Positions 1 through 64,000 of a DNA stretch of 64,000 nt are shown piece by piece. The notes under the pieces were generated by a model. That model was not told where the DNA came from and made no database searches. It saw only the letters and a list, made by a program, of their open reading frames with translations. Position 1 is the first letter of the stretch; each line of letters starts with the position of its first letter. Source of the DNA: Candidatus Hinthialibacter antarcticus (GTDB taxonomy: Bacteria > Hinthialibacterota > Hinthialibacteria > Hinthialibacterales > Hinthialibacteraceae); the NCBI GenBank assembly GCA_030765645.1, contig JAVCCE010000015.1, forward strand, positions 124,001 through 188,000. Direction: 5' to 3'. Both the position numbers and the translations under genes were made by a program.

Positions 1-608
1 TCATATCGCCAAACCGAATCGCCCGTCTTTTTGTTGAGCGCGGTGATGAATTGAACGTCGGTTCCCTCAAGATGGAGAACCAGCAGGTCTTTGTATATAA
101 ACGGTGACGACCCCGGGCCTTGCATGTGTTCGCAATTGAGGTCGGTGCGCTTCCATAAAACATCGCCGGTTTTGGCGTCGATGCAGGCTGTGCCGAATGT
201 GCCGAAATGAACATAGACGCGGCCTTCTTCAATAACGGGCGACGGCGTTGCATAGGTGTTGTTGCCGTTGATGCGCTGGGGTTTTTCGGGTTCAAAGACG
301 GGGATGTCGTAAATGATTTTTCCCGTCTTGAGATCAACGCAAACGGCGTATAGCGTCGCGCCTCTTTTATTGGCGGTGGTGAACCAGACTTGGTCGCCCC
401 AAACGACAGGCGATGAATGGCCTTCGTCATGGATGGCCGTTTTCCAAACGACGTTCTCTGTTTCTGACCAGGTCAGCGGTAAGCCGGTCGCGCTGGAATG
501 ACCGTCGCAAGTGGGGCCGCGCCAGTCGGGCCAATTGTCGGCGGCCGGCGCCGTATGGGCAATTAAAAGAAGGGTGAAAGCCATCAAGCAAAATTTGCTG
601 TTCAACAT
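1..608 (-). CDS. PQQ-like beta-propeller repeat protein, N-terminal part (runs off the window)
   Basis: The reading frame is open from the ATG at 608 to the left edge, so only about the first 202 residues are visible. The first 22 or so residues form a signal peptide (Lys, then a hydrophobic run ending TAPAA), so the product is exported. The mature start, DNWPDWRGPTCDG, is the typical opening of the secreted PQQ-like propeller family (BamB/quinoprotein fold) common in planctomycete-type genomes. Blade motifs follow, for example VVWKTAI, LYAVCVDLKTGK and ACIDAKTGDVLWKR. Members are scaffolds or dehydrogenase-like proteins, and no catalytic site can be judged from this fragment. Fold confidence is good; function is unknown. 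Confidence 0.85.
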   Translation of the reverse strand, partial: MLNSKFCLMAFTLLLIAHTAPAADNWPDWRGPTCDGHSSATGLPLTWSETENVVWKTAIHDEGHSSPVVWGDQVWFTTANKRGATLYAVCVDLKTGKIIYDIPVFEPEKPQRINGNNTYATPSPVIEEGRVYVHFGTFGTACIDAKTGDVLWKRTDLNCEHMQGPGSSPFIYKDLLVLHLEGTDVQFITALNKKTGDSVWRY

Positions 609-762
609 AATATGAAGTCCTTTCCTGTTCCTGCTTTAAAACTCATTGAAGGTTAACGAGTGTTCACAAAACTATACGACATATTTTGCTGGATTGATAT
701 TGTCATTGAATGGTTTGGCAGGGCTTTGCCGCGACATGCAAAATCGTGAGCAGATTACGTTT

Positions 763-2211
763 TCAAGCCAGAAATTCGACCCGGTTGCGGCCGTTCTCTT
801 TGGCTTGATACATCGCCTGGTCGGCGCGCTTCATCAGGTCGTCAAAGGTTTTGTCGTTTGGCGTCATTAAACAGGCGCCGATGCTGGCTGTTGTTTGAAT
901 GCTCCGCCCTTGCTCTTTGGCAACCAATTGACGAATGGACTCCAACAAACGCTGCGCCGCCGTCAGCGCCCGTTCCTGGCCGGTTTCGACCAGCAAGACC
1001 ATAAACTCCTCGCCGCCGATGCGCCCCAATAAATCCGTCTCGCGCAACGTCGTCTTACACGTACTGACGATTGAATTGAGCACCGCATCGCCCGCCGCGT
1101 GGCCATGCGCATCATTGATGGCTTTGAAATGGTCGAGATCAATCATTAACACCGACAACGGCTTGCTATAGCGGCGACAACGGACAAACTCCACATTGGC
1201 TTTCTCAAGGAACGTGCGGCGGTTGTAAGCCCCGGTGAGTTCATCGCGCGAGGCGAGCCGCTCCAAACGCTTTTGAAAATAATTAATGGTGAACACGTTG
1301 ATAATGATAACAACGCAGGTGATCAACAGACCGATGATGAGGTTATAGACCAGGTTTTGCCGAATGTCGGCGAGGGTCAGGGTTTCGTCTTGTTCGACGA
1401 ACAAATACCAGTTGAATTCAGGAATATAGCGGGTCAGCAACAGAATGTGTTTGCCGTCGCGGTCAAATTCGCAAAAGGTCAAATCGTCTTTCTCGTCGAG
1501 TATGCTTTGGCGGAAACGCTGAATGCCTTCTTGTTCAAACACATTGATGGTTTGTACGAGGTCTAGATTGCTATGAATCTGCACAACGCCGTCCGGGTCG
1601 ACCAGAAAGATATTCCGTTTAAACTTGCCTTGGTATTCCGCCAGAAACGCGCCCATCTGGCTCATGCTCAATCCGGCGCCGGTGACGCCGATCAAGTTCT
1701 TGTCATAGTCAAGCAAGCGGTGATTGATAAAGATGGTCAGATTGTCATTGGCCGCTTCATCTGTATCAATGTCAAGGCCATATTGCGCGTCGCGTTTTAA
1801 AAAATCGTAATACCAGTCGTCATGCGGATCGTCTGGGCTAATTTGTTTATGCAGCCCTTCGTAGTGGTAATAATTTAACGTCCGGGTCGAGATTAAAAAC
1901 GTCGAGACAAACCCGTATCGCTGTTTGATTTCATATAAATATTTTTGAATGGGTTCGAGGTCGCTTTCTCCGTCAAGCAACCAGTCTTTCACAAACGTAT
2001 CGTTCGCCATTAAAGACGACACGTTCACGGGCTTCATCAGGTCTTGTTGGATTTCTGAATAGATGTTATTGCTGATAATCGGCAGCGAATCGTCAACGAT
2101 GTTGGTATGCAACGCATCTTTGGATGTTGAATAGTGGATGTAATTGGTGAGGCTGAATCCAACAAAAAGAATGAGAGTAATGCTCGTAAGAAGTTTGGTT
2201 CGTATGTTCAT
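763..2211 (-). CDS. Membrane-bound diguanylate cyclase with extracytoplasmic sensor domain
   Basis: 482 residues. A transmembrane helix near residues 8-25 is followed by an extracytoplasmic domain of about 260 residues with a Cache-like pattern (YYHYEGLHKQISPDD, DWYYDFLKR, LIGVTGAGLSM). A second helix near 290-312 leads into a C-terminal GGDEF domain. The active-site loop is GRIGGEEF, and an RETD sequence five residues before GGEEF fits the c-di-GMP inhibitory I-site. It should make c-di-GMP from two GTP in response to an external ligand. It is a single gene lying about 370 bases from dnaA. The sensor ligand cannot be inferred from sequence. Confidence 0.95.
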   Translation of the reverse strand: MNIRTKLLTSITLILFVGFSLTNYIHYSTSKDALHTNIVDDSLPIISNNIYSEIQQDLMKPVNVSSLMANDTFVKDWLLDGESDLEPIQKYLYEIKQRYGFVSTFLISTRTLNYYHYEGLHKQISPDDPHDDWYYDFLKRDAQYGLDIDTDEAANDNLTIFINHRLLDYDKNLIGVTGAGLSMSQMGAFLAEYQGKFKRNIFLVDPDGVVQIHSNLDLVQTINVFEQEGIQRFRQSILDEKDDLTFCEFDRDGKHILLLTRYIPEFNWYLFVEQDETLTLADIRQNLVYNLIIGLLITCVVIIINVFTINYFQKRLERLASRDELTGAYNRRTFLEKANVEFVRCRRYSKPLSVLMIDLDHFKAINDAHGHAAGDAVLNSIVSTCKTTLRETDLLGRIGGEEFMVLLVETGQERALTAAQRLLESIRQLVAKEQGRSIQTTASIGACLMTPNDKTFDDLMKRADQAMYQAKENGRNRVEFLA

Positions 2212-2298
2212 CTAGCGTCCTAAACGCACAGCGGCAATTCTAAGGTGTATATTTATACTACCCGCTTTATTCACAAAAGGAACTCATAAGAAGCGCCC

Positions 2299-2455
2299 CA
2301 ATGTCATTGACTTCAGGGGTGGCGAGCCAAGGCTGAATAAAATGAAGCCAGCCCTTGAAATATTTTTATTTGTGCTGTTTTGAAATCCCCCCTGGCGCTT
2401 TCAGCGCCGTCCCCCCTTAAAAAGGGGGGGCTAAAAGTCTAAAGTCAATAACATT
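2299..2455. mobile_element. MITE-like element A with terminal inverted repeats and 11-base target duplication
   Basis: The left end reads C-AATGTCATTGACTT and the right end AAGTCAATAACATT, so the two ends are inverted copies over 14 bases with one difference. The element is bracketed by perfect direct repeats AAGAAGCGCCC at 2288-2298 and 2456-2466, as expected of a target-site duplication. The interior carries a CAGCCCTTGAAATATT module and a GC-rich double hairpin (GGCGCTTTCAGCGCC and CCCCCCTTAAAAAGGGGGG). It has no coding capacity. It is homologous along its length, in inverted orientation, to the element at 38318-38500. Confidence 0.85.
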
Positions 2456-2466
2456 AAGAAGCGCCC

Positions 2467-2582
2467 GCCGACAAAGAGCAAACCTCCAGGCCCAGACGGC
2501 AAAAACCGCGCACTCTCCCTCGAAGAACGCGCGGCAACCCTAGGCCTTATACTCCGTAGCGCCGGATCAATGAAGCCATCGC
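2467..2582. other. Spacer between MITE A and dnaA; possible small coding remnant
   Basis: A plus-strand frame through this stretch reads without stops (…KPPGPDGKNRALSLEERAA…) with codon choice like real genes here. It has no credible start, and the MITE insertion lies immediately upstream. It may be the tail of a small gene broken by the insertion, or chance. No family is recognised. Confidence 0.25.
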
Positions 2583-3956
2583 TCAATATTTGGAAAACGA
2601 CTCCGTCATTTGCTCCACGATGGAACGCAATTTAGGGTCGACGTCCAATTCTTTTTCGATTTTGTTACATGCGAATAATACGGTGGTGTGGTCTTTGTTT
2701 CCAAAGAAGGTCCCGATTTCCGGGTACGAATGTCGGGTCAGTTTGCGGCTGAGATACATCGCTACCTGACGCGGCCGCGCAATCGAACGCGAACGGTTTT
2801 TGCCGATAATATCGCTCGGCTTGATGCTGTAGTAATCGGCGACTTTGCGCTGAATCTTTTCGATGGAAATTTCTTTCACCGGGCGGTCATAAATCTCGCC
2901 CAGCAATTCGGCGGCGGTTTCAACGTCTAGCCCCTCGCCGCTGAAGCGCGAATGGGCCGATACCTTAAACAAGGCGCCTTCCATTTCACGAATTGACGAG
3001 CTGACCTTGCTGGCGACATACTTCAATACGTCATCGGGGATGTTCATTTGTAATTGTTCCGACTTGCGCCGCAGAATCGCCATGCGCGTTTCAAAATCAG
3101 GCAAGCCGATGTCAACAATAAGCCCCCACTCAAAACGCGAACGCAGGCGGTCTTCGATGGTCGGAATGTCTTTGGGCGGACGGTCGCTTGAGATCACAAT
3201 TTGTTTGCGCCGGTTATGAAGCGCATTAAAGGTATGGAAAAATTCTTCCTGGGTCGATTCTTTGCCCGCCAAAAACTGAATATCGTCAATCAACAAAACA
3301 TCCACATTGCGAAACACCGCTTGGAACGACAAACGCGCATTGCGCTTGATGGCGTCGATAAACATGTTGACGAACTGCTCCGCCGAGAGATAGGCCACCT
3401 GTTTGTTGGGGTGGTTGCTATTGACGGCGTTGCCGATGGCCTGCATCAAGTGGGTCTTGCCCAGCCCGACGCCTCCATACAAAAACAGCGGGTTGTAAGA
3501 CTGCGCCGGTTTTTGGGCGACCGCCTCCGCCGCCGCATGGGCCATTTTGTTGCTCGGCCCAACAACGAACGATTCAAAGGTATATTTTTCGTTCAACGGT
3601 TCGTAGTCGGCCTGCGATTTAGGCATTGAGGTTGCAGGCGATTGAACGGGCGTAGACGCCGTCGCTTTTTCGCCGCTGGCCTCGATTAAACTGACGCCGA
3701 CGTTTAGCTGATTTTGATCTAACAATCCACAAAAAACAGACGACAACAGCTGGATATAATTTTGCTCAATATATTCTTTCCGGTAACTACTCGGAACGCC
3801 CAACATCACATTCGAGCCATTACATTCCAAAAGGCAGACTTCGTCGAACCAATCATCATATTCTTCTTCGGGCAAATGTTGGCGTAACGCATTTTCGGCG
3901 CGCAGCCAGAGCGATTGATCCTGTGATGCGAACATCGTTGCGGGCGTGTAAACCAT
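2583..3956 (-). CDS. dnaA: Chromosomal replication initiator DnaA
   Basis: 457 residues, the usual length. Domain I (about 13-90) has the LWLRAENALRQHLPEEEYDDW pattern of the DnaA N-terminus. A short variable linker (95-120) precedes the AAA+ domain, with Walker A GGVGLGKTH at 161-169 and Walker B VLLIDDIQFL. The C-terminal duplex-binding domain carries the DnaA signature (RQVAMYLSRKLTRHSYPEIG and GNKDHTTVLFA). The ATG at 3956 is preceded by GGAGGA eight bases upstream, so this start is preferred. DnaA binds DnaA boxes and melts the origin; such boxes lie in its own upstream spacer. Confidence 0.98.
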   Translation of the reverse strand: MVYTPATMFASQDQSLWLRAENALRQHLPEEEYDDWFDEVCLLECNGSNVMLGVPSSYRKEYIEQNYIQLLSSVFCGLLDQNQLNVGVSLIEASGEKATASTPVQSPATSMPKSQADYEPLNEKYTFESFVVGPSNKMAHAAAEAVAQKPAQSYNPLFLYGGVGLGKTHLMQAIGNAVNSNHPNKQVAYLSAEQFVNMFIDAIKRNARLSFQAVFRNVDVLLIDDIQFLAGKESTQEEFFHTFNALHNRRKQIVISSDRPPKDIPTIEDRLRSRFEWGLIVDIGLPDFETRMAILRRKSEQLQMNIPDDVLKYVASKVSSSIREMEGALFKVSAHSRFSGEGLDVETAAELLGEIYDRPVKEISIEKIQRKVADYYSIKPSDIIGKNRSRSIARPRQVAMYLSRKLTRHSYPEIGTFFGNKDHTTVLFACNKIEKELDVDPKLRSIVEQMTESFSKY

Positions 3957-4220
3957 TTATTTCGTCCTCCATGTTCCGCAGTCATAATGAGCGGCACAAT
4001 TCTTAACTCTTTCCAACAACTTTTCGGCTTATGTACTCATAAAAAAGGCAGTAATCGCCCTATCCAGATTAACCGGTTTTGAATGATCTCCTTCACGGTT
4101 TTCGTAAAGATGATTGGGCCACAGGAAACTAAACACGTTGCTGCAAGATTGCGCGTTTAATTAGTCTATCTTTCCACATCTACTTGATCCTTTTCCTCTT
4201 GCTGACATTCCATTTCACAG

Positions 4221-4600
4221 TGTTCACAATTCATTCACAGTTAATTCCCTAATTATCCACAAGTTACTAACAGTTTGATTTTTTTAACCTTAGAAACAGT
4301 GCTGTGTATTTTTATCATTCTATCCACAGGAAAGCAATAGCTGATTTGGTTCGCCACCCGTGATTCCATGGGAAGATGGCGCCTAAACTCCTCTTTACTC
4401 ACAGTTTACTCATTCCAATATTTTTTCATTTTTTTTCTCGCCCGCTCAAATCCCACAGGCCCTCGTCCTCTTAAAGCGAATAAATACAAGCGATTAAAAT
4501 ACATTACTCAATTTATATCGAATTAACTCCCTACCATAATTCATGTTAGATTCAAAGAATTTCAGCTGCCTTTATTCGCCTGTGGATATAATCTGTGTAA
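4221..4600. other. Candidate replication origin (oriC) in the dnaA-ygfZ spacer
   Basis: The 828-base spacer 3957-4784 holds no gene and is AT-rich. It has a perfect DnaA box TTATCCACA at 4253-4261, a one-mismatch box CTATCCACA at 4320-4328, and an opposite-strand one-mismatch box TGTGGATAT at 4581-4589. Box-like TTCACA words lie at 4221-4240. T-rich and AT-rich runs around 4425-4560 could serve as the unwinding element. Position beside dnaA, divergent flanking genes and dnaB nearby support oriC. GC skew was not computed. Confidence 0.7.
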
Positions 4601-4784
4601 AATCAGAAGCATAGTGAAAACATTGCAAATAACCGATTGATTTTTCGTCGGCGCCGTTTCTCTAAGTTCAACGGGTTCAATTCATTACTTTTTCATCTTA
4701 GACTCATTCCCGCGAATTATTGACTGTAATATCAACAGAAAATGACGATTGGCTTATTTGAAACCACTTTCAATGGAGAAATGA

Positions 4785-5693
4785 ATGCAAGCATCCGATA
4801 TAAATCAGCAGTGCCAGGCAGTGAAAGAGAACGCAGGATTTTGCCTGTTAGCAGACTGGGCTGTGATTTCGCTTACCGGGCCAGACCGCAAGTCCTTTCT
4901 TCACGGGATGGTTTCGAATGAAGTGAATAAACTCCGCGCCGGACAAAGCAACTACTCCCTCTTGTTGACCGCGAAGGGAAAAATTGTCGCGGACGCTTGG
5001 GTCTATATGCGAGAAGAAGACATTCTCTTGATCGCCCGCGCCCCTCTTCGCGAAATCATTCTACAAACGCTGGACAAGTTTCTGATTATGGAAGAGGCGG
5101 AAATTCACGACCTGACTCAGCAACACGCCGTAATTGCGCTGCAAGGCCCCAACGCCGGGAACATGATGGAGCAACCGGATTGCCTGGTCATTCCCGCCGC
5201 GCTCACAGGGCAGCCGGGCGGCTTGCTGGTATGCCCCCAAGACGCCCGTGAAGCCGTCCAGACGGCGCTTTTAGACGCAGGCGCACACCTTGTCAGCCCA
5301 GAGGTTCTCGACATCTTGCGCATCGAAGCCGGCGTCCCCATGGTTGGGCGCGAGTTAGACGATCACGTCATCCCGCAAGAGGCCGGGCTTCATCACGCCA
5401 TTTCATTCGAAAAGGGATGTTACATCGGTCAGGAAGTGGTGGCGCGGCTGCATTTTCGCGGTCACGTCAACCGTGAATTGACCCGCTTTGTCCTGGAATG
5501 CAAGGAACCGCCGACAGAAACGGCGTTAATTCAGCATGAGGGCAAAGACGTGGGAACAATCACCAGCGCATGCCGTTCGATTGAGCGCGAGCAAGTGATC
5601 GGGTTGGGGTATTTACGCAGCGCGCTTCGCAAACCAGGCGCATATTATACGTCGCTGATTGGCGACAACGAAATCACCGTAACCGTTTTGTGA
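4785..5693 (+). CDS. ygfZ: YgfZ/GcvT-family folate-binding protein
   Basis: 302 residues. The family signature KGCYIGQE is at 210-217, followed by VVARLHFRGHVNR; the N-terminal half has the GcvT-like FLHGMVSNEVNKL fold segment. YgfZ proteins bind tetrahydrofolate and support maintenance or assembly of certain iron-sulfur enzymes such as MiaB. GGAG six bases before the ATG at 4785 selects this start over the ATG at 4781, which is in another frame. It is divergent from dnaA and convergent with dnaB. The location next to a likely origin does not itself imply a replication role. Confidence 0.9.
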   Translation: MQASDINQQCQAVKENAGFCLLADWAVISLTGPDRKSFLHGMVSNEVNKLRAGQSNYSLLLTAKGKIVADAWVYMREEDILLIARAPLREIILQTLDKFLIMEEAEIHDLTQQHAVIALQGPNAGNMMEQPDCLVIPAALTGQPGGLLVCPQDAREAVQTALLDAGAHLVSPEVLDILRIEAGVPMVGRELDDHVIPQEAGLHHAISFEKGCYIGQEVVARLHFRGHVNRELTRFVLECKEPPTETALIQHEGKDVGTITSACRSIEREQVIGLGYLRSALRKPGAYYTSLIGDNEITVTVL

Positions 5694-5730
5694 ACAATTC
5701 GTCTTTTGACTGAGCGGTCCAGTTAGACCA

Positions 5731-7131
5731 CTAGAAAGGCACTTCGTCGTCTTCGCGGTCGTCTTTGGCGACGTCAAAGAAGCGGGTGTATTCCTTGGCG
5801 AAGTAAATCGGCACCTCGCCGACGGGGCCGTTACGGTGCTTGGCGATGACCAACTTGTATGTGAAATGCTGCTGACGGCCTGCTTCGAGGTCTTCTTCTT
5901 CGCCGTCAAACTCACCCTTGAGCGCCTCGCGGTGAATAAACACCACCAGGTCGGCGTCTTGTTCGATGGCGCCCGATTCACGCAAGTCAGACAGGCGCGG
6001 CAGCCCGTCGTCGCGCTTTTCGACCGCACGAGACAACTGCGAACAAGCGATGATGGGAATGTTCAAGTCTCGCGCGAGAATTTTCAGTGCGCGCGAAATC
6101 TCAGCGACTTCCTGCTGACGGTTGTCGCTGTTGCGACCGCCGTTCATCAGCTGTAAGTAGTCGATAATCAACATCGACAGATTGGGTGCTTCCGCCTTGA
6201 GACGCCGGGCGCGGCTCATCACCTCCATCGGCGATAAATTGGGGGTATCATCGATGTAGAGCGGCATGTCGTGGATATTGCTGGCGGTCTGGATCAGTTG
6301 GTTGGCGTCTTTTTTTGTGAAGAATCCCGAACGCATGTGTTTGAGATTGACCCGCGCCTGCGAGCATAACACCCGCTCAGCGATTTGCTCGCTCGACATT
6401 TCCAGCGAGAACAACCCAACCGCCGCTCCGCTCATGGCGGCCTCTTCGGCGAAGTTCAAGACCAAACTGGTTTTACCCACCGAAGGCCGCGCCGCGAGAA
6501 CAATCAAGTCAGACGGTTGAAAGCCCGCCGTCATCTGGTCGAGGTCGCGAAAACCGCTGGTCAGCCCCGTCAGCGAACCTTGTTGTTCCTGGGCAATTTG
6601 AATTTTCTCTAACGCCGCATCGAGAAACGTCCCGACCGGGTTGAATGAACGTCCGCCGCGCTGTTCAGCTAAACGAAAGATGGTCGATTCGGCCTCGCCG
6701 AGGATGTATTCCGCCTCATCACGGCCTTCGTAGGCGTTTTGGATAATCTCCGAACAACTGCGGATCAAATGGCGCCGCAACGCTCGCTCGCGTACGATAT
6801 TGGCGTGGTGTTCGATATTGGCCGAAGTCGCGACGCTCTGCACCAGTTCGGCGAGAAAGAAAGCGCCGCCGATGACCGCCAGTTTGCCCTTGCGCTCTAA
6901 CGCGTCAGCCAGCGTGGTTAGATCGACCGCGACGTTGTTTACGTCGAGTTCGAGTAAGGTATCGTACAATATCTGGTAACTGGGTTGATAAAATCCGCCA
7001 ACATTCAGGATTTCATGGGCGCGGTGCAGCGCTTCGCGGTCGCGAATCATCGCGCCGAGCACCTTACGTTCAGCATCTAAATTATGAGGAAGCGTCCGGT
7101 CAGCGGGGACCATCGCTTGCGCTTTTGCCAT
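5731..7131 (-). CDS. dnaB: Replicative DNA helicase DnaB
   Basis: 466 residues. The N-terminal helical domain (LPHNLDAERKVLGAMI) is followed by a RecA-like domain with Walker A ARPSVGKTS near 213-221, IIDYLQLM, and the C-terminal motifs IIACSQLSRAVEKR and DLRESGAIEQDADLV. DnaB is the hexameric 5'-3' helicase that unwinds the fork ahead of DNA polymerase III. No intein is present. Together with dnaA and dnaE in the same 24 kb it marks a replication gene neighbourhood. Confidence 0.98.
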   Translation of the reverse strand: MAKAQAMVPADRTLPHNLDAERKVLGAMIRDREALHRAHEILNVGGFYQPSYQILYDTLLELDVNNVAVDLTTLADALERKGKLAVIGGAFFLAELVQSVATSANIEHHANIVRERALRRHLIRSCSEIIQNAYEGRDEAEYILGEAESTIFRLAEQRGGRSFNPVGTFLDAALEKIQIAQEQQGSLTGLTSGFRDLDQMTAGFQPSDLIVLAARPSVGKTSLVLNFAEEAAMSGAAVGLFSLEMSSEQIAERVLCSQARVNLKHMRSGFFTKKDANQLIQTASNIHDMPLYIDDTPNLSPMEVMSRARRLKAEAPNLSMLIIDYLQLMNGGRNSDNRQQEVAEISRALKILARDLNIPIIACSQLSRAVEKRDDGLPRLSDLRESGAIEQDADLVVFIHREALKGEFDGEEEDLEAGRQQHFTYKLVIAKHRNGPVGEVPIYFAKEYTRFFDVAKDDREDDEVPF

Positions 7132-7150
7132 GGTTAGTCGGTTCCAATTT

Positions 7151-7349
7151 TCAATCCACAGTCGTGCAGTCTAGAGCGTGTGACACAATACGAGCCGACC
7201 TGAGACAGGCAGGCTCAGCGATAGATACAGTGATTAAAGATCAATCCACACATCATTCTCTAAATCACTATAAAACGATTTTTTGTCTTGATAAAGCGCT
7301 TTTCTTTTATGGAGCGAAGCGCAAAAACAGCACTCACAGTTCATCCACA
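7151..7349. promoter_or_regulatory. DnaA-box-like cluster upstream of dnaB
   Basis: The 306-base spacer 7132-7437 has no gene. It carries TCAATCCACA at 7151-7160 and 7241-7250, and TCATCCACA at 7341-7349, all on the plus strand and spaced about 90 and 100 bases apart. They are imperfect matches to TTATCCACA. They could be weak DnaA sites for dnaB control or titration, or a chance grouping. Confidence 0.4.
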
Positions 7350-7437
7350 ACTTATAAACAAACGAACTCTCGCCTTTCGTTCAAGTTAAAGATTTTGCCT
7401 GCGGATGAGAATGAAATTCATGCACAGCCAAAAAAAA

Positions 7438-9912
7438 TCAAGCATCCTTGTTTGTTGTCGGTTCCTGCGGCAATACGCGCACATCCAGCGGCCCCAGCGA
7501 ATCGATGTGAACATCGCGCTGCGGAAAAGAAATGACGATGCCCGCTTCTTCAAACAGGTTGTAAATACGATGGCGAATACTGCTGCGGATCACCATTTTG
7601 CTATTCCGGTCGTTAATCAAGACCCAGAAATACACCGTGAAAATCAACGAACTGTCGCCGAAATCTTCAAAGATCACAAACGGCTCCGGCTGGTTGAGAA
7701 TCTGGCCGTGTTCATCAACCGCTTTGCGAATCAGGCGGGAAACGTCACGCGCATTAGAGCCATACGCAACGCCGACGGAAACCGTCGTGCGGATTTGCTG
7801 GTCGCCGAGGGTCAGATTGATAACGCTGTTTTCGAGCAACTTGCTGTTGGGGATCAATAGATCAATATTGTCAAACGTGAGCACCTGCGTACAACGGGCG
7901 CCGATGGATATCACTCGCCCAGTGGTTCCTTCGACGGTAATCATATCGCCAACCCGGATGGGGCGTTCCATCAACAATAACAAACCGCTGATAAAATTAT
8001 TCAACAAGTTTTGCGAGCCAAAACCGACCCCAATCGCGAGAGCGCCGCCCAGAAACGCGAACGCCGTCAGTGGAAACTGAATTGCGTTTAACGTAAAGAC
8101 AATGACCGCAAGCAATAATCCATAATAAGCCAGTTTTTGCAGGGCCAGCGCCGCGCCTTCATGAACGCCGAAGCGACGCAGCAAGTGACGCGCAAGCGAG
8201 CGGGCCAACAAACGCGCCAACACCAACCCGGCCACAAAATACAACACCGCAAAAACCAATTTTCGTACGGTCATCACCGCGATGATTTCTTTGACGCCGT
8301 CTTCGTTGAGAATCTCCTGCGTCCAGACGGGTTTATCGAGCGTCGCGTTGGTCCAGTTCCAAGCGATGGCGGCGTAATCTTGAAATGACAGGACGTCCAC
8401 TTCATTCTGCAAATCAACAATCAATTTCTCGACCAGCCGCCGGGAGAGTTCCAGGTCGGTCATGTTGGTGCTCATCACTTTGATGTAATCCAGTTGGTTT
8501 TTGAGTTGCTTCTGCAGTTCTTTTTTTAACGCCGGTTGGTCTTGCATCTCTTCGACGCGGCTTTCGAGCGTATTGCGCTTGCGGCTTTCGGTCACGATCT
8601 CATCGCGCCGCCGTTCAAACTCGCTCTGCAGCGCCGCCGAACGGACGCGCGCATCTTGCAACCAGCCTCCGAATTCTTCCACCGACGCCTGCCCGTTGAA
8701 GACGTCAAAGCGGCGCCGCCAAAACTCGCGGCGGTCTTTGATACGTTCGCGGCGTTCGGCGCTGCTTTTGATCTCACGTTGAATTTTATCGCGGGCAATG
8801 CGGCTGGTTTCTTCGGCCTCTTGATGGAGAGGCGAGGTTTCGTCGGCAAGGCGGCGGCGGTCAGCAGCCAGTTGAATTTCGGCCTTGTTGAGTTGATCTT
8901 GCAAACCAGGCAGCGCTTCTTCGAGACGTTTATCGTCTTCTCCGAGGCGCTTTAATTGTTCCTGCAAGTCCTGTTCGCGAAAGACGGCTTCTGGCTCGAT
9001 CCAGTCCTCGCGGGTCTGTAGCAATTTCAGCTGCGCTTCGCCGATTTGGAGTTGCAACTTCTGGTTTACAATTTCCAGGTCGCGCAGCGCGATGGTTTCC
9101 TGCGCGAGCCGCCGTTCGCTTATGGCGACGCTCAATCGCGCCGCATCCAGTTTTGACGCCGAATCGCTTTGATTGCCGCCAATCGACTCTCTCAATAGTT
9201 GCAATGCGGCGCTTTTACTTTCCAACCCACTTTGCGCTTGCTCTTTTTGCGCCTGAGCGGCTTTGAGCGACTCGCTCAGGGTTTGGTTCTTTTCTTTTTG
9301 CAAACTAATTTCCGTCCGCAGCGCATCTAATAAGACAAATGAATAGGGCGGCTCTTCCGACGGCCCGTTGACGCGCACGCTCTCAATATTATCTTTCACT
9401 TGGGCCAGCGTACTGCGCAATGATTTCGCTAGGTCTAACGCGCCGCGCTGTTGGTCAAAGAGCAGGCTGATGCGCTCAAGCAATTGGACCTGCTGACGAA
9501 AGCGGTCCAAAAGGTCAGCGGGCGCTTTATCGCGGGCGGCGCTCAGCGCGGTTTGCGCCTTATCGAGTTGCTCAGACAGTTCAACCGAGAGTTTCCCGTC
9601 CGCATCCGCCTTCGATTGCAACGCCTCCACTTGTTTCTGGGCGCCTTCGATTCCCGTAAGTAATTCGTCCAGATTTTTTTGGATGGTTTCTTTTTGCGAA
9701 GACAATTCGCCTTTTTTTTGTTCGATCTGTTCGAGCGTAATCGTCGCCGTCGCAGACGGCGTCGCCGGTTGGGTTTGGCTAGCGGCGGGCAGTTCGAGCA
9801 CCTGCGCCCAGACGCTGGCTTCAACCAACAAGATTAGCGACGAGAATATCAGTAGTTTTCTTACGCTGGATAACGAAAAGTCTGCGGCCCTCAACAAATA
9901 GGATTGAATCAA
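7438..9912 (-). CDS. Large mechanosensitive ion channel (MscS family) with periplasmic coiled coil
   Basis: 824 residues, far longer than E. coli MscS (286) and closer to the MscK/MscM type. A signal sequence covers about the first 37 residues. A long Gln/Glu/Lys-rich coiled coil fills roughly 50-510 (EQIEQKKGELSSQKETIQKN-like heptads), then transmembrane helices lead to the MscS pore and beta domain (GGALAIGVGFGSQNLLNNF, RPIRVGDMITVEGTTGRV, DNIDLLIPNSKLLEN). The MscS family opens under membrane tension and vents solutes on osmotic downshock. The coiled coil probably spans the periplasm. It is monocistronic, with a short T-rich tail after the stop. Confidence 0.93.
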   Translation of the reverse strand: MIQSYLLRAADFSLSSVRKLLIFSSLILLVEASVWAQVLELPAASQTQPATPSATATITLEQIEQKKGELSSQKETIQKNLDELLTGIEGAQKQVEALQSKADADGKLSVELSEQLDKAQTALSAARDKAPADLLDRFRQQVQLLERISLLFDQQRGALDLAKSLRSTLAQVKDNIESVRVNGPSEEPPYSFVLLDALRTEISLQKEKNQTLSESLKAAQAQKEQAQSGLESKSAALQLLRESIGGNQSDSASKLDAARLSVAISERRLAQETIALRDLEIVNQKLQLQIGEAQLKLLQTREDWIEPEAVFREQDLQEQLKRLGEDDKRLEEALPGLQDQLNKAEIQLAADRRRLADETSPLHQEAEETSRIARDKIQREIKSSAERRERIKDRREFWRRRFDVFNGQASVEEFGGWLQDARVRSAALQSEFERRRDEIVTESRKRNTLESRVEEMQDQPALKKELQKQLKNQLDYIKVMSTNMTDLELSRRLVEKLIVDLQNEVDVLSFQDYAAIAWNWTNATLDKPVWTQEILNEDGVKEIIAVMTVRKLVFAVLYFVAGLVLARLLARSLARHLLRRFGVHEGAALALQKLAYYGLLLAVIVFTLNAIQFPLTAFAFLGGALAIGVGFGSQNLLNNFISGLLLLMERPIRVGDMITVEGTTGRVISIGARCTQVLTFDNIDLLIPNSKLLENSVINLTLGDQQIRTTVSVGVAYGSNARDVSRLIRKAVDEHGQILNQPEPFVIFEDFGDSSLIFTVYFWVLINDRNSKMVIRSSIRHRIYNLFEEAGIVISFPQRDVHIDSLGPLDVRVLPQEPTTNKDA

Positions 9913-10063
9913 GTGCGTCCCCTTTAGACTCTCAAAAGTTAATCACATATTTTAGCCGCAAAAATGGGGATTCACCCGGGGATTCTTGATTATCAAAAAA
10001 CGCCGCGCGTACGCATTGTTGACTGTTTCAATAAGATTACTAAAAACAATTTCATATTCTTAC

Positions 10064-10093
10064 TTGACAAACAAACTTTAACTTAGTTATATC
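10064..10093 (+). promoter_or_regulatory. Probable sigma-70-type promoter for the secreted protein gene
   Basis: A perfect -35 TTGACA (10064-10069) is followed 18 bases later by TATATC (10088-10093, 4 of 6 matches to TATAAT). The start codon at 10125 lies about 25 bases beyond the expected transcription start, with GAGGTG at 10115-10120 as ribosome-binding site. Confidence 0.55.
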
Positions 10094-10124
10094 CCATTAC
10101 TAAATCTATTTTTCGAGGTGCTCG

Positions 10125-11549
10125 ATGAAAAAACGTATTTTGATGATGATCGCATTACCCGCACTGCTTGCGGTTGTTGCGCAAGCCCAAGAATTGACTC
10201 CCGTTTGGGAGCACACCCTGATCGACGGCGGCGGCGTGTTGCCGATTCTGGTCAACGGCCCGGCTGATCCGCGTTGGGACGGCGACCCCGAAGACGGCCC
10301 CTGGTATGGCCCCAACCTGCACGACCAGTATGACGGCTTCATCCGTTACGACGACAGCCGCTTACTGTTGGGCGTTCGCGATAACGGTATCGACGAAACC
10401 GACCCGAACCATGACGCAGCCCTGGCGGCGCAGTTCCCTGACCGCTCTATCATCTGGATCAACCCCGAAGACGGCTCGCCGATGGGCGTTGCGTTGGAGA
10501 TCGGCTTCAAGCCAGTCGAACTCTCGACTGAATATGAGTCGATGATCGACGGCGGCTCCGGCAGCCCCGCGATTGAAGGCTGGGGCGACCCCAAAAACCG
10601 CCGCTTTGTCTCTGGCGAGCAGAGCGCACCCGAGTACATGAACTTCGACGTGGATGACGACGGCGTCTTGTATCTGGGTTATTGGTACACGATTTTGCGT
10701 TACGATCCCGACGGCGCGGGCGGCTTCACCGGCCCGACCGTGGTCTATGAGCAGGACTACAGCAACCACGGCGGCACAAACCGCGTTTCGCAATGGCGTT
10801 TCGCTGACATCGAAGTGATCGGTTCCGGCGCCAACACCACGGTTATTACCTCCGGCAAAACCTGGCGCAACGGCATGCGCAGCCGCGTGTTCGACGTGGA
10901 CGCGGCGACCAACACCTGGACCATTCGCGGCGCGTATGGTGATACCAAAGAAGGCTCATTTGGAAATACAGGCGGCGCCAGCGTTCTCACGACCAGCGAC
11001 GACGGCGAAGAAGTGCTTTATAAAGCGGGCAACGTCTCCGGCAGCGGCGTGTGGCGCTATTATTGGGACGCAGGCAGCAATGACTTCGGTTTAGATCCCC
11101 CCGATTTCTTCGCAGTGGTTCCGCCTGCGGACGCCGACGGCTTCAACCATGCGCTTCCTGATCGCTTTCCCAGCGACGTTGCGACGCATCCTGACTTAGA
11201 CTACTTGGTGGTTGCGACTTCCCCCGCGTGGGCGTCGCAAAACAACTCCGACACCATCGACGCGCCCGGCTTCATCACGGCGTATTCAACCTCAAACGAC
11301 ACTTTGGGCGAATACATCAGCGACTCGATGTTTGGCGCGACCAAAGAGCGTACGCCCGCAGAGTCGGACGAACTCGCGACCAACGGCAACGCGGTTTGGA
11401 ACGGACTGATGAGCCAGGTGAAGGTCAACATTTTGCCTGGGCAGCCGCAAGGCTCTTCCGAAGTGCTCTACTTGAGCATGGTGTATGGTTATGGCCGCTA
11501 CATCATCGGCGAAGCGCCGGCGCCGGTCAGCAACTGGGCGTTGTACTAA
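10125..11549 (+). CDS. Secreted Asp/Gly-rich protein of unknown function
   Basis: 474 residues. Residues 1-21 form a clean signal peptide (KKR, hydrophobic core, AQAQ cleavage). The mature protein has no transmembrane segment and is rich in Asp, Gly, Trp and Tyr, with short strand-turn motifs such as DGFIRYDDSRLLLGVRDNG and DVDDDGVLYLGYWYTILRYD. That composition suggests a beta-propeller or sandwich with calcium-type Asp loops. The C-terminus (GEAPAPVSNWALY) has no sorting signal I recognise. It has its own promoter and a strong terminator, so it is a single-gene unit that may be well expressed. I do not recognise the family. Confidence 0.85.
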   Translation: MKKRILMMIALPALLAVVAQAQELTPVWEHTLIDGGGVLPILVNGPADPRWDGDPEDGPWYGPNLHDQYDGFIRYDDSRLLLGVRDNGIDETDPNHDAALAAQFPDRSIIWINPEDGSPMGVALEIGFKPVELSTEYESMIDGGSGSPAIEGWGDPKNRRFVSGEQSAPEYMNFDVDDDGVLYLGYWYTILRYDPDGAGGFTGPTVVYEQDYSNHGGTNRVSQWRFADIEVIGSGANTTVITSGKTWRNGMRSRVFDVDAATNTWTIRGAYGDTKEGSFGNTGGASVLTTSDDGEEVLYKAGNVSGSGVWRYYWDAGSNDFGLDPPDFFAVVPPADADGFNHALPDRFPSDVATHPDLDYLVVATSPAWASQNNSDTIDAPGFITAYSTSNDTLGEYISDSMFGATKERTPAESDELATNGNAVWNGLMSQVKVNILPGQPQGSSEVLYLSMVYGYGRYIIGEAPAPVSNWALY

Positions 11550-11572
11550 ATCGCCTCATTCATACGCAAGCC

Positions 11573-11604
11573 AAAGAGGGCGTCTTCGGGCGCCCTCTTT
11601 TTTT
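11573..11604 (+). terminator. Rho-independent terminator after the secreted protein
   Basis: The stem AAAGAGGGCG / CGCCCTCTTT is perfect over 10 base pairs around a TCTTCGGG loop (contains the stable TTCG type), followed by an uninterrupted T run to 11604. Confidence 0.93.
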
Positions 11605-11618
11605 GTTTTGATATTCTA

Positions 11619-11653
11619 TTGACATACCATATTTGATATATATACTAAATATG
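11619..11653 (+). promoter_or_regulatory. Toxin-antitoxin promoter overlapped by an inverted-repeat operator
   Basis: TTGACA (11619-11624), a 16-base spacer and TATACT (11641-11646) form a strong promoter. An inverted repeat CATATTT (11628-11634) / AAATATG (11647-11653) straddles the -10 and is a natural site for autorepression by the antitoxin or complex. Transcription should start around 11653, almost at the ATG at 11656, so the mRNA may be leaderless. Confidence 0.7.
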
Positions 11654-11655
11654 AT

Positions 11656-11937
11656 ATGTGGGTGATCTATGAACATAAGCGTGTCTCAAAAAACCTGAAC
11701 GCGGCGCCGCTTGAAATTCAAAAGCGGTATGAGAAATGGAAAGATATTGTTTCCCTGTCAGGCCCCCAAGGATTGCGCGAATTCAAAGGGCTGCATGATG
11801 AATCGCTTTCAGGTAAGTGGAAAGGATATCGTTCCTCGCGCTTGAGCATCCACTACAGGGTAATCTATAAAATAGAAAAGGATAAAATTGTAGTCAGAGT
11901 TGAGCGCGTTGCGCCCCACGACTATTCGAGGAAGTAA
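11656..11937 (+). CDS. RelE/ParE-superfamily toxin of a type II toxin-antitoxin pair
   Basis: 93 residues, typical of RelE-fold toxins. It carries the family core KWKGYRSSRLSIHYRVIYKI and the C-terminal RVAPHDYSR strand, where basic and aromatic residues near the C-terminus usually form the RNase centre. The family cleaves mRNA on ribosomes (RelE, HigB, YafQ branch) or poisons gyrase (ParE); which applies here is not certain. The antitoxin starts one base after the stop. Toxin-first order is as in higBA. An in-frame GTG lies two codons downstream of the ATG. Confidence 0.88.
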   Translation: MWVIYEHKRVSKNLNAAPLEIQKRYEKWKDIVSLSGPQGLREFKGLHDESLSGKWKGYRSSRLSIHYRVIYKIEKDKIVVRVERVAPHDYSRK

Positions 11938-11938
11938 C

Positions 11939-12199
11939 ATGAGCGATTATCGAAAAGCAAAAAAGCGAATAGAGGTTTCAGTCGGTGAGTCGGTACGAAT
12001 CATTCGCGAACTTCAGGAAATGAGCCAGAACGGTTTGTCTGCGCTCACAGGCATTCCGCAGTCAACGCTCTCGGCCATCGAAAACGACCGCGTGAAACTT
12101 GGCGTAGAAAGAGCCAAGGTACTCGCGCGAGCGTTGCGCTGCCATCCTGCCGTGCTTGTTTTTCCCGGATGGAGTATTGAACAAGACTCCGCCGCATAA
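11939..12199 (+). CDS. Xre-family HTH antitoxin
   Basis: 86 residues from the ATG at 11939, one base after the toxin stop and behind GAGGAAG. A longer in-frame version would start inside the toxin gene and is less likely. The helix-turn-helix is classic HTH_3: GESVRIIRELQEMSQNGLSA, LTGIPQSTLSAIENDRV, LGVERAKVLARAL. It should neutralise the upstream RelE-type toxin and repress the shared promoter. Confidence 0.9.
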   Translation: MSDYRKAKKRIEVSVGESVRIIRELQEMSQNGLSALTGIPQSTLSAIENDRVKLGVERAKVLARALRCHPAVLVFPGWSIEQDSAA

Positions 12200-12254
12200 C
12201 GCCCAAACGATTTGATAATCGAGATTGTGTCATCGCGAGCAATGACATTGGTTG

Positions 12255-12356
12255 TGGGAGGGCGAGGCTCCCGCCGAGCCGCGAAAATGAGACAGGCTTT
12301 CGGTTACACCCGGCTCACCAGGAGCCTGCCTGCCGCAGACAGGGTTCGCCCTCCCA
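12255..12356. repeat. GGGAGGGCG imperfect inverted repeat, copy 1
   Basis: It begins TGGGAGGGCGAGGCTCCCG and ends TTCGCCCTCCCA, with GAGCCGCG and CCCGGCTCAC inner arms, so the two ends pair. The right half (12323-12356: AGCCTGCCTGCCG…) recurs at 20841-20873, and the overall plan recurs at 24684-24766. The rest of the spacer 12200-12427 shows no gene. Confidence 0.7.
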
Positions 12357-12427
12357 CTCTTTCTGCGACAGAATGGAAATCCCCTACGCCCTCTTTTTTT
12401 GATTTTTGGTTGGAACACTCTACGGCG

Positions 12428-13630
12428 CTAAATCGTTTGTACCTTGTAGCCCATGTGGCGCAAGGCGGCGGCGACTTCTTCGATATGGTCGCGCCCGCGG
12501 GTTTCGAGGGTGACGTCGAGGTAGGTCTTGCCGAGCGGCGCATCAAAAAACGAGCGGTTGTGATAGACCTCCACCACGTTCGCTTTCAACTTCGATACGC
12601 AGTCCGACACAATGGCGAGCTGACCGGGGATGTCGAGCAATTCGATGCGCAGTTTGGCCATGCGCCCGTCTTTGATGAGGCCGCGCTCAATGATGCGCGA
12701 CAGTAAATTCAAATCAATATTGCCGCCCGACAACACGATGACGACGCGCTTGCCTTTGAGGTTGAGGCTGCGAAACATCAGCGCCGCCAGGCCGACCGCG
12801 CCCGCGCCTTCGACCACCGTCTTTTCAATATCCAGCAGCATAATCACCGCCGCCGCGATCTCTTCTTCTTCAACGACGACAATCTCGTCAACGTATTTCT
12901 GCGCGGCTTTGAGCGTGTGGACGCCCGGCTGTTTGACGATGATGCCGTCTGCGATGGAGGCGTACACCGGAACGTCGACCGGATAGCCCGCTTCAACCGC
13001 CGCTTTCATCGACGGCGCGTTGGCGGCTTCGACGCCGATGATCTTGCACTCGGGGCGCTGCTCTTTGATGGCGCAAGCGACGCCGGAAATGAGGCCGCCG
13101 CCGCCAATGGGGACAATTACCGCGTCGGGCTGGGCGTCTTCGAGAATCTCGAGGCCGACGGTGCCCTGCCCGGCGATGATGCGCTCATCGTCAAAGGGGT
13201 GGATCAACACATAGCCGCGCTCTTCCGCCAGTTCTAACGCGCGCCCGTAGGCCTCGTCGTAGTTGACGCCGTGCAGAATCACTTCCGCGCCAAAGCGTTT
13301 GGTGGATGTGACTTTGGTAAGCGGGGTGTTTTCGGGCATGACAATAACGGAGCGCGACTTCATCCGCGCCGCGTGATAGGCGACGCCCTGAGCATGGTTG
13401 CCCGCGCTGGCGGCGACCACGCCGCGGCTGCGCTCTTCGGGCGAGAGTTGCAAGAGCGTATTCAACGCGCCGCGCTCTTTGAAGGAGCCGGTCATCTGGA
13501 GGTTTTCGAGTTTCAACAAGACGCGGCTGCCGGTAATGTCGCCCAGCGTCTGCGAAGGGACGCACGGCGAACGATAAATCGATTCGTGAATACGCGCATG
13601 AGCGTCGCGAATGTCTTGCAGAGTCAGCAT
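12428..13630 (-). CDS. ilvA: Threonine ammonia-lyase (threonine dehydratase) with C-terminal ACT domain
   Basis: 400 residues. The PLP lysine lies in GSFKERGALN, followed by ASAGNHAQGVAYHA and the glycine loop GGGGLISGVA of fold-type II enzymes. The last 75 or so residues form an ACT-like regulatory domain (IELLDIPGQLAIVSDCVSKL). It deaminates threonine to 2-oxobutyrate, the first committed step to isoleucine, or acts in threonine catabolism (TdcB); one ACT domain and this length fit both. It starts 19 bases after leuS, so co-transcription is likely and would link branched-chain amino acid supply with leucyl-tRNA charging. Confidence 0.93.
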   Translation of the reverse strand: MLTLQDIRDAHARIHESIYRSPCVPSQTLGDITGSRVLLKLENLQMTGSFKERGALNTLLQLSPEERSRGVVAASAGNHAQGVAYHAARMKSRSVIVMPENTPLTKVTSTKRFGAEVILHGVNYDEAYGRALELAEERGYVLIHPFDDERIIAGQGTVGLEILEDAQPDAVIVPIGGGGLISGVACAIKEQRPECKIIGVEAANAPSMKAAVEAGYPVDVPVYASIADGIIVKQPGVHTLKAAQKYVDEIVVVEEEEIAAAVIMLLDIEKTVVEGAGAVGLAALMFRSLNLKGKRVVIVLSGGNIDLNLLSRIIERGLIKDGRMAKLRIELLDIPGQLAIVSDCVSKLKANVVEVYHNRSFFDAPLGKTYLDVTLETRGRDHIEEVAAALRHMGYKVQTI

Positions 13631-13649
13631 GATTTCACATTACACTTTC

Positions 13650-16184
13650 TTATAAAACCACGTTCATCAGTTTGCCGGGGACGAAGATTTTCTTGCGCGG
13701 TTCCTTGCCGTCGATCCAACGGTTGATATTTGGCTCGTCCAGCGCCGCTTGCCAGATGGCGTCCTGATCGGCGTCGGTGGAAACTTCGATTGTCCCGCGC
13801 ACTTTGCCGTTGACTTGCACGGCGATTTTGACCGTCTCGACTTGCAGCCATTGCGGGTCGTGTTGCGGCCACGCGCTCAACATAATCAACCCCTCGCCGC
13901 CGATGGTTTCCCAAAGTTCTTCGCTCAAGTGCGGCGCCATCGGCGACAACAGTTGCAGCAATACAAACGCGGCCTCACGAAAGGCGTCGAAATCCGAAGC
14001 GGCAATGTCGCCGTCAGCGGTGAAGCGGTACATCTCGTTTACGAGTTCCATAATTTTGGCGATGGAGGTGTTCAGCCCAAGGCGATCTTGAATATCCGTG
14101 GTCACGCCGACGATGGTTTTGTGGGTCATGCGGCGCAGGTCGCGGGCGGCGTCAGACGGTTCGCCGTTGGCTTGCGGCGGGTTTTTGAGCGCGTCGGCGT
14201 ATTTCATCACCAGGCGATAAACGCGGTCAACGAAACGCGCCGAGCCGATCACGCCGTCGTCGCTCCATTCGAGATCGCGTTCGGGCGGCGAGGTAAAGAG
14301 AATGAACAAACGCGCCGCGTCGGCGCCGTGTTTGTCGATGATTACGCTGGGGTCGACGACGTTGCCTTTTGACTTCGACATCTTGGCGCCGTCTTTGGTC
14401 ACCATGCCTTGCGTCACCAATTTAGCGAAGGGTTCGTCGGCGTTGACCAAGCCCAAATCGCGCACGACTTTGGTGAAGAAGCGCGAGTAGAGCAAGTGCA
14501 GCACCGCGTGTTCCACCCCGCCAATATACAAGTCAACCGGCATCCACTCATTCGCTTTCGCGGCGTCAAACGGCGCGGCGGCGTTGCGCGCGTCGATGTA
14601 GCGCAGGAAGTACCAGGACGAATCCCAGAAGGTGTCTATCGTATCGGTCTCGCGGCGGGCTTCGGCGCCGCACTGCGGGCAATCCACTTTGTAGAACGAC
14701 TCCATGCGGGTCAATGGCGAGCCTTCGCCGGTGAGTTCAACCTCGGTGGGCAATTCGACCGGGAGGCTGTCTTCCGCCACCGGGACAGCGCCGCATTTGT
14801 CGCAATGCACTAAGGGGATGGGCATTCCCCAATAGCGTTGGCGCGAGATGCCCCAATCGCGCAAGCGGTAATTTACGGTCGCTTTGCCGATGGATTTTTC
14901 TTCCATCCAGGCGGTGATTTTTTTCTTGGCGTCCTGATTGGGAGTTCCATCAAATTGTTGCGAGTTGACCAGCAAGCCTTGTTCCACCCAGGCTTCGCTC
15001 ATGTCGTCGGCGGTCTCGAACGTCGCGTCTTCGGGCTTAATCACCACCCGCATGGGCAGGCCGTATTCTCTGGCGAACAAAAAGTCGCGCTGGTCGTGAG
15101 TCGGCACCGCCATGATCGCGCCGGTTCCGTATTCCACTAGAACATAATTTGCGATCCATATCGGAACTTTCTCGTCATTGACCGGGTTGATTGCATACGC
15201 GCCGGTGAACACGCCTTCTTTTTTGGCGGCGTCGTCGGTGCGCGTAGTCTTGTCCATCTTGGCGACTTTTTCGATGAAAGCGCGGCATTCGGTTTCTTTG
15301 GGCGTTCCGGTAATAATTTTTTCGACCAGCGGATGTTCGGGCGCCAGCACCATGTAAGTCGCGCCAAAAATGGTATCGGGCCGGGTGGTGAAGACGGGAA
15401 TCTCCGTCCCCGCCTGCTCGCCGTCGGCGACGCGAAACAAAATCTCTGCGCCTTCCGAGCGCCCGATCCAATTGCGCTGCATGACCACAACTTTGTTGGG
15501 CCAGTCAGTGAGTTTGTCTAAGTCGGCCAGCAGTTCTTCTGCGTAATCGGTGATACGAATAAACCATTGCGGCATGTGTTTTTGAACGACGACTTCATCG
15601 CAGCGCCAACATAATCCATTCACGACTTGCTCATTCGCGAGAACCGTCTGACAATCGGGGCACCAGTTGAGCATGCCCTCTTTACGGTAGACCAGGCCTT
15701 TCTTAAAAAATTGAAGAAACAGCCACTGTCCCCACTTGTAATAGCCTTCGTGACAAGTCGCGACCTCGCGTTCCCAATCATACGAAAGCCCAAGCGTTCG
15801 CTGTTGTACGCCCATCTCACGGATGTTGTTGAACGTCCATTGGGCGGGCGGCACTTTGTTTTTGATGGCGGCGTTTTCCGCAGGCAATCCAAAGGCGTCA
15901 TAGCCCATCGGGTGCAAGACGCGATGGCCTTTCATGCGGTAATAACGCGCCATCACGTCGCCGATGGCGTAGTTGCGCAAGTGGCCCATGTGCAGTTTGC
16001 CGGAGGGATAGGGAAACATTTCCAGGCAATAGAATTTGGGCTTATCGCCGGATTCTTCGGTGGCGAAGGCGCGGGCTTCTTCCCAGCGTTGTTGCCATTT
16101 GGGTTCGGCGTTTTGATAGGGAAAATGGTCGGCGGATTCAACAGCCGGTTTCACGGTCGCATCAGCGGCGTTTGAAGATGACAT
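13650..16184 (-). CDS. leuS: Leucyl-tRNA synthetase
   Basis: 844 residues, normal for bacterial LeuRS. The class I signature is PYPSGKLHMGHLRNY (HMGH at 65-68) and the KMSKS loop is AKMSKSKGNVVDP. A zinc-type module CPDC…CWRC and the CP1 editing domain (TTRPDTIFGATYMVLAPEH) are intact. GAGAGGA five bases before the ATG at 16184 fits the start. It charges tRNA-Leu and hydrolyses mis-charged isoleucine or norvaline. It is followed by the threonine dehydratase gene; no T-box or other leader was recognised upstream. Confidence 0.98.
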   Translation of the reverse strand: MSSSNAADATVKPAVESADHFPYQNAEPKWQQRWEEARAFATEESGDKPKFYCLEMFPYPSGKLHMGHLRNYAIGDVMARYYRMKGHRVLHPMGYDAFGLPAENAAIKNKVPPAQWTFNNIREMGVQQRTLGLSYDWEREVATCHEGYYKWGQWLFLQFFKKGLVYRKEGMLNWCPDCQTVLANEQVVNGLCWRCDEVVVQKHMPQWFIRITDYAEELLADLDKLTDWPNKVVVMQRNWIGRSEGAEILFRVADGEQAGTEIPVFTTRPDTIFGATYMVLAPEHPLVEKIITGTPKETECRAFIEKVAKMDKTTRTDDAAKKEGVFTGAYAINPVNDEKVPIWIANYVLVEYGTGAIMAVPTHDQRDFLFAREYGLPMRVVIKPEDATFETADDMSEAWVEQGLLVNSQQFDGTPNQDAKKKITAWMEEKSIGKATVNYRLRDWGISRQRYWGMPIPLVHCDKCGAVPVAEDSLPVELPTEVELTGEGSPLTRMESFYKVDCPQCGAEARRETDTIDTFWDSSWYFLRYIDARNAAAPFDAAKANEWMPVDLYIGGVEHAVLHLLYSRFFTKVVRDLGLVNADEPFAKLVTQGMVTKDGAKMSKSKGNVVDPSVIIDKHGADAARLFILFTSPPERDLEWSDDGVIGSARFVDRVYRLVMKYADALKNPPQANGEPSDAARDLRRMTHKTIVGVTTDIQDRLGLNTSIAKIMELVNEMYRFTADGDIAASDFDAFREAAFVLLQLLSPMAPHLSEELWETIGGEGLIMLSAWPQHDPQWLQVETVKIAVQVNGKVRGTIEVSTDADQDAIWQAALDEPNINRWIDGKEPRKKIFVPGKLMNVVL

Positions 16185-16311
16185 GAAAATCCTCTCTGAT
16201 TAAAACATCACTTATATTGGTTCAAAGTAATTCGAACAATTCAACAGTCGGGTTAGACGGTCAATATTGTAGAAGGGGGGCGGGACGTCGCGAAGGTGAG
16301 GCGAAGCGCGC

Positions 16312-17307
16312 TTATTGAAAGTCACCCGGCTTGAAGGCGCATTGCGAGCCGACATCGCAGGTCAGCGCGCGCCCGACATAGTCGTCGAGCTTTTCGGCGG
16401 AAATCGGCCCCAGCGGACGCCGGACCAGCACATCGTTACGGGTCAGCACTTCGCCGGCTTTGAGTCGGCGGCGGGCGTACAATGCGCGGCGGGCGATGGA
16501 TTCGATGGGGCGCTCAGCGTCTTGCACGATCTTTTCAGCGCTGCCCAGCACCGATTCGGTCACGCGCACCGAAGCAACCAGGCGCTTGAGTTCATCAGGA
16601 TCAGTCGAGAAGAAGTGGTCCCAACCGGGCAAGTTTTTAGAAAGCGTAAAGTGTTTTTCAATGATGCAGGCGCCCAGCGCCACCGCCGCCAAAGCCGCCT
16701 CCACGCCGGTGGTGTGGTCGGAATAGCCAATCGGGACGCTATATTTTTCTCGCAGAGACGACACCGAGCGGATACGCGCCAACTCGGGCGGACAGGGATA
16801 GCTCGACACGCAATGCAACAACGCGAATTCGGCGGCGGCTTCCTGTAAGACCGCCACGGCGGCGTCGACCTGGCTTGGCGTCGACATTCCCGTCGAGAGA
16901 ACCATCGGCTTTTTTTTGGAAGCGGCAAAGCGAAGAAAATCCAAATGCGTTAATTCGCCCGAGCCAATCTTAAAAGCGGGGACGCCGAGTTCATATAATA
17001 AATCAACGCTAATTTCATCGAATGGAGTAGAGAGCAAGACGATGCCGCACTGATCGGCGATTTTTCTCAGATCGTTATAGACGTCGCGGCTCAGCTGCAT
17101 ACGCTCGAATTTGTCGTATTCAGGGTGATCGGGCGCAAACAGTTCGTGAGTCAAATAGGTTTGAAACTTGACCGCATCGGCGCCGCAATCGGCTGCGGAT
17201 TCGATCAATTGCGCCGCCATTTCGGGCATCCCGTTGTGGTTTAATCCGGCTTCCGCAATGATAAAACAGGGATGGCCTTCGCCAATCAGGTTGTTTCCAA
17301 TTTGCAC
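16312..17307 (-). CDS. neuB: NeuB-family sialic/pseudaminic/legionaminic acid synthase
   Basis: 331 residues from a GTG start. The in-frame ATG further out lacks a ribosome site, whereas GGGGAGGA sits six bases before this GTG. The TIM-barrel NeuB domain has the start GEGHPCFIIAEAGLNHNG, KFQTY, STPFDE and KIGSGEL; the C-terminal SAF/antifreeze-like domain covers about 275-331 (RRLKAGEVLTRNDVLVRRP). The enzyme condenses phosphoenolpyruvate with a hexosamine-type sugar to a nonulosonic acid. No NeuA, NeuC or Pse/Leg partner lies nearby, so the exact sugar is unknown. Confidence 0.92.
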   Translation of the reverse strand: MQIGNNLIGEGHPCFIIAEAGLNHNGMPEMAAQLIESAADCGADAVKFQTYLTHELFAPDHPEYDKFERMQLSRDVYNDLRKIADQCGIVLLSTPFDEISVDLLYELGVPAFKIGSGELTHLDFLRFAASKKKPMVLSTGMSTPSQVDAAVAVLQEAAAEFALLHCVSSYPCPPELARIRSVSSLREKYSVPIGYSDHTTGVEAALAAVALGACIIEKHFTLSKNLPGWDHFFSTDPDELKRLVASVRVTESVLGSAEKIVQDAERPIESIARRALYARRRLKAGEVLTRNDVLVRRPLGPISAEKLDDYVGRALTCDVGSQCAFKPGDFQ

Positions 17308-17429
17308 GGTCGTCCTCCCCTTGCTCCCATGCGCGCGCAGGCTGAAATTGCAGCGTCTATACGGTACAATACACCACAATTAAACGCAATCGAATTGTCG
17401 TACAACAAATTTCAGGGGGAATGCAACTG

Positions 17430-18143
17430 ATGAAATTGAACCGCGTCGCGCCAGAAGACATGAACGGGAACCAATTGGATGAGATGCAATATCTTGTCGA
17501 TTCGATGGGCGTGGACGACGTCTGGCGCGTGTTTCGCATCATGGCCGAATTTGCCGAGTCGTTCGAAACGCTGGGCAAATTACCCGATGCGGTGACAGTG
17601 TTTGGTTCGGCGCGGACCAAAGAAATCGACCCCATGTATCAGAAAGCGCGCGAACTGGGCGCGCGCATCGCGCAGGAAAAACTCGCCACTTGCACCGGCG
17701 GCGGGCCGGGCATTATGGAAGCCGCCAATCGCGGCGCCTATGAAGTCGGGGGGTCGTCGGTCGGGATGAACATCGAACTTCCGTTCGAGCAAACCCCCAA
17801 CCCTTACACCACGCTTGGACTGAGTTTTCGCTATTTCTTCGTGCGCAAAGTGATGCTGGTGAAGTATTCCGTCGCCTTTGTGATTTTCCCGGGCGGGTTT
17901 GGTACGCTCGACGAACTATTTGAGTCGCTGACCTTAATTCAGACACGGAGAATCAAACCGTTCCCGGTGGTCTTATTTAATTGCGACTATTGGAGCGGGC
18001 TGTTCGATTGGATCAAAGCGCGGGTGTTAGAAGACGGCAACATCTCAGAAAAAAACCTCGACCTGTTCCATTGCACCGACAGCATCGACGAGGCGATTGA
18101 AATCATCAAAAGTTCAGACCAAATTCGCCACAACGGAAAGTAA
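17430..18143 (+). CDS. LOG-family (lysine decarboxylase-like) nucleotide phosphoribohydrolase
   Basis: 237 residues. The family motif is seen as GGGPGIMEAANRGA, and PGGFGTLDELFE gives the PGGxGTxxE signature. LOG proteins cleave nucleoside 5'-monophosphates to base and ribose phosphate; many are annotated as lysine decarboxylases in error. GGGGGA at 17415-17420 directly abuts the ATG at 17421 but is nine bases from the in-frame ATG at 17430, so the second start is preferred. It is divergent from neuB with a 120-base spacer. Confidence 0.9.
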   Translation: MKLNRVAPEDMNGNQLDEMQYLVDSMGVDDVWRVFRIMAEFAESFETLGKLPDAVTVFGSARTKEIDPMYQKARELGARIAQEKLATCTGGGPGIMEAANRGAYEVGGSSVGMNIELPFEQTPNPYTTLGLSFRYFFVRKVMLVKYSVAFVIFPGGFGTLDELFESLTLIQTRRIKPFPVVLFNCDYWSGLFDWIKARVLEDGNISEKNLDLFHCTDSIDEAIEIIKSSDQIRHNGK

Positions 18144-18193
18144 GAAAGTGTTGAAGGGGCGCAGCTTTTCTCGCTGAATACAGAACGTATCAA

Positions 18194-18272
18194 GTAGGGT
18201 GGCGATGAGCAAAGCGAATCCCACCAATGAAAACATTTCTTAAATCAATGGTGGGTTAAGAACCCGCTCTAC
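18194..18272. repeat. GTAGGGTGG/GGTGGGTT hairpin repeat pair; overlaps the vanZ stop
   Basis: A half copy GTAGGGTGG…CCCACC (18194-18226) is followed by a nearly full copy GGTGGGTTAAGAACCC (18250-18272, with GCTCTAC instead of ACCCTAC). The same hairpin recurs at 29105, 39354 and 39484. Read on the minus strand, this copy encodes the last residues (RRAGS) and the TAA stop of the vanZ gene. Confidence 0.8.
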
Positions 18273-18639
18273 GGTGTTTTCCCCAAACAAAAAACAACGT
18301 CACGCACACCAGCGCAGCGCCGGACATGTCAGCCAGCCAGTCGGCAACGTCCGGCGAACGGTTGGGGATAAACGACTGATGGAATTCATCGCTGAGGCCG
18401 TATAGCGCGACGATGAAGAGCGTCATCGCAATCGCCTTCCAATCCAGCGAGGCGTATCGTCCTTGCAGCCAGGCGCGCATGACCAAGAATGCGAGCACAC
18501 CGTAAAACAGCCCGTGCATGAACTTATCAAAAAATGGAATCGGCATCGGCGGCCCCGGCAAGCGGGGTTGATGCGACAGAAAAAAAATCAACGCCATGTG
18601 AACAAGCACCGGCAGCCAATAACAAAGAAAAAGCCTCAT
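18256..18639 (-). CDS. VanZ-family membrane protein
   Basis: 127 residues with about four hydrophobic segments and the VanZ core KFMHGLFYGVLAF … LSDEFHQSFIPNRSPDVADW. VanZ-like proteins are small integral membrane proteins; one confers low-level teicoplanin resistance, but most have no known role. It overlaps the lipA stop by four bases (ATGA), so translation is coupled. Its final residues and stop codon come from a dispersed hairpin repeat, so the native C-terminus may have been altered. Confidence 0.88.
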   Translation of the reverse strand: MRLFLCYWLPVLVHMALIFFLSHQPRLPGPPMPIPFFDKFMHGLFYGVLAFLVMRAWLQGRYASLDWKAIAMTLFIVALYGLSDEFHQSFIPNRSPDVADWLADMSGAALVCVTLFFVWGKHRRAGS

Positions 18640-19511
18640 GCTGTCAGCGCTTTCTTGGATTGCATGGCCTGTTCATACGCCCACTTGGCGCGGTACGAAC
18701 TACGCACCAACGGGCCTGACAACACCGCTGAGAAGCCCAGGCTGCGGCCATAGTCTTCGTACTCTTTAAATTCTTCTTTCGAGACGACGCGGTCGACCGC
18801 TGCGTGTTTTTTGCTTGGACGAAAATACTGCCCGACGGTGAGAATGTCGCAGCCCGCTTCGCGCACCTGGCGGATGGCGTCAAGCATTTCGGCTTTGGTT
18901 TCGCCCAGTCCGGCGATGATTCCGCTTTTGGTGACGGCGCCGCGTTTGTGTGATCGGCGAACCACTTCGAGCGAGAGGTCCCATTTTGACCAGGGCTGAA
19001 TGGCGCGATACAAGCGCGGCACGGTTTCGACGTTATGGTTTAAGACGTTTGGTTCAGCGTCGAGCACCGCGTCGAGCGCTTCCCACTTGCCGCAAAAATC
19101 GGGGATCAACACTTCAATCAGCGTGCCCGGCTCCATCTCGCGAACCAGGCGGATGGTTTCGGCGAAAATACATGCGCCGCCGTCGGGCAGTTCGTCGCGA
19201 TTGACCGAGGTGATGACGGCGTATTCGGTCCCCAGGTCATAAATCGCCTGGGCGACGCGCCGGGGTTCATCGCGGTCGAGTTCGCCGGGGCGGCCATGTT
19301 GGACGGCGCAGAAGCGGCAGGCGCGGGTACAGATGTTGCCCAATAGCATAAAGGTCGCGGTGCGTTCGCCCCAACACTCGCCCATGTTAGGGCAGCGGGC
19401 GCTCTGGCAAACGGTGTGTAAGTTCTTGCTCTCGACGGCTTGCAGAACGTCTTGGTATTTCTCGCCGCCGGGCAAGGAAATCTTTACTAACGGGGTTGAA
19501 TCAACGGGCAT
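18636..19511 (-). CDS. lipA: Lipoyl synthase
   Basis: 291 residues. Auxiliary cluster cysteines CQSARCPNMGEC (CX4CX5C), radical SAM cluster CTRACRFC (CX3CX2C) and the C-terminal RSSY ligand motif are all present. LipA inserts two sulfurs into octanoyl groups attached to lipoyl domains. It is the third gene of the unit mini-E2, lipB, lipA, vanZ. Confidence 0.97.
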   Translation of the reverse strand: MPVDSTPLVKISLPGGEKYQDVLQAVESKNLHTVCQSARCPNMGECWGERTATFMLLGNICTRACRFCAVQHGRPGELDRDEPRRVAQAIYDLGTEYAVITSVNRDELPDGGACIFAETIRLVREMEPGTLIEVLIPDFCGKWEALDAVLDAEPNVLNHNVETVPRLYRAIQPWSKWDLSLEVVRRSHKRGAVTKSGIIAGLGETKAEMLDAIRQVREAGCDILTVGQYFRPSKKHAAVDRVVSKEEFKEYEDYGRSLGFSAVLSGPLVRSSYRAKWAYEQAMQSKKALTA

Positions 19512-19565
19512 TGTTTATTCCAAGTAATGTTTAATTTACCTAATAACGAATCACATGATTGTTTG

Positions 19566-20213
19566 TTATCCGCTGAGTTGTGACAGGCGATGATGAAATA
19601 GCGTCTCGATGCGGCCCGCCGCGCTCCACACATTGATGCCGAAATTCGCGGTTTCTTCTTGTAAAGAGGTTACCGTTAAATTCGCCATTCCACAGGGGAC
19701 GATGCGTTGAAACGCCTCGTGTTGGGGCGTCACGTTGACCGAACAGCCGTGGAAGCAAAAGCCCTTACGGACGCGTACGCCGATGAAGGCGAGTTTGCGG
19801 TCTTGCACCCACACGCCGGTTTTGCCTGCGATGGTTTGCGCTTCGATTCCATAGTCGTCGCAAAATTCGACCAGCAGTTCTTCCAAAAAACGCAAGTATG
19901 TATGAATCGTCAGGCCGCGTTCGCGTAAATTCAGGATGGGATACGCCACCAACTGACCGGGACCGTGAAATGTCGCTTGCCCGCCCCGGCGCACGGGATG
20001 TACAACGATTCCCAATTTCTGGTAGGCCTCATCCGGCAGAAGCAAGTCACCGTCTTGGGTTGCCGTACCAAGCGTGATGGTGGGCGGATGCTCGCACAAC
20101 GCCAGCGTCTCTTCGCCGCAGTCAACCTTCGATTCCTGGAAGCGCTCGACCTCTGCGTACGAAGACTCAACCGTCATGCGGACGGCGTTGATAACAGTTG
20201 TCTCAGTCGTCAT
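19566..20213 (-). CDS. lipB: Octanoyl-[acyl carrier protein]:protein N-octanoyltransferase
   Basis: 215 residues. The catalytic pair is visible as the lysine of GKTGVWVQDRKLAFIGVRV and the cysteine of IVPCGMANLTV, with HxGGQxTFHGPGQLVAYP-type motifs (RRGGQATFHGPGQLVAYP). It transfers octanoate from acyl carrier protein to lipoyl domains. The ATG at 20213 overlaps the stop of the upstream mini-E2 gene as ATGA, so this start is preferred over one nine bases upstream. Confidence 0.95.
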   Translation of the reverse strand: MTTETTVINAVRMTVESSYAEVERFQESKVDCGEETLALCEHPPTITLGTATQDGDLLLPDEAYQKLGIVVHPVRRGGQATFHGPGQLVAYPILNLRERGLTIHTYLRFLEELLVEFCDDYGIEAQTIAGKTGVWVQDRKLAFIGVRVRKGFCFHGCSVNVTPQHEAFQRIVPCGMANLTVTSLQEETANFGINVWSAAGRIETLFHHRLSQLSG

Positions 20214-20722
20214 GTCGTCCAAGTGTTTTCCGGCCTATTGGCAATTACTTCTTCGACATCGCGCTTGATAATGCGCCCATCGGGGCCGCTGCCTTTGACG
20301 TTCGTTAGATCGACGCCGTTTTCATCGGCGATGCGCTGCGCCAGCGGTGAAATATGCAACGAAGTCACCGTCGCTTGTAATGGAGCATACGCCTGAGGGA
20401 CAATCGGCAATGGCGCAGGCTCATCAGGCAGCGTCTGCGCGTCAACCGTATCGAGGTTCGATACAATATCGTCGATGTTCTCGCCCGGCTCTCCAATGAT
20501 CGCCAAGGCGGCGCCGATGGGGACTTCATCGCCGGGTTGAGCGAGAATTTTCAACAACGCGCCGCTGCAATGGCTTTCGAGTTCCATGGCGGCTTTGTCG
20601 GTTTCGATTTCGGCGAGGGCTTCTCCGGCTTCCACACGGTCGCCTTCCGACTTGATCCAGCCCAAGACGCGCCCGGTCACCATTGCGTCGCTGAGTTCTG
20701 GCATTTCGATAAGCGTCGCCAT
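20210..20722 (-). CDS. Mini-E2: lipoyl domain plus E3-binding domain without catalytic acyltransferase
   Basis: 170 residues. Residues 1-78 are a full biotinyl/lipoyl domain with the modification site IETDKA (Lys43). A Pro/Ala linker leads to a peripheral subunit-binding domain (about 121-160: HISPLAQRIADENGVDL…GSGPDGRIIKRDV). The protein stops there; the 230-residue E2 catalytic core is missing, and lipB begins at the stop codon, so no frameshifted core follows. It may carry lipoate to an E3 dehydrogenase or act as a separate lipoyl shuttle for a split dehydrogenase complex. Its linkage to lipB and lipA supports it being lipoylated. Confidence 0.9.
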   Translation of the reverse strand: MATLIEMPELSDAMVTGRVLGWIKSEGDRVEAGEALAEIETDKAAMELESHCSGALLKILAQPGDEVPIGAALAIIGEPGENIDDIVSNLDTVDAQTLPDEPAPLPIVPQAYAPLQATVTSLHISPLAQRIADENGVDLTNVKGSGPDGRIIKRDVEEVIANRPENTWTT

Positions 20723-20840
20723 CGCGGGTTCTCCTCTGGCTTCTTATCAAGCAAGGCGAAAAAACGTTGCTTGACTCTGATTAGGTCATCACTATGATAA
20801 CTTGAATCGATTTTTCGTGTAGTTCGCGCGGGTTATCAGA

Positions 20841-20873
20841 AGCCTGCCTGCCGTAGGCAGGGTTCGCCCTTCC
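20841..20873. repeat. Half copy of the GCCTGCCTGCCG repeat
   Basis: Shared with 12323-12356. It contains a small hairpin CCTGCC / GGCAGG. It lies in the 362-base spacer between the mini-E2 gene and dnaE. Confidence 0.6.
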
Positions 20874-20950
20874 AAACAGTACGTCTCTTTGTTTGAGAGG
20901 ATTGTAGCGATTTTTTTAATCGACGCATTTGCATTTTCTCTTATTGAGTC

Positions 20951-21005
20951 GATCCCCCCTAGCCCCCCTTAATAAGGGGGGTGGCGCTGCAAGCGCCGGG
21001 GGGAT
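20951..21005. repeat. GC-rich cloverleaf repeat, inverted orientation
   Basis: Outer arms GATCCCCCC and GGGGGGAT enclose two hairpins: CCCCCCTTAATAAGGGGGG and GGCGCTGCAAGCGCC. It is the reverse orientation of the copy at 59890-59947, and the same modules occur inside both MITEs. It lies 80 bases upstream of dnaE. Confidence 0.8.
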
Positions 21006-21084
21006 AAACCGTAGTAACCAAGGGAATGACCTGTTTCTAATCTGAGGGGTTTTCAGGAAATAACATCCTGAAATTACACAATAT

Positions 21085-24000
21085 ATGTCAGTATCTGATT
21101 TCGTCCATTTACACGTCCACTCCGAATATAGCCTGCTTGACGGCGCCTGTCGCATCAACGAATTGATTGCGAAAGCCAAGTCGTTAAATATGAGCCATTT
21201 GGCGCTCACTGACCACGGCGTCATGCACGGCTCGCTGGCGTTCTACCAAAAAGCCGTCAAACAGGGCATCCAACCCATCATCGGCGTCGAAGCCTACATC
21301 GCGCCCGAGAGCCGCTTTCTCAAAAGCGGAGGCCGCGAAGCGTCCATCGACGACCGCTCAGACAAGACCGCCTACCACCTGGTTTTGCTCGCGAAGGATT
21401 TTCAGGGCTATCAAAATTTGATGAAGTTGTCGTCGATCGCGCAACTCGAAGGCTTCTACTATAAGCCGCGCATCGACCGCGAAGTCTTGCGCGAATATTC
21501 GCAGGGATTGATCGGCCTTTCGGCGTGCCTGAACGGCGAGGTTCCAAACAACTTACTGGAAGGACGCGGCGATTTTGCCGTTGAACGCGCGAAAGAATAT
21601 CTCGACATCTTCGGCGAAGGCAATTTCTATCTTGAAGTCCAACCTAACGGGCTGGCTGAGCAGGAGATCGTCAACCGCGAACTGCGCAACGTCTCGAAAC
21701 AGTTGTCGATCCCGCTGGTCGCCACCACGGACGCTCACTACCTGACGCCGGAAGCTGCCAAGACCCAGGACTGCCTGATCTGCATCGGCACAAAAAAGAC
21801 GCTATCCGACCCCAATCGGCTGAAACTTTCAACCCAGGAACTCTACATCAAAACCGGCGAAAAAATGGCGGAGCAGATGCCCGATTTCATTGACGCGGTC
21901 GAGAACTCGCGCCTGGTCGCCGAGAAGTGCAATCTCGAAATCAACTATGACGGCACCAAACTCATCATGCCGGGGTTTGATATTCCCGAAGAGGAAGACT
22001 CACACGAAGAGTATCTGCGCAAACTGGTTTACGAGGGCGCGGAACGCCGTTACGGCGGCGTGACCGATGAGATCAAAGAGCGCATTGAACGCGAACTCGA
22101 CATCATTCTCGGTCAGGATTTTACCGGCTATTTTTTAATCACATGGGATTACATCAACTGGGCGCGCGAACAAAAAATTTCGGTCGGCCCGGGGCGTGGT
22201 TCGGCGGCAGGCTCGGTCGTCGCCTACGCGCTCGGCATCACCGACATCGACCCGATTAAGTACAACCTTCTCTTCGAGCGTTTTCTCAATCCAGAGCGCA
22301 TTTCCCCGCCGGATATTGATACCGACTTCTCCGACAAGCGCCGCGAAGAAGTGATCCGCTACGTGCAAGACAAATATGGGCACGACCGGGTCGCGCAGAT
22401 CGCCACTTTCGGCACCATCGGCGCCAAGAACGCCGTACGTGACGTGGCCCGCGTGATGGGCTTGCCGCCGTCGGAAGGCGACAAGATCGCCAAGATGATC
22501 CCCGAGGGCCTGGGCATTACGTTGACCCAGTCGCTGGCTGAGGTCTCCGAACTCAAGCGGCTGAGCGAGTCGGATTCGATCCATCAAGAATTGTTCCGCC
22601 ATGCGCTGGCGATTGAAGGCATGGTGCGCCAGACCTCGACCCACGCGGCGGGCGTCATCATCGCGCCGGATGAACTCTCGAAGTTCACCCCGTTGATGCG
22701 CGGCGCCAATAAAGACGAAGACGTCGCGACCCAATACGAGATGAAAATTCTTGAGTCAATTGGCTTGCTCAAGATGGATTTCCTGGGTCTAAAAAACCTC
22801 TCCGTCATCGACGGCGCCGTCGACAATATTCACGAGCGCTATGATTCGAAATTCGAAATCGACGCCATCCCGATGGATGACCCCAAGACCTTTGAACTCT
22901 TGTGCCGCGCCAAAACCAACGGCGTGTTTCAGTTAGAATCGACCGGCATTAAAGAAGTCTTACGCAAGTTACAGCCGGAATCGTTCACCGACGTGATCGC
23001 GCTTTTGGCGTTGTATCGTCCCGGCCCACTGGGCAGCGGCATGGTAGACGACTTCATTAACCGCCGCCACGGTCGCGCCGAAATCGTCTATGACCACCCT
23101 TCGCTCGAACCGATCCTGAAAGAGACCTACGGTATCATTCTCTATCAAGAACAGGTCATGCAGATCGCCAACGCCATCGGCGGATTTACGCTGGGCCAGG
23201 CCGACGTCATGCGCCGCGCCATGGGCAAGAAACAAGAAGACCTGCTCAATAAAATGGAGAAAGACTTCTACGACGGCGCCAAAGCCAAGAGCGTCGATCT
23301 CTCCATCGCCCAACGCCTGTGGAACCTGATCTTTAAATTCGCCGGGTATGGATTCAACAAGTCTCACAGCGCCGCCTACGCTTACATCACCTATCGCACC
23401 GCCTATCTGAAAGCCAATTTCACAGACGCATTTCTGGCCTCGCTGCTCACCACCGATATGGGCGATTCAAACAAAGTGGTGAAGTACAAAAGCGACTGCC
23501 AGGACTACGGCATCGCGCTGCTGCCGCCTGATATCAATGAATCAAACGAGACCTTCACCGTCACCGATGAGGGCATCCGTTTCGGTCTGGCGGGCATCAA
23601 AAGCGTGGGCGTGGGCGCCGTACGCACCGTCATCGACGAGCGCGAAAACAACGGCGCGTATAAATCGCTCGAAGATTTCTGTACGCGGCTCGCAGGCGGC
23701 GCGACAACGAAAACCCTGATCGAAAATCTGGTACGCGTTGGCGCGTTTGATTCATTCAACCAAACCCGCGCCACGCTCATTAACGGTTACTCCACCATCC
23801 TTGAGCGGGTGCAAGGCGAACTGCACGACCTGGCTGTCGGACAAGATTCGCTGTTCGGCGATTTTAATGAAGATGAGGAAGAGGCCGTCCCGCAGATTGA
23901 AGAACTGCCGGAGTTGGAGAATACCGAAATCTGGGCGGATGAAAAAAAATTGCTCGGCTTTTATCTGAGCGGACACCCGTTGATGGAGTACCAGTCTGAA

Positions 24001-24636
24001 ATCGAATTGTTTTCGACGCATCAAGCAGGCCCGCTCAACGAAATCGAAGGCGAAGACATCGGCGCCGTTCGCCTGTTGGGCATCGTCAACGAAGTCAAAA
24101 AACGCAAGACGCGCAACGGCGACCTGATGGCGATTTTTCTTCTCGCTGACATGAGCGGCGACATCGAAGTCGCGGTCATGCCGCAACTGGTCGAAAAAAG
24201 CGGACACTTATTAAACGCCGATGACATCATTGTTCTCGACGGGCAGGCCAGCCGACGCGGCAGCGACGTTTCGGTGCGCGCCGACCGCATCATGACCCTG
24301 GACGATTGCTGGCGCAGCGGCGGCGTCAACGAGGTACATCTCTATGTATCGTCCGACCATTTAAGCGACGAAAGCATGATGCGCCTCAAAGGACGCCTAT
24401 TGGGAACAAAGGGCAGTGTTCCCGTTGTTCTTTTTGTGCACGTACCAGAGATCGGCACGGTTCGCTATGAGTTAGAAGATTCGTTTAAGATCGAACCCAG
24501 CCGCGACCTCAAGGCCGAACTCGAAAGCATTCTCGAAGGAGGCGTGGTGCGCTTCGCCGGCGGCGGAATGCCGCGCCCCACCAGCAACGGCCGCAACGGC
24601 AACTACCGCAAACGCCAAGCAGCGAAGAAATCGTAG
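21085..24636 (+). CDS. dnaE: DNA polymerase III alpha subunit
   Basis: 1183 residues, a DnaE1-type length. The PHP domain starts at [11 protein letters not shown] (8-18) with [11 protein letters not shown]. The catalytic palm has [18 protein letters not shown] and the aspartates of [14 protein letters not shown]. Then come the helix-hairpin-helix region ([10 protein letters not shown]) and a C-terminal OB domain ([19 protein letters not shown]). It is the replicative polymerase. The intact HVH…DHG residues suggest the PHP domain may keep metal binding. It is a single gene with no obvious ribosome site, which is common in this window. Confidence 0.98.
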
Positions 24637-24683
24637 GGTGTCCGCTGCGACGAACTCTCACACCAAGGGGCGCGGTGATTTTT

Positions 24684-24766
24684 GGGGAGGGCGAACCTCC
24701 TGGTGAGCCGCATGAACACGATAGCATTTCTCATTCTCGCGGCTCGTCGGGAGACTCGCCCTCCCC
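24684..24766. repeat. GGGAGGGCG imperfect inverted repeat, copy 2
   Basis: GGGGAGGGCGAACCTCCTGG and GGGAGACTCGCCCTCCCC form the outer arms, with GTGAGCCGC and GCGGCTCG inside. It is related to 12255-12356. It lies between dnaE and the deacetylase gene in a 253-base spacer with no other feature. Confidence 0.75.
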
Positions 24767-24889
24767 TCGCTTTGGTCGTGATGCTGTGACTACGAGAAGG
24801 CGAGGATGAGGGAGAAATATAGCATAAAATTAAAACTGATCTCCGAATCCCCATTGCATTTGTCCACCAGATATTATACAGTTTACACT

Positions 24890-26107
24890 ATGAAATATAT
24901 CATTGCTCTTATCGCATTTATGGTTTTTGTTGTCGGCGTAATTTTTTATGTCTCCATTTCGTCAAATGAACACAGCGTCCCGCCGCCGCAAACCATTGGC
25001 AACGCCATCCACACCGTGATTTTTCACGGCGTCTCAAGCGATCCGACCGTCAAAGGCTTTTCCCTATCGCCCGACTATCTGCGCGATATATTCCGTATGA
25101 TTCAAATTGACGGCAAGCGCACCCTCTTCGCCAGCGAAGCGGCGCAGCACGTCATCAATCGCGAAGTTCCTGAGCCGAATTTGGTTTGCCTCACATTCGA
25201 CGACGGCGAAAAGGGGCTGCTTGAATTCGTGGATCCATTGCTCAAAGAATTCGGCTTCAAAGCAACTGCGTTTGTATTTACCGTGGGGACGGAAAACGGC
25301 GAACGCCATCACAATTGGCGGGAGTTGCAGCAACTCAAAGCAACCGGCCGCTGGGAAATTCAAACGCACAGCCACACGCACGACCACTTGCCCCAAATGA
25401 CGGACGACGAAGTTGAGCAGGATTTAACAACCTCGCTCACGTTGCTAAAAGAACACGGATTCAGCGAGTACCCCGTGTTGGCGTATCCATTTAGCGAATA
25501 TGACGACCGCGTCGCGAATATTGCCAAGCGCATCGGTTTTCATGCGGCGTTCACCGCCGGGCCAAACCCAAGAGCATTCTGGGACAGCAGCCCCTTTGCC
25601 GTCCCGCGAACAACAATCTCACAATTCATGGGGCAAGAATTTGTCTGCAAAAAACTGGGGCTGAACAAAGAGAAAATCATTGGGCGGCTTGAAATCCTCG
25701 ACATTGCCAAGACGCCTTCACCGGGCGCCAATGGACAACGGGCGCCCAAGGCCGCAATCATTGATCGCGGCGACGACCTTTCCCATGGCCAACTGGGACA
25801 GGAGTATTTGATTCCAGAAATGGTGATTGGCCCGACTCCAATCTTCATTGACGAAACCGCAACCTATGAGTTGTCTCTTTGGGCCCCCAAGACCGATCAC
25901 GATTATGAAATCGAGTTTGAATTTATCGTTTCTCACCCCAACGGGAAGAACAATAAAACAATCCATATTCAGAACCCAAAGATCAACGGATGGAATGTGT
26001 TGCTTCGCCAAGAACTGAATGCGGGAGAGAACCTCTTATACTTTATTAAAATCGCTCCGGGCGCCGTCTTCGATGCAATTAAGATCGAACGGATTGATTC
26101 AAAATAA
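24890..26107 (+). CDS. Membrane-anchored polysaccharide deacetylase (NodB/CE4 family)
   Basis: 405 residues from the ATG at 24890, which puts the hydrophobic anchor (IIALIAFMVFVVGVIFYV) at the N-terminus. An in-frame ATG at 24806, with AAGG upstream, would add 28 residues and cannot be excluded. Motif 1 is LTFDDGE (Asp104-Asp105) and motif 2 HSHTH (His160, His164), the metal ligands of CE4 esterases. Motif 3 YPFSEYDDR corresponds to the RxPY region. It should remove N-acetyl groups from a cell-surface polysaccharide. The C-terminal 150 residues form a separate beta-rich domain. Confidence 0.9.
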   Translation: MKYIIALIAFMVFVVGVIFYVSISSNEHSVPPPQTIGNAIHTVIFHGVSSDPTVKGFSLSPDYLRDIFRMIQIDGKRTLFASEAAQHVINREVPEPNLVCLTFDDGEKGLLEFVDPLLKEFGFKATAFVFTVGTENGERHHNWRELQQLKATGRWEIQTHSHTHDHLPQMTDDEVEQDLTTSLTLLKEHGFSEYPVLAYPFSEYDDRVANIAKRIGFHAAFTAGPNPRAFWDSSPFAVPRTTISQFMGQEFVCKKLGLNKEKIIGRLEILDIAKTPSPGANGQRAPKAAIIDRGDDLSHGQLGQEYLIPEMVIGPTPIFIDETATYELSLWAPKTDHDYEIEFEFIVSHPNGKNNKTIHIQNPKINGWNVLLRQELNAGENLLYFIKIAPGAVFDAIKIERIDSK

Positions 26108-26143
26108 AGTTGAATTTTGAGCCAGTTCTAGTACCATATCCAT

Positions 26144-26398
26144 GTGAACAAAAAACAACAAAAGACGCTTGAATCTATTTTTGAGAAGCCGACTTCGGCA
26201 ACGGTCCGGTTTCAAGATATTGAGTCTATGTTAACAGCAATGAAGTTTGTAAGAAAAGAGCGAGCGGGCTCAAGAGTCACCTTTATTCGCGGCGGTGACC
26301 GGATTTCATTTCATCGCCCGCATCCAAAACCTGAAACCCCGAAGTATGCTGTTGAAGCCCTGCGGGATTTCCTACTATCAATTGGAGAAACGCCATGA
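26144..26398 (+). CDS. hicA: HicA-family mRNA interferase toxin
   Basis: 84 residues from a GTG start. The short dsRBD-like HicA fold is seen as VRFQDIESMLTAMKF, GSRVTFI, and FHRPHPKPETPKYAVEALRDFL. The usual GSHHxF active-site histidine position is Arg here; a subgroup of HicA proteins has this GSRV form with conserved HRPHP, so the active site may differ from the classical one. It overlaps the antitoxin start by four bases (ATGATG). Confidence 0.87.
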   Translation: MNKKQQKTLESIFEKPTSATVRFQDIESMLTAMKFVRKERAGSRVTFIRGGDRISFHRPHPKPETPKYAVEALRDFLLSIGETP

Positions 26399-26718
26399 TG
26401 GAGTATAAAGGCTATCGCGCAACTCCTCAGTATAGCGCTGACGATAAATGCTTTTATGGTCAACTGCTCGGAATTCGCGACTGCGTTTTATTTGAAGGCC
26501 GCAGCGTGAAAGAACTCGAAAAAGCATTTAAAGAGGCTGTTGATAATTACCTTGACGAATGCGCGGAAGAAGGAACCCAACCGCAAAAGCCTTTTTCGGG
26601 CCGGTTTAATTTACGAATTGATACAGACCTTCACGCAAAAGCGATTGAGACTGCTTCGAACCAGAATAAAAGTTTGAACCAATTCATTTCTGATTTGATT
26701 TCAAAAGCGGTCTATTAG
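26395..26718 (+). CDS. hicB: HicB-family antitoxin with C-terminal ribbon-helix-helix
   Basis: 107 residues. The N-terminal HicB partial RNase H-like fold (YKGYRATPQYSADDKCFYG … GIRDCVLFEGRSVKELEKAF) binds the toxin. The C-terminal segment FNLRIDTDLHAKAIETASNQ…LNQFISDLI is a ribbon-helix-helix DNA-binding module that should repress the operon. It is translationally coupled to hicA. Confidence 0.9.
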   Translation: MMEYKGYRATPQYSADDKCFYGQLLGIRDCVLFEGRSVKELEKAFKEAVDNYLDECAEEGTQPQKPFSGRFNLRIDTDLHAKAIETASNQNKSLNQFISDLISKAVY

Positions 26719-26722
26719 TTCC

Positions 26723-26938
26723 ATGAACTTCTCCTGGTTAAAAATTTCCTGTCCCTATTGCGCAGCGCGCATCCCCATCAGCGCCGACCGTTGCACCGAG
26801 TGCCGTTCGATCATCCCCCACGAAGCGGGCGACAAAATACGCGGGCGGTTATTTATCGCCGTGGGCGTTTCCGCGCTCTTGTTTTTTTTGCTGCTGATTG
26901 GCGGGGCGGGGGCGTTGTTTCTCCTGTTGATTTCTTAA
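26723..26938 (+). CDS. Small zinc-ribbon membrane protein
   Basis: 71 residues. A CPYC…CTEC zinc ribbon in the first 30 residues is joined to a single hydrophobic helix (FIAVGVSALLFFLLLIGGAG) ending at the C-terminus. It starts four bases after hicB. Such zinc-ribbon/TM peptides are widespread and uncharacterised; position after a toxin-antitoxin pair may be incidental. Confidence 0.65.
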   Translation: MNFSWLKISCPYCAARIPISADRCTECRSIIPHEAGDKIRGRLFIAVGVSALLFFLLLIGGAGALFLLLIS

Positions 26939-26994
26939 CACAAACCGCGCCTAGCCCGCGCCAATGGCTTGAGGGTAGACTGTAGCCATCAGTC

Positions 26995-28122
26995 ATGACG
27001 AAACCAAAACTCTTAATCGTTTGGCATGGAGCGTTGTTCCCATCGTATCGGCGGGCGTTTTGGCGCTTGCAAACCGAGCACGGCTGGGACGTGCATCTGC
27101 TGGCGGCGCGATCCTGGAGCAAAGCCATGCCGCGGCGCACCCGCTTTCAGCCCGCGCCAGAGGAGCCGATCCACGTTCACTTGCAACGCGCATGGTTCGG
27201 GCTGCACGGCGCCGTCCATCTCCACCCGTTTTTCCCTTGGCTGATGGGGCGGCTCAAACCCGATTTGCTTTATGTGATTGAAGAACCGTTCTCCGTCATG
27301 GCCTGGCTGGCGGCCTATATGGCGACGCGGCGCGTCCCGCCGACGCCCTTCGCGCTGTACGCGTATCAAGACATTTACAAAAAATACCCGCCGCCGTTTC
27401 GCTGGATGGAACGCTTCGTTCTCGAACACGCTGCGCGCGTCTTGGTTCCAAACATCGACGCAGGCAAGGTGGCGGAACGCAAGCACTATCGCGGCCTGTG
27501 GGACGTATTGCCCGCAACGGTCGATCTCGAAAAATTCGCCTACCGCCGCCGGACAAATGAGAGCGAGTTGTTCACGCTGGGCTATGTCGGACGCCTGGCG
27601 GAAGAAAAGGGCCTGCGCGATTTGTTGTGGGCGCTGTCGCATTGCGACGACCGCATCCGCTTGCGTCTCGCGGGCGACGGCCCGGCGCGGCACCGCTTGG
27701 GCGTGTTGGCGAAAGAACTGGGCGTGGATGAACGCCTCGCCTTTCTCGGCCCGATTGCGCATGAAGAATTGCCCGCCTTCTACCACGAAATCGACGCCTT
27801 GGTCTTGCCTTCGCGCACCACCCCGCAGTGGCGCGAACAATTCGGGCGCGTATTGATCGAAGCGATGGCGTGCGGCGCCCCGGTGATCGGGTCTGACTCG
27901 GGCGCGATCCCGTCCGTCATCGGCGACGCGGGCATCATTTTCGCCGAAGGCGAAGCCGACGCGCTGGTCAATAAGATTGAACTGTTGGCGAATGATCCGC
28001 GCTGGCAGAATGAACTCTCGCTGCGCGGACGCGTACACGCAGAGCAGAATTACGGCGTTGACCGCGTCGCAGAAAAACTCCATCGCCATCTAACGGAGGC
28101 GCTTCATGCACGTCGCGATTAA
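26995..28122 (+). CDS. Glycosyltransferase family 4 (GT-B fold)
   Basis: 375 residues. The C-terminal donor domain has LGYVGRLAEEKGLRDLLWAL and the EX7E-type region EQFGRVLIEAMACGAPVIGSDSGAIPSVIGDAG, characteristic of GT4. The N-terminal acceptor domain is less conserved. It overlaps the next glycosyltransferase by 17 bases, so the two work in the same pathway, probably surface polysaccharide or glycolipid assembly. A long antisense frame across this gene is a codon-bias shadow. Confidence 0.93.
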   Translation: MTKPKLLIVWHGALFPSYRRAFWRLQTEHGWDVHLLAARSWSKAMPRRTRFQPAPEEPIHVHLQRAWFGLHGAVHLHPFFPWLMGRLKPDLLYVIEEPFSVMAWLAAYMATRRVPPTPFALYAYQDIYKKYPPPFRWMERFVLEHAARVLVPNIDAGKVAERKHYRGLWDVLPATVDLEKFAYRRRTNESELFTLGYVGRLAEEKGLRDLLWALSHCDDRIRLRLAGDGPARHRLGVLAKELGVDERLAFLGPIAHEELPAFYHEIDALVLPSRTTPQWREQFGRVLIEAMACGAPVIGSDSGAIPSVIGDAGIIFAEGEADALVNKIELLANDPRWQNELSLRGRVHAEQNYGVDRVAEKLHRHLTEALHARRD

Positions 28123-29212
28123 CGCGCTTGGCGTCACCAACCGCAGCGGGACGGGTCGTTACGCCTTCGGCCTGATCGACGGCCTGATGCGCATTCCAAC
28201 CGCAGCAGCGCGTTTTTCGGTATTGGTACCGTCCGAGTTTCGAGTTCCCCGCGCTTGGCAATCGAACCCGTCCATCGCGTTTTATTCCATTGCGACGGGC
28301 GGCGCGTTGCAGCGTATTTATTTTGAGCAATTTCGGCTGCCGGTCTGGTTACGGAAAATTCAGCCGGACGTTTTTCATTCGCCTGCGTTCATCGCGCCGG
28401 TCGACGCCCCCAAACAGGTTCGCCAAGTGGTTTCGATTCATGATTTGGCGTTCGCGCATTTTCCCGAAACCATACCAACCCTGCGCCTCGCCTACTATCG
28501 CTGGGCGATCCCCCGGTCCGTCCAATGCGCAACTCACATTTTGACGGATGCGCATTCCGTCTCCGAACAAGTCGCCAGCGAGTTTGATTGTAAGGCGACC
28601 ATCTCCGCCGTCCCGCTTGGAGCCGACGCCCGTCTGTTTCATCCTCACGCAAGCGACGACGATCAAGCCGTGTTGGAGCGCTACGGCATTGCGGCGCCAT
28701 ATATTTTGTTTGTTGGGACCCGGGAGCCGCGCAAAAATTTGCCTATGCTGCTCTACGCATTTCATGCGGCGCGTGAACGCGGATTTGAAGCGAAACTGGT
28801 GCTGGCGGGGCGCGACGGCTGGATGCAATCGCAAACGAAATTCGCCCAAGAAGGCGTACAGCGCATCGGGTTTGTCGCGGATGAACACATGCCCGCCCTC
28901 TATCGTCATGCGTCCGCGTTGGCGGCGCCGTCGCTCGATGAAGGCTTTAATCTGCCCACGGTGGAAGCCCTCGCGTGCGGGACGCAAGTCATTGCGTCTG
29001 ACATCGCCGTCCACCGGGAAATACTCGGCGAGCAAGCGCTCTTTGTTTCGCCCCATGATTCTGAAGGATGGGTGAAGGCGCTTTTTGCATTAAAAGAACG
29101 AAATGGTGGGTTAAGAACCCACCCTACGATCACTCAGCCCATTAACACACGTGATTGGACTGACGTCGCAAACGATACGCTTAAAATCTATGAGAAAACT
29201 TTTGGGGCGTAA
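28106..29212 (+). CDS. Glycosyltransferase family 4 with a repeat-derived insertion
   Basis: 368 residues. GT-B features: NRSGTGRYAFGLIDGL at the N-terminus; the donor domain has ILFVGTREPRKNLPMLLYAF and PSLDEGFNLPTVEALACGTQVIASD. GGAGG six bases before the ATG at 28106 supports the start. Codons 334-341 (29105-29127) are a dispersed intergenic hairpin repeat read in frame as GGLRTHPT. This sits in the variable region before the C-terminal helix, so the protein is probably still active. Confidence 0.93.
   Translation: MHVAINALGVTNRSGTGRYAFGLIDGLMRIPTAAARFSVLVPSEFRVPRAWQSNPSIAFYSIATGGALQRIYFEQFRLPVWLRKIQPDVFHSPAFIAPVDAPKQVRQVVSIHDLAFAHFPETIPTLRLAYYRWAIPRSVQCATHILTDAHSVSEQVASEFDCKATISAVPLGADARLFHPHASDDDQAVLERYGIAAPYILFVGTREPRKNLPMLLYAFHAARERGFEAKLVLAGRDGWMQSQTKFAQEGVQRIGFVADEHMPALYRHASALAAPSLDEGFNLPTVEALACGTQVIASDIAVHREILGEQALFVSPHDSEGWVKALFALKERNGGLRTHPTITQPINTRDWTDVANDTLKIYEKTFGA
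29105..29127. repeat. GGTGGGTT-AAG-AACCCACC hairpin repeat inside a coding sequence
   Basis: An 8-base-pair perfect stem with a 3-base loop followed by CTAC; identical to the intergenic copies at 39354-39376 and 39484-39506. Its 23 bases are translated in frame within the glycosyltransferase. Confidence 0.9.
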
Positions 29213-29233
29213 CCCGCGACGCCCCGGCGAACA

Positions 29234-29383
29234 TCACTTCAAATCGATCTGCACTTTGTTTGACTTCGTATTATGCCCGCAACTGTTGCAATCTTTTTTT
29301 GTGGTTGAATGAATCACCGAACGAACGACATACGCCGCACAGATTGCTGCAATCAATAACGCAATGATTTCTTGAACGCCCAT
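29234..29383 (-). CDS. FeoB-associated Cys-rich membrane peptide
   Basis: 49 residues: one N-terminal transmembrane helix (EIIALLIAAICAAYVV), then a short cytoplasmic tail with DCNSCG, the pattern of the FeoB-associated Cys-rich family. It lies ten bases after the feoB stop, with GGAGA seven bases before its ATG. The two cysteines may bind iron or support FeoB assembly, as proposed for FeoC-like partners; that is inference. Confidence 0.85.
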   Translation of the reverse strand: MGVQEIIALLIAAICAAYVVRSVIHSTTKKDCNSCGHNTKSNKVQIDLK

Positions 29384-29393
29384 GATGGTCTCC

Positions 29394-31802
29394 TTATCCG
29401 AGTCCGATCAGGACAGCGGCTTGATAGGTGACAAACGACGCGATGTAAGCCAACACGGTCATGTAAACAAACGTCGCGATTGGCCAGCTCCATGAGTTGG
29501 TTTCACGCTTGATGACAGCCAACGTTGAGACGCATTGGCTGCACAGCGCAAAGAACACCATCACCGACAACGCGACCGCAATGTTAAATAAATTCGAGCC
29601 GTCCGGCTTTTTCGCATTCTGGATCGTCGTCAGCAAATCTTCTGATGCTTCGTCGGCGCCGCCGCCGAGGTTAAAGATGGTTCCCAGTGTGGAAACAATC
29701 ACCTCGCGCGCGGGGAACGAAGCCAGCGTCGCCATACCGATGCGCCAATCCCAGCCCAGCGGCTCAACCAAAGGCTCAATGGCGCGTCCCATCCAGCCCA
29801 ACGCGCTGGCGCGCACCATCGCGCCGCTTTCCTGCCACTCCAAGCGCTCCAGTGATTTTTGATAGCCCTGGTAAATGGTTTGCATTTCTTCCAGGCGAGT
29901 ATCATACGCGGGGACGGCGTTTTCAGGCGCGTCATCTTCCGTCATGGCGAAACGCGCGTCTTCTTCAAGCGCAGCCAATAAATCATCGGTATTGATATAA
30001 TCATCGCCATACGTTTCGGCATCATACGCAGCCAGCAACGGACGCAACTGCACCGCCGCCCGGGTTTCGGCTTGCTCGCGTTGCGAGGCGTATTCTTGTT
30101 TGACTTCGGTGGACTGGGGGAAATACGCCAGCGCCCATACCAGAATTGTACACGCGAAAATGATCGTCCCGGCGCGATATAAAAACGCGGCGGAGCGTTC
30201 GTAAACATAGAAAAGAACATTGCGAACCGACGGCAATTTATAGGTCGGCATCTCCAACACAAACGCCGAAGGTTCCTTACGCAACAACCAGCGATTGGCG
30301 ATTAGCGCCACCGGAATCGCCGCGACAATGCCGACGAGATACATCCCGAATAGCGTTAGTCCTTGCAGGTTAAAAAATGAGCCGAACAGCGCCCGGTCAG
30401 GAACAAAGGCCGCAATAAAGATGAGATAAACCGGCAACCGCGCCGAGCAACTCATCAACGGCGCGACCAGGATCGTCACCAGTCGGTCGCGACGGTCTTC
30501 AATTGTCCGGGTCGCCATAACGCCGGGAACGGCGCACGCAAAAGAAGAAAGCAGTGGAATAAATGACTTGCCCGACAGCCCGAATTTAGACAGCAAGCGG
30601 TCCATCAAATACGCGGCGCGCGGCAGATACCCGCAATCTTCGAGAATGGCCAAAAAGAAAAACAAAATCGCGATCTGCGGAACAAAAATCACCACTGAAC
30701 CAACCCCGGCGATGATTCCGTCTTGGACCAAACTGCGCAATGCGCCTTCTGGAATCCGCGAACCGAAGACCTCGCCCAAAAAGCCAATGGCGCCTTCGAT
30801 GATATCCATAAACGGCCCCGCCCATGAATAAATCGACTGAAACACCAACGCCATAATGAAAAAGAAAACAATCGATCCCCAAAGTTTGTGGGTCAAAACC
30901 CGGTCGAGACGATGAGACAACGTGACAACGGGTTGATCAGGGCGGGCCAAATGCGGCGAGAGAACGTGAGACGCCCATTCATAGCGAATTTTGGTTTCAA
31001 CCGCGCCCAGCGGCATCCCGTTTCCGGCTTCTTCGCGCGCCAGTTTGAGTTGGACGGCAAAGTCGCCCCCGAAGCGTTCAATCAAACGGTTTTCAGAATA
31101 CGCCTCCACGTCAATCATGGCGCGTTGCAACTCGATGGGGTGAGGCAACTCGCGGTCGGGTTGCAGTTGTAACCATTGCTGCAAATTTTTAAATGCCGTC
31201 ATAAATGTTTCCGGCATCGCGGGCGCATTAAATTGCGGCGCTTCCTGGCAATTGATTTGCTTCTCAATCGCCTGACGTAATTCGTTCACACCTTCTCGCC
31301 GATGCGCGCAAATCGGCACGACGGGAGCATTCAGCGTCTTCGACAAGCCTTCTGTATCAATCGAAACGCCCCGCCCCTGAGCGATGTCAATCATGTTTAA
31401 CGCAACAACAACCGGAAGCCCCAATTCAAGGATTTGCGAAAGAAAATACAGATTGCGGGTCAAATTGCTGGCGTCAACAATGGCAAGCACCATATCAACC
31501 GGAGGCTCGCCTTGTTGCTTCCCCAATAAAACGTCATTCACCACCATCTCATCGGGAGACCGCGCCGCCAGACTGTAACTACCGGGCAGATCAATTAACT
31601 CAATCTTGTTTTCCCCAATCGAAAAACGCCCGCACTTTCGCTCGACGGTTACGCCGGGATAATTGCCCACTTTCTGGTTCATGCCAGTCAGCGAATTAAA
31701 TAAAGTTGTCTTGCCTGTATTGGGATTTCCGATCAAGGCAATGCGTATTTCTTTGGTTTGCTTTTTTTCTTGAATGGGTATTTCAGAAGCGCTCGTTGTC
31801 AT
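29394..31802 (-). CDS. feoB: Ferrous iron transporter FeoB
   Basis: 802 residues. The N-terminal G domain has G1 GNPNTGKTTLF (25-35), G3 DLPGSYSL and G4 NMID. A helical GDI region precedes the membrane domain, with the Gate and core motifs intact (LPRAAYLMDRLLSKFGLSGK, SFACAVPGVMATRT, LMSCSARLPVY). It drives Fe2+ uptake across the inner membrane. It is preceded by feoA with a hairpin in the 222-base spacer and followed by a Cys-rich peptide gene. Confidence 0.97.
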   Translation of the reverse strand: MTTSASEIPIQEKKQTKEIRIALIGNPNTGKTTLFNSLTGMNQKVGNYPGVTVERKCGRFSIGENKIELIDLPGSYSLAARSPDEMVVNDVLLGKQQGEPPVDMVLAIVDASNLTRNLYFLSQILELGLPVVVALNMIDIAQGRGVSIDTEGLSKTLNAPVVPICAHRREGVNELRQAIEKQINCQEAPQFNAPAMPETFMTAFKNLQQWLQLQPDRELPHPIELQRAMIDVEAYSENRLIERFGGDFAVQLKLAREEAGNGMPLGAVETKIRYEWASHVLSPHLARPDQPVVTLSHRLDRVLTHKLWGSIVFFFIMALVFQSIYSWAGPFMDIIEGAIGFLGEVFGSRIPEGALRSLVQDGIIAGVGSVVIFVPQIAILFFFLAILEDCGYLPRAAYLMDRLLSKFGLSGKSFIPLLSSFACAVPGVMATRTIEDRRDRLVTILVAPLMSCSARLPVYLIFIAAFVPDRALFGSFFNLQGLTLFGMYLVGIVAAIPVALIANRWLLRKEPSAFVLEMPTYKLPSVRNVLFYVYERSAAFLYRAGTIIFACTILVWALAYFPQSTEVKQEYASQREQAETRAAVQLRPLLAAYDAETYGDDYINTDDLLAALEEDARFAMTEDDAPENAVPAYDTRLEEMQTIYQGYQKSLERLEWQESGAMVRASALGWMGRAIEPLVEPLGWDWRIGMATLASFPAREVIVSTLGTIFNLGGGADEASEDLLTTIQNAKKPDGSNLFNIAVALSVMVFFALCSQCVSTLAVIKRETNSWSWPIATFVYMTVLAYIASFVTYQAAVLIGLG

Positions 31803-31950
31803 GATGTGATTCGTTTCCCGCCGCTTTCTATTTGAATCGTTTCGTCCGTTTAAATTTGTCTTACTCTGATATAAATGATCTACGACTACAACTTGAAGAA
31901 TTCAATGGAAAATCCGGTTAAAAAAGCGCATTTTCCATAAATTTGGCGAT

Positions 31951-31980
31951 AAGAAAGGGAGGCGGCGCAAAGCCCCTCCC
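31951..31980 (-). terminator. Hairpin between feoA and feoB (probable attenuating terminator)
   Basis: On the minus strand GGGAGG-GGC-tttgc-GCC-G-CCTCCC forms a bulged stem followed by TTTCTT. It lies 45 bases after the feoA stop, so it may lower read-through into feoB or end a feoA transcript, leaving feoB to its own promoter. Confidence 0.6.
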
Positions 31981-32024
31981 CCCCAGACATATTTTTACAT
32001 TCAAAAGCAGTTAGTTCGATAAAA

Positions 32025-32318
32025 TTATTTGGCTGTTTCCAACAACGCAGAATCTTCTGCATAGACCGAATCCAGACCGCCAACCAGCGTCGGATCGACC
32101 GGGGTCAGGCGAATTCCACCGATTTGTTCGGGCCTTACACACAAACGGGTCTCGCCAACATCCAATATGATCGGGTTTCCACCGCGAACAATGCGGACTT
32201 GTTCACCTGGAAGCATCCCCATTTCTAAGAGTCGGGCAATGATTTGGCCTTGCCCATCGACGCGGGTGATGACTCCAGTGACTCCTTCGTTGCATTCACA
32301 AAGCCGTTGTTCGGTCAC
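32025..32318 (-). CDS. feoA: FeoA SH3-like protein
   Basis: 97 residues. The FeoA core is RLLEMGMLPGEQVRIVRGGNPIILDVGETRLCVRPEQ. FeoA binds FeoB and supports ferrous iron uptake. It lies 43 bases downstream of the DtxR-family gene in the same direction, so the regulator and feoA are probably co-transcribed. Confidence 0.95.
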   Translation of the reverse strand: MTEQRLCECNEGVTGVITRVDGQGQIIARLLEMGMLPGEQVRIVRGGNPIILDVGETRLCVRPEQIGGIRLTPVDPTLVGGLDSVYAEDSALLETAK

Positions 32319-32361
32319 TGTGCGCTTTCCTTTCCAACTGTTGAAACAGACTCAAAGATGG

Positions 32362-32925
32362 TTACGCCTTCACTTGCTCTGTATTCATCGACGCTTGGGT
32401 AAGACATTCTCCGACTGGCTCACAGATCGGGCATAACCCCGACGAGTTACAGCCGGCTTTCAATGCTTCCATATCGTTCAACAACACGTTCATGGTTTCT
32501 TCATTGGCAAACAGCGCCTGTAAAAAGCGCAGCAGGCTCTCTGAAGACGGCTTGCTTAGCAGGTGCTCCATTTTGCAGGCGTCTTCATCAGCGGCATCTG
32601 GCGAAACGCCTAACACATCGCGCAAAAACCGCGCCAGCAATACGAAGTTGCTTTCGATCTGGCGGGCGAGCCGCTCGCCTTCATCTGTTAATAATAGAAA
32701 CCGGTTTGGGTCTTCTTTGACCAAACCGCGGTCTTTGAGTTGGGTGAGCGCGAGCGAAGCGGCGCCGCGTGAAATATTGAGCAAATTAGCGACATCGGTT
32801 ACCCGGGCGTATCCATTGCTGCTGCGCAGCCGGTCGACCGCCATCAGATAATGGGCCACCGAATGGCTGACCTCGTTATCTTCAAACGCTCTCCAATGGG
32901 ATGAGTCATTGGCTACTTCATACAT
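32362..32925 (-). CDS. DtxR-family iron-dependent transcriptional regulator
   Basis: 187 residues. An N-terminal winged helix (RVTDVANLLNISRGAASLAL, LKDRGLVKEDPNRFLLLTDEG) is followed by the dimerisation/metal domain with DEDACKMEHLLS, equivalent to the DtxR metal-site segment. There is no SH3 third domain; instead a Cys-rich tail CNSSGLCPICEPVGEC is present, which might bind metal. It probably represses its own operon and feoB when Fe2+ is high. Confidence 0.92.
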   Translation of the reverse strand: MYEVANDSSHWRAFEDNEVSHSVAHYLMAVDRLRSSNGYARVTDVANLLNISRGAASLALTQLKDRGLVKEDPNRFLLLTDEGERLARQIESNFVLLARFLRDVLGVSPDAADEDACKMEHLLSKPSSESLLRFLQALFANEETMNVLLNDMEALKAGCNSSGLCPICEPVGECLTQASMNTEQVKA

Positions 32926-32999
32926 AACCTTAGATCCTCAATCAGCAACAATACAGAACGAAAAGTCACTTGTGCGCTGCATCGTCCTTTTGTTTAACT

Positions 33000-33028
33000 A
33001 GCATAACATCTGTTCGCCAGATTGACAA
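33000..33028 (-). promoter_or_regulatory. Promoter of the dtxR-feoA operon with internal dyad
   Basis: On the minus strand TTGTCA (-35), a 17-base spacer and extended TGTTATGCT (-10, 4 of 6 plus TGn). The spacer holds an inverted repeat ATCTG-ttcgc-CAGAT (33008-33022), well placed for an autoregulatory operator. The 282-base spacer 32926-33207 otherwise contains no gene. Confidence 0.6.
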
Positions 33029-33207
33029 GAAGAAATTCGTAAAAAGCAGAAAATTATTTTTTATTCAGAAATCGAAGGCCTTCTCCCGACTCAACGGATT
33101 CAATATCTAAAGAAAGAATTCATTGCTATTTAAATGAAAAAGAGTACAATTGACAAGCCATTTCATTGAGATTACACACCTTATATTGTGATTAAAGGAA
33201 TCCCACT

Positions 33208-33570
33208 ATGAGCGGCAAACGCTTTTTACGAGACAATACGTTGGGAAGCATGCTGGATGAGATTAAGACCATCTCCAACAAAGTGTCTCAGAACGAGTTC
33301 CCCAACATTATGTTTTCTCAATCACTCGCTTCGCTTTCTGAGTTATATGAGACTAACACACATGTCTTGGAGCGCATCGAAAATGCCATTGAGGGAATTC
33401 GCAGTGGAAAAGAAAACAGCGAGGTTTTAGAAGACTTGGTTCACGCAGCCGCCCATGTCCAGATTGGGCTGGTCACTGTACACAAATCGTTGAAAACCGA
33501 TGTTTCAGCAATGTTACATACGCTCAACCATTTAAAAGAAGTGGTTTCGCTAGACGAGGATGAATCATAA
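33208..33570 (+). CDS. Small alpha-helical protein of unknown function
   Basis: 120 residues, soluble, no signal peptide. The pattern suggests helices throughout (GSMLDEIKTISNKV, LASLSELYETNTHVLERIENAI, EDLVHAAAHVQIGLVTVHKSL), perhaps a four-helix bundle. AAAGGA ten bases before the ATG supports the start. It is divergent from the DtxR gene and convergent with the next. I do not recognise the family. Confidence 0.75.
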   Translation: MSGKRFLRDNTLGSMLDEIKTISNKVSQNEFPNIMFSQSLASLSELYETNTHVLERIENAIEGIRSGKENSEVLEDLVHAAAHVQIGLVTVHKSLKTDVSAMLHTLNHLKEVVSLDEDES

Positions 33571-33580
33571 AACCGGAGGA

Positions 33581-34579
33581 TCAACTAACGCCGTAACCTG
33601 TAACGGACTTTGTAACGCGCCCGTCCCAGATGAAGTAATTGCGGTTCTGCAACAACACTTTTTCCAATATTTTGACCGGATACGCTTTGCCTAGTTTGAT
33701 CGCATCTACATTTGTTGCGACTTCCCATCGGCTGCTGCCTTTTTTCATACACAGCGTCACCAAATCAAGGGGGAGAGTTTCATAAGCGGCCGTTCGGCCC
33801 ATTTTGAGTGAAATTCGTTTTACCTGGTCAAGCGTCAACGGCAACTCGTAACTGTTATCCAGCCCCGTGCTTTTAATCGGCCCCATCACATAGATTGCAT
33901 TTCGATAGACAAAGTCAGAATCAATATTATGCCGGGCAAGTTCTTTGATGGTAAAATCGGCGTTCTTCGGCACCTGTCCGGCTAAAGCGGGAGCGCGGTG
34001 CACCAATTTTTCGAGGTTGCGCGTCATAATCCGCAATTGATCGTCTGAGATATCGCGGCGGGGATCAAACGTCCAATCTTCGATTTGTTTAATGCTGGCA
34101 AACCGGCCCTTGCTGGCTTTCCGTTTAAAGAAATGGATGACCCACTTAAAAAACCCAAGCGACAAAAAGATCAAAAGAATCGAAAGAGAAAACCCAACGA
34201 CAGCCATCACGGCAAAGCCCAACACCGGGTGTTCTTGAATGAAGGGATTCACCTGGTTTTGCAAGAAAATTGCCGTAGCGTCCCGCGCCATGCCGTAATA
34301 CAGGCTGATCGCTTCAACAACGGCGGTATATGACTGAACAAACACGCTGCTGACTGCCTTAAACGCTTTATCGCTATCATGCAGCCGCAATACATAGAAC
34401 GGCGAATACGCCTTACCGAGCGACATTCCCGCCATGGCGTTAATATATCCTGAATAGAAATAGAGTCCGCCCCCCACGCTGATTCCCAAAATGGTTTTCA
34501 GTCCAAGAAACTCTAAAAAGAGTTGGAAATCACTGCGTGATGAACGGGCGCGCGGCTTTGCTGCCACTTTCGGCTCCAA
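33581..34579 (-). CDS. Membrane protein of unknown function
   Basis: 332 residues. Two hydrophobic regions near 29-45 and 120-143 (VLGFAVMAVVGFSLSILLIFLS) anchor it. The loop between is likely extracytoplasmic, and a soluble C-terminal half of about 180 residues follows a basic stretch (FKRKASKG). The C-terminal domain has no motif I know. Its stop lies ten bases from the convergent small gene. Function unknown. Confidence 0.75.
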   Translation of the reverse strand: MEPKVAAKPRARSSRSDFQLFLEFLGLKTILGISVGGGLYFYSGYINAMAGMSLGKAYSPFYVLRLHDSDKAFKAVSSVFVQSYTAVVEAISLYYGMARDATAIFLQNQVNPFIQEHPVLGFAVMAVVGFSLSILLIFLSLGFFKWVIHFFKRKASKGRFASIKQIEDWTFDPRRDISDDQLRIMTRNLEKLVHRAPALAGQVPKNADFTIKELARHNIDSDFVYRNAIYVMGPIKSTGLDNSYELPLTLDQVKRISLKMGRTAAYETLPLDLVTLCMKKGSSRWEVATNVDAIKLGKAYPVKILEKVLLQNRNYFIWDGRVTKSVTGYGVS

Positions 34580-34702
34580 GAACGTCGAATCATACTTATG
34601 ACTATATTATATCGCTCCAACTATCTTATCGGACATAAAATATGATTACTTTACCAAACTAACGGTTTTAGTTCAGATTTTTAAACAGGTTAGATCATCT
34701 AC

Positions 34703-35428
34703 ATGCACCAGAAATTTGAGCATTCACCACGCCTCCACGGCAAAATCGGCATTGTGGTTCCCGCGCGCAACGAAGCCGCTAATCTCGAAAAATGCCTACG
34801 GAGTTTGAAACCGTTCCAAGATACGGGCGATATAATTTGCGTGGTGAATGCGCAGTCGTCAGATGAAACCGCCGCTTGTGCGCAAGCGCACGGCGTTGAA
34901 ATATTAGAATCAAAACAAGCATCGCGCTCAGAAGCCATCCGCAGCGGCGTTGAATGGCTTTTGCGTCGTCATCCGGCGCTTGAAGTTCTCATGATCGCCC
35001 ATGCGGACATGCTGTTCCAAGACAATACCCGCGCAGCCGTAACACAATTCTTACAAGACAACCCCAATGCGCAATGGGGCGCGCTCGGTCACCGTATTGA
35101 CCACGCAGGCGCCGTCTATCGCTGGCTCGAATGGGGCAACGCCTTCCGGGTACGATGCTGGAGCCTTGCGTATGGCGATCAATGCCAATTGATGCGGACT
35201 AGCGCCTTGGCATCCATTGGCGGTTTTCCTTGCGTGGATTGTTTAGAAGACGTCGAATTATCGTTACGGCTCAGAACGCTGGGGCCTGCGTGCGACCTCG
35301 GCTGTCCGGTGTTGATTCCCAACCGTCACTGGCGAGGCGGGGTCGTATTGACGACGGCCCGCAACTGGTTGACCGTAATACTCTACCGAATCAAACGCTC
35401 CCTAACGGGGACGCGAACCCAAGGTTAG
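34703..35428 (+). CDS. Glycosyltransferase family 2, TIGR04283-like
   Basis: 241 residues. GT-A motifs: IGIVVPARNEAANLEKCLRS, IAHADMLF in the DxD position, and the C-terminal YGDQCQLMRTSAL…IGGFP…LEDVELSLRLRTLG, close to the rSAM/selenodomain-associated GT2 group. The donor sugar is unknown. Its TAG stop overlaps the stop of the convergent gene (shared TTAG). Confidence 0.88.
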   Translation: MHQKFEHSPRLHGKIGIVVPARNEAANLEKCLRSLKPFQDTGDIICVVNAQSSDETAACAQAHGVEILESKQASRSEAIRSGVEWLLRRHPALEVLMIAHADMLFQDNTRAAVTQFLQDNPNAQWGALGHRIDHAGAVYRWLEWGNAFRVRCWSLAYGDQCQLMRTSALASIGGFPCVDCLEDVELSLRLRTLGPACDLGCPVLIPNRHWRGGVVLTTARNWLTVILYRIKRSLTGTRTQG

Positions 35429-35790
35429 ATCACCCAATCCTGGACATGTTCCGGCGGCAATTCGCGTTCGATGTAAATCACCATCGCGGCGTAGCGTTCG
35501 TCGGGCGGGTCGCCGATTTTGACTTCGACGATGTTGCCGGCTTTGCGCACTTCGGTTTGCAGGTTGTGCAGTTCGATGCGCTTGCCCATGGGATGGCGCT
35601 TGACCCAGTCGTTGCGCTCGTCTGCGTTATCAAAGCGCTTGCATCCAACCAGGACTTTATCAAACGTCATAATGACGTGTTGGCGTTCGGAGGTCTCTAA
35701 AAACTCATCGGGCGTCGAATCGCGGCTGATGTCAGGCGCATACAGTTCGACTTCTTCATTTACTAAGTGCCACCGCTCCAATGCGCTCAT
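35425..35790 (-). CDS. Hypothetical soluble protein
   Basis: 121 residues from the ATG at 35790, which has GGAGGG seven bases upstream; an upstream in-frame TTG would add five residues. It is acidic, with a C-terminal half of alternating strands (KRIELHNLQTEV, GNIVEVKIGDPPDERYAAMVIYIERE). No family is recognised. Confidence 0.7.
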   Translation of the reverse strand: MSALERWHLVNEEVELYAPDISRDSTPDEFLETSERQHVIMTFDKVLVGCKRFDNADERNDWVKRHPMGKRIELHNLQTEVRKAGNIVEVKIGDPPDERYAAMVIYIERELPPEHVQDWVI

Positions 35791-35870
35791 AATCCGTCCC
35801 TCCAAATTGGTACTTACTGTCTAATTCGATCTGCAGCAATTGTCAACGCAACCCGACTCAATTATTGGAT

Positions 35871-37418
35871 TTATTCGTCCTGTCGCAAAACATATTCCTC
35901 AATCGCTTCGAGCAATGACTCGACTTTGGCGCGGCGCGATTGGACTTTGACGTCAAAACCAAGCGCGGTTAGTTCTTGCGTCGCCTTGTCGCTGATGCTG
36001 GCGGCAGGGACCATTTGCGCCAATTGTTTTACATACGCTTTTCCGGCTTCATCAACCAACGTCTTGACCATTGAGGCGCACGAGAACGCAATCAGCGAAA
36101 TCTGCTTACGTTCAGTCTCTGACGCCCGTTGATTCTCTTCGTCACTCTCCCCGGCTAGGCGAAGGTCGAGTTGAACCCCGTGTTCCTGCAACGAGTCAAT
36201 GAGTTTCTGCGGCAGCAACGGCGGCCCCGGCGCCAACACGCGTTTGCCTTGCAGCGGCGCCGAACGCAGCATTTGCGCGACTTGAATGGGCAGACATAAC
36301 GTCGTCTGCACATAGTCGGGGGTTAGCCCAAACGACAACAGCGCTTTTTCGACCGCCGCCCCCACTGCGACAATCTGCTTGCCCGCCAGCGACCGCGAAT
36401 CGAGGCGGCGCTCAAGCATCGCCCGGATAAAATGCGACACCGCGCTCGGCCCGGCAAACAAAAACGCATCGTAGGTTTCCAGCGCGTCCCAATCAATTTG
36501 CGGCGCAGCAGGTTTTTCATGCGCAGAGGCTTCGGCGGTGGTCTGGATTAGCAACTCAGGTAGTTCAATCACGCGGGCGCCTCGGTCGCGCAGCCCCGTC
36601 ACCAAACGCGACTCAGCATATCGGGAGCGCGGCGCCGCAATGGCGAGGCCAAACAGCGGGCGGTTCTCGAACCATTCCATTGAGTCGCGCAGCCCCACCA
36701 CTTCACCGATGACGATCAATCCCGGCGGGCGCATCCCTGCTTGCTCGACTTGCGCGGCGATGGTTTGCAGCGTCCCCGTGATGGTGTGTTGCTCGGGCGT
36801 CGTACCCCAGCGAATCGCCGCTGCGGGCGTTTGGGGATTGCGTCCATGATTGATTAAGGCAATCGCGATAGATTGCAACGCATATACTCCCATGAAAATC
36901 ACCAGCGTGCCTTCGACCTTGGCCAATGAAGACCAATCGACCGAAGCATTTTCTTTAAATGCGTGTTCGTGTCCGGTAATGATATGCACCGAGGTCGCGA
37001 GGTTGCGGCTGGTCACGGGGATGCCTGCGTAGGCCGGCACCGCCGCCGCTGCGGAGATTCCCGGGACCACCTCAAAACGCGCGCCGCGCTCACGCAGGTG
37101 AATACACTCTTCGCTGCCGCGCCCAAAGATGAACGGATCGCCGCCTTTGAGGCGCACCACGATCTTTCCATCTAATGCTTGCTCAGCCAGCAACTCATTA
37201 ATCGACTCTTGGGGCATGGTGTGGCGCCCGGCGGTCTTGCCAACGTAGATGCGCTCGGCGGACGGCGGCGCCAGCGCGACGATTTCATCCGCGACCAGGT
37301 TGTCGTAGACCAACACCTCGGCGCGTAGCAGCGCGTCGCGTCCTTTGACGGTCAACAAACCGGGGTCGCCCGGCCCCGCGCCGACGAGATACACAACGCC
37401 TGTATTTTGCTCTGGCAT
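35871..37418 (-). CDS. cobA-hemD: Fused uroporphyrinogen-III C-methyltransferase / uroporphyrinogen-III synthase
   Basis: 515 residues. Residues 1-250 are a SUMT domain with VYLVGAGPGDPGLLTVKG, VRLKGGDPFIFGRGSEE and the SAM-binding PGISAAAAVPAYAGIPVT. Residues 260-510 are a HemD domain, which is poorly conserved by nature (DAFLFAGPSAVSHFIRAM, KQIVAVGAAVEKAL). HemD makes uroporphyrinogen III, and SUMT methylates it to precorrin-2 for siroheme or cobalamin. This fusion is common in several phyla; it places both enzymes at the branch from haem to siroheme/B12. Confidence 0.94.
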   Translation of the reverse strand: MPEQNTGVVYLVGAGPGDPGLLTVKGRDALLRAEVLVYDNLVADEIVALAPPSAERIYVGKTAGRHTMPQESINELLAEQALDGKIVVRLKGGDPFIFGRGSEECIHLRERGARFEVVPGISAAAAVPAYAGIPVTSRNLATSVHIITGHEHAFKENASVDWSSLAKVEGTLVIFMGVYALQSIAIALINHGRNPQTPAAAIRWGTTPEQHTITGTLQTIAAQVEQAGMRPPGLIVIGEVVGLRDSMEWFENRPLFGLAIAAPRSRYAESRLVTGLRDRGARVIELPELLIQTTAEASAHEKPAAPQIDWDALETYDAFLFAGPSAVSHFIRAMLERRLDSRSLAGKQIVAVGAAVEKALLSFGLTPDYVQTTLCLPIQVAQMLRSAPLQGKRVLAPGPPLLPQKLIDSLQEHGVQLDLRLAGESDEENQRASETERKQISLIAFSCASMVKTLVDEAGKAYVKQLAQMVPAASISDKATQELTALGFDVKVQSRRAKVESLLEAIEEYVLRQDE

Positions 37419-37513
37419 TCAAAAGTCCTTCCAACAAAGAACCACCTACGTTCATTATAGGCGGCTCTTGTTTTGGCGAGAGCGGCGGAGAAATACTTTA
37501 TCTCTAACTCAGG

Positions 37514-37939
37514 TTAAGATGCGGGGGCCCATAGTTTAATGCCAGCTTTTGCGGCCGATTGCTTTAATTTTTTGTCTAATGATAATAACGAGAGGTTTTC
37601 TCGCCTTGCTAATTCAAGGTAGGCCGCATCATAGGCGGTTAATTTATACTTTCTTGCAATCAGAACCGTTTCGCGTGTTGCAATAACATTTGTATGCGTA
37701 TCAACCTGTATGGGCAAAGCGGCGAGAATTGAGTAGATGACGTCTGTATCATCTGGGGTTAAGCGTTTGCGTCTTTCAGCGCAAAGGCATGTATTTGCGA
37801 TTTCAAGAGGCCAGATTGAAGGAACCAATGCACGTGTAGAATTTGCCAAGGTTTCAAAAGCGGCATCCACAAGTTTTGGTGTTTCATCTTTGAAAAAATA
37901 TGACATCGTTGCAGAACAGTCTAAAACAAACTGCTGCAT
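37514..37939 (-). CDS. vapC: PIN-domain VapC-type toxin
   Basis: 141 residues. The PIN acidic residues can be seen in FVLDCSATMSY (Asp7), PLEIANT, TAYDAAYLELA and LLSLDKKL. VapC toxins are Mg2+-dependent RNases that often cut tRNA or rRNA. The ATG directly follows the antitoxin TAA, so the two are co-translated. Confidence 0.92.
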   Translation of the reverse strand: MQQFVLDCSATMSYFFKDETPKLVDAAFETLANSTRALVPSIWPLEIANTCLCAERRKRLTPDDTDVIYSILAALPIQVDTHTNVIATRETVLIARKYKLTAYDAAYLELARRENLSLLSLDKKLKQSAAKAGIKLWAPAS

Positions 37940-38179
37940 TTATCGCCGACCTTCTTCGATTAGTTCTTTAATCGAAATCCCGTCAAGCGTTAACGATTCG
38001 CGCAGATTTTTTGCTCGAACAAGCGCATGTTTGGCGGCGTCTCGCGAGGGCTTATCTGCAAGCACAAGGCGGGCGACAGGCATCCCTCTACGTGTGATGA
38101 TATACTCGCTTCCTTCTGATACTTTTTCGATGATTTCTGACAAGCGAGTTTTCGCCTCATGGAGCCCGACCTGATTCAT
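37940..38179 (-). CDS. Phd/YefM-family antitoxin
   Basis: 79 residues from the ATG at 38179, chosen because GGGAG lies a few bases upstream; a start six codons earlier is possible. The family core is VGLHEAKTRLSEIIEKVSEG and YIITRRGMPVARLV. The C-terminal tail (GISIKELIEEGRR) should bind and block the PIN toxin, and the N-terminal fold binds the operator. Confidence 0.92.
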   Translation of the reverse strand: MNQVGLHEAKTRLSEIIEKVSEGSEYIITRRGMPVARLVLADKPSRDAAKHALVRAKNLRESLTLDGISIKELIEEGRR

Positions 38180-38317
38180 TTCCGTCTCCCAATTCAACTT
38201 ACTTTCAAACCAGTTTACTTGCTTTATTTATTTGCAGCAATCGGAAAGATGAAAGCAATGAAATACATTCCATTTAGAAAATTCGTTGCGCATCTAAAAA
38301 AACCAACCTCCTCAAGC

Positions 38318-38500
38318 AATGTCATTGACTTAAGACTTTTAGCCCCCCTTTTTAAGGGGGGACGGCGCTGAAAGCGACAGAGGGGATTCGGGCGCAACAC
38401 GTTGCGCCCCTACAGGGCTGATATTTTTGATTTCGTTGCATCCAGGGCTGCGCTCACTTCGCGACGGCTTGGCTTTCCACCCCTTTAGTCAACGACATTG
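38318..38500. mobile_element. MITE-like element B with terminal inverted repeats and 11-base target duplication
   Basis: The left end reads AATGTCATTGACTTAA and the right end AGTCAACGACATT-G. Perfect direct repeats CCTCCTCAAGC flank it at 38307-38317 and 38501-38511. The interior has CCCCCCTTTTTAAGGGGGG, a GGCGCTGAAAGCG hairpin and GGGCGCAACACGTTGCGCCC, plus a module ending GGCTTGGCTTTCCACCCC that matches the other end of element A. It is in inverted orientation to element A, and it lies in the 349-base gap between the antitoxin and a hypothetical gene. Confidence 0.85.
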
Positions 38501-38528
38501 CCTCCTCAAGCGGCGGGGAGGGTTTCAT

Positions 38529-39224
38529 TTATTCTAGCCATTTTGTTTCGATCTCAAGCAGGCGGCCCAAATCGTCTTCTTTCCAATCAGGATTAATATC
38601 TAACCGATGGTCTTTGGCATAGTTCAAGAGGTACAATTCATATCGAAAACGGCGGCCTTCAAAGTTTTCATAATTGATTTCTGACGCAGAAAACACAATC
38701 GAGGCGATCTTCACGTCGTCAAACTTTTTTCGCTGTTGGGGGATGCTTTTTTCAATTGAGTCAGCCAAATCTTTTGGAATATTTTTTTCAGCGTCTTCAA
38801 TTTTTTCTTGAGTATTGAGATAGATGGGGTAATCATCCAGGACTTCAGGTTCTATCCATTCTGACAAGAATTTTAATTTGGCTTCTTGTTGAGAAAGCCC
38901 ATCGTTCAATACGGCTTTTGCTGCATTGATTTCGGCTTTGACTCTTGTCATCATTTGCTGAAATTGATCTTCCGTTAAATCTTTAAACATGACGTTCTTG
39001 AGGTAGTCGCGCGTTTCTTCAGTTGAGTTGGGAATGTTAAACTCTTGAATGAGATGTTCGCGGGTTTGGTCAATCACTTCTCGTTTGAATAGAGCCATCC
39101 GTTGTAATTCTTTTGAGTAGCCGGGGATTTTTCCTTGAGAGAGAAGAAAAGCAACGATTCCAAGACACACAAATGCGAATGCGATTGCAGTAAAAAAACC
39201 AAATGCCATATATTTAGGGTTCAT
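38529..39224 (-). CDS. Membrane-anchored protein of unknown function
   Basis: 231 residues from the ATG at 39224, which places a single anchor (FGFFTAIAFAFVCLGIVAFLL) near the N-terminus. A longer in-frame version to 39329 starts with sequence unlike a signal. The rest is charged and mostly helical (EEETRDYL-like Lys/Glu stretches, coiled-coil propensity) and faces outward. No family is recognised. Confidence 0.7.
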   Translation of the reverse strand: MNPKYMAFGFFTAIAFAFVCLGIVAFLLSQGKIPGYSKELQRMALFKREVIDQTREHLIQEFNIPNSTEETRDYLKNVMFKDLTEDQFQQMMTRVKAEINAAKAVLNDGLSQQEAKLKFLSEWIEPEVLDDYPIYLNTQEKIEDAEKNIPKDLADSIEKSIPQQRKKFDDVKIASIVFSASEINYENFEGRRFRYELYLLNYAKDHRLDINPDWKEDDLGRLLEIETKWLE

Positions 39225-39353
39225 GTTTCGAGCGCCGATCACATGTTTATTTACGATCTTACAGCATGACCGGAATAAAAAAAAGAACTTTTGGAAAGAC
39301 GCAACGGACAAGTCCGAATCAAACGGCAACCGCCACGCCTTCCAGAGGAAAAT

Positions 39354-39376
39354 GGTGGGTTAAGAACCCACCCTAC
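39354..39376. repeat. GGTGGGTT-AAG-AACCCACC hairpin repeat
   Basis: Intergenic copy, identical to those at 29105-29127 and 39484-39506. It is followed closely by GCGCTCCCAGAGTTGCACCC (39390-39409), which belongs to another repeat also seen at about 63348-63367. Confidence 0.85.
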
Positions 39377-39483
39377 AAATTTTATGCACTAGCGCTCCCA
39401 GAGTTGCACCCATGCCTTCTTGGTTTATTTAATTTCTTTTAAAACTCGGTCGCTTCAGATTGGCTAGGAGCGTCGATATTTGC

Positions 39484-39506
39484 GGTGGGTTAAGAACCCA
39501 CCCTAC
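39484..39506. repeat. GGTGGGTT-AAG-AACCCACC hairpin repeat
   Basis: Second intergenic copy in the same 316-base spacer, 107 bases from the first. It lies just after the GT2 stop, where the hairpin might also slow or end transcription. Confidence 0.85.
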
Positions 39507-39540
39507 AAATCCGTTTCCATATCACGTTATTCAACTGAAT

Positions 39541-40704
39541 CTATTTCCGTGACGATTCGGGCAGGCGCCAGGCGGCGGGGGTTTGTCCAAACACAGCCAG
39601 CACAAGCCCCCAGACGGCGGCGGTGTGCATCCACAAAAAATGCCCAAGCAATTTGAATGGCCGCAGGACGGAAAATTCAATATTCAAAACAATTAATAAA
39701 AGTCCATACAATGCGGCGCCGAGAATGAACAGACCGCTGATGAAAATAGTTTGAAAGACAACGCTTTGCTCATACAAGAAACCCGACGCAACCAGAGTCG
39801 CAACTGAGAGCGGCAAGGTAAACCAGCGCAAAAATTTATGAGAAAGAAACTGCCAAAAGCGCAACGGCGAGCGCAGCAGCGTCGGCAAGAGCACCACAAA
39901 GCCGCGCAACCCGCGCGAAACGATGCGCGAGGTGCGGCGCCATTCTTCAAACATATCGGTGTGAGGTTTTTCGGACCCGCAGCAATCCGGCTCAAATAAA
40001 ATGGCATACCCTTTGGCGCCGATACGCGAGGGAATCTCTAAATCATTGGCGATGCGCGGGTCGAGCGGTCCGACTAAATCGCGCCGCGCCGCCAACACCG
40101 ACCCGCTGCCGACCAGGACGGAACCCAATCGGTTCTCGGCTTGTTTAATTTTATTCTCATACCACCAATAGAGGCCGGTGCCGCGTCCGACCGCGTTCCA
40201 GTCGCGCTCTTGGGTAAATACCAGCCGCCCGGTCACAGCGCCAACATGAGGATCGGCTAAATGTTTGATCACCGCGCGAATGCTCTCTGGCTTGTGCAGC
40301 GTATTGGCGTCGGTGAAGAACAACACGTCGCCTTGGGCTTTGGGCAGCATGGCGTTGAGCGCCGCGTTCTTGCCGCCGCGCTCTTGCATCGGAACGAAAT
40401 CAATGCCGGGTTGATTGGCGAGATAGTCGTCGGTTCCGTCAGACGACGCGTCAGACGCGATCAGAATTTGTAGCTTTTCAGCAGGGTAATCGAGCGCGCG
40501 AAGGTTAGCGAGTTTGTCGGGCAGCGACGCGAGTTCGTTATAGGCCGAAAACAACAGCGTCACCTTAGGCGTGTACGCGTCATCGGGTTTATGGCGCATG
40601 GAATGAAGCAGCGACAACAGATATAACAAAACAGGATACCCGGCGTAGATATAAATCAACGCGCCGAGCCCCATTGCGACTATGAATTCCAGATAGATCG
40701 TCAT
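39541..40704 (-). CDS. Membrane glycosyltransferase family 2
   Basis: 387 residues. One N-terminal helix (YLEFIVAMGLGALIYIYAGYP) is followed by a GT-A domain with VTLLFSAYNELASLPDKL, ASDASSDGTDDY and FFTDANTLHKPES (DxN/DxD region), then EEWRRTSRIVSRGLRG where processive enzymes have QxxRW. Three C-terminal helices follow. It resembles the ExoM/hyaluronan-synthase-like GT2 branch that builds surface polysaccharide. The lack of a true QxxRW argues against a cellulose-synthase-like processive mechanism. Confidence 0.9.
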   Translation of the reverse strand: MTIYLEFIVAMGLGALIYIYAGYPVLLYLLSLLHSMRHKPDDAYTPKVTLLFSAYNELASLPDKLANLRALDYPAEKLQILIASDASSDGTDDYLANQPGIDFVPMQERGGKNAALNAMLPKAQGDVLFFTDANTLHKPESIRAVIKHLADPHVGAVTGRLVFTQERDWNAVGRGTGLYWWYENKIKQAENRLGSVLVGSGSVLAARRDLVGPLDPRIANDLEIPSRIGAKGYAILFEPDCCGSEKPHTDMFEEWRRTSRIVSRGLRGFVVLLPTLLRSPLRFWQFLSHKFLRWFTLPLSVATLVASGFLYEQSVVFQTIFISGLFILGAALYGLLLIVLNIEFSVLRPFKLLGHFLWMHTAAVWGLVLAVFGQTPAAWRLPESSRK

Positions 40705-40733
40705 TGCTTCATTCTATACGCACGATACGAAAT

Positions 40734-40755
40734 AGGGCGGTCATCCAGCCGCCCT
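40734..40755 (-). terminator. Weak hairpin after xylB
   Basis: AGGGCGG / CCGCCCT with a 7- to 8-base loop lies 41 bases after the xylB stop on the minus strand. The T tract is poor (ATTTCG). Confidence 0.45.
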
Positions 40756-40795
40756 AAGGGTACCCATTTTCGCCCCGGCGCCGAACCGACGCGGA

Positions 40796-42328
40796 TTACT
40801 TTGCCACCATCTTTGACAAAGTGTTGCAGGCGCCTTTGACGCCGCCGTAGAGGTCGCGGTAGACGGCGTAATATTCGTCATATTGTTTTGCCCGTTCTGC
40901 ATTCGGTTCAATTCTCTCTTTGATGGAGATAATCGCGTCGCAGGCTTCGGGGATCGACTTGTACACGCCCGCGCCCACGCCCGCCATAATCGCCGCGCCA
41001 AACGCCGGGCCTTGGTCAGAACTGATGATGCTGATTTCGGTGCCGTAAATGTCGGCTTGCAGCTGGCGCCAGAACTTGCTCTTAGCGCCGCCGCCGGTAG
41101 CGCGAATTTCATGGGTCTCGACGCCCAGCGAGCGGGCGATCTCGAGCGAATCGCGCATGGCGAAGGTGATGCCTTCTAACACCGAGCGGATTAGATGCTC
41201 GCGCTTGTGTCGAATGGTGAGGCCAATAAACGAGCCGCGGGCGTAAGGGTCTTTGTGGGGCGTCCGTTCGCCCGTCAGGTAGGGCAAGAACAACAAGCCC
41301 TCGCTGCCGACGGGCGCCGTATCGGCCAGCGCGGTCATCACGTCGTAGGGGTCTTTGCCTTCGCGCTCGGCTTGGGCGCGTTCGCCGTCGGCGATTACGT
41401 CGCGATACCAGCGCAACGACATGCCCGCCGAGAGAATGACGCCCATCAGATACCACATATTCGGCACCGAATGGCAGAAGGTATGCGCGCGGCCTTGGGG
41501 GTCGGTCTGGGCTGTATTCGACGGCGCCAGGATGACGCCGCTGGTTCCTAATGACGACAAGACGCGGCCTTCGACCACCACGCCTGTGCCGGTCGCGCCG
41601 CAGGCGTTGTCGGCCCCGCCGCCAACCACAGGCGTTCCTTCTTTCAGCCCGGTTTCTTTGGCAAACGCTGAGGTAATGGTCCCGCAGACGTCGGTCGATT
41701 CTTTCATGGGCGGCATCCACTCTTGAGGGATGCCCAGTTTATCCAAGACTTCACCGCACCAGCCGCGCTGGTTCACATTGAATAATAACGTACCCGCGCC
41801 ATCGGAAACTTCCATCGCCAGTTCGCCGGTCATGCAGTAGCGCACATAATCTTTGGGCAACAGCAGCGTCTTGGTTTTTTTGAAATTCTCCGGTTCTTTA
41901 TTTTTCAACCAGACGGCTTTGGGCGCGGTGAAACCCGTCAGCGCAGGATTGGAGCAGAGTTCCAATAGGCGCTTTTCGCCGATGGCGTTGGTAATCTCGT
42001 CGCACTCGTCCGCCGTGCGTCCATCGTTCCAGAGGATGGCGGGGCGCACCACATTTTTGTTGGCGTCAAGAAACACCGAACCGTGCATCTGCCCTGACAG
42101 GCCAATACCCTTAATGTCGCCCGCATCAACGCCGGATTGGCTCAACACAGCCTTCAGCGTATTGACCGCCGCTTTGCGCCAGTCGGCGGGGTCTTGTTCG
42201 GTCCAGCCGGGGTTGGGGGTGTGCAACGGGTATTCTTCGGTCGCGTCTGCAACCGATTTGCCATTTTCATCAAACAACACCGTCTTGGTTCCAGACGTGC
42301 CTACGTCGATACCGATTACATGCGCCAT
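40796..42328 (-). CDS. xylB: Xylulokinase
   Basis: 510 residues, FGGY family. The N-terminal phosphate loop is IGIDVGTSGTKTVLFDENG; LSGQMHGSVFLD and LWNDGRT give the sugar-binding site typical of XylB; the C-terminal signature is VEGITFAMRDSLEIAR and ATGGGAKSKFWRQLQAD. It phosphorylates D-xylulose to xylulose 5-phosphate. GGGGAGA seven bases before the ATG supports the start. No xylose isomerase or transporter is nearby. Confidence 0.95.
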   Translation of the reverse strand: MAHVIGIDVGTSGTKTVLFDENGKSVADATEEYPLHTPNPGWTEQDPADWRKAAVNTLKAVLSQSGVDAGDIKGIGLSGQMHGSVFLDANKNVVRPAILWNDGRTADECDEITNAIGEKRLLELCSNPALTGFTAPKAVWLKNKEPENFKKTKTLLLPKDYVRYCMTGELAMEVSDGAGTLLFNVNQRGWCGEVLDKLGIPQEWMPPMKESTDVCGTITSAFAKETGLKEGTPVVGGGADNACGATGTGVVVEGRVLSSLGTSGVILAPSNTAQTDPQGRAHTFCHSVPNMWYLMGVILSAGMSLRWYRDVIADGERAQAEREGKDPYDVMTALADTAPVGSEGLLFLPYLTGERTPHKDPYARGSFIGLTIRHKREHLIRSVLEGITFAMRDSLEIARSLGVETHEIRATGGGAKSKFWRQLQADIYGTEISIISSDQGPAFGAAIMAGVGAGVYKSIPEACDAIISIKERIEPNAERAKQYDEYYAVYRDLYGGVKGACNTLSKMVAK

Positions 42329-42617
42329 GGGACATTCTCCCCGAAGTCATTGATTTTTCGTTAAGAATTTTCTTAAAACTACGAACGATAACCATACCAC
42401 AACATGGGTGGGGAAAGCAATTACGCTGAATTGGTTTGTCAATTCTTGATCTGCCGGGATACGTATTCGTAATCAAAATCATAGCCACCCATCAATGTAA
42501 GGGCTCACTTCCCGGATGAACTTAATTTCTGAATTTCTTCTCCTGATATTTCGAAGCATCAATTCTTTAAAGTGTGAAAATACTGCAAAACAAGCATTAA
42601 TACCTGCTTATCTGTGC

Positions 42618-42645
42618 TTGAACGCTGGCAGGGGATGGATATGAT
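42618..42645 (+). promoter_or_regulatory. Probable promoter of the aminotransferase-serA-mqnA run
   Basis: TTGAAC (42618-42623), a 16-base spacer and TATGAT (42640-42645, 5 of 6). The leader to the ATG at 42749 is about 100 bases; no known riboswitch was recognised in it. The rest of the 420-base divergent spacer shows no gene. Confidence 0.5.
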
Positions 42646-42748
42646 ATGTTTTTAACCATTCCGCACGGTAGGCCAAAAATCATCTGCGGAATCCTAAACA
42701 CAAATTAAATCAGCACTTAACAACTCTTTCTGGAAGGACCATTCGATC

Positions 42749-43924
42749 ATGAGCACCAACATTCGTTGCCGCGCTAGTGAAAAGCAGTACCTATATGCGC
42801 CCGGCCCAACCGATGTTCCACCTTATGTACTCCGCGCCCTGGGCAGCCCCATCACTCACCACCGTTCTCCGGTTTTCTCTGAGGTCATGGTGGAAGTCTG
42901 GGACGACTTACAGTATCTCTACAAAACACAAACCGAAGTGTACATGCTCCTTTCTTCTGCGACTGGCGCAATGGAGGCGTCTGTATCAAACCTGCTGTCT
43001 CCCGGCGATGAAGCCATCGTGATTCGCGGGGGCAAGTTTGGTGAACGCTGGGGCGAATTGTGCGAAGCGTATGGCATTACGCCGCATTGCCTCGACGTGG
43101 AGTGGGGCGACGTGATTACGCCCGAGCAGCTCGAAGAAGCGCTCAAGCAGTTCCCCAACGCCAAGGCGGTTTATTCGACTTCGTCTGAAACCAGTTCCGG
43201 CTGTGAATTTGACATCGAAGGCTACGCCAAAGTCGTGGGCAAAAGCAACGCGGTTTTGGTTTGCGACGCCACCAGCGGCATCGGCGCGACCCCGTTGCAC
43301 ATGGACGAATGGGGCGTAGACGTTGTCGTATCCGCCGGACACAAAGCGTTGATGCTGCCGCCCGGTCTGGCGTTTATCGCGCTGTCAGAAAAAGCCTGGA
43401 AACTCGTCGATCAATCAACCTGCCCTAAGTTCTACCTGGACTTGAAGGCGTACAAAAAGAATTTCGCCAAACAAACCACGCCTTACACGCCTGCCGTCAA
43501 CCTCATCATGGGGCTGCGCGAAAGTTTGAAGGCGTTTCGCAACGAAGGCTATGAAAACGTGATGAAGCGCCATGAAGTGCTTGGCCTTGCGGCGCGTTCC
43601 GGCGTCAAAGCGCTGGGTTTGGAACTCTTCGCCAAGCGTCCCTTCAACGGTCTGACCGCGATCACCGTGCCTGAGGGCGTTGACGGCGGCGCGATTGGCA
43701 AGAAGTTTCGCGAAGGGTATGGCATGACCATCGCGGGCGGGCAGGCGCACTTAAAAGGGAAAATTTTCCGTATCTCTCACATGGGATACTCAGACAAGAT
43801 GGACGTTCCGTTCGCCTTGTCGGTCACAGAGATGGTCTTAAAGGAAATGGGGCACCCCATTGAGTTGGGTAAAGGCGTCGCCGCCGCCCAGCAGGTCATT
43901 CTTGACCAGTGGCCGAGCCTGTAA
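42749..43924 (+). CDS. Class V aminotransferase (serine-pyruvate / alanine-glyoxylate type)
   Basis: 391 residues, PLP fold-type I. The start YAPGPTDVPPYVLRAL and the lysine loop SAGHKALMLPPGLAFIALS are diagnostic of the Agxt/SPT branch. Directly upstream of serA, it most likely serves as the phosphoserine (or serine) transaminase in place of a classical SerC, as found in several phyla; that role is inferred from position. It could also make glycine from glyoxylate. Confidence 0.92.
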   Translation: MSTNIRCRASEKQYLYAPGPTDVPPYVLRALGSPITHHRSPVFSEVMVEVWDDLQYLYKTQTEVYMLLSSATGAMEASVSNLLSPGDEAIVIRGGKFGERWGELCEAYGITPHCLDVEWGDVITPEQLEEALKQFPNAKAVYSTSSETSSGCEFDIEGYAKVVGKSNAVLVCDATSGIGATPLHMDEWGVDVVVSAGHKALMLPPGLAFIALSEKAWKLVDQSTCPKFYLDLKAYKKNFAKQTTPYTPAVNLIMGLRESLKAFRNEGYENVMKRHEVLGLAARSGVKALGLELFAKRPFNGLTAITVPEGVDGGAIGKKFREGYGMTIAGGQAHLKGKIFRISHMGYSDKMDVPFALSVTEMVLKEMGHPIELGKGVAAAQQVILDQWPSL

Positions 43925-44007
43925 CTGTTTTCAAGGTTGAATTGCATTTAGAAAACGGCGCCTGGATTGCCGCTGAGTAATCCACCAAACAAAAGGGGAA
44001 CAATACA

Positions 44008-45600
44008 ATGACTTTTAAAGTTTTAGTCAGCGATCCACTCGCACAGGATGGCATTGATCTGCTTCAAAGCCACAACGATGTGCAGGTTGACGTGAATACG
44101 GGCCTGCCGCCCGAAGAACTGGCAAAAATTATTGGTGAATATGACGGCTTGGTCATCCGCAGCGGGACAACCGTGACGGCGGATATTCTGGCCAAGGCGG
44201 ATAAATTAAAAGTGATCGGTCGCGCCGGCGTCGGCGTGGATAACGTCGATCTCAACGCAGCCACCCAACGCGGTGTGATCGTGATGAACACGCCCGGCGG
44301 CAATACGATCTCTACTGCGGAACACTCCTTCGCATTGTTGATGTCGCTGGCGCGTAATATCTCGCAAGCGAACCAATCGCTGCGCGAAGGCCGCTGGGAC
44401 CGCAAAAAATACACCGGGACGGAATTGTTCGGCAAAACGCTGGGCATCATCGGCCTGGGTCGCGTAGGCCGTGAAGTGGGCCGCCGCGGGCTGGCCTTCG
44501 GCATGAAAGTGAAAGGGTTTGACCCCTTCACCAGCGAAGACGCCATGAAAAAAATGGGCTTTGAACCGGCGACCACCGACCAGGTGTTTGAGTCCGCCGA
44601 TTTCATTACCGTGCATACCCCCAAGACGCAAGATACCACCCACCTGATCGACGACCGCGCCTTCGCCATGATGAAAAAAGGCGTTCGCATTATCAACTGC
44701 GCGCGCGGCGGCATTGTGGATGAAGAAGCATTGTTACGTGCTCTCGAAAGCGGAAAATGCGCCGGGGCCGCGCTGGACGTTTATGAAAAAGAGCCGCCTG
44801 ACGCAGACCACCCGTTGGTCAAAAGCCCGGACTGCATCTGCACCCCACACCTGGGCGCTTCGACCGAAGAAGCCCAGGTCAACGTCGCGATCGACATTGC
44901 CCGCAATGTACTGGATGCGCTCACTGGCGTTGAAGTTCGCAACGCGGTCAATATCCCATCGGTTTCTCCCGAACTGCGCGCGGTGCTTACGCCGTATTTA
45001 GACCTGGCGGAAAAACTGGGCATGTTCGCGATTCAATACTTAGGCAAGCCGCTCGAAAAAATGGAAATCACTTACTCCGGCGGCCTGTCAGAACACGACT
45101 GCGGCTACTTATCGCTGGCGGTGCTCAAGGGAATGCTGTCCGCCATCATGGGCGAGACGGTCAACTTTGTGAACGCGCCGATTCTGGCGGAGCAGCGCAA
45201 CATCAGTTACACCGAAAGCAAGAAAGCCAAATCGGAAAGTTACGCGAACCTGATTACCGTTAAACTAACGTCTGATTCAGAAACCATTTCGGTCTCAGGC
45301 ACCAAGTACAGCACCGGCGATTCGCGCATTGTGAAAGTCAACGATTATCACATTGAAGCCAAGCCCTACGGAACGATTTTGTTCTTCAAAAACGTCGATA
45401 AGCCGGGCACCATCGGCCAACTGTGCCTCGTGTTGGGCAAGAACAACATCAACATCGCCGACATGACGCTAGGCCGCCGCGATCCCAACGGATATGCAGT
45501 GACGGTTTGTAACGTAGACGGCGCTGTACCGAACCCCGTCTTGGATGAATTACGCGCCACACAGCACGTCAAAGAATTAAAGTTGATTCATCTAGGTTAA
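44008..45600 (+). CDS. serA: D-3-phosphoglycerate dehydrogenase, long form with ACT domain
   Basis: 530 residues, the long SerA type. The Rossmann motif is LGIIGLGRVGREVGRRG, the catalytic region NCARGGIVDEEAL and CTPHLGASTEEAQ. An intervening substrate-binding domain and a C-terminal ACT domain (KPGTIGQLCLVLGKNNINIADM) give the likely site of serine feedback inhibition. It oxidises 3-phosphoglycerate in the first step of serine synthesis. It lies 83 bases after the aminotransferase, with AAAGGGGA before its ATG. Confidence 0.97.
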   Translation: MTFKVLVSDPLAQDGIDLLQSHNDVQVDVNTGLPPEELAKIIGEYDGLVIRSGTTVTADILAKADKLKVIGRAGVGVDNVDLNAATQRGVIVMNTPGGNTISTAEHSFALLMSLARNISQANQSLREGRWDRKKYTGTELFGKTLGIIGLGRVGREVGRRGLAFGMKVKGFDPFTSEDAMKKMGFEPATTDQVFESADFITVHTPKTQDTTHLIDDRAFAMMKKGVRIINCARGGIVDEEALLRALESGKCAGAALDVYEKEPPDADHPLVKSPDCICTPHLGASTEEAQVNVAIDIARNVLDALTGVEVRNAVNIPSVSPELRAVLTPYLDLAEKLGMFAIQYLGKPLEKMEITYSGGLSEHDCGYLSLAVLKGMLSAIMGETVNFVNAPILAEQRNISYTESKKAKSESYANLITVKLTSDSETISVSGTKYSTGDSRIVKVNDYHIEAKPYGTILFFKNVDKPGTIGQLCLVLGKNNINIADMTLGRRDPNGYAVTVCNVDGAVPNPVLDELRATQHVKELKLIHLG

Positions 45601-45617
45601 GGAGCGGGGCGCGGCTT

Positions 45618-46376
45618 TTGAACGATCTGTCTTCATTGCGAATTGGCGCGGTCCCTTTCAGCAACGGACTGCCGCTTTCATTTTATCTTTCAGAATTTTT
45701 GCCGGGGCCGCCTGTGATTCAGGCGGTCCCTTCTCAATTGGGGCCGATGTTGGCGCGAGGCGAGTTAGACGTCGCCATGTTGTCGTCCATCGAACTCAAG
45801 CGCCATCCCGAGTATCAATTTATCCCCGGCATGGGCGTGTGCAGCGACGGCCCGGTGCATAGCGTAATGCTGTGGGCGCGGCGGCCTGCCCAAGAATTGA
45901 CGCGGGTGGCGCTCGACGGCAACTCGCTCAGTTCCACCATGTTATTGCGCATTTTATTTCGTGAAGTATGGAAGAACACGCCTGAGTATGTGACCTATAC
46001 GCCACCGCTGGCGAACGGCCTGGACATCGCCGAAGCCGCGCTGACCATCGGCGATAGCAGCTTCATCGACGCGCCGGATGGCGTTCAGGTGATTGATTTA
46101 GGCCAAGTGTGGAAAGAGCACACCGGCTTGCCGTTCGTGTACGCACCCTGGATCACACGGGAAGGCATCGACCCGAAAGCGATTGCGAAACCGTTTCAAC
46201 TTGCGTTAGAAAAAGGGCTGCAAAACCGCCGGGCGCTGGCTGAACATTGCGCGCAAAACGGCGGGACGCAATCAGCCGATTTCTATTACCGCTATTTGAC
46301 CGAGTCGATTTACTACCCCATCGGCGAACGCGAACTCGCCGGGCTTCAGCAATACCTCGCCCGGGCGGATAGATAA
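45618..46376 (+). CDS. mqnA: Chorismate dehydratase MqnA (futalosine menaquinone pathway)
   Basis: 252 residues. The family start LRIGAVPFSNGLPL, followed by PSQLGPMLARGELDVAMLSSIE and the TIGDSSF motif, is typical of MqnA. It dehydrates chorismate to 3-[(1-carboxyvinyl)oxy]benzoate, the entry to menaquinone by the futalosine route. The start is a TTG at 45618; GGAG at 45601-45604 is rather far, so the exact start is uncertain. It is only 17 bases after serA, probably in one transcript. Confidence 0.93.
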   Translation: MNDLSSLRIGAVPFSNGLPLSFYLSEFLPGPPVIQAVPSQLGPMLARGELDVAMLSSIELKRHPEYQFIPGMGVCSDGPVHSVMLWARRPAQELTRVALDGNSLSSTMLLRILFREVWKNTPEYVTYTPPLANGLDIAEAALTIGDSSFIDAPDGVQVIDLGQVWKEHTGLPFVYAPWITREGIDPKAIAKPFQLALEKGLQNRRALAEHCAQNGGTQSADFYYRYLTESIYYPIGERELAGLQQYLARADR

Positions 46377-46461
46377 GCAAGACAATCCGTTAATTCCAAT
46401 TTTTCTAATTCCGTTTTATATTTTCAAGTTCAATCTAATTGCAAAAAAACAGTGAATTGGA

Positions 46462-46490
46462 TTGACTGCGCGTTTAAATACATCTATAAT
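46462..46490 (+). promoter_or_regulatory. Strong promoter of the small secreted protein gene
   Basis: TTGACT (46462-46467), exactly 17 bases, then a perfect TATAAT (46485-46490). The 5' leader has the tandem TAACAGTACA-TAACAGTACA (46501-46520) and AAGGAG seven bases before the ATG at 46538. Confidence 0.85.
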
Positions 46491-46500
46491 GCACACAAGT

Positions 46501-46520
46501 TAACAGTACATAACAGTACA
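46501..46520 (+). repeat. Tandem decamer in the leader
   Basis: TAACAGTACA occurs twice in direct succession just after the expected transcription start. It could bind a regulator or be slippage. Confidence 0.6.
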
Positions 46521-46537
46521 TAAAAAGGAGAACCACC

Positions 46538-47056
46538 ATGAAAAACCGAATGATTGTTGGAAGTTTACTGGTCAGCCTGATCGTCTCCGTGTTGTTTATT
46601 CGCCCTGTTGAGCCTGTGTCCTACAAAGCGCGGGTGGGCATCTATGACAACCGCGCCATTGCCATTGCCTACGCCGCGTCAAAATACAATCCCGTATCGG
46701 AAAAAATGGAGGAGTATAAAAAAGCCAAAGACGCCGGAGATGAGCAGACGGTCAAACAAATAGAAGCCTGGGGGGAACAACACCAGCGCCAATTACATCG
46801 GCAGGGATTCTGCCGGGTCCCGGTCAGCGATTTGCTGGAGCATGTAAAAGAGCAGTTCCCTGAATTGGCGAAGCAATTGAACGTCGATGTAATCGCGATG
46901 CAGTGCGACTACTCCGTTCAAAGCGTAGAAGTGGTTGATATCACGAACGAGTTGGCGGCTTTGTTTGATCTGTCTGAAAAGGCCCTCAAAAATATCGCAA
47001 ATATAAAAAACCAGGCCCCAATTGATCTTGATGAATTAGACAACCACAAAGATTAA
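46538..47056 (+). CDS. Small secreted or membrane-anchored protein of unknown function
   Basis: 172 residues. An N-terminal hydrophobic segment (VGSLLVSLIVSVLFI) serves as signal or anchor. The mature region begins VSYKARVGIYDNRAIAIAYA, followed by a helical KMEEYKKAKDAGDEQTVKQI stretch and a pair of cysteines (FCRV, MQCDY). This resembles OmpH-like periplasmic proteins only vaguely. It has a near-consensus promoter, a good ribosome site and a strong terminator, so it should be well expressed. Confidence 0.8.
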   Translation: MKNRMIVGSLLVSLIVSVLFIRPVEPVSYKARVGIYDNRAIAIAYAASKYNPVSEKMEEYKKAKDAGDEQTVKQIEAWGEQHQRQLHRQGFCRVPVSDLLEHVKEQFPELAKQLNVDVIAMQCDYSVQSVEVVDITNELAALFDLSEKALKNIANIKNQAPIDLDELDNHKD

Positions 47057-47072
47057 TCACTGAAGCAAATCT

Positions 47073-47105
47073 CTGGCGGGTTCGCAGCAGCCCGCCAGAA
47101 TTTTT
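47073..47105. terminator. Terminator between convergent genes
   Basis: CTGGCGGG / CCCGCCAG stem, 10-base loop, then AA and TTTTT. It lies 17 bases after the plus-strand gene; the T run overlaps the TAA stop of the minus-strand permease. Confidence 0.9.
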
Positions 47106-47943
47106 ACAACTCATCCACCGCGCGGGGTTCGAGGCGGCGCATGAGGGCGTAGCCGCCGAAGGCAAACAAGATGGATATCACGATGGCGTAGGGGACCGCG
47201 AATTGAAACGTCATCTGGTTTAACGGCGCCAAGGCTTCAGTGGTTTGCAGGTTAGAGGCGAGCAGGCAATAGCGATACCACTCGAGAAGCCCCGCCATCG
47301 GGTTCAAAAAATACCACCACGACGACGCGCCGAAGCGCCCATATATTTCGTACGAATCATACAACACCGGTGAGACGTAAAACCACACCAGCGCCAGAAA
47401 TTCGACGATCTGCTGAGTGTCGCGATACAAGACGTTCAACATCGACAGCGCAAAACACAGCCCCAACAAAAATAGCGTGTGGCAGACGATCACCAGCGGC
47501 AGCTGCAATAGCGCCCAGGTCGGGGTGACGTCAAAGCATAAATACAACAGCGGGACCATCACCACCATCGACAACAAAAAGTTAATCAAATTCGACGCGA
47601 CCACCGAGGCGGGAAACACCGCGCGCGGGCAATAGACTTTCTTCACCAGATGGGCGTTGCCCAAGACGGATTGCGTCCCTTCGAGAAATGCGGCGGAAAA
47701 ATAAAACCACGGCATGTACGTCGCCAAGAGCAAGGCGGGATACGTCACGTTATAGCGTGTGCTCTCCATATCGAGGATGGAGAACACCGCCGCCAGTACG
47801 CCGATGGTCAACAGCGGGCGCAGCAGGCTCCAGAAAAAACCCAACACCGACACCTTGTAGCGCACCTTGAGGTCGCGCGCCGTCAGTTGGCGAATTAATC
47901 CGCGATAACGCCACATCGGTTGTTTGCGCAGCCAGCTTAGCAT
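47104..47943 (-). CDS. ABC-2 type polysaccharide/lipopolysaccharide export permease (Wzm/TagG-like)
   Basis: 279 residues with six predicted membrane helices. The N-terminal amphipathic segment LTARDLKVRYKVSVLGFFWS and the loop LVKKVYCPRAVFPASVV are hallmarks of Wzm/TagG permeases, which export O-antigen, teichoic acid or capsule with a Wzt/TagH ATPase. No ATPase gene is adjacent, so it must pair with one encoded elsewhere. The ATG at 47943 is preferred over an adjacent TTG. Confidence 0.9.
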   Translation of the reverse strand: MLSWLRKQPMWRYRGLIRQLTARDLKVRYKVSVLGFFWSLLRPLLTIGVLAAVFSILDMESTRYNVTYPALLLATYMPWFYFSAAFLEGTQSVLGNAHLVKKVYCPRAVFPASVVASNLINFLLSMVVMVPLLYLCFDVTPTWALLQLPLVIVCHTLFLLGLCFALSMLNVLYRDTQQIVEFLALVWFYVSPVLYDSYEIYGRFGASSWWYFLNPMAGLLEWYRYCLLASNLQTTEALAPLNQMTFQFAVPYAIVISILFAFGGYALMRRLEPRAVDEL

Positions 47944-48061
47944 CAATCTAATTCGTTCCCTTGTATTGATGACTTACTTTACCTGCGGATGCAGCGAAAT
48001 GAAATGCGGGGCGGTCATGCAGGAACGGTGGAGGGCGGGCGCCATGAGCGACTGAATGACG

Positions 48062-48111
48062 AATCCCCCCTGGGCGCCTACGGCGCCTTTCCCCCCTTAA
48101 TAAGGGAGGCT
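48062..48111. repeat. Truncated cloverleaf repeat
   Basis: AATCCCCCCTGGGCGCCTACGG begins like the copy at 59890-59947 (hairpin GGCGCC-type, then CCCCCCTTAATAAGGGAGG), but the closing AGGGGGGATC arm is missing. It lies in the 539-base gap 47944-48482. Confidence 0.7.
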
Positions 48112-48137
48112 TAACAGCGCGTCCCGCTGGTTGAGGG

Positions 48138-48196
48138 CAGCCCTTGATTATCAACGTAACGATTGAATGACAACCATTCGAAATTCCATATATTGC
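48138..48196. repeat. 59-base direct repeat, copy 1 (CAGCCCTTG module)
   Basis: Starts CAGCCCTTGATTATCAACG and ends CATATATTGC; nearly identical to 48363-48421 (four or five differences). Between the copies lies a half GTAGGGTGG…CCCACC repeat at 48257-48288. Confidence 0.85.
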
Positions 48197-48329
48197 AATT
48201 GCATTGGTGGGCTGCTTCGCGATCCCACTCTACCTCGGATGAATGATGCGTTTCAAGTAGGGTGGCGTTGAGCGCAGCGAAACCCACCAATAGAAATTTC
48301 CCGAATTCAATAATCAAAAGTAAATAGCG

Positions 48330-48465
48330 GGGTGGCAAGGGCAAGGCCGAATGAAATGAGGACAGCCCTTGATTATCAACGTAACGATTGAATGACAACA
48401 ATTTGAAATTTCATATATTGCTTCAAGGGCTGCCGCCGCTTCGCGCCGCCTTGCCCTTGCCACCC
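48330..48465. repeat. Large inverted repeat enclosing the second 59-base copy
   Basis: Perfect 18-base arms GGGTGGCAAGGGCAAGGC (48330-48347) and its complement (48448-48465). Inside, CAGCCCTT (48363) pairs with AAGGGCTG (48425), so the whole 136 bases can fold into one long stem. It lies just downstream of the PfkB stop. The GGGTGGCAAGG arm also occurs at 59807. Confidence 0.85.
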
Positions 48466-48482
48466 AACGAGGCATAACGGCG

Positions 48483-49529
48483 TCACGCCGGGATGGATTC
48501 ATACAACGCCTGGTTGGCGCGGTAGGCTTCGAGAACTTGATCGGGCGTCGATTGCCCGGTGGTTCCTAACTGGCGGATGGTGATCGACGCCACCAGGTTG
48601 CCGATGATCGCCGCTTCGTTGGGGGTCGCGCCCGAACACAACGCCGAGACGATGCCCGCAGTGACGCTGTCGCCCGCGCCGACGATGTCGATCGGCCCGG
48701 TGACGGGAGGACAAGGAACGCGGGTTTCGCTTTCGCCGCCGATGGGGCAGATGCCTTCTTTGTCGAGCGTAAGAAACACCGTCTGCCCGGTTTTTTGATG
48801 CAACTCGCGCGCGCATTGCATGGCGAGTTCAGTCGGCGGCTCATCGTCGCCTTTGATTGGCTTCACCGCGTTGACGCATTCAAAGCGGTTGGGTTTCAAA
48901 ATCACGTTGTCAAACTCGCCGATGCGCACCCGCGAGTCGGCGTAGAACAATGTGTCCGCGCATTTCGCCGCGAGTTGGGCGACGTGTTCGCGGACGCGGT
49001 CGGTAATCACGCCGCAGTTTCGTTCCTGCACCTGGTCGGCGATGATGACGGCGTCGACTTGCGGCGCCAGTGCATCCAATTTTGCGATGACGGCGTCTTC
49101 GAGGTCTCGCCCAAGCAGGCCGCGATTTTTGGTATCCTGCCGCTCAAGTTCAACCTCGCCGCCGGGCTGCTGCGACATGGGCTTGCAGTAAGTCGGCGTG
49201 AAGCGCTGTTCGGTTTCAACCAAGACCGGCTCAATACGACGGGCGCGTAGGGCTTTCTTGAGGTCATAGCCTTCGCCGTCGTCGCCAACGACCGACAACA
49301 CGTTGACCGTCCCCACTTGCAGCGAACTTAAATTATTGCACACCGTCCCCGCCGCGCCGGGTTGACAGCGGATGCCCGTAATCTGGTGCGCGACCTTGCC
49401 GGTCTCGATGGAAATTTCTTCGAGCGCGGGGCCGATCTCAAGATATTTGTCTAAAAATAAATCGCCAAACACGGCGATGCGTTGTTGCTGAAAGGCGTTT
49501 AAGAGTTGCTGCAGGCGGGCTTCATTCAT
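48483..49529 (-). CDS. PfkB-family sugar kinase (RfaE/HldE domain I-like)
   Basis: 348 residues. Ribokinase fold with N-terminal QQRIAVFGDLFLDKYLE, a CQPGAAGTVCNNLSSL motif in place of GGAANVA, and the catalytic GAGDSVTAGIVSAL (Asp base). The N-terminal pattern is closest to the heptose-7-phosphate kinase domain of HldE. No nucleotidyltransferase domain is fused. The ATG overlaps the upstream stop (ATGA), so it works with the deoxyhypusine-synthase-like and HAD genes. Substrate unknown, probably a sugar phosphate. Confidence 0.88.
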   Translation of the reverse strand: MNEARLQQLLNAFQQQRIAVFGDLFLDKYLEIGPALEEISIETGKVAHQITGIRCQPGAAGTVCNNLSSLQVGTVNVLSVVGDDGEGYDLKKALRARRIEPVLVETEQRFTPTYCKPMSQQPGGEVELERQDTKNRGLLGRDLEDAVIAKLDALAPQVDAVIIADQVQERNCGVITDRVREHVAQLAAKCADTLFYADSRVRIGEFDNVILKPNRFECVNAVKPIKGDDEPPTELAMQCARELHQKTGQTVFLTLDKEGICPIGGESETRVPCPPVTGPIDIVGAGDSVTAGIVSALCSGATPNEAAIIGNLVASITIRQLGTTGQSTPDQVLEAYRANQALYESIPA

Positions 49530-50494
49530 TTTGCTTCAACCGAATCCATTAACGAGCGATAAATTGCGGGGACCGTCTCGCGGTGAGCGCCCTGAATATA
49601 ATGGCTCACGCCGCCGTCTTTGACGGTGCGTACTAGTATCGTTTTCCAGGGGCGATAGTAATAGCGCGGATCGGTCTTGGGCGCTTCTTCGTGATACGAA
49701 CCGGAGATCGGATACAAGTCGAACGCAGCGGTGAGAAAATGGCATATCTCTTCGCCCTTTTGTTTGGCGACGTTGCGCGCCATCGACAGCGCTTTGAGGT
49801 ATACTTCCGGCCCCATTACCGCTGAGCCGAAATTCAAAAACACGCCGCCTTCGAGACCGCAAACCGACTGCGTCATAATGAGAAAATCCTGGTACGAAGC
49901 CGCGCCCATCGCCGCGCCGTCGCAGTTGGGGTGTTCGTGAATAATGTCGTAACCAACGCCGATATGAACCGTCACCGGAATGCCCAGCCGAACCCCCGCC
50001 GCCATGACGGAGATATCGCGATGGGGGAATTTCTCGTCGAGAACCATGCGGCCGATGGCTTCGCCCATGCCCATGCCTTGCTTGACGCCAGCGGCTACGG
50101 CGTCGTTGATGCGTCCGGTGTCTTTCCAAAGGCCGAACTGGCCTTCGCTGATATAGCGCTCCACGCTTTCGGTGGTTTCGCCGATCATCGCCAGTTCAAA
50201 ATCGTGGATCGGCCCGGCGCCGTTCATGGCGATATGGGTAATCAGGCCTTTCTCCATCAGGTCGATCAACATGCGGCCTGTGCCGGAGCGGATGACGTGG
50301 GCGCCCATCGAAACGATAATCTGAGCGCCGCGTTCGCGGGCTTTGCGCATCGCCCGGGTGATTTCGGGGATGGCGTCATGATGAAAACCGCAAGGCGCAT
50401 CCAGCGGCAGCATAACAGAGAGGTCGATGTCGTGTTTGCGCTCGGCAAGCGGCTTGAGAATCAACTGGCTGCGGTCAAAGGCAGGAAACGGCAT
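49526..50494 (-). CDS. Deoxyhypusine-synthase-like NAD-binding-fold protein
   Basis: 322 residues. Segments GLITHIAMNGAGPIHDFELAM and ETTESVERYI resemble the NAD-binding core of deoxyhypusine synthase (…NGAGIVHD…), and HIGVGYDIIHEHPNCDGAA looks like a conserved metal or ligand loop. The C-terminal region lacks the VKVYADAS-type lysine motif that forms the enzyme intermediate in true DHS, and the organism is bacterial with no eIF5A here. So the reaction is likely different. It is sandwiched between sugar-phosphate enzymes, two bases after the HAD gene. Confidence 0.75.
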   Translation of the reverse strand: MPFPAFDRSQLILKPLAERKHDIDLSVMLPLDAPCGFHHDAIPEITRAMRKARERGAQIIVSMGAHVIRSGTGRMLIDLMEKGLITHIAMNGAGPIHDFELAMIGETTESVERYISEGQFGLWKDTGRINDAVAAGVKQGMGMGEAIGRMVLDEKFPHRDISVMAAGVRLGIPVTVHIGVGYDIIHEHPNCDGAAMGAASYQDFLIMTQSVCGLEGGVFLNFGSAVMGPEVYLKALSMARNVAKQKGEEICHFLTAAFDLYPISGSYHEEAPKTDPRYYYRPWKTILVRTVKDGGVSHYIQGAHRETVPAIYRSLMDSVEAK

Positions 50495-50496
50495 GT

Positions 50497-51345
50497 TTAA
50501 CTCTCTCCAAACAAGAGATCAATCAATTGTGAGTGTTCGGAAAAATTGGGGACGATAAAGTCGGCCCCGGCTTGAATCAGGCGGTTGCGTTTCCATTCAT
50601 CGACTTCAATGCGGCCCGCTTCGTCAGAGGCGACCCCCAGCGCAAACCCGCCGACTTCTTTGCAATTCTCAATTTCGACATAGCCGTCGCCGACCGCTAG
50701 CAATTCAGCGCCGGACAAGTTGTTTTCTTTTATAATGTGTTCAATGATTTTTTTCTTTGAGAACTTTTTATAATCGTCAACCGCGCCGTAGATGTGCGTC
50801 TGAAAATAGGACGTCAGCCCTAGCGCTTCGGCTTCATCTACGACGAATTGATGGTCGGTGCCGCTGGCGAGATAGAGTTTAGCGCCCTGTTCTTTGAGCG
50901 CGTCTAAAAACTCATAACTGCCGGGAACCAAAAAATCGACGGGCTGAGACTTGCCGTTGCGCAGCCCTTCCACGCGGTGTTTGATGCGCTCCCACAGGCG
51001 GTCGAGGTAGATGTATTTATATTCCAGCGGGTCTTTGGCGGTCCCGCCGCGTTTTTCGATTTGTTCTTTAAGTTCGATCATCTGATAGATGGTCTGCTTA
51101 CCGGTAAGGCGGGCGACGAACTCTTTGATAATCAGCGTGAGTTCTTCTTCGCTTTCCCGGGCGCCGGTTTCGGTCAAAAATTCCAGCATCATGGGGTTCA
51201 TGATGTCTTGCCAGCCTTCGCGAATCAGCGAGAGGGTGCCGTCGAAATCAAACAGAACATGGCGCAGCCGCCTCTGGTCTGGCAAGGCGTGAATGATTTC
51301 AATTTTAGTTCCTGGAGCGTAAGTTGGAGTTTGATTAATTGTCAT
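50497..51345 (-). CDS. HAD-superfamily phosphatase
   Basis: 282 residues from the ATG at 51345; an in-frame ATG at 51378 would add an unlikely hydrophobic start. Motif I LFDFDGTLS, motif II LASGTDH and motif IV VGDGYVEIENCKE. The motif IV acidic residues are shifted to Glu relative to the usual GDxxxD. A helical cap (about 60-140) suggests subclass C1. It is the first gene of the operon and could dephosphorylate the sugar product of this unit. Confidence 0.85.
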   Translation of the reverse strand: MTINQTPTYAPGTKIEIIHALPDQRRLRHVLFDFDGTLSLIREGWQDIMNPMMLEFLTETGARESEEELTLIIKEFVARLTGKQTIYQMIELKEQIEKRGGTAKDPLEYKYIYLDRLWERIKHRVEGLRNGKSQPVDFLVPGSYEFLDALKEQGAKLYLASGTDHQFVVDEAEALGLTSYFQTHIYGAVDDYKKFSKKKIIEHIIKENNLSGAELLAVGDGYVEIENCKEVGGFALGVASDEAGRIEVDEWKRNRLIQAGADFIVPNFSEHSQLIDLLFGES

Positions 51346-51378
51346 GGGTCCCACTAAAAAAAACAGAATAAACCGCAT

Positions 51379-51703
51379 CTAAAGCTAGGCAAAACCCCGG
51401 GCGGCGTCCAGGGACGCAAGCCGGATTCGATTATTTTTTTTATGCGTCCTACAAAACTGCTTCCATTGACCCCGAATGAACTCGCATGAGAGAATTATAG
51501 CGATTAAATGTATTTACATTTTCAGTGGGAGATTGTTACTCGCGCCTTGGTTTGGCAACGAAAGCTGTAATGTTGCGTATTTGCTGCTCTTTGGGGAATG
51601 GACCAGCAAGCATTTGTATATACCTTCATTATGATTTCATATTGTTGGCGCGGTTCTTCAATTTTCGGTCTCCTGCACAATCACCAAATAAAGGATGTGC
51701 TTC
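51379..51703. other. Divergent spacer upstream of the giant gene
   Basis: 325 bases without a credible gene (a plus-strand frame at 51525 has no ribosome site and merges into the giant gene in another frame). No consensus promoter is obvious. AAAGG at 51690-51694 is the likely ribosome site of the downstream gene. Confidence 0.5.
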
Positions 51704-54700
51704 ATGGGCCGTTATTGTTTTCCAATCACTCTTATTGAATCCATCAACGAAGAAACCCGCGTCAAGAAAGCGCGCCGCGCTCCAGGCAATCTGATTGCGA
51801 CCGGCAGCCTGTCAATGAGCGCTTCATCCGCGCAATGCAAGGTTGCATCGGGAACGAATGGCCCCGCCGTCGCAACCACGCAGTCTCTACTGCAAGACGG
51901 CGCGAAATTACTCAAGGAATTGGGCCATACGCCCCTGATTCATAGCGCATTCGATGGCGCAGGCGACTCTACGGTACAAATCGCCTGGATGTCGGGCCAC
52001 AACACCCTCATCGAAGTCTTGCCCGGCGACAGCCCCGTCATTCAGGTTGAAACCAGCTGGGCCGAAAGCGCATCGCAAGAGGGTTCGCCCGTTCTCAGCG
52101 CGATGATGCTGCTCTATGCGCTTTCGATCCTTGGCGGCGCTTCTCAACGCGACGCCCTGCACGCGCTGCTCGATTTTAGCGACCTGCTTGATGACGCACA
52201 GACGCAAGCGTTGAAGGAGGTCTTAAAAGACCGCCGCCTCGACGGCAACAGCGCCTTCGCCTTATTTATTGACATCGCCCACAACAAAGAACTCGCCGAA
52301 GAACTCGAACAATTTGACTTTACGCAATTACAGCGCGTACGGACGCCGTTGTTGTTCGCTGCGGGCAACCGCCTCGAAGCGGCCTTATTTTCACAACGGC
52401 GAAAAGCCAGCTCAACATCCGTCGAGATTCCCGAATGTCTCAAACAACTGACTCAACATTCAAACGGGGTTGTCATTGAAGCGGATGAAGTTGATGCGTT
52501 GACGAAACGGCTTGAAGCGCTCGAACTCGAAGATGCGGCGAAGCTCATCGAAAAAACCCTGAAATGGCGCGACCGCTGGGTGACCTGGCTGACCGGGCAG
52601 CAGCGTATTGATCTGCCCTATAACAACGAGCAGGTTGTCCGCATTATGAACGAGCCGATTGAAGACGTTGATGAAAAACGCGCCCTGATAAACGAAGCGG
52701 TGGCGTCAACCTACGACCAGACGCTCGAAGGCGAAAACATTCAGCGCATCACCTCCTGGTCGCGCGAAAACGGTATGCGCCTGGTGGCGGGCCGCCTCAG
52801 CCGCGCCTTTGGCAACCAGTCGCAGTTGTTGTCCGTATCAAAGGTGCTGGCCGATAAAGAAGGCCTTTTGCCCTATGCGAAAAAACTCCATCAAGCCAGC
52901 GCCTCGCTGCGCGAGTTGCAAACCCAGGCGGCGCGGCTGCTGCATTTGATCCAACAGCAAAAACCAACGCCGTTCGCGCAAACCGTGGGGGCGTTGAACC
53001 ATTTTGAAGAAGCGCTGTTCGCGTTCCAGTCAAAAGAATTTAAACGCATGTTGCGCGAAAAAGACGAAGCCTCGCGGCGCGTGATCGGACGCCCGGACGC
53101 CGACGCCTGCGGCGCGGTGCTGGATTCGCTGCAAGAAACCACCCGTTCGTTGTATCGCTTGGCGGCGGAGTTCCGCGACCAGTTAGAACAAAGCAAGACC
53201 TCGCCAGCGGCGTTCATTGTGTTGATGCAACGGCTGCACCCCGCCGAGACGGTCAACCTCGCCAACGCCAACCTGCTGCGCGACGTTCACCCCGGCAAAG
53301 AAGACGACCTGCGCGACCTGATGCGCATCGGCGGACATTACACCTACAGTACACCGGGATCGGGCCTGCTCGCGGTCGACGGCGGCGATAACGAGCCGAC
53401 CCACTGGGTCATTCACGTCGATGATTGGATCGAGGCGATCCCGCTGTTTATTCATGAGCGCGTAGTCAAGCGCACGGTAAAATCAGGCAATGATGAAATC
53501 ACCATCGAAGTCATCGAAACCGAAGTCGATCAGGAGTCGATGGAGGCGTTTTTTAGAATTCACGCCGAATTTTGGGCGCAGAATATTGAAGCGGTGATGG
53601 ACAGCCAACATGTGGGGCTGGCGCGGCGGTTGTTGGTGCAGCATGACGAATCTCTGCGCGCGCAAGCCGAAGCCTATTGCCGCGAGAACCCTGAAAAGAA
53701 CGCCGATGACGCCGCCTGGGCGCTCATCAAAGAACATCCCGCCGCCTTACAGGGAGCATCCGCGCTGGGCGCGATGATCGGCGCCTTCTATCGCGACCAG
53801 GTCGAAGCGGTCGCGCACATCGTCGAGTCGCAGGACGTGCTGCGGCATGAAGCGCTCGAGACGGTTTTATCTACCGATAAAAAATCCGCTACGGCGAAAA
53901 AAATTCACGCCGCGTTAAAAGCAGGCGCCGTCGAAGCGATCAGCAAGAAAGCGCTGGCGACGGTGAAATCGAGCCGCAACGGGCTTGCCGACGAATGCAA
54001 CCAACTAACCGCAATCGCCGACCAACCCACCCGCCGCACCAGCAGCCTGCACATTCTCACCACCGAATCAGCCGGGATGACCGAAGGCTACGTTCAAACC
54101 TGGATCGAGGAAGAAATCGCGCTGTATAACATCGTGCGCCATGAAAACCTCGAAAGCGCCGTGCAAAAACGCATGGGCGAATTTGGAACGCGCATTCAGG
54201 CGCTGAGCCGCAAGGTGATCGGCGAGTTCGGCATGAGCGTGGTCATCGACGAAGTGATGGCGCAACAGCGCCTGCCGGAACCGGCGGCGGTGATGACAGT
54301 GCTGATATCGTACAAACCCATCCTCAATGAGACCGCCAAACTGGGCGTACTAATCGAACTGATGGAGCGCGAAGGCAAGCGCAAGGTCAATGTTAAAAAC
54401 GCCGACGATCCGAAAGAGGTCGATGCCTATATCAAGAAGAACAAAGCCGCATTGATGAAGACAGCGGTCGCCGTTGTTGCGAACAATAACGGCAAGGCGT
54501 TTGAACAACGGGTGGAAGCGCTGCACAAAGAAGCGCCCAAGAAAAATCTCTATGAAATTCAAAAGCGGGCCATCGCCGAAGAGAGCGATTATCAGGAAGA
54601 ACTCGACGCCGTCATCCGCTTTGCGGCGCGTGACGCCGTGCTGGCGCAGTTGATGCAAAAACACCCCGAACTGCATATCGAAGACCAGATTGCGACGTAT

Positions 54701-57700
54701 ATCCGCACCCGCACTCAACTGGCGAAATCGACCGCGCGGAAAGAAGTGGTCGCTAAGAAAAAACTACACGCGCTGGCGCAACACCCGCTCTATTACTATC
54801 AGGCAGCGGGCGGCAACAAGCGCTACAACCTGCTCTACACCCCCAGCCGCGTTAACCTGGGCGAACGCGAACGCGATTCTGTCGTCAAGTGGCGGCAGTG
54901 GGTGGGCGGCGCCGACCGCTGGGCCGCGCAGGCCGGGTTTGAATTCTATAGCCTCATCAACGAAGGCGGCGTCGAAGAACGCCCCGCCCTGGCTTACGCC
55001 GAAATTCAAAAGACATCCGAGAACGCGCTGTGCGTCACTCATTTCGCCGGGTCGAACGCGCTGGCGCTGCTGTGTATGGCGGTGCTCGAAGGCGACGCCG
55101 AAGATATGGCCGACCAGATGAACCTGCGCGAAGACCGCATGGCGCCGCCTGCGGGCGAAGGCTACGGCGGCTATTGCGTGCCCAAAGACGGCCTATTTTT
55201 AGCGTTCGTGTTGTCGCTGCAAAACGAGATGAAGCTGCGCCAGATCGGCGTACCGGAACGCCTGCACGACGGCGTGATGAAAATGGCGAAATTCGTGTTG
55301 CTGCATCAACGCGACTTTGGTTCGTACTTCGACTGGCAGCGCTGGGCGGCGGACAAGCTGCTCAAGTACAGCGAGATGAAAAAATACTTCGACCTGCGCG
55401 ACGACCTGATGGTGTTCCATATCAACAAGATTGCGCGCGCCGTCGAGAACCTGGGCCAGCCGTGGCACGAAACCACCGAAGGCTCGAAACTGATGGCGAA
55501 CCTGGCGGCGCAATGGGGCGTCGAGCGCATGATTATCCGCGCGGAACAGGTCAACCGCTTTATGGTGTTCTACAAAGCCTGGATGATCTACGACGCGCTG
55601 CGCGAAGCGCGCCAGCAACATCCGCTCTGTCATAGCGAAGGCGAATCGGTCATCGCGCTCTCGGCGGAATACAAGCCCGTGCAAGACGTGCGCTTCTCGA
55701 CGGGGATGCGTTTGTTTGAACTCTTCGCCCAAACCGGCGACCACCTCGCCCATTCGCTCGATGAAGAAGGCCAGAACCTGGCGTATCTGATGACCAACGG
55801 CTTTGATCCTAAAACGCAAGATTCTGTCGGACAGCGCATGTTGCGGCAACTCATGTCAGCGTTTCGCCTCAACCTGAAAGACAAGGAAACGGTTGAGCGA
55901 CTGCAAGAGGCGTTCCCGCCGCATGACCCGCCGGGCGAACTGGTGATGATTTCGTCAACCATGTCGTCAACGCAAGATTTGTTGTTCTACACCAGCGACG
56001 CCAAATTGGATGAAATCGCCGACCAGGTGCAGGTCATCCTCAATGACTACGGCCTCACCGAAGACCAGATTCGCGCCAATGCGACCGTCTTCGGCGGGCG
56101 CCTGCGCCAGTGGGCGGGCATCAACCAACTGCCAGCGTCCGAACAGGACGATCTCATCTCACGCGTCGGCGGACGCATCCACGCGCTGGTCTTACGCATG
56201 CGCGGGCCGGGGCGTTCGTATGAAACCGACATCCAGGGCGTCGACGTCATCAACACAGGCATTCCCTTCCCCGAGCTGGTCGACCAGTTCGACGACATGC
56301 CGCGCCTGATCGCCATGATGCGCAACGGCAACCCGCACAGTGCGCTCGCCATCGCCGACGGCGCCGCCGGACGCGCCCGCCGGATGTTGACCTACTTCGA
56401 CGTGATGCAATTCTTCGCCGCCTGCGAAGCCATCGAACGCGGGGGCGTCTATCGCGGCATCGGCCTGGGCAAGCGCAACATTGATCGCCTGCGCGAAGAC
56501 ATGCGCCGCCAACGCGCCCGCGCCGCCTCGCTGTTTGACGCAGTCGCCGCCGTCGCGCAATGTGAAGGCGATGCGCAAACCAAGGCCGCGCAAAACGCGT
56601 TGACGTTGTATCACGCTCTGCAAGAAGAAATCACCGTAGAAGAAGAAGCGGGCAAGGCGTTGCGCGAAGAAGAAAAGCTCAAACGCCACAAAAAATGGAA
56701 ACTGCGCGATTCGCACATCAGCCAGGCGCTGATCAAAATCAGTGCAGGCCTGCCGCTGCAACAACTCGATTGGGGAACCTGGACCGCCGGCGTGGGCGGC
56801 GTGTTCGTGGTGATTGGCGAGCAGGAAGACGATATCGAAGAACGCCGCGCCGCCTGGAACATGGGTGTCTCGTTCATCGCCAAACTTTGCCCCGCGCAAA
56901 GCGCCGTCGATGTGCAGCCATTCGAGGGCGATGCGCTCGAAGCCGTTTGCGCGGCGATGGTGCGCCCCGCCTATCAACCGGAAACGCAACGCTTCACGCA
57001 GCAGATGTTGGTCGAGTCATCCAGCAAGGCGGTCGAAATCGCCGCCCGTGAAGCGCTCGAACGCCGCAAAGCGCTCAAGGTACGCGCCGAACGCGCCCGC
57101 GCCTTCAACCAGCGCGAGGACGGTTTCCGTGAGGCGTTCCAAAACGAAGCGGTCGCGCCGTTCGATGAGATATGGGCCAGTGCGCAAGATTGTTTGAACG
57201 CCATTCAACGCGACATCAAGTCGCTGCAAGGCATGAAAGCCGATTCGCCCAAACGCCAGAGCCTTCAGAACAACGTCAACAAAACATTTGGCCGCGTCAT
57301 CGGGCTGACCCGCGCCTCCTTCACCCGTTTGGTGAAAGACCACATGCCCGAAGACAGCGCAGAGCGCCGATCCAGCAAGCAGAAGGTCCTCGACGATCTG
57401 GCGCTGGTCTACACCGGACGCGAAATCATCTTCGAGCATCTCAAACAACTGGCGGGCGGATATGAAGACGTGGGAGGAATCGCCCGTTTGGCTGAAGCCG
57501 CTAAAGGCGACCGCAAAAAACTCGACGCCACCGCCAAAGCCATTGAGTTGTTCTACGTCACGTTCGCATTGGCGCAAACGCTGGAATTCTCGGTTGCGCT
57601 GACCGAAGACCTCGATGAAGCCATGGCCTGGAAGAACATCACCGACTTCTTCGCCGAGTCGATCAACGACCACTGGTATGAATATTGGCCGTGGGCCTAT

Positions 57701-59668
57701 TCGCGCGGCGTCGGCTTTGAGCCGGTTCCGCGTGATGAGCGCATCGCCCTGGCGGTCGAACGCCACGCCTGGTTGTATGACTACATGCGCGGCGTCTTGC
57801 TTTACGCGACCGAATTGCGCGATCTCAGCGTTGCCGATCAAGACCAACTGCTAGGCAATTTCTGCGGCAAGAAACAAGTGGTCGCCATCGGCGCCAACGC
57901 CCAGACGGCGGACGAACGGCAATGGCGGGCCTACAATCAATTGCGTGAAATCGCCTTTATGAAGACGGACGGTTTCTTGTTGCCTCCAGTGATCGACTTA
58001 GACCCGGATCTCATCGAAGCCGACAGTCGCGTCAATCTCGCGTTCTTGTATCCCGTTGGGCGCACCCACGTTTCGCGCGCTTTGCGTGAAGGCCCGACGA
58101 TTAACCAGGAGTTACAATCCAAAAAGAAAACCGGCGTCAACATCATCATTACCCGCTATAACGATTTCGCCGAAGTCGAAGGCGCCAAACGCAAAGTCAT
58201 TTTATTGACCGACGGTCATCTCTATATCAGCGAAAAAGAATATAAACAGGCGCTGCGCCAACAGGGCATGAACGCCAAGCAGATCAGCGAACGCATCGCC
58301 CAAGACAAAGCCAGCGGGCGGCTCACGCCCAAGGGCATTCGCGTCGCGGCTCGTTTTGCGCAAAACGGAAAGCCCTCGCCCATCGCGGTCAGCGGCTTGA
58401 TGCCGTTCCACGGCCTGCCGCTCTACGACAGCGGCCAAACCGAAGCCGAGGGCCTGCCCGCCACCACCCAGTCGCGCATTCTCAGCGACATCACTTATGA
58501 CAAGTCGATCTACCCGGGCATCTTCACGCCGAAAACAGGCGTCCATCTGCCGCCGGAAATTGACTGGATGCAAGACTGGACGCAAGGCGCATCGTCAAAA
58601 GACGCGCTGCGGGAAATCTGCGAAGGCCGACCCGCAAACGGCTTTAGCGGGCTGCGCGCATTCGCCAAAGAACACCCCATCGTGCTCATCAAAGGCGCGG
58701 CGGAATCGGGCGCCCGCAACCTCAAGGTGTTCGAAATCCAAGACGACTATACCCGCATCCAAGAAGACGCCCTGCTCGACGCCGCGAAGTTTGTCTTGCA
58801 GGTTTCAAAGTCGCAAAACGTGGTCATCCAAACTGCGATTATGACCTCGCCCGAACTATGGGCGTCGCCTGAACTGATCGACCGTTTCGTTGACCGCCAG
58901 GTGCTCGAATGGAACACCCCGGTCAAGCGCGAACATTACCCGCGCCCGCAGATTTATGGTTCGCTGCGCATCGTGGCGTCGTCGTCGAATCCAAAACGCA
59001 AATATGACACGGCGTTTCCAATTTCGCTCATCAGTCTGCAAGTCGCCACCAACGTCGGGCGCGGCGGCACCCTGGAGACGCTGCGGCCTGAATTTATCCA
59101 AGAGCGTTACCGCAAGCAAATTCTCGACGGCTTGCACAAAGAAGGCCCCAAGGCGCTCAATGCCGTCAATGAATACATCAAGCAACACGGCGCCGAGTGG
59201 GAACAGCGCACCGGACTCAAGATCGGCGAAGATTTGCGCGGTGTTTCTTATGGCTGGGCGAATTACCTGATGTGCGACTATCTGGTGCTGCCCGTCTTCA
59301 AACGCAATGGGCGCCTAGTCGATTTGGAACCCGAATGGGACGCGCAAGGCCGCCGCATCGGCACCAAAGCCGTGCTGCAAGATGAACGCGGACGCTTCGA
59401 GGGCGAGATCGCTGAATGGCAATTCATTCACCTCGAACCCAACGTCGGCATCGGCCTGTGGGACCGTTACAACCTGCGCGAAGAAGTGCAGGAGAACGAA
59501 GCCGTCTTACGCGGCGAGCGCAAATTTGACTGGAACAACATCGGTCAGAGCGACCGGGTGGTGTTGACGAACTTTGCGCTGTCCAGCGCCGAATATCTGA
59601 AGGCCAACTTTGGCCGCAGCGGCGTCCAACGCGCAAATATCACCAAAGCGTTTGAAAGCGGAAAGTAA
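51704..59668 (+). CDS. Giant 2654-residue protein with C-terminal ATP-grasp-like domain
   Basis: One uninterrupted frame of 7965 bases. AAAGG abuts an ATG at 51695 but lies nine bases before the in-frame ATG at 51704, which is preferred. No signal peptide or transmembrane helix is evident, so it is probably cytoplasmic. Residues about 1-1050 are helical and Ala/Glu/Leu-rich. Around 1060-1500 lies a denser globular region (YYYQAAGGNKRYNLLY, AGEGYGGYCVPKDGLFLAF, YFDWQRWAADKLLKYSE). Around 1500-1950 there is another helical block. The C-terminus, about 2130-2640, resembles ATP-grasp: VNIIITRYND, a lysine strand IVLIKGAAESGARNLKVFEI, and LISLQVATNVGRGGTLETL near 2440-2460, like the metal/phosphate Asn-Gly-Gly loop. 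It might ligate carboxylate and amine substrates. No family is recognised. Confidence 0.9.
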   Translation: MGRYCFPITLIESINEETRVKKARRAPGNLIATGSLSMSASSAQCKVASGTNGPAVATTQSLLQDGAKLLKELGHTPLIHSAFDGAGDSTVQIAWMSGHNTLIEVLPGDSPVIQVETSWAESASQEGSPVLSAMMLLYALSILGGASQRDALHALLDFSDLLDDAQTQALKEVLKDRRLDGNSAFALFIDIAHNKELAEELEQFDFTQLQRVRTPLLFAAGNRLEAALFSQRRKASSTSVEIPECLKQLTQHSNGVVIEADEVDALTKRLEALELEDAAKLIEKTLKWRDRWVTWLTGQQRIDLPYNNEQVVRIMNEPIEDVDEKRALINEAVASTYDQTLEGENIQRITSWSRENGMRLVAGRLSRAFGNQSQLLSVSKVLADKEGLLPYAKKLHQASASLRELQTQAARLLHLIQQQKPTPFAQTVGALNHFEEALFAFQSKEFKRMLREKDEASRRVIGRPDADACGAVLDSLQETTRSLYRLAAEFRDQLEQSKTSPAAFIVLMQRLHPAETVNLANANLLRDVHPGKEDDLRDLMRIGGHYTYSTPGSGLLAVDGGDNEPTHWVIHVDDWIEAIPLFIHERVVKRTVKSGNDEITIEVIETEVDQESMEAFFRIHAEFWAQNIEAVMDSQHVGLARRLLVQHDESLRAQAEAYCRENPEKNADDAAWALIKEHPAALQGASALGAMIGAFYRDQVEAVAHIVESQDVLRHEALETVLSTDKKSATAKKIHAALKAGAVEAISKKALATVKSSRNGLADECNQLTAIADQPTRRTSSLHILTTESAGMTEGYVQTWIEEEIALYNIVRHENLESAVQKRMGEFGTRIQALSRKVIGEFGMSVVIDEVMAQQRLPEPAAVMTVLISYKPILNETAKLGVLIELMEREGKRKVNVKNADDPKEVDAYIKKNKAALMKTAVAVVANNNGKAFEQRVEALHKEAPKKNLYEIQKRAIAEESDYQEELDAVIRFAARDAVLAQLMQKHPELHIEDQIATYIRTRTQLAKSTARKEVVAKKKLHALAQHPLYYYQAAGGNKRYNLLYTPSRVNLGERERDSVVKWRQWVGGADRWAAQAGFEFYSLINEGGVEERPALAYAEIQKTSENALCVTHFAGSNALALLCMAVLEGDAEDMADQMNLREDRMAPPAGEGYGGYCVPKDGLFLAFVLSLQNEMKLRQIGVPERLHDGVMKMAKFVLLHQRDFGSYFDWQRWAADKLLKYSEMKKYFDLRDDLMVFHINKIARAVENLGQPWHETTEGSKLMANLAAQWGVERMIIRAEQVNRFMVFYKAWMIYDALREARQQHPLCHSEGESVIALSAEYKPVQDVRFSTGMRLFELFAQTGDHLAHSLDEEGQNLAYLMTNGFDPKTQDSVGQRMLRQLMSAFRLNLKDKETVERLQEAFPPHDPPGELVMISSTMSSTQDLLFYTSDAKLDEIADQVQVILNDYGLTEDQIRANATVFGGRLRQWAGINQLPASEQDDLISRVGGRIHALVLRMRGPGRSYETDIQGVDVINTGIPFPELVDQFDDMPRLIAMMRNGNPHSALAIADGAAGRARRMLTYFDVMQFFAACEAIERGGVYRGIGLGKRNIDRLREDMRRQRARAASLFDAVAAVAQCEGDAQTKAAQNALTLYHALQEEITVEEEAGKALREEEKLKRHKKWKLRDSHISQALIKISAGLPLQQLDWGTWTAGVGGVFVVIGEQEDDIEERRAAWNMGVSFIAKLCPAQSAVDVQPFEGDALEAVCAAMVRPAYQPETQRFTQQMLVESSSKAVEIAAREALERRKALKVRAERARAFNQREDGFREAFQNEAVAPFDEIWASAQDCLNAIQRDIKSLQGMKADSPKRQSLQNNVNKTFGRVIGLTRASFTRLVKDHMPEDSAERRSSKQKVLDDLALVYTGREIIFEHLKQLAGGYEDVGGIARLAEAAKGDRKKLDATAKAIELFYVTFALAQTLEFSVALTEDLDEAMAWKNITDFFAESINDHWYEYWPWAYSRGVGFEPVPRDERIALAVERHAWLYDYMRGVLLYATELRDLSVADQDQLLGNFCGKKQVVAIGANAQTADERQWRAYNQLREIAFMKTDGFLLPPVIDLDPDLIEADSRVNLAFLYPVGRTHVSRALREGPTINQELQSKKKTGVNIIITRYNDFAEVEGAKRKVILLTDGHLYISEKEYKQALRQQGMNAKQISERIAQDKASGRLTPKGIRVAARFAQNGKPSPIAVSGLMPFHGLPLYDSGQTEAEGLPATTQSRILSDITYDKSIYPGIFTPKTGVHLPPEIDWMQDWTQGASSKDALREICEGRPANGFSGLRAFAKEHPIVLIKGAAESGARNLKVFEIQDDYTRIQEDALLDAAKFVLQVSKSQNVVIQTAIMTSPELWASPELIDRFVDRQVLEWNTPVKREHYPRPQIYGSLRIVASSSNPKRKYDTAFPISLISLQVATNVGRGGTLETLRPEFIQERYRKQILDGLHKEGPKALNAVNEYIKQHGAEWEQRTGLKIGEDLRGVSYGWANYLMCDYLVLPVFKRNGRLVDLEPEWDAQGRRIGTKAVLQDERGRFEGEIAEWQFIHLEPNVGIGLWDRYNLREEVQENEAVLRGERKFDWNNIGQSDRVVLTNFALSSAEYLKANFGRSGVQRANITKAFESGK

Positions 59669-59682
59669 GCAAGCCGGTATAA

Positions 59683-59767
59683 GGCTTGGGTGAGTCTCTC
59701 TTCGCTTCGGTGCGGGCTTTCAAGCCCTTATGCACAGGCGCTCACAGAGACTCGCCCAAGCCTTTTT
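59683..59767 (+). terminator. Long-stem terminator after the giant gene
   Basis: GGCTTGGGTGAGTCTCT (59683-59699) pairs with AGAGACTCGCCCAAGCC (59746-59762) over 17 bases with one G-U, followed by TTTTT. An inner hairpin GGGCTTTCAAGCCC sits in the loop. The loop sequence CGGGCTTTCA…ATGCACAGGCGCTC recurs at 63320-63353, so this terminator is built from a dispersed repeat. Confidence 0.85.
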
Positions 59768-59806
59768 CATTTCGCATTATGCACCTTCTTCTCAATGTGA
59801 AGTGTC

Positions 59807-59947
59807 GGGTGGCAAGGGCAAGGCGTCGCAAAGCGACGGCAGCCCTTGAGATATTGCTTGAATGTATCGCTTTGTTTGTGCTGTTTTGAGATCCCCCCTG
59901 GCGCTTTCAGCGCCGTCCCCCCTTAATAAGGGAGGCTAGGGGGGATC
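59807..59947. repeat. MITE-related composite: CAGCCCTTG module plus complete cloverleaf
   Basis: 59807-59880 (GGGTGGCAAGGGCAAGG…CAGCCCTTGAGATATTG…TTTGTGCTGTTTTGA) follows the interior of element A in order. 59890-59947 is the best cloverleaf: outer arms GATCCCCCCT / AGGGGGGATC (10 base pairs), hairpin GGCGCT-TTC-AGCGCC and hairpin CCCCCCTTA-AT-AAGGGAGG. The terminal inverted repeats are degenerate or lost. It lies in the 383-base spacer before the aldolase gene. Confidence 0.8.
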
Positions 59948-60051
59948 AGATTTTATTAAACGCATTGAGAATAAACGATAGTGATTTATGATTACTCATT
60001 GGAGCGGTCGGGCCGCTCCCGTTTTTGCGAAATCTAAAGGAGAATATCGGG

Positions 60052-60945
60052 ATGACGTACCCTTATATGCGCGGGGCTTACCCCGCTTTGGTCACGCCGT
60101 TTACTGAAAATGGAAGCGCGGTTGCATTAGACAAATTGGGAGCGATGGTCGAACGCCATGTTCAAAAAGGCGTGAGCGGGCTGTTTATCTGCGGCACCAC
60201 CGGACAAGGCCCCAACCTGACCGCCGATGAAAAAATCGCTGTGGTCCGCGAAGTGGTCAGCGCCGCCGCCGGACGCTTCGAAGTCTGGGCGCAAGTGACC
60301 TGCGACGATTGGCCCGGCACCCTCAAGACCATCGACGCCGCGCTGAAAACCGACGTAACCGGGCTGAGTTTTTTACAGCCCTGGTACTACGGCGTCGATG
60401 TTGAAGCGCAGTATCAATTTCACGCGCGCGCCGCAGAACGCGTCGAAGGCAAGCCCGTCTATTTATATAACATCCCCCAATGCGCGGGCAACAACATCGA
60501 AGTTGACACCGTCAAACGGCTGCTGGATTCGTTCGAGGTGATTCGCGGCATCAAAGAAAGCGCCAGCCCCGCCGCCGTGCGGCGTTGGCTCGACCTGCAA
60601 TGCGAGCGCTTTCACGCCACTTGCGGGGTGGATACCGTCGTGGCTGAAATGCTGCGGCTCGGCATTGAAGCCAACGTCACCTCGTTCGGCAACGCCGTCC
60701 CAGATTATTTTGTAAACATTCACAACGCCGCCCGCAAAGCCGACTGGACCCTCGCAACCGAATGGCAGCAAAAGTTAAACCGTCTGGTTGACGCTTGGGA
60801 CAGCAGCGTCCTGATCCCCAAATTACTCGAAGCCTACTGCATCTTCGGCGTTGAAACCGGCTGCGTACGCCCGCCGCTGCGCGAACTGAGCGACGCTGAA
60901 CGCGCCAACGTGAAAGAGTGGATCGAAAAAGAGGGCTTACAGTAA
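60052..60945 (+). CDS. DapA/NanA-family class I aldolase
   Basis: 297 residues. TIM-barrel aldolase with GTTGQGPNLTADEK (usual GTTGE), the tyrosine of VYLYNIPQ and the Schiff-base lysine of IRGIKES. The family includes dihydrodipicolinate synthase, N-acetylneuraminate lyase and sugar-acid aldolases; the changed Gln in GTTGQ and the lack of lysine genes argue against DapA itself. The ATG at 60052 has AAAGGAG nine bases upstream and is preferred over an upstream TTG. It is separated from the giant gene by a terminator. Confidence 0.9.
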   Translation: MTYPYMRGAYPALVTPFTENGSAVALDKLGAMVERHVQKGVSGLFICGTTGQGPNLTADEKIAVVREVVSAAAGRFEVWAQVTCDDWPGTLKTIDAALKTDVTGLSFLQPWYYGVDVEAQYQFHARAAERVEGKPVYLYNIPQCAGNNIEVDTVKRLLDSFEVIRGIKESASPAAVRRWLDLQCERFHATCGVDTVVAEMLRLGIEANVTSFGNAVPDYFVNIHNAARKADWTLATEWQQKLNRLVDAWDSSVLIPKLLEAYCIFGVETGCVRPPLRELSDAERANVKEWIEKEGLQ

Positions 60946-60961
60946 GGTCACATGAGACAGG

Positions 60962-61588
60962 TTAACTGATATCTCGCAAGACCACGCGGCAGGGGCTGCC
61001 GTCGGCGTCTTTGAATTTCAGCGGCAGCGCGATGAGTTCATAGCGCCCCGGCGGCACGTTGCGCAGGTCGAGTCCCTCAACGATTATCATGCCCTTGCCG
61101 CAGAGTTCGTGATGCACCGGATGGCCGGGGTTCTTAAAGGCTTCGATAGAAAAATAATCAATGCCCACCAGTTTCACGCCCGCCGCCGTCAACGCCCGGG
61201 CGGCATCCAACCCCAGCGCGGTAAAATCTTCGTGGAATTTTGTATCATCAATATAGGCGCTGTTGCGCGTTTTAAAAATGATCCGTTCGACGCCGTCGAG
61301 CGGCGGTAGGTGCGCGGGCAGAATTAGCGGCGCATCGCCTTCAACTTCATGCACCAGCGCCGGGCCGATGAGCGTGTTCAAGTCGAGTTGGTCAAGACGC
61401 AGACCGTCCGGCTCAAAATGGTAGGGCGCGTCTAAATGGGTGGCGAAGTGGGTGCTCATCGACACTTTGGAGACGTTGCAGCCGCCGCCGTTACTCATCT
61501 CGCTGGTCGCGATGCGCACGTACGGCGTGTCGCCCGGCCAGCAGGGCTGGTTTTCGTGAAGGTCTAAGGTCAAATCATACAATGCCAT
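60962..61588 (-). CDS. Cyclase-family metal-dependent hydrolase (kynurenine formamidase-like)
   Basis: 208 residues. The family signature is visible: LYDLTLDLHENQPCWPGD, and the metal site STHFATHLDAPYHFEPDG (HxTHxDxPxH type), followed by LVGIDYFSIE. Family members hydrolyse N-formylkynurenine or cyclic amides/esters. GGAG seven bases before the ATG at 61588 fixes the start; longer versions would translate the upstream terminator. No tryptophan-catabolic partner is near, so the substrate is open. Confidence 0.9.
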   Translation of the reverse strand: MALYDLTLDLHENQPCWPGDTPYVRIATSEMSNGGGCNVSKVSMSTHFATHLDAPYHFEPDGLRLDQLDLNTLIGPALVHEVEGDAPLILPAHLPPLDGVERIIFKTRNSAYIDDTKFHEDFTALGLDAARALTAAGVKLVGIDYFSIEAFKNPGHPVHHELCGKGMIIVEGLDLRNVPPGRYELIALPLKFKDADGSPCRVVLRDIS

Positions 61589-61605
61589 GTTCATGCTCCA
61601 TTCAT

Positions 61606-61637
61606 AAAAAAGGCGTTCCCAAATGAGAACGCCTTTT
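61606..61637 (-). terminator. Rho-independent terminator after the S41 protease
   Basis: On the minus strand AAAAGGCGTTC / GAACGCCTTTT with an eight-base loop and a TTTTTT run. It separates the protease from the cyclase-family gene. Confidence 0.93.
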
Positions 61638-61657
61638 CGCAAGTCATTTTGCCTGCA

Positions 61658-63151
61658 TCAGCCTTCGTCGCTTGTTTCTTCTTGCGTTGAAGAGCGAAGG
61701 TCGGCGATGGTTTTGTCGCCGTTCAAATATTCATACGCGGCCTTCAACTGGGGGTCGCGTTCAAACTGGCGCTCGAGCCGTGAAACGTGGTCGTAATCTT
61801 TTTCGGTGATTTCTTTGGCTTTTTCAAAGGTGATGCGGTCCACGTGAATGTCCGGCTCAATGCCAAGATTGTGGATGCACTTGCCGGAGGGCGTGTAATA
61901 TTTCGCCACTGTCAAACGCAAGCCTGCATCGCCGTCGAGCGGGAACACTTCCTGCACGGAGCCTTTACCGAAACTTTTTTTGCCCACCACGACCGCGCGA
62001 TGGTTGTCTTTGAGCGCTCCGGTCACGACCTCAGACGCGCTGGCCGACGCCTCGTTCACCAAGATCACCATGGGGATATCGCTAAACCCGTCCAGGCTGG
62101 TGATTGAATCGCGAAATTCTTTATAGGGCGATTCGCGCCCGTAGGTATACGTAATCAACTCGCCTTTGGGCAGAAAAATATCAGCAATTTTAACCGCCTG
62201 GTCAAGATAGCCGCCGGGATTATACCGCATATCAAAAACGAGTTTTTCCATGCCCAGCGTTTTTAAGTAGAGCAGCGCGTCGCGTACGTCTTTGCTGGAA
62301 TATTGATAAAAACTCGATAAGCGGATATACCCGATGCCGCTCTGCTCGCCTTCGTCATCAAGCATCTCGCGCATGATGTGAACTTCGCTATTGATAGGCG
62401 CGCGTTTGAGGGTGAACTCTAACAGTTCCGGCGCATCCTTGCGCTTCACCGTCAAATTCACTGGCGTGTCTTTTTCGCCTTTAATCAGATCAATGGCTTC
62501 TTGTAATTTGTCAGCATAGGCGCCTTCGAGTTCTGAAAGCGGCTTGCCGTTAACGCCAGTGATAATATCGGAGGGCTGGATGCCGTTTTCGTAGGCGGGC
62601 GAACCCTGCAACGGGGTAATCACCAGCACGCCGAGGTCGGATTGGGTGTCCCAATCTACGTGGATGCCAACGCCGTAAAATTGATGAGACTCATCGGGCT
62701 TTCCCGACAAGACGCGCTGAAGTTCCTGGTGTTCGACGGGCGGCAGATACTGGCTATAGGGGTCTTCGAGGGCGATCACTAACCCATTGATGGAGCGGTT
62801 CCACAAGTCGCGAACGGTCGGCGTGGCCCCTTCAGGCAGTTGGCGCGAAACCAGTTCCAATGCGGTTTGGATGCGCTGGCTATAGATGGCTTGTAATTCT
62901 TTCGAGGGCGCATCGACCGGCACAACCGCCACCAAGCGTTCATTGGTTACTGGCAGAATGGTTTCGAGGCTCTTCCACGAATGTTCGAACAAATCGGCAA
63001 AATCGACTTTGTCTTCATAGCGCTCGCTGATTTGTTTGGTGACTTGATAAAAATTTCTGTGCCCTAAGTCATAATCCTGTTTATTGTCCGCCGCAGCGGT
63101 CAGGCACATAGAAAAGATTAGTATTGCAATCCATTGATTCAAACGCATCAT
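61658..63151 (-). CDS. S41-family carboxy-terminal processing protease
   Basis: 497 residues. A signal peptide (MMRLNQWIAILIFSMCLTAAA) exports it. A PDZ domain covers about 145-245 (GIQPSDIITGVNGKPLSEL). The catalytic Ser lies in VNEASASASE (Ser371) with the Lys of SFGKGSVQEVFPL (Lys396) 25 residues later, as in CtpA/Prc. It trims C-termini of periplasmic proteins. The long tail after residue 440 (KEITEKDYDHVSRLERQFERD) resembles that of CtpA proteases. It is monocistronic with its own terminator. Confidence 0.94.
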   Translation of the reverse strand: MMRLNQWIAILIFSMCLTAAADNKQDYDLGHRNFYQVTKQISERYEDKVDFADLFEHSWKSLETILPVTNERLVAVVPVDAPSKELQAIYSQRIQTALELVSRQLPEGATPTVRDLWNRSINGLVIALEDPYSQYLPPVEHQELQRVLSGKPDESHQFYGVGIHVDWDTQSDLGVLVITPLQGSPAYENGIQPSDIITGVNGKPLSELEGAYADKLQEAIDLIKGEKDTPVNLTVKRKDAPELLEFTLKRAPINSEVHIMREMLDDEGEQSGIGYIRLSSFYQYSSKDVRDALLYLKTLGMEKLVFDMRYNPGGYLDQAVKIADIFLPKGELITYTYGRESPYKEFRDSITSLDGFSDIPMVILVNEASASASEVVTGALKDNHRAVVVGKKSFGKGSVQEVFPLDGDAGLRLTVAKYYTPSGKCIHNLGIEPDIHVDRITFEKAKEITEKDYDHVSRLERQFERDPQLKAAYEYLNGDKTIADLRSSTQEETSDEG

Positions 63152-63292
63152 CCATATCCTTCGAATGAGATTTTTCTAAGTAATTGTAGTGAATCCAAGA
63201 CGATATATAAAGTTATTTCGCTGGGATTTTAGAAATATATCCAATGGCTCACCGTTGAGTGAAGTTGGACCGGGCTTTCGTAGACGCCATCT

Positions 63293-63372
63293 CAAAAATC
63301 CTTCATCGTTCGCTGCGTACGGGCTTTCAGGCCCTGATGCACAGGCGCTCCCGGAGTTGCACCCATGCCAAA
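63293..63372. repeat. CGGGCTTTCAGGCCC / GCGCTCCCGGAGTTGC repeat
   Basis: Shares CGGGCTTTCA…ATGCACAGGCGCTC with the terminator loop at 59713-59743, and GCGCTCCC-GGAGTTGCACCC with 39390-39409. It lies in the 284-base spacer 63152-63435, in which no gene is seen. Confidence 0.65.
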
Positions 63373-63435
63373 ATTGGTCTGTCAATTGTTAAAAGGTTGC
63401 AAGATTTTTCGTCATCATTGTTATTGAGACCGCTT

Positions 63436-64000
63436 CTAGTATACCTGAAGTATCGGCGCCAGCAGCTGATTGACTAATACGAAGCGAAACGGCTCCAATT
63501 GGGCCGCGTCGACGCCCGCATCAACCGCACGGCGCCAGCCGATTATAGACTCAAACGGATGGCCGCCCAGAGAAGAAACGATCATCGAATAATACCACAC
63601 GGCTGAATCACCCGCAACCCGCTCTTTTTGTTGAAGTTCGAGCAAGAAGTCCCGCGCTGGCTCATACTCGCCCCGGCTGAGGCGCTGTAACAAAATATCC
63701 GACAGTAATTTTTGAAAGAGCGCCCGGTTTTCATCGCTCCATTGGACGCTTGCCGCGACAACATACACATCTTCCGCCAGATCGAGGCGCTGGCTGCGAA
63801 TGTAAAATTCGACGGTTTGCCGGGCGACTTCAAAGTTGTGCGGGTCATTATGGGCGCTCATGCTAAATAGAAAGGCCGCCGAAAGCCAGTCGCCTCTCGC
63901 TTCTGCGCTGAACGCCGCTGGAAGCAATGAGCGCTCGACGAACCCGGGGAATTTCAAGGTCAGTTCGCTGACAAAATACAGCCCCTCTTCAGTGCGCCCG
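63436..64000 (-). CDS. Helical-repeat (TPR-like) protein, C-terminal part (runs off the window)
   Basis: The frame is open past the right edge (…GLYFVSELTLKFPGF…), so the true start is outside. The visible 187 residues have paired helices with TPR spacing and Ala/Gly turns (EARGDWLSAAFLFSMSAHND, QRLDLAEDVYVVAASVQWSD, RGEYEPARDFLLELQQ). It is probably a scaffold or secreted repeat protein. No enzymatic motif is visible in this part. Confidence 0.75.
   Translation of the reverse strand, partial: GRTEEGLYFVSELTLKFPGFVERSLLPAAFSAEARGDWLSAAFLFSMSAHNDPHNFEVARQTVEFYIRSQRLDLAEDVYVVAASVQWSDENRALFQKLLSDILLQRLSRGEYEPARDFLLELQQKERVAGDSAVWYYSMIVSSLGGHPFESIIGWRRAVDAGVDAAQLEPFRFVLVNQLLAPILQVY

Follow-up and report, generated by a model that had tools for sequence, protein, structure and literature searches.

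NDP-sugar dehydrogenases (TIGR03026, PF00984; UDP-ManNAc and UDP-Glc enzymes) and ATP-grasp carboxylate-amine ligases (D-Ala-D-Ala ligase, RimK, prokaryotic glutathione synthetase, DcsG) are the closest described relatives of the two modules that we recognise in the giant protein analysed here. In human UGDH, the sugar-site residues Cys276, Lys220, Asn224 and Arg260 and their roles have been described, and a Gln mutant of Glu161 was crystallised with a thiohemiacetal intermediate (PMC3184952). Sugar-1-kinases that feed UDP-sugars are GHMP kinases (PMC3938481). Large single-chain ATP-grasp ligases are likewise described, e.g. cyanophycin synthetase and other large peptide ligases. In the open-access literature searched, no description of a dehydrogenase-type module combined with an ATP-grasp domain was found, and the giant family itself was found neither there nor in the family libraries searched. 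Its gene lies in the window, i.e. the whole stretch of 64,000 nucleotides that was analysed, and all coordinates without a locus name refer to this stretch.

The giant gene is one unbroken frame from 51695 or 51704 to 59668 (+) with 2654 codons plus stop; a start at Met 51704 is backed by the N-termini of aligned orthologues and gives a protein of 2654 aa (51704..59668). Related assemblies, some of them bearing the label Candidatus Omnitrophota and others being genomes of the window's own family, contain full-length orthologues (2646-2744 codons, 50-70% identity), hence the frame did not arise through misassembly. An earlier, sequence-only reading had already described a single 2654-residue frame of normal codon use, lacking tandem repeats and possessing its own strong terminator, and all of this was borne out: the codon-position GC of 0.63/0.40/0.71 resembles that of neighbouring genes, a search for tandem repeats found none, and an intrinsic terminator follows (59681..59764, +), with a 19-bp stem of -53.1 kcal/mol (z = -7.9, 0 shuffles as good) and a U run after the stem. 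The maximum 19-residue hydropathy of 1.68 indicates a protein with no clear membrane segment. A cluster of three genes (48483-51378, -) diverges from the giant gene and encodes a HAD phosphatase, a PfkB sugar kinase and, between these in the list of products, an unusual protein whose ArgZ-like match is weak. By Pfam there is nothing out of the ordinary in what is encoded 3' of the giant gene (60046-63151), namely a DapA-family protein, a putative cyclase and a PDZ/S41 peptidase. In L031, too, a HAD gene (249-1151) lies upstream of the orthologue in divergent orientation. These local neighbours (PfkB kinase, HAD phosphatase, DapA-like protein) were dropped as pathway members, as they are not kept beside orthologues except for the HAD gene in L031.

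Homologues of about 2350-2740 residues with 24-70% identity are patchily distributed across five phyla. The divergent ones (2350-2690 residues, 24-54% identity, some cut by contig ends) come from four further phyla, those of G040, G051, G294 and G309. In a wide sample with one or few genomes per family, 14/386 genomes encode the giant protein, 10 of them from the window's phylum (sampled with 14 genomes), and in a second sample of the same design 5/385 do. Three genomes of the window's order hold two giant copies, which fall in the two deepest clades of the tree. Together with the mixing of phyla, this suggests horizontal transfer, with long branches making the deep joins uncertain.

The C-terminal region (residues 2090-2651; 57971..59656, +) had been guessed by eye to be ATP-grasp-like, and structure prediction, set beforehand as the refuting test of this guess, showed an ATP-grasp fold. 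The AlphaFold2 model, built from 13 aligned sequences, reached a pLDDT of 82.5 and a pTM of 0.80, and its best 50 Foldseek matches in the PDB were all ATP-grasp ligases (prob 1.00), led by D-Ala-D-Ala ligases (E 2.5e-9) and including glutathione synthetase, RimK and DcsG. The superposition was modest (target-normalised TM 0.36-0.60), as the insertions and mobile lobes of such a domain would lead one to expect. K2330, R2422, N2450, G2454, G2455, D2525, E2578 and N2580 are invariant across 26-28 homologues, and their order (lysine loop, R, NVxxGG, D, ExN) is one that we take to be that of RimK-type ligases, the residue roles being assigned by motif order and not by superposition. Thus, the predicted structure confirmed an ATP-grasp domain with the presumed nucleotide-lysine, phosphate-loop and metal-ligand positions intact. 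It resembles the described carboxylate-amine ligases in fold and in the order and identity of key residues, but has Gln2376 where many members have Glu, sits within a 2654-residue chain and lacks a significant Pfam or PDB sequence match. None of the Pfam ATP-grasp models scored above cut-off (GSH-S_ATP reached E 0.065 in one family member) and a PDB sequence search with this region gave no significant match; sequence searches by themselves would not have shown the domain.

The same reading held that the protein belongs to an unknown family with no recognisable domain besides the C-terminus. The former stands insofar as no curated model covers the whole protein; the latter was wrong, for two family models match its middle. 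PF00984 scores above its gathering cut-off (E 1.4e-7, 32 bits vs 25.4), and TIGR03026 matches 28/29 family members, reaching E 1.1e-12 in the giant protein, though with 47.5 bits it stays under its cut-off of 189.8 bits and covers only profile positions 142-277. The comparison with NDP-sugar dehydrogenases by hhalign gave 96%, and a family profile search of the PDB retrieved 3g79 (E 9.5e-9) as well as 4r16, the latter with a second collinear segment that is not significant alone. On this sequence evidence, the module at residues about 1036-1171 (54809..55216, +) is descended from the central module of NDP-sugar dehydrogenases, and so, more weakly, are residues about 1281-1345, within a stretch (about 1281-1350; 55544..55753, +) that corresponds to the weak second segment of 4r16, i.e. 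a linker helix and the start of the UDP-binding domain (YKPxxxDvR). Besides these two elements, the sugar-site Cys-Lys-Asn-Arg set is shared at closely matched spacing: C1158, K1103 and N1107 correspond to human UGDH Cys276, Lys220 and Asn224, and Arg1142 precedes Cys1158 by 16 residues, as Arg260 does Cys276 (PMC3184952). C1158, K1103, N1107 and R1142 are present in 28/28 homologues, K1161 is also invariant, position 1162 is D or E, and K1324, D1328 and R1330 are invariant in the YKPxxxDvR segment.

On the other hand, the giant protein departs from true NDP-sugar dehydrogenases in its very large flanking helical regions, its fusion to an ATP-grasp domain, a Ser (Ser1048, 26/26) that aligns with human UGDH Glu161, and the NAD side, where the conserved GxGxxG motif that precedes the central module in 7/7 control dehydrogenases is absent from every homologue. 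A 1195-residue AlphaFold2 model covering the dehydrogenase region (pLDDT 81.9, pTM 0.79) retrieved NDP-sugar dehydrogenases exclusively at Foldseek ranks 1-44 (prob 0.47-1.00), but with E >= 2e-3 and a target-normalised TM of 0.16-0.22, and its active-site loop is poorly modelled (pLDDT 41-63). Owing to the missing GxGxxG, the Glu161 to Ser exchange, the weak Foldseek scores and the poor loop model, we call the module derived from, and not a member of, the NDP-sugar dehydrogenases, and the missing NAD motif makes oxidation doubtful.

The remaining regions are specific to the family or poorly conserved. Residues 1-285 (51704..52558, +) are partly missing or unalignable in divergent homologues. 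Residues about 286-1035 (52559..54808, +) are mainly helical with scattered strands in the AlphaFold2 model, and residue counts across homologues show a GRxSRAF motif (363-369) and T787 to be invariant. Residues 1480-2089 (56141..57970, +) are conserved, and a profile of residues 1480-2100 matched only the giant family in genomes; neither this profile nor one of the N-terminal 1000 residues found anything convincing in the PDB. Matches of the giant protein to MtrG, phage-sheath and ribosome-recycling-factor proteins were dropped for being under cut-offs. A match to the ABC transporter binding protein 4ywh (E 0.0066) was lost when a profile was used. A viral fold library yielded only long-helix tape-measure-type proteins (prob <= 0.16).

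A protein of ~470 residues is encoded directly downstream of the giant gene in fifteen divergent loci. It is itself an ATP-grasp protein: the L102 member exceeds the cut-off of Pfam ATP-grasp_3, profile searches matched the protein to D-Ala-D-Ala ligase and cyanophycin synthase, and its K, GTEG, D and NPRP positions are conserved. The resemblance of the giant protein to cyanophycin synthetase consists in being a large single-chain ATP-grasp ligase; its other domains differ, and the weak sequence likeness to cyanophycin synthase belongs to the separate partner only. Placing both proteins in one ATP-grasp subfamily was rejected, as hhalign gave a probability of only 18%, though the alignment spans the same motifs. 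Across 78 genomes, both proteins are present in 29, neither in 47 and only one in 2 (1 and 1), for which a naive Fisher test gives p = 4e-19, although the genomes are not phylogenetically independent and the effective independent events are far fewer. In the window's phylum, the giant gene occurs in 10/14 genomes and the partner in exactly those 10, and the three genomes with two giants also have two partners. In the G309 phylum, 19/64 genomes have both and 43/64 neither, the two discordant ones being incomplete members of one genus. The partner adjoins the giant gene in most divergent loci, and the association persists where the two are unlinked, as in the window's own genome, where the partner lies at G000:C73, about 87534-88931 (L133 8535-9932). 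The notion that the gene stands alone thus fits its local neighbourhood but not the genome, and that of a one-gene system was contradicted by this almost perfect co-occurrence and by a GHMP kinase that usually follows the partner. Other genes were seen near either of them in parts of the family: partner and GHMP kinase lie behind tyrS, hisH and hisF in the window's genome (L133 5896-10975, G000:C73), an order repeated in L136, L137 and L138; in paralogous loci of three window-order genomes (L026, 1832-3664; L029; L030), the gene after the partner encodes a radical SAM protein; and in many G309-phylum genomes (L110, L111, L113, L118 and similar) the giant gene has, close upstream, genes that by eye encode a histidine kinase and an NtrC-type regulator, the same clusters having members near the orthologue in L034.

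In 6/6 genomes of the window's family the GHMP kinase comes directly after the partner (in the window's own genome at G000:C73, about 88784-89974). It does so too in L159-L163, where partner and giant gene are unlinked, and in many loci where they are linked, whereas none adjoins it in L026, L027, L102 and L116. Partner-linked kinases form three groups with <25% identity between groups; one is unassigned and carries a GNPSDGYFGKTIS motif, another resembles fucokinase and the third galactokinase, and from this divergence it looks as if a sugar-1-kinase has been recruited repeatedly. The GNPSDGYFGKTIS motif, found in the window's family, presumably recalls plant glucuronokinase. This is the likeness to UDP-glucuronate salvage (glucuronokinase plus pyrophosphorylase), from which the system differs in that no pyrophosphorylase adjoins and other lineages have fucokinase-like or galactokinase-like kinases. 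No nucleotidyltransferase, glycosyltransferase or transporter was consistently linked.

Taken together, the giant protein is probably one part of a sugar-processing pathway in at least five phyla, and, where the sequence-only reading had suggested peptide or polyamide natural products, the evidence points to sugar chemistry over polyamide synthesis. We give about an even chance to the reading that an uncharacterised pathway, with the giant protein as its main enzyme, uses ATP to build acyl linkages, in all likelihood amides, on a sugar or nucleotide sugar. Here, the GHMP kinase would provide a sugar-1-phosphate that is converted to a nucleotide sugar; the dehydrogenase-derived module would hold the latter at Cys1158, Lys1103, Asn1107 and Arg1142 and may oxidise C6, with covalent chemistry at Cys1158 being possible; the C-terminal ATP-grasp domain would turn a carboxylate and ATP into an acyl phosphate to be joined to an amine; and the partner would carry out a second ligation. 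The product might be an aminoacyl or peptidyl sugar (uronamide-like), a precursor of a surface glycan or small molecule. The ATP-grasp fold with its invariant residues, the dehydrogenase homology with an intact sugar side, the near-perfect co-occurrence with the partner, kept despite a patchy distribution in five phyla, and the kinase after the partner in most lineages all speak for this reading. Several points weigh against it or parts of it: ATP-grasp enzymes make non-amide products too; C6 oxidation by the giant protein is doubtful given the missing GxGxxG; the Foldseek E-values and TM-scores of the dehydrogenase region are weak and its active-site loop is poorly modelled; neither a consistently linked transferase or transporter nor, in four loci, an adjacent kinase is present; and the co-occurrence counts are not phylogenetically independent.

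A true NDP-sugar 6-dehydrogenase, with an NAD half rebuilt beyond recognition and an ATP-grasp domain that amidates the resulting uronate, is unlikely. It would account for the invariance of every sugar-side catalytic residue, T787 lies within a TTxxxGxT element that resembles the STVPxGT loop, and the strand and helix at the invariant GRxSRAF could be a substitute dinucleotide site. However, the conserved GxGxxG of all seven controls is found in no homologue, Ser occupies the Glu161 position throughout (26/26), and the window's own genome already holds two ordinary NDP-sugar dehydrogenases. We regard as rather improbable that the dehydrogenase-derived module is a mere scaffold or sugar-binding anchor in a RimK- or D-Ala-D-Ala-ligase-like modifier of a protein or peptidoglycan peptide; the Foldseek matches to these very enzymes and the RimK-like order of the TNVGRGG and HLEPN motifs agree with it, but it would explain neither why the Cys, Lys, Asn and Arg of the sugar site are fully conserved nor why the partner is repeatedly linked to GHMP kinases of the sugar type. 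A component of a defence, conflict or secretion system, to which large size and patchy cross-phylum spread might hint, is highly improbable given that a PADLOC search of giant, partner and kinase and a plasmid search gave no match, no mobile genes adjoin and the partners are metabolic enzymes.

There is a small chance that the module has kept the ability to bind the sugar covalently through its Cys, as an acyl or hemiacetal intermediate, but has lost the hydrolytic side of the reaction, and that an amine supplied via the two ATP-grasp enzymes captures the activated sugar. The proposed loss would go with the invariant Ser, which stands in place of the Glu that in human UGDH, when mutated to Gln, leaves the intermediate trapped. 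If this were true, the giant protein would be a uronamide or glycopeptide synthetase and a new route to sugar-amino-acid conjugates. Two familiar folds, normally separate small proteins, are joined here in one large non-repetitive enzyme with active sites invariant at 24-30% overall identity, and its tight co-occurrence with a second ATP-grasp protein, along with a sugar kinase that recurs, delineates a pathway of several genes in at least five phyla. The giant system might thereby give a handle on a sugar conjugate and test a UDP-sugar-dehydrogenase active site without the usual NAD motif.
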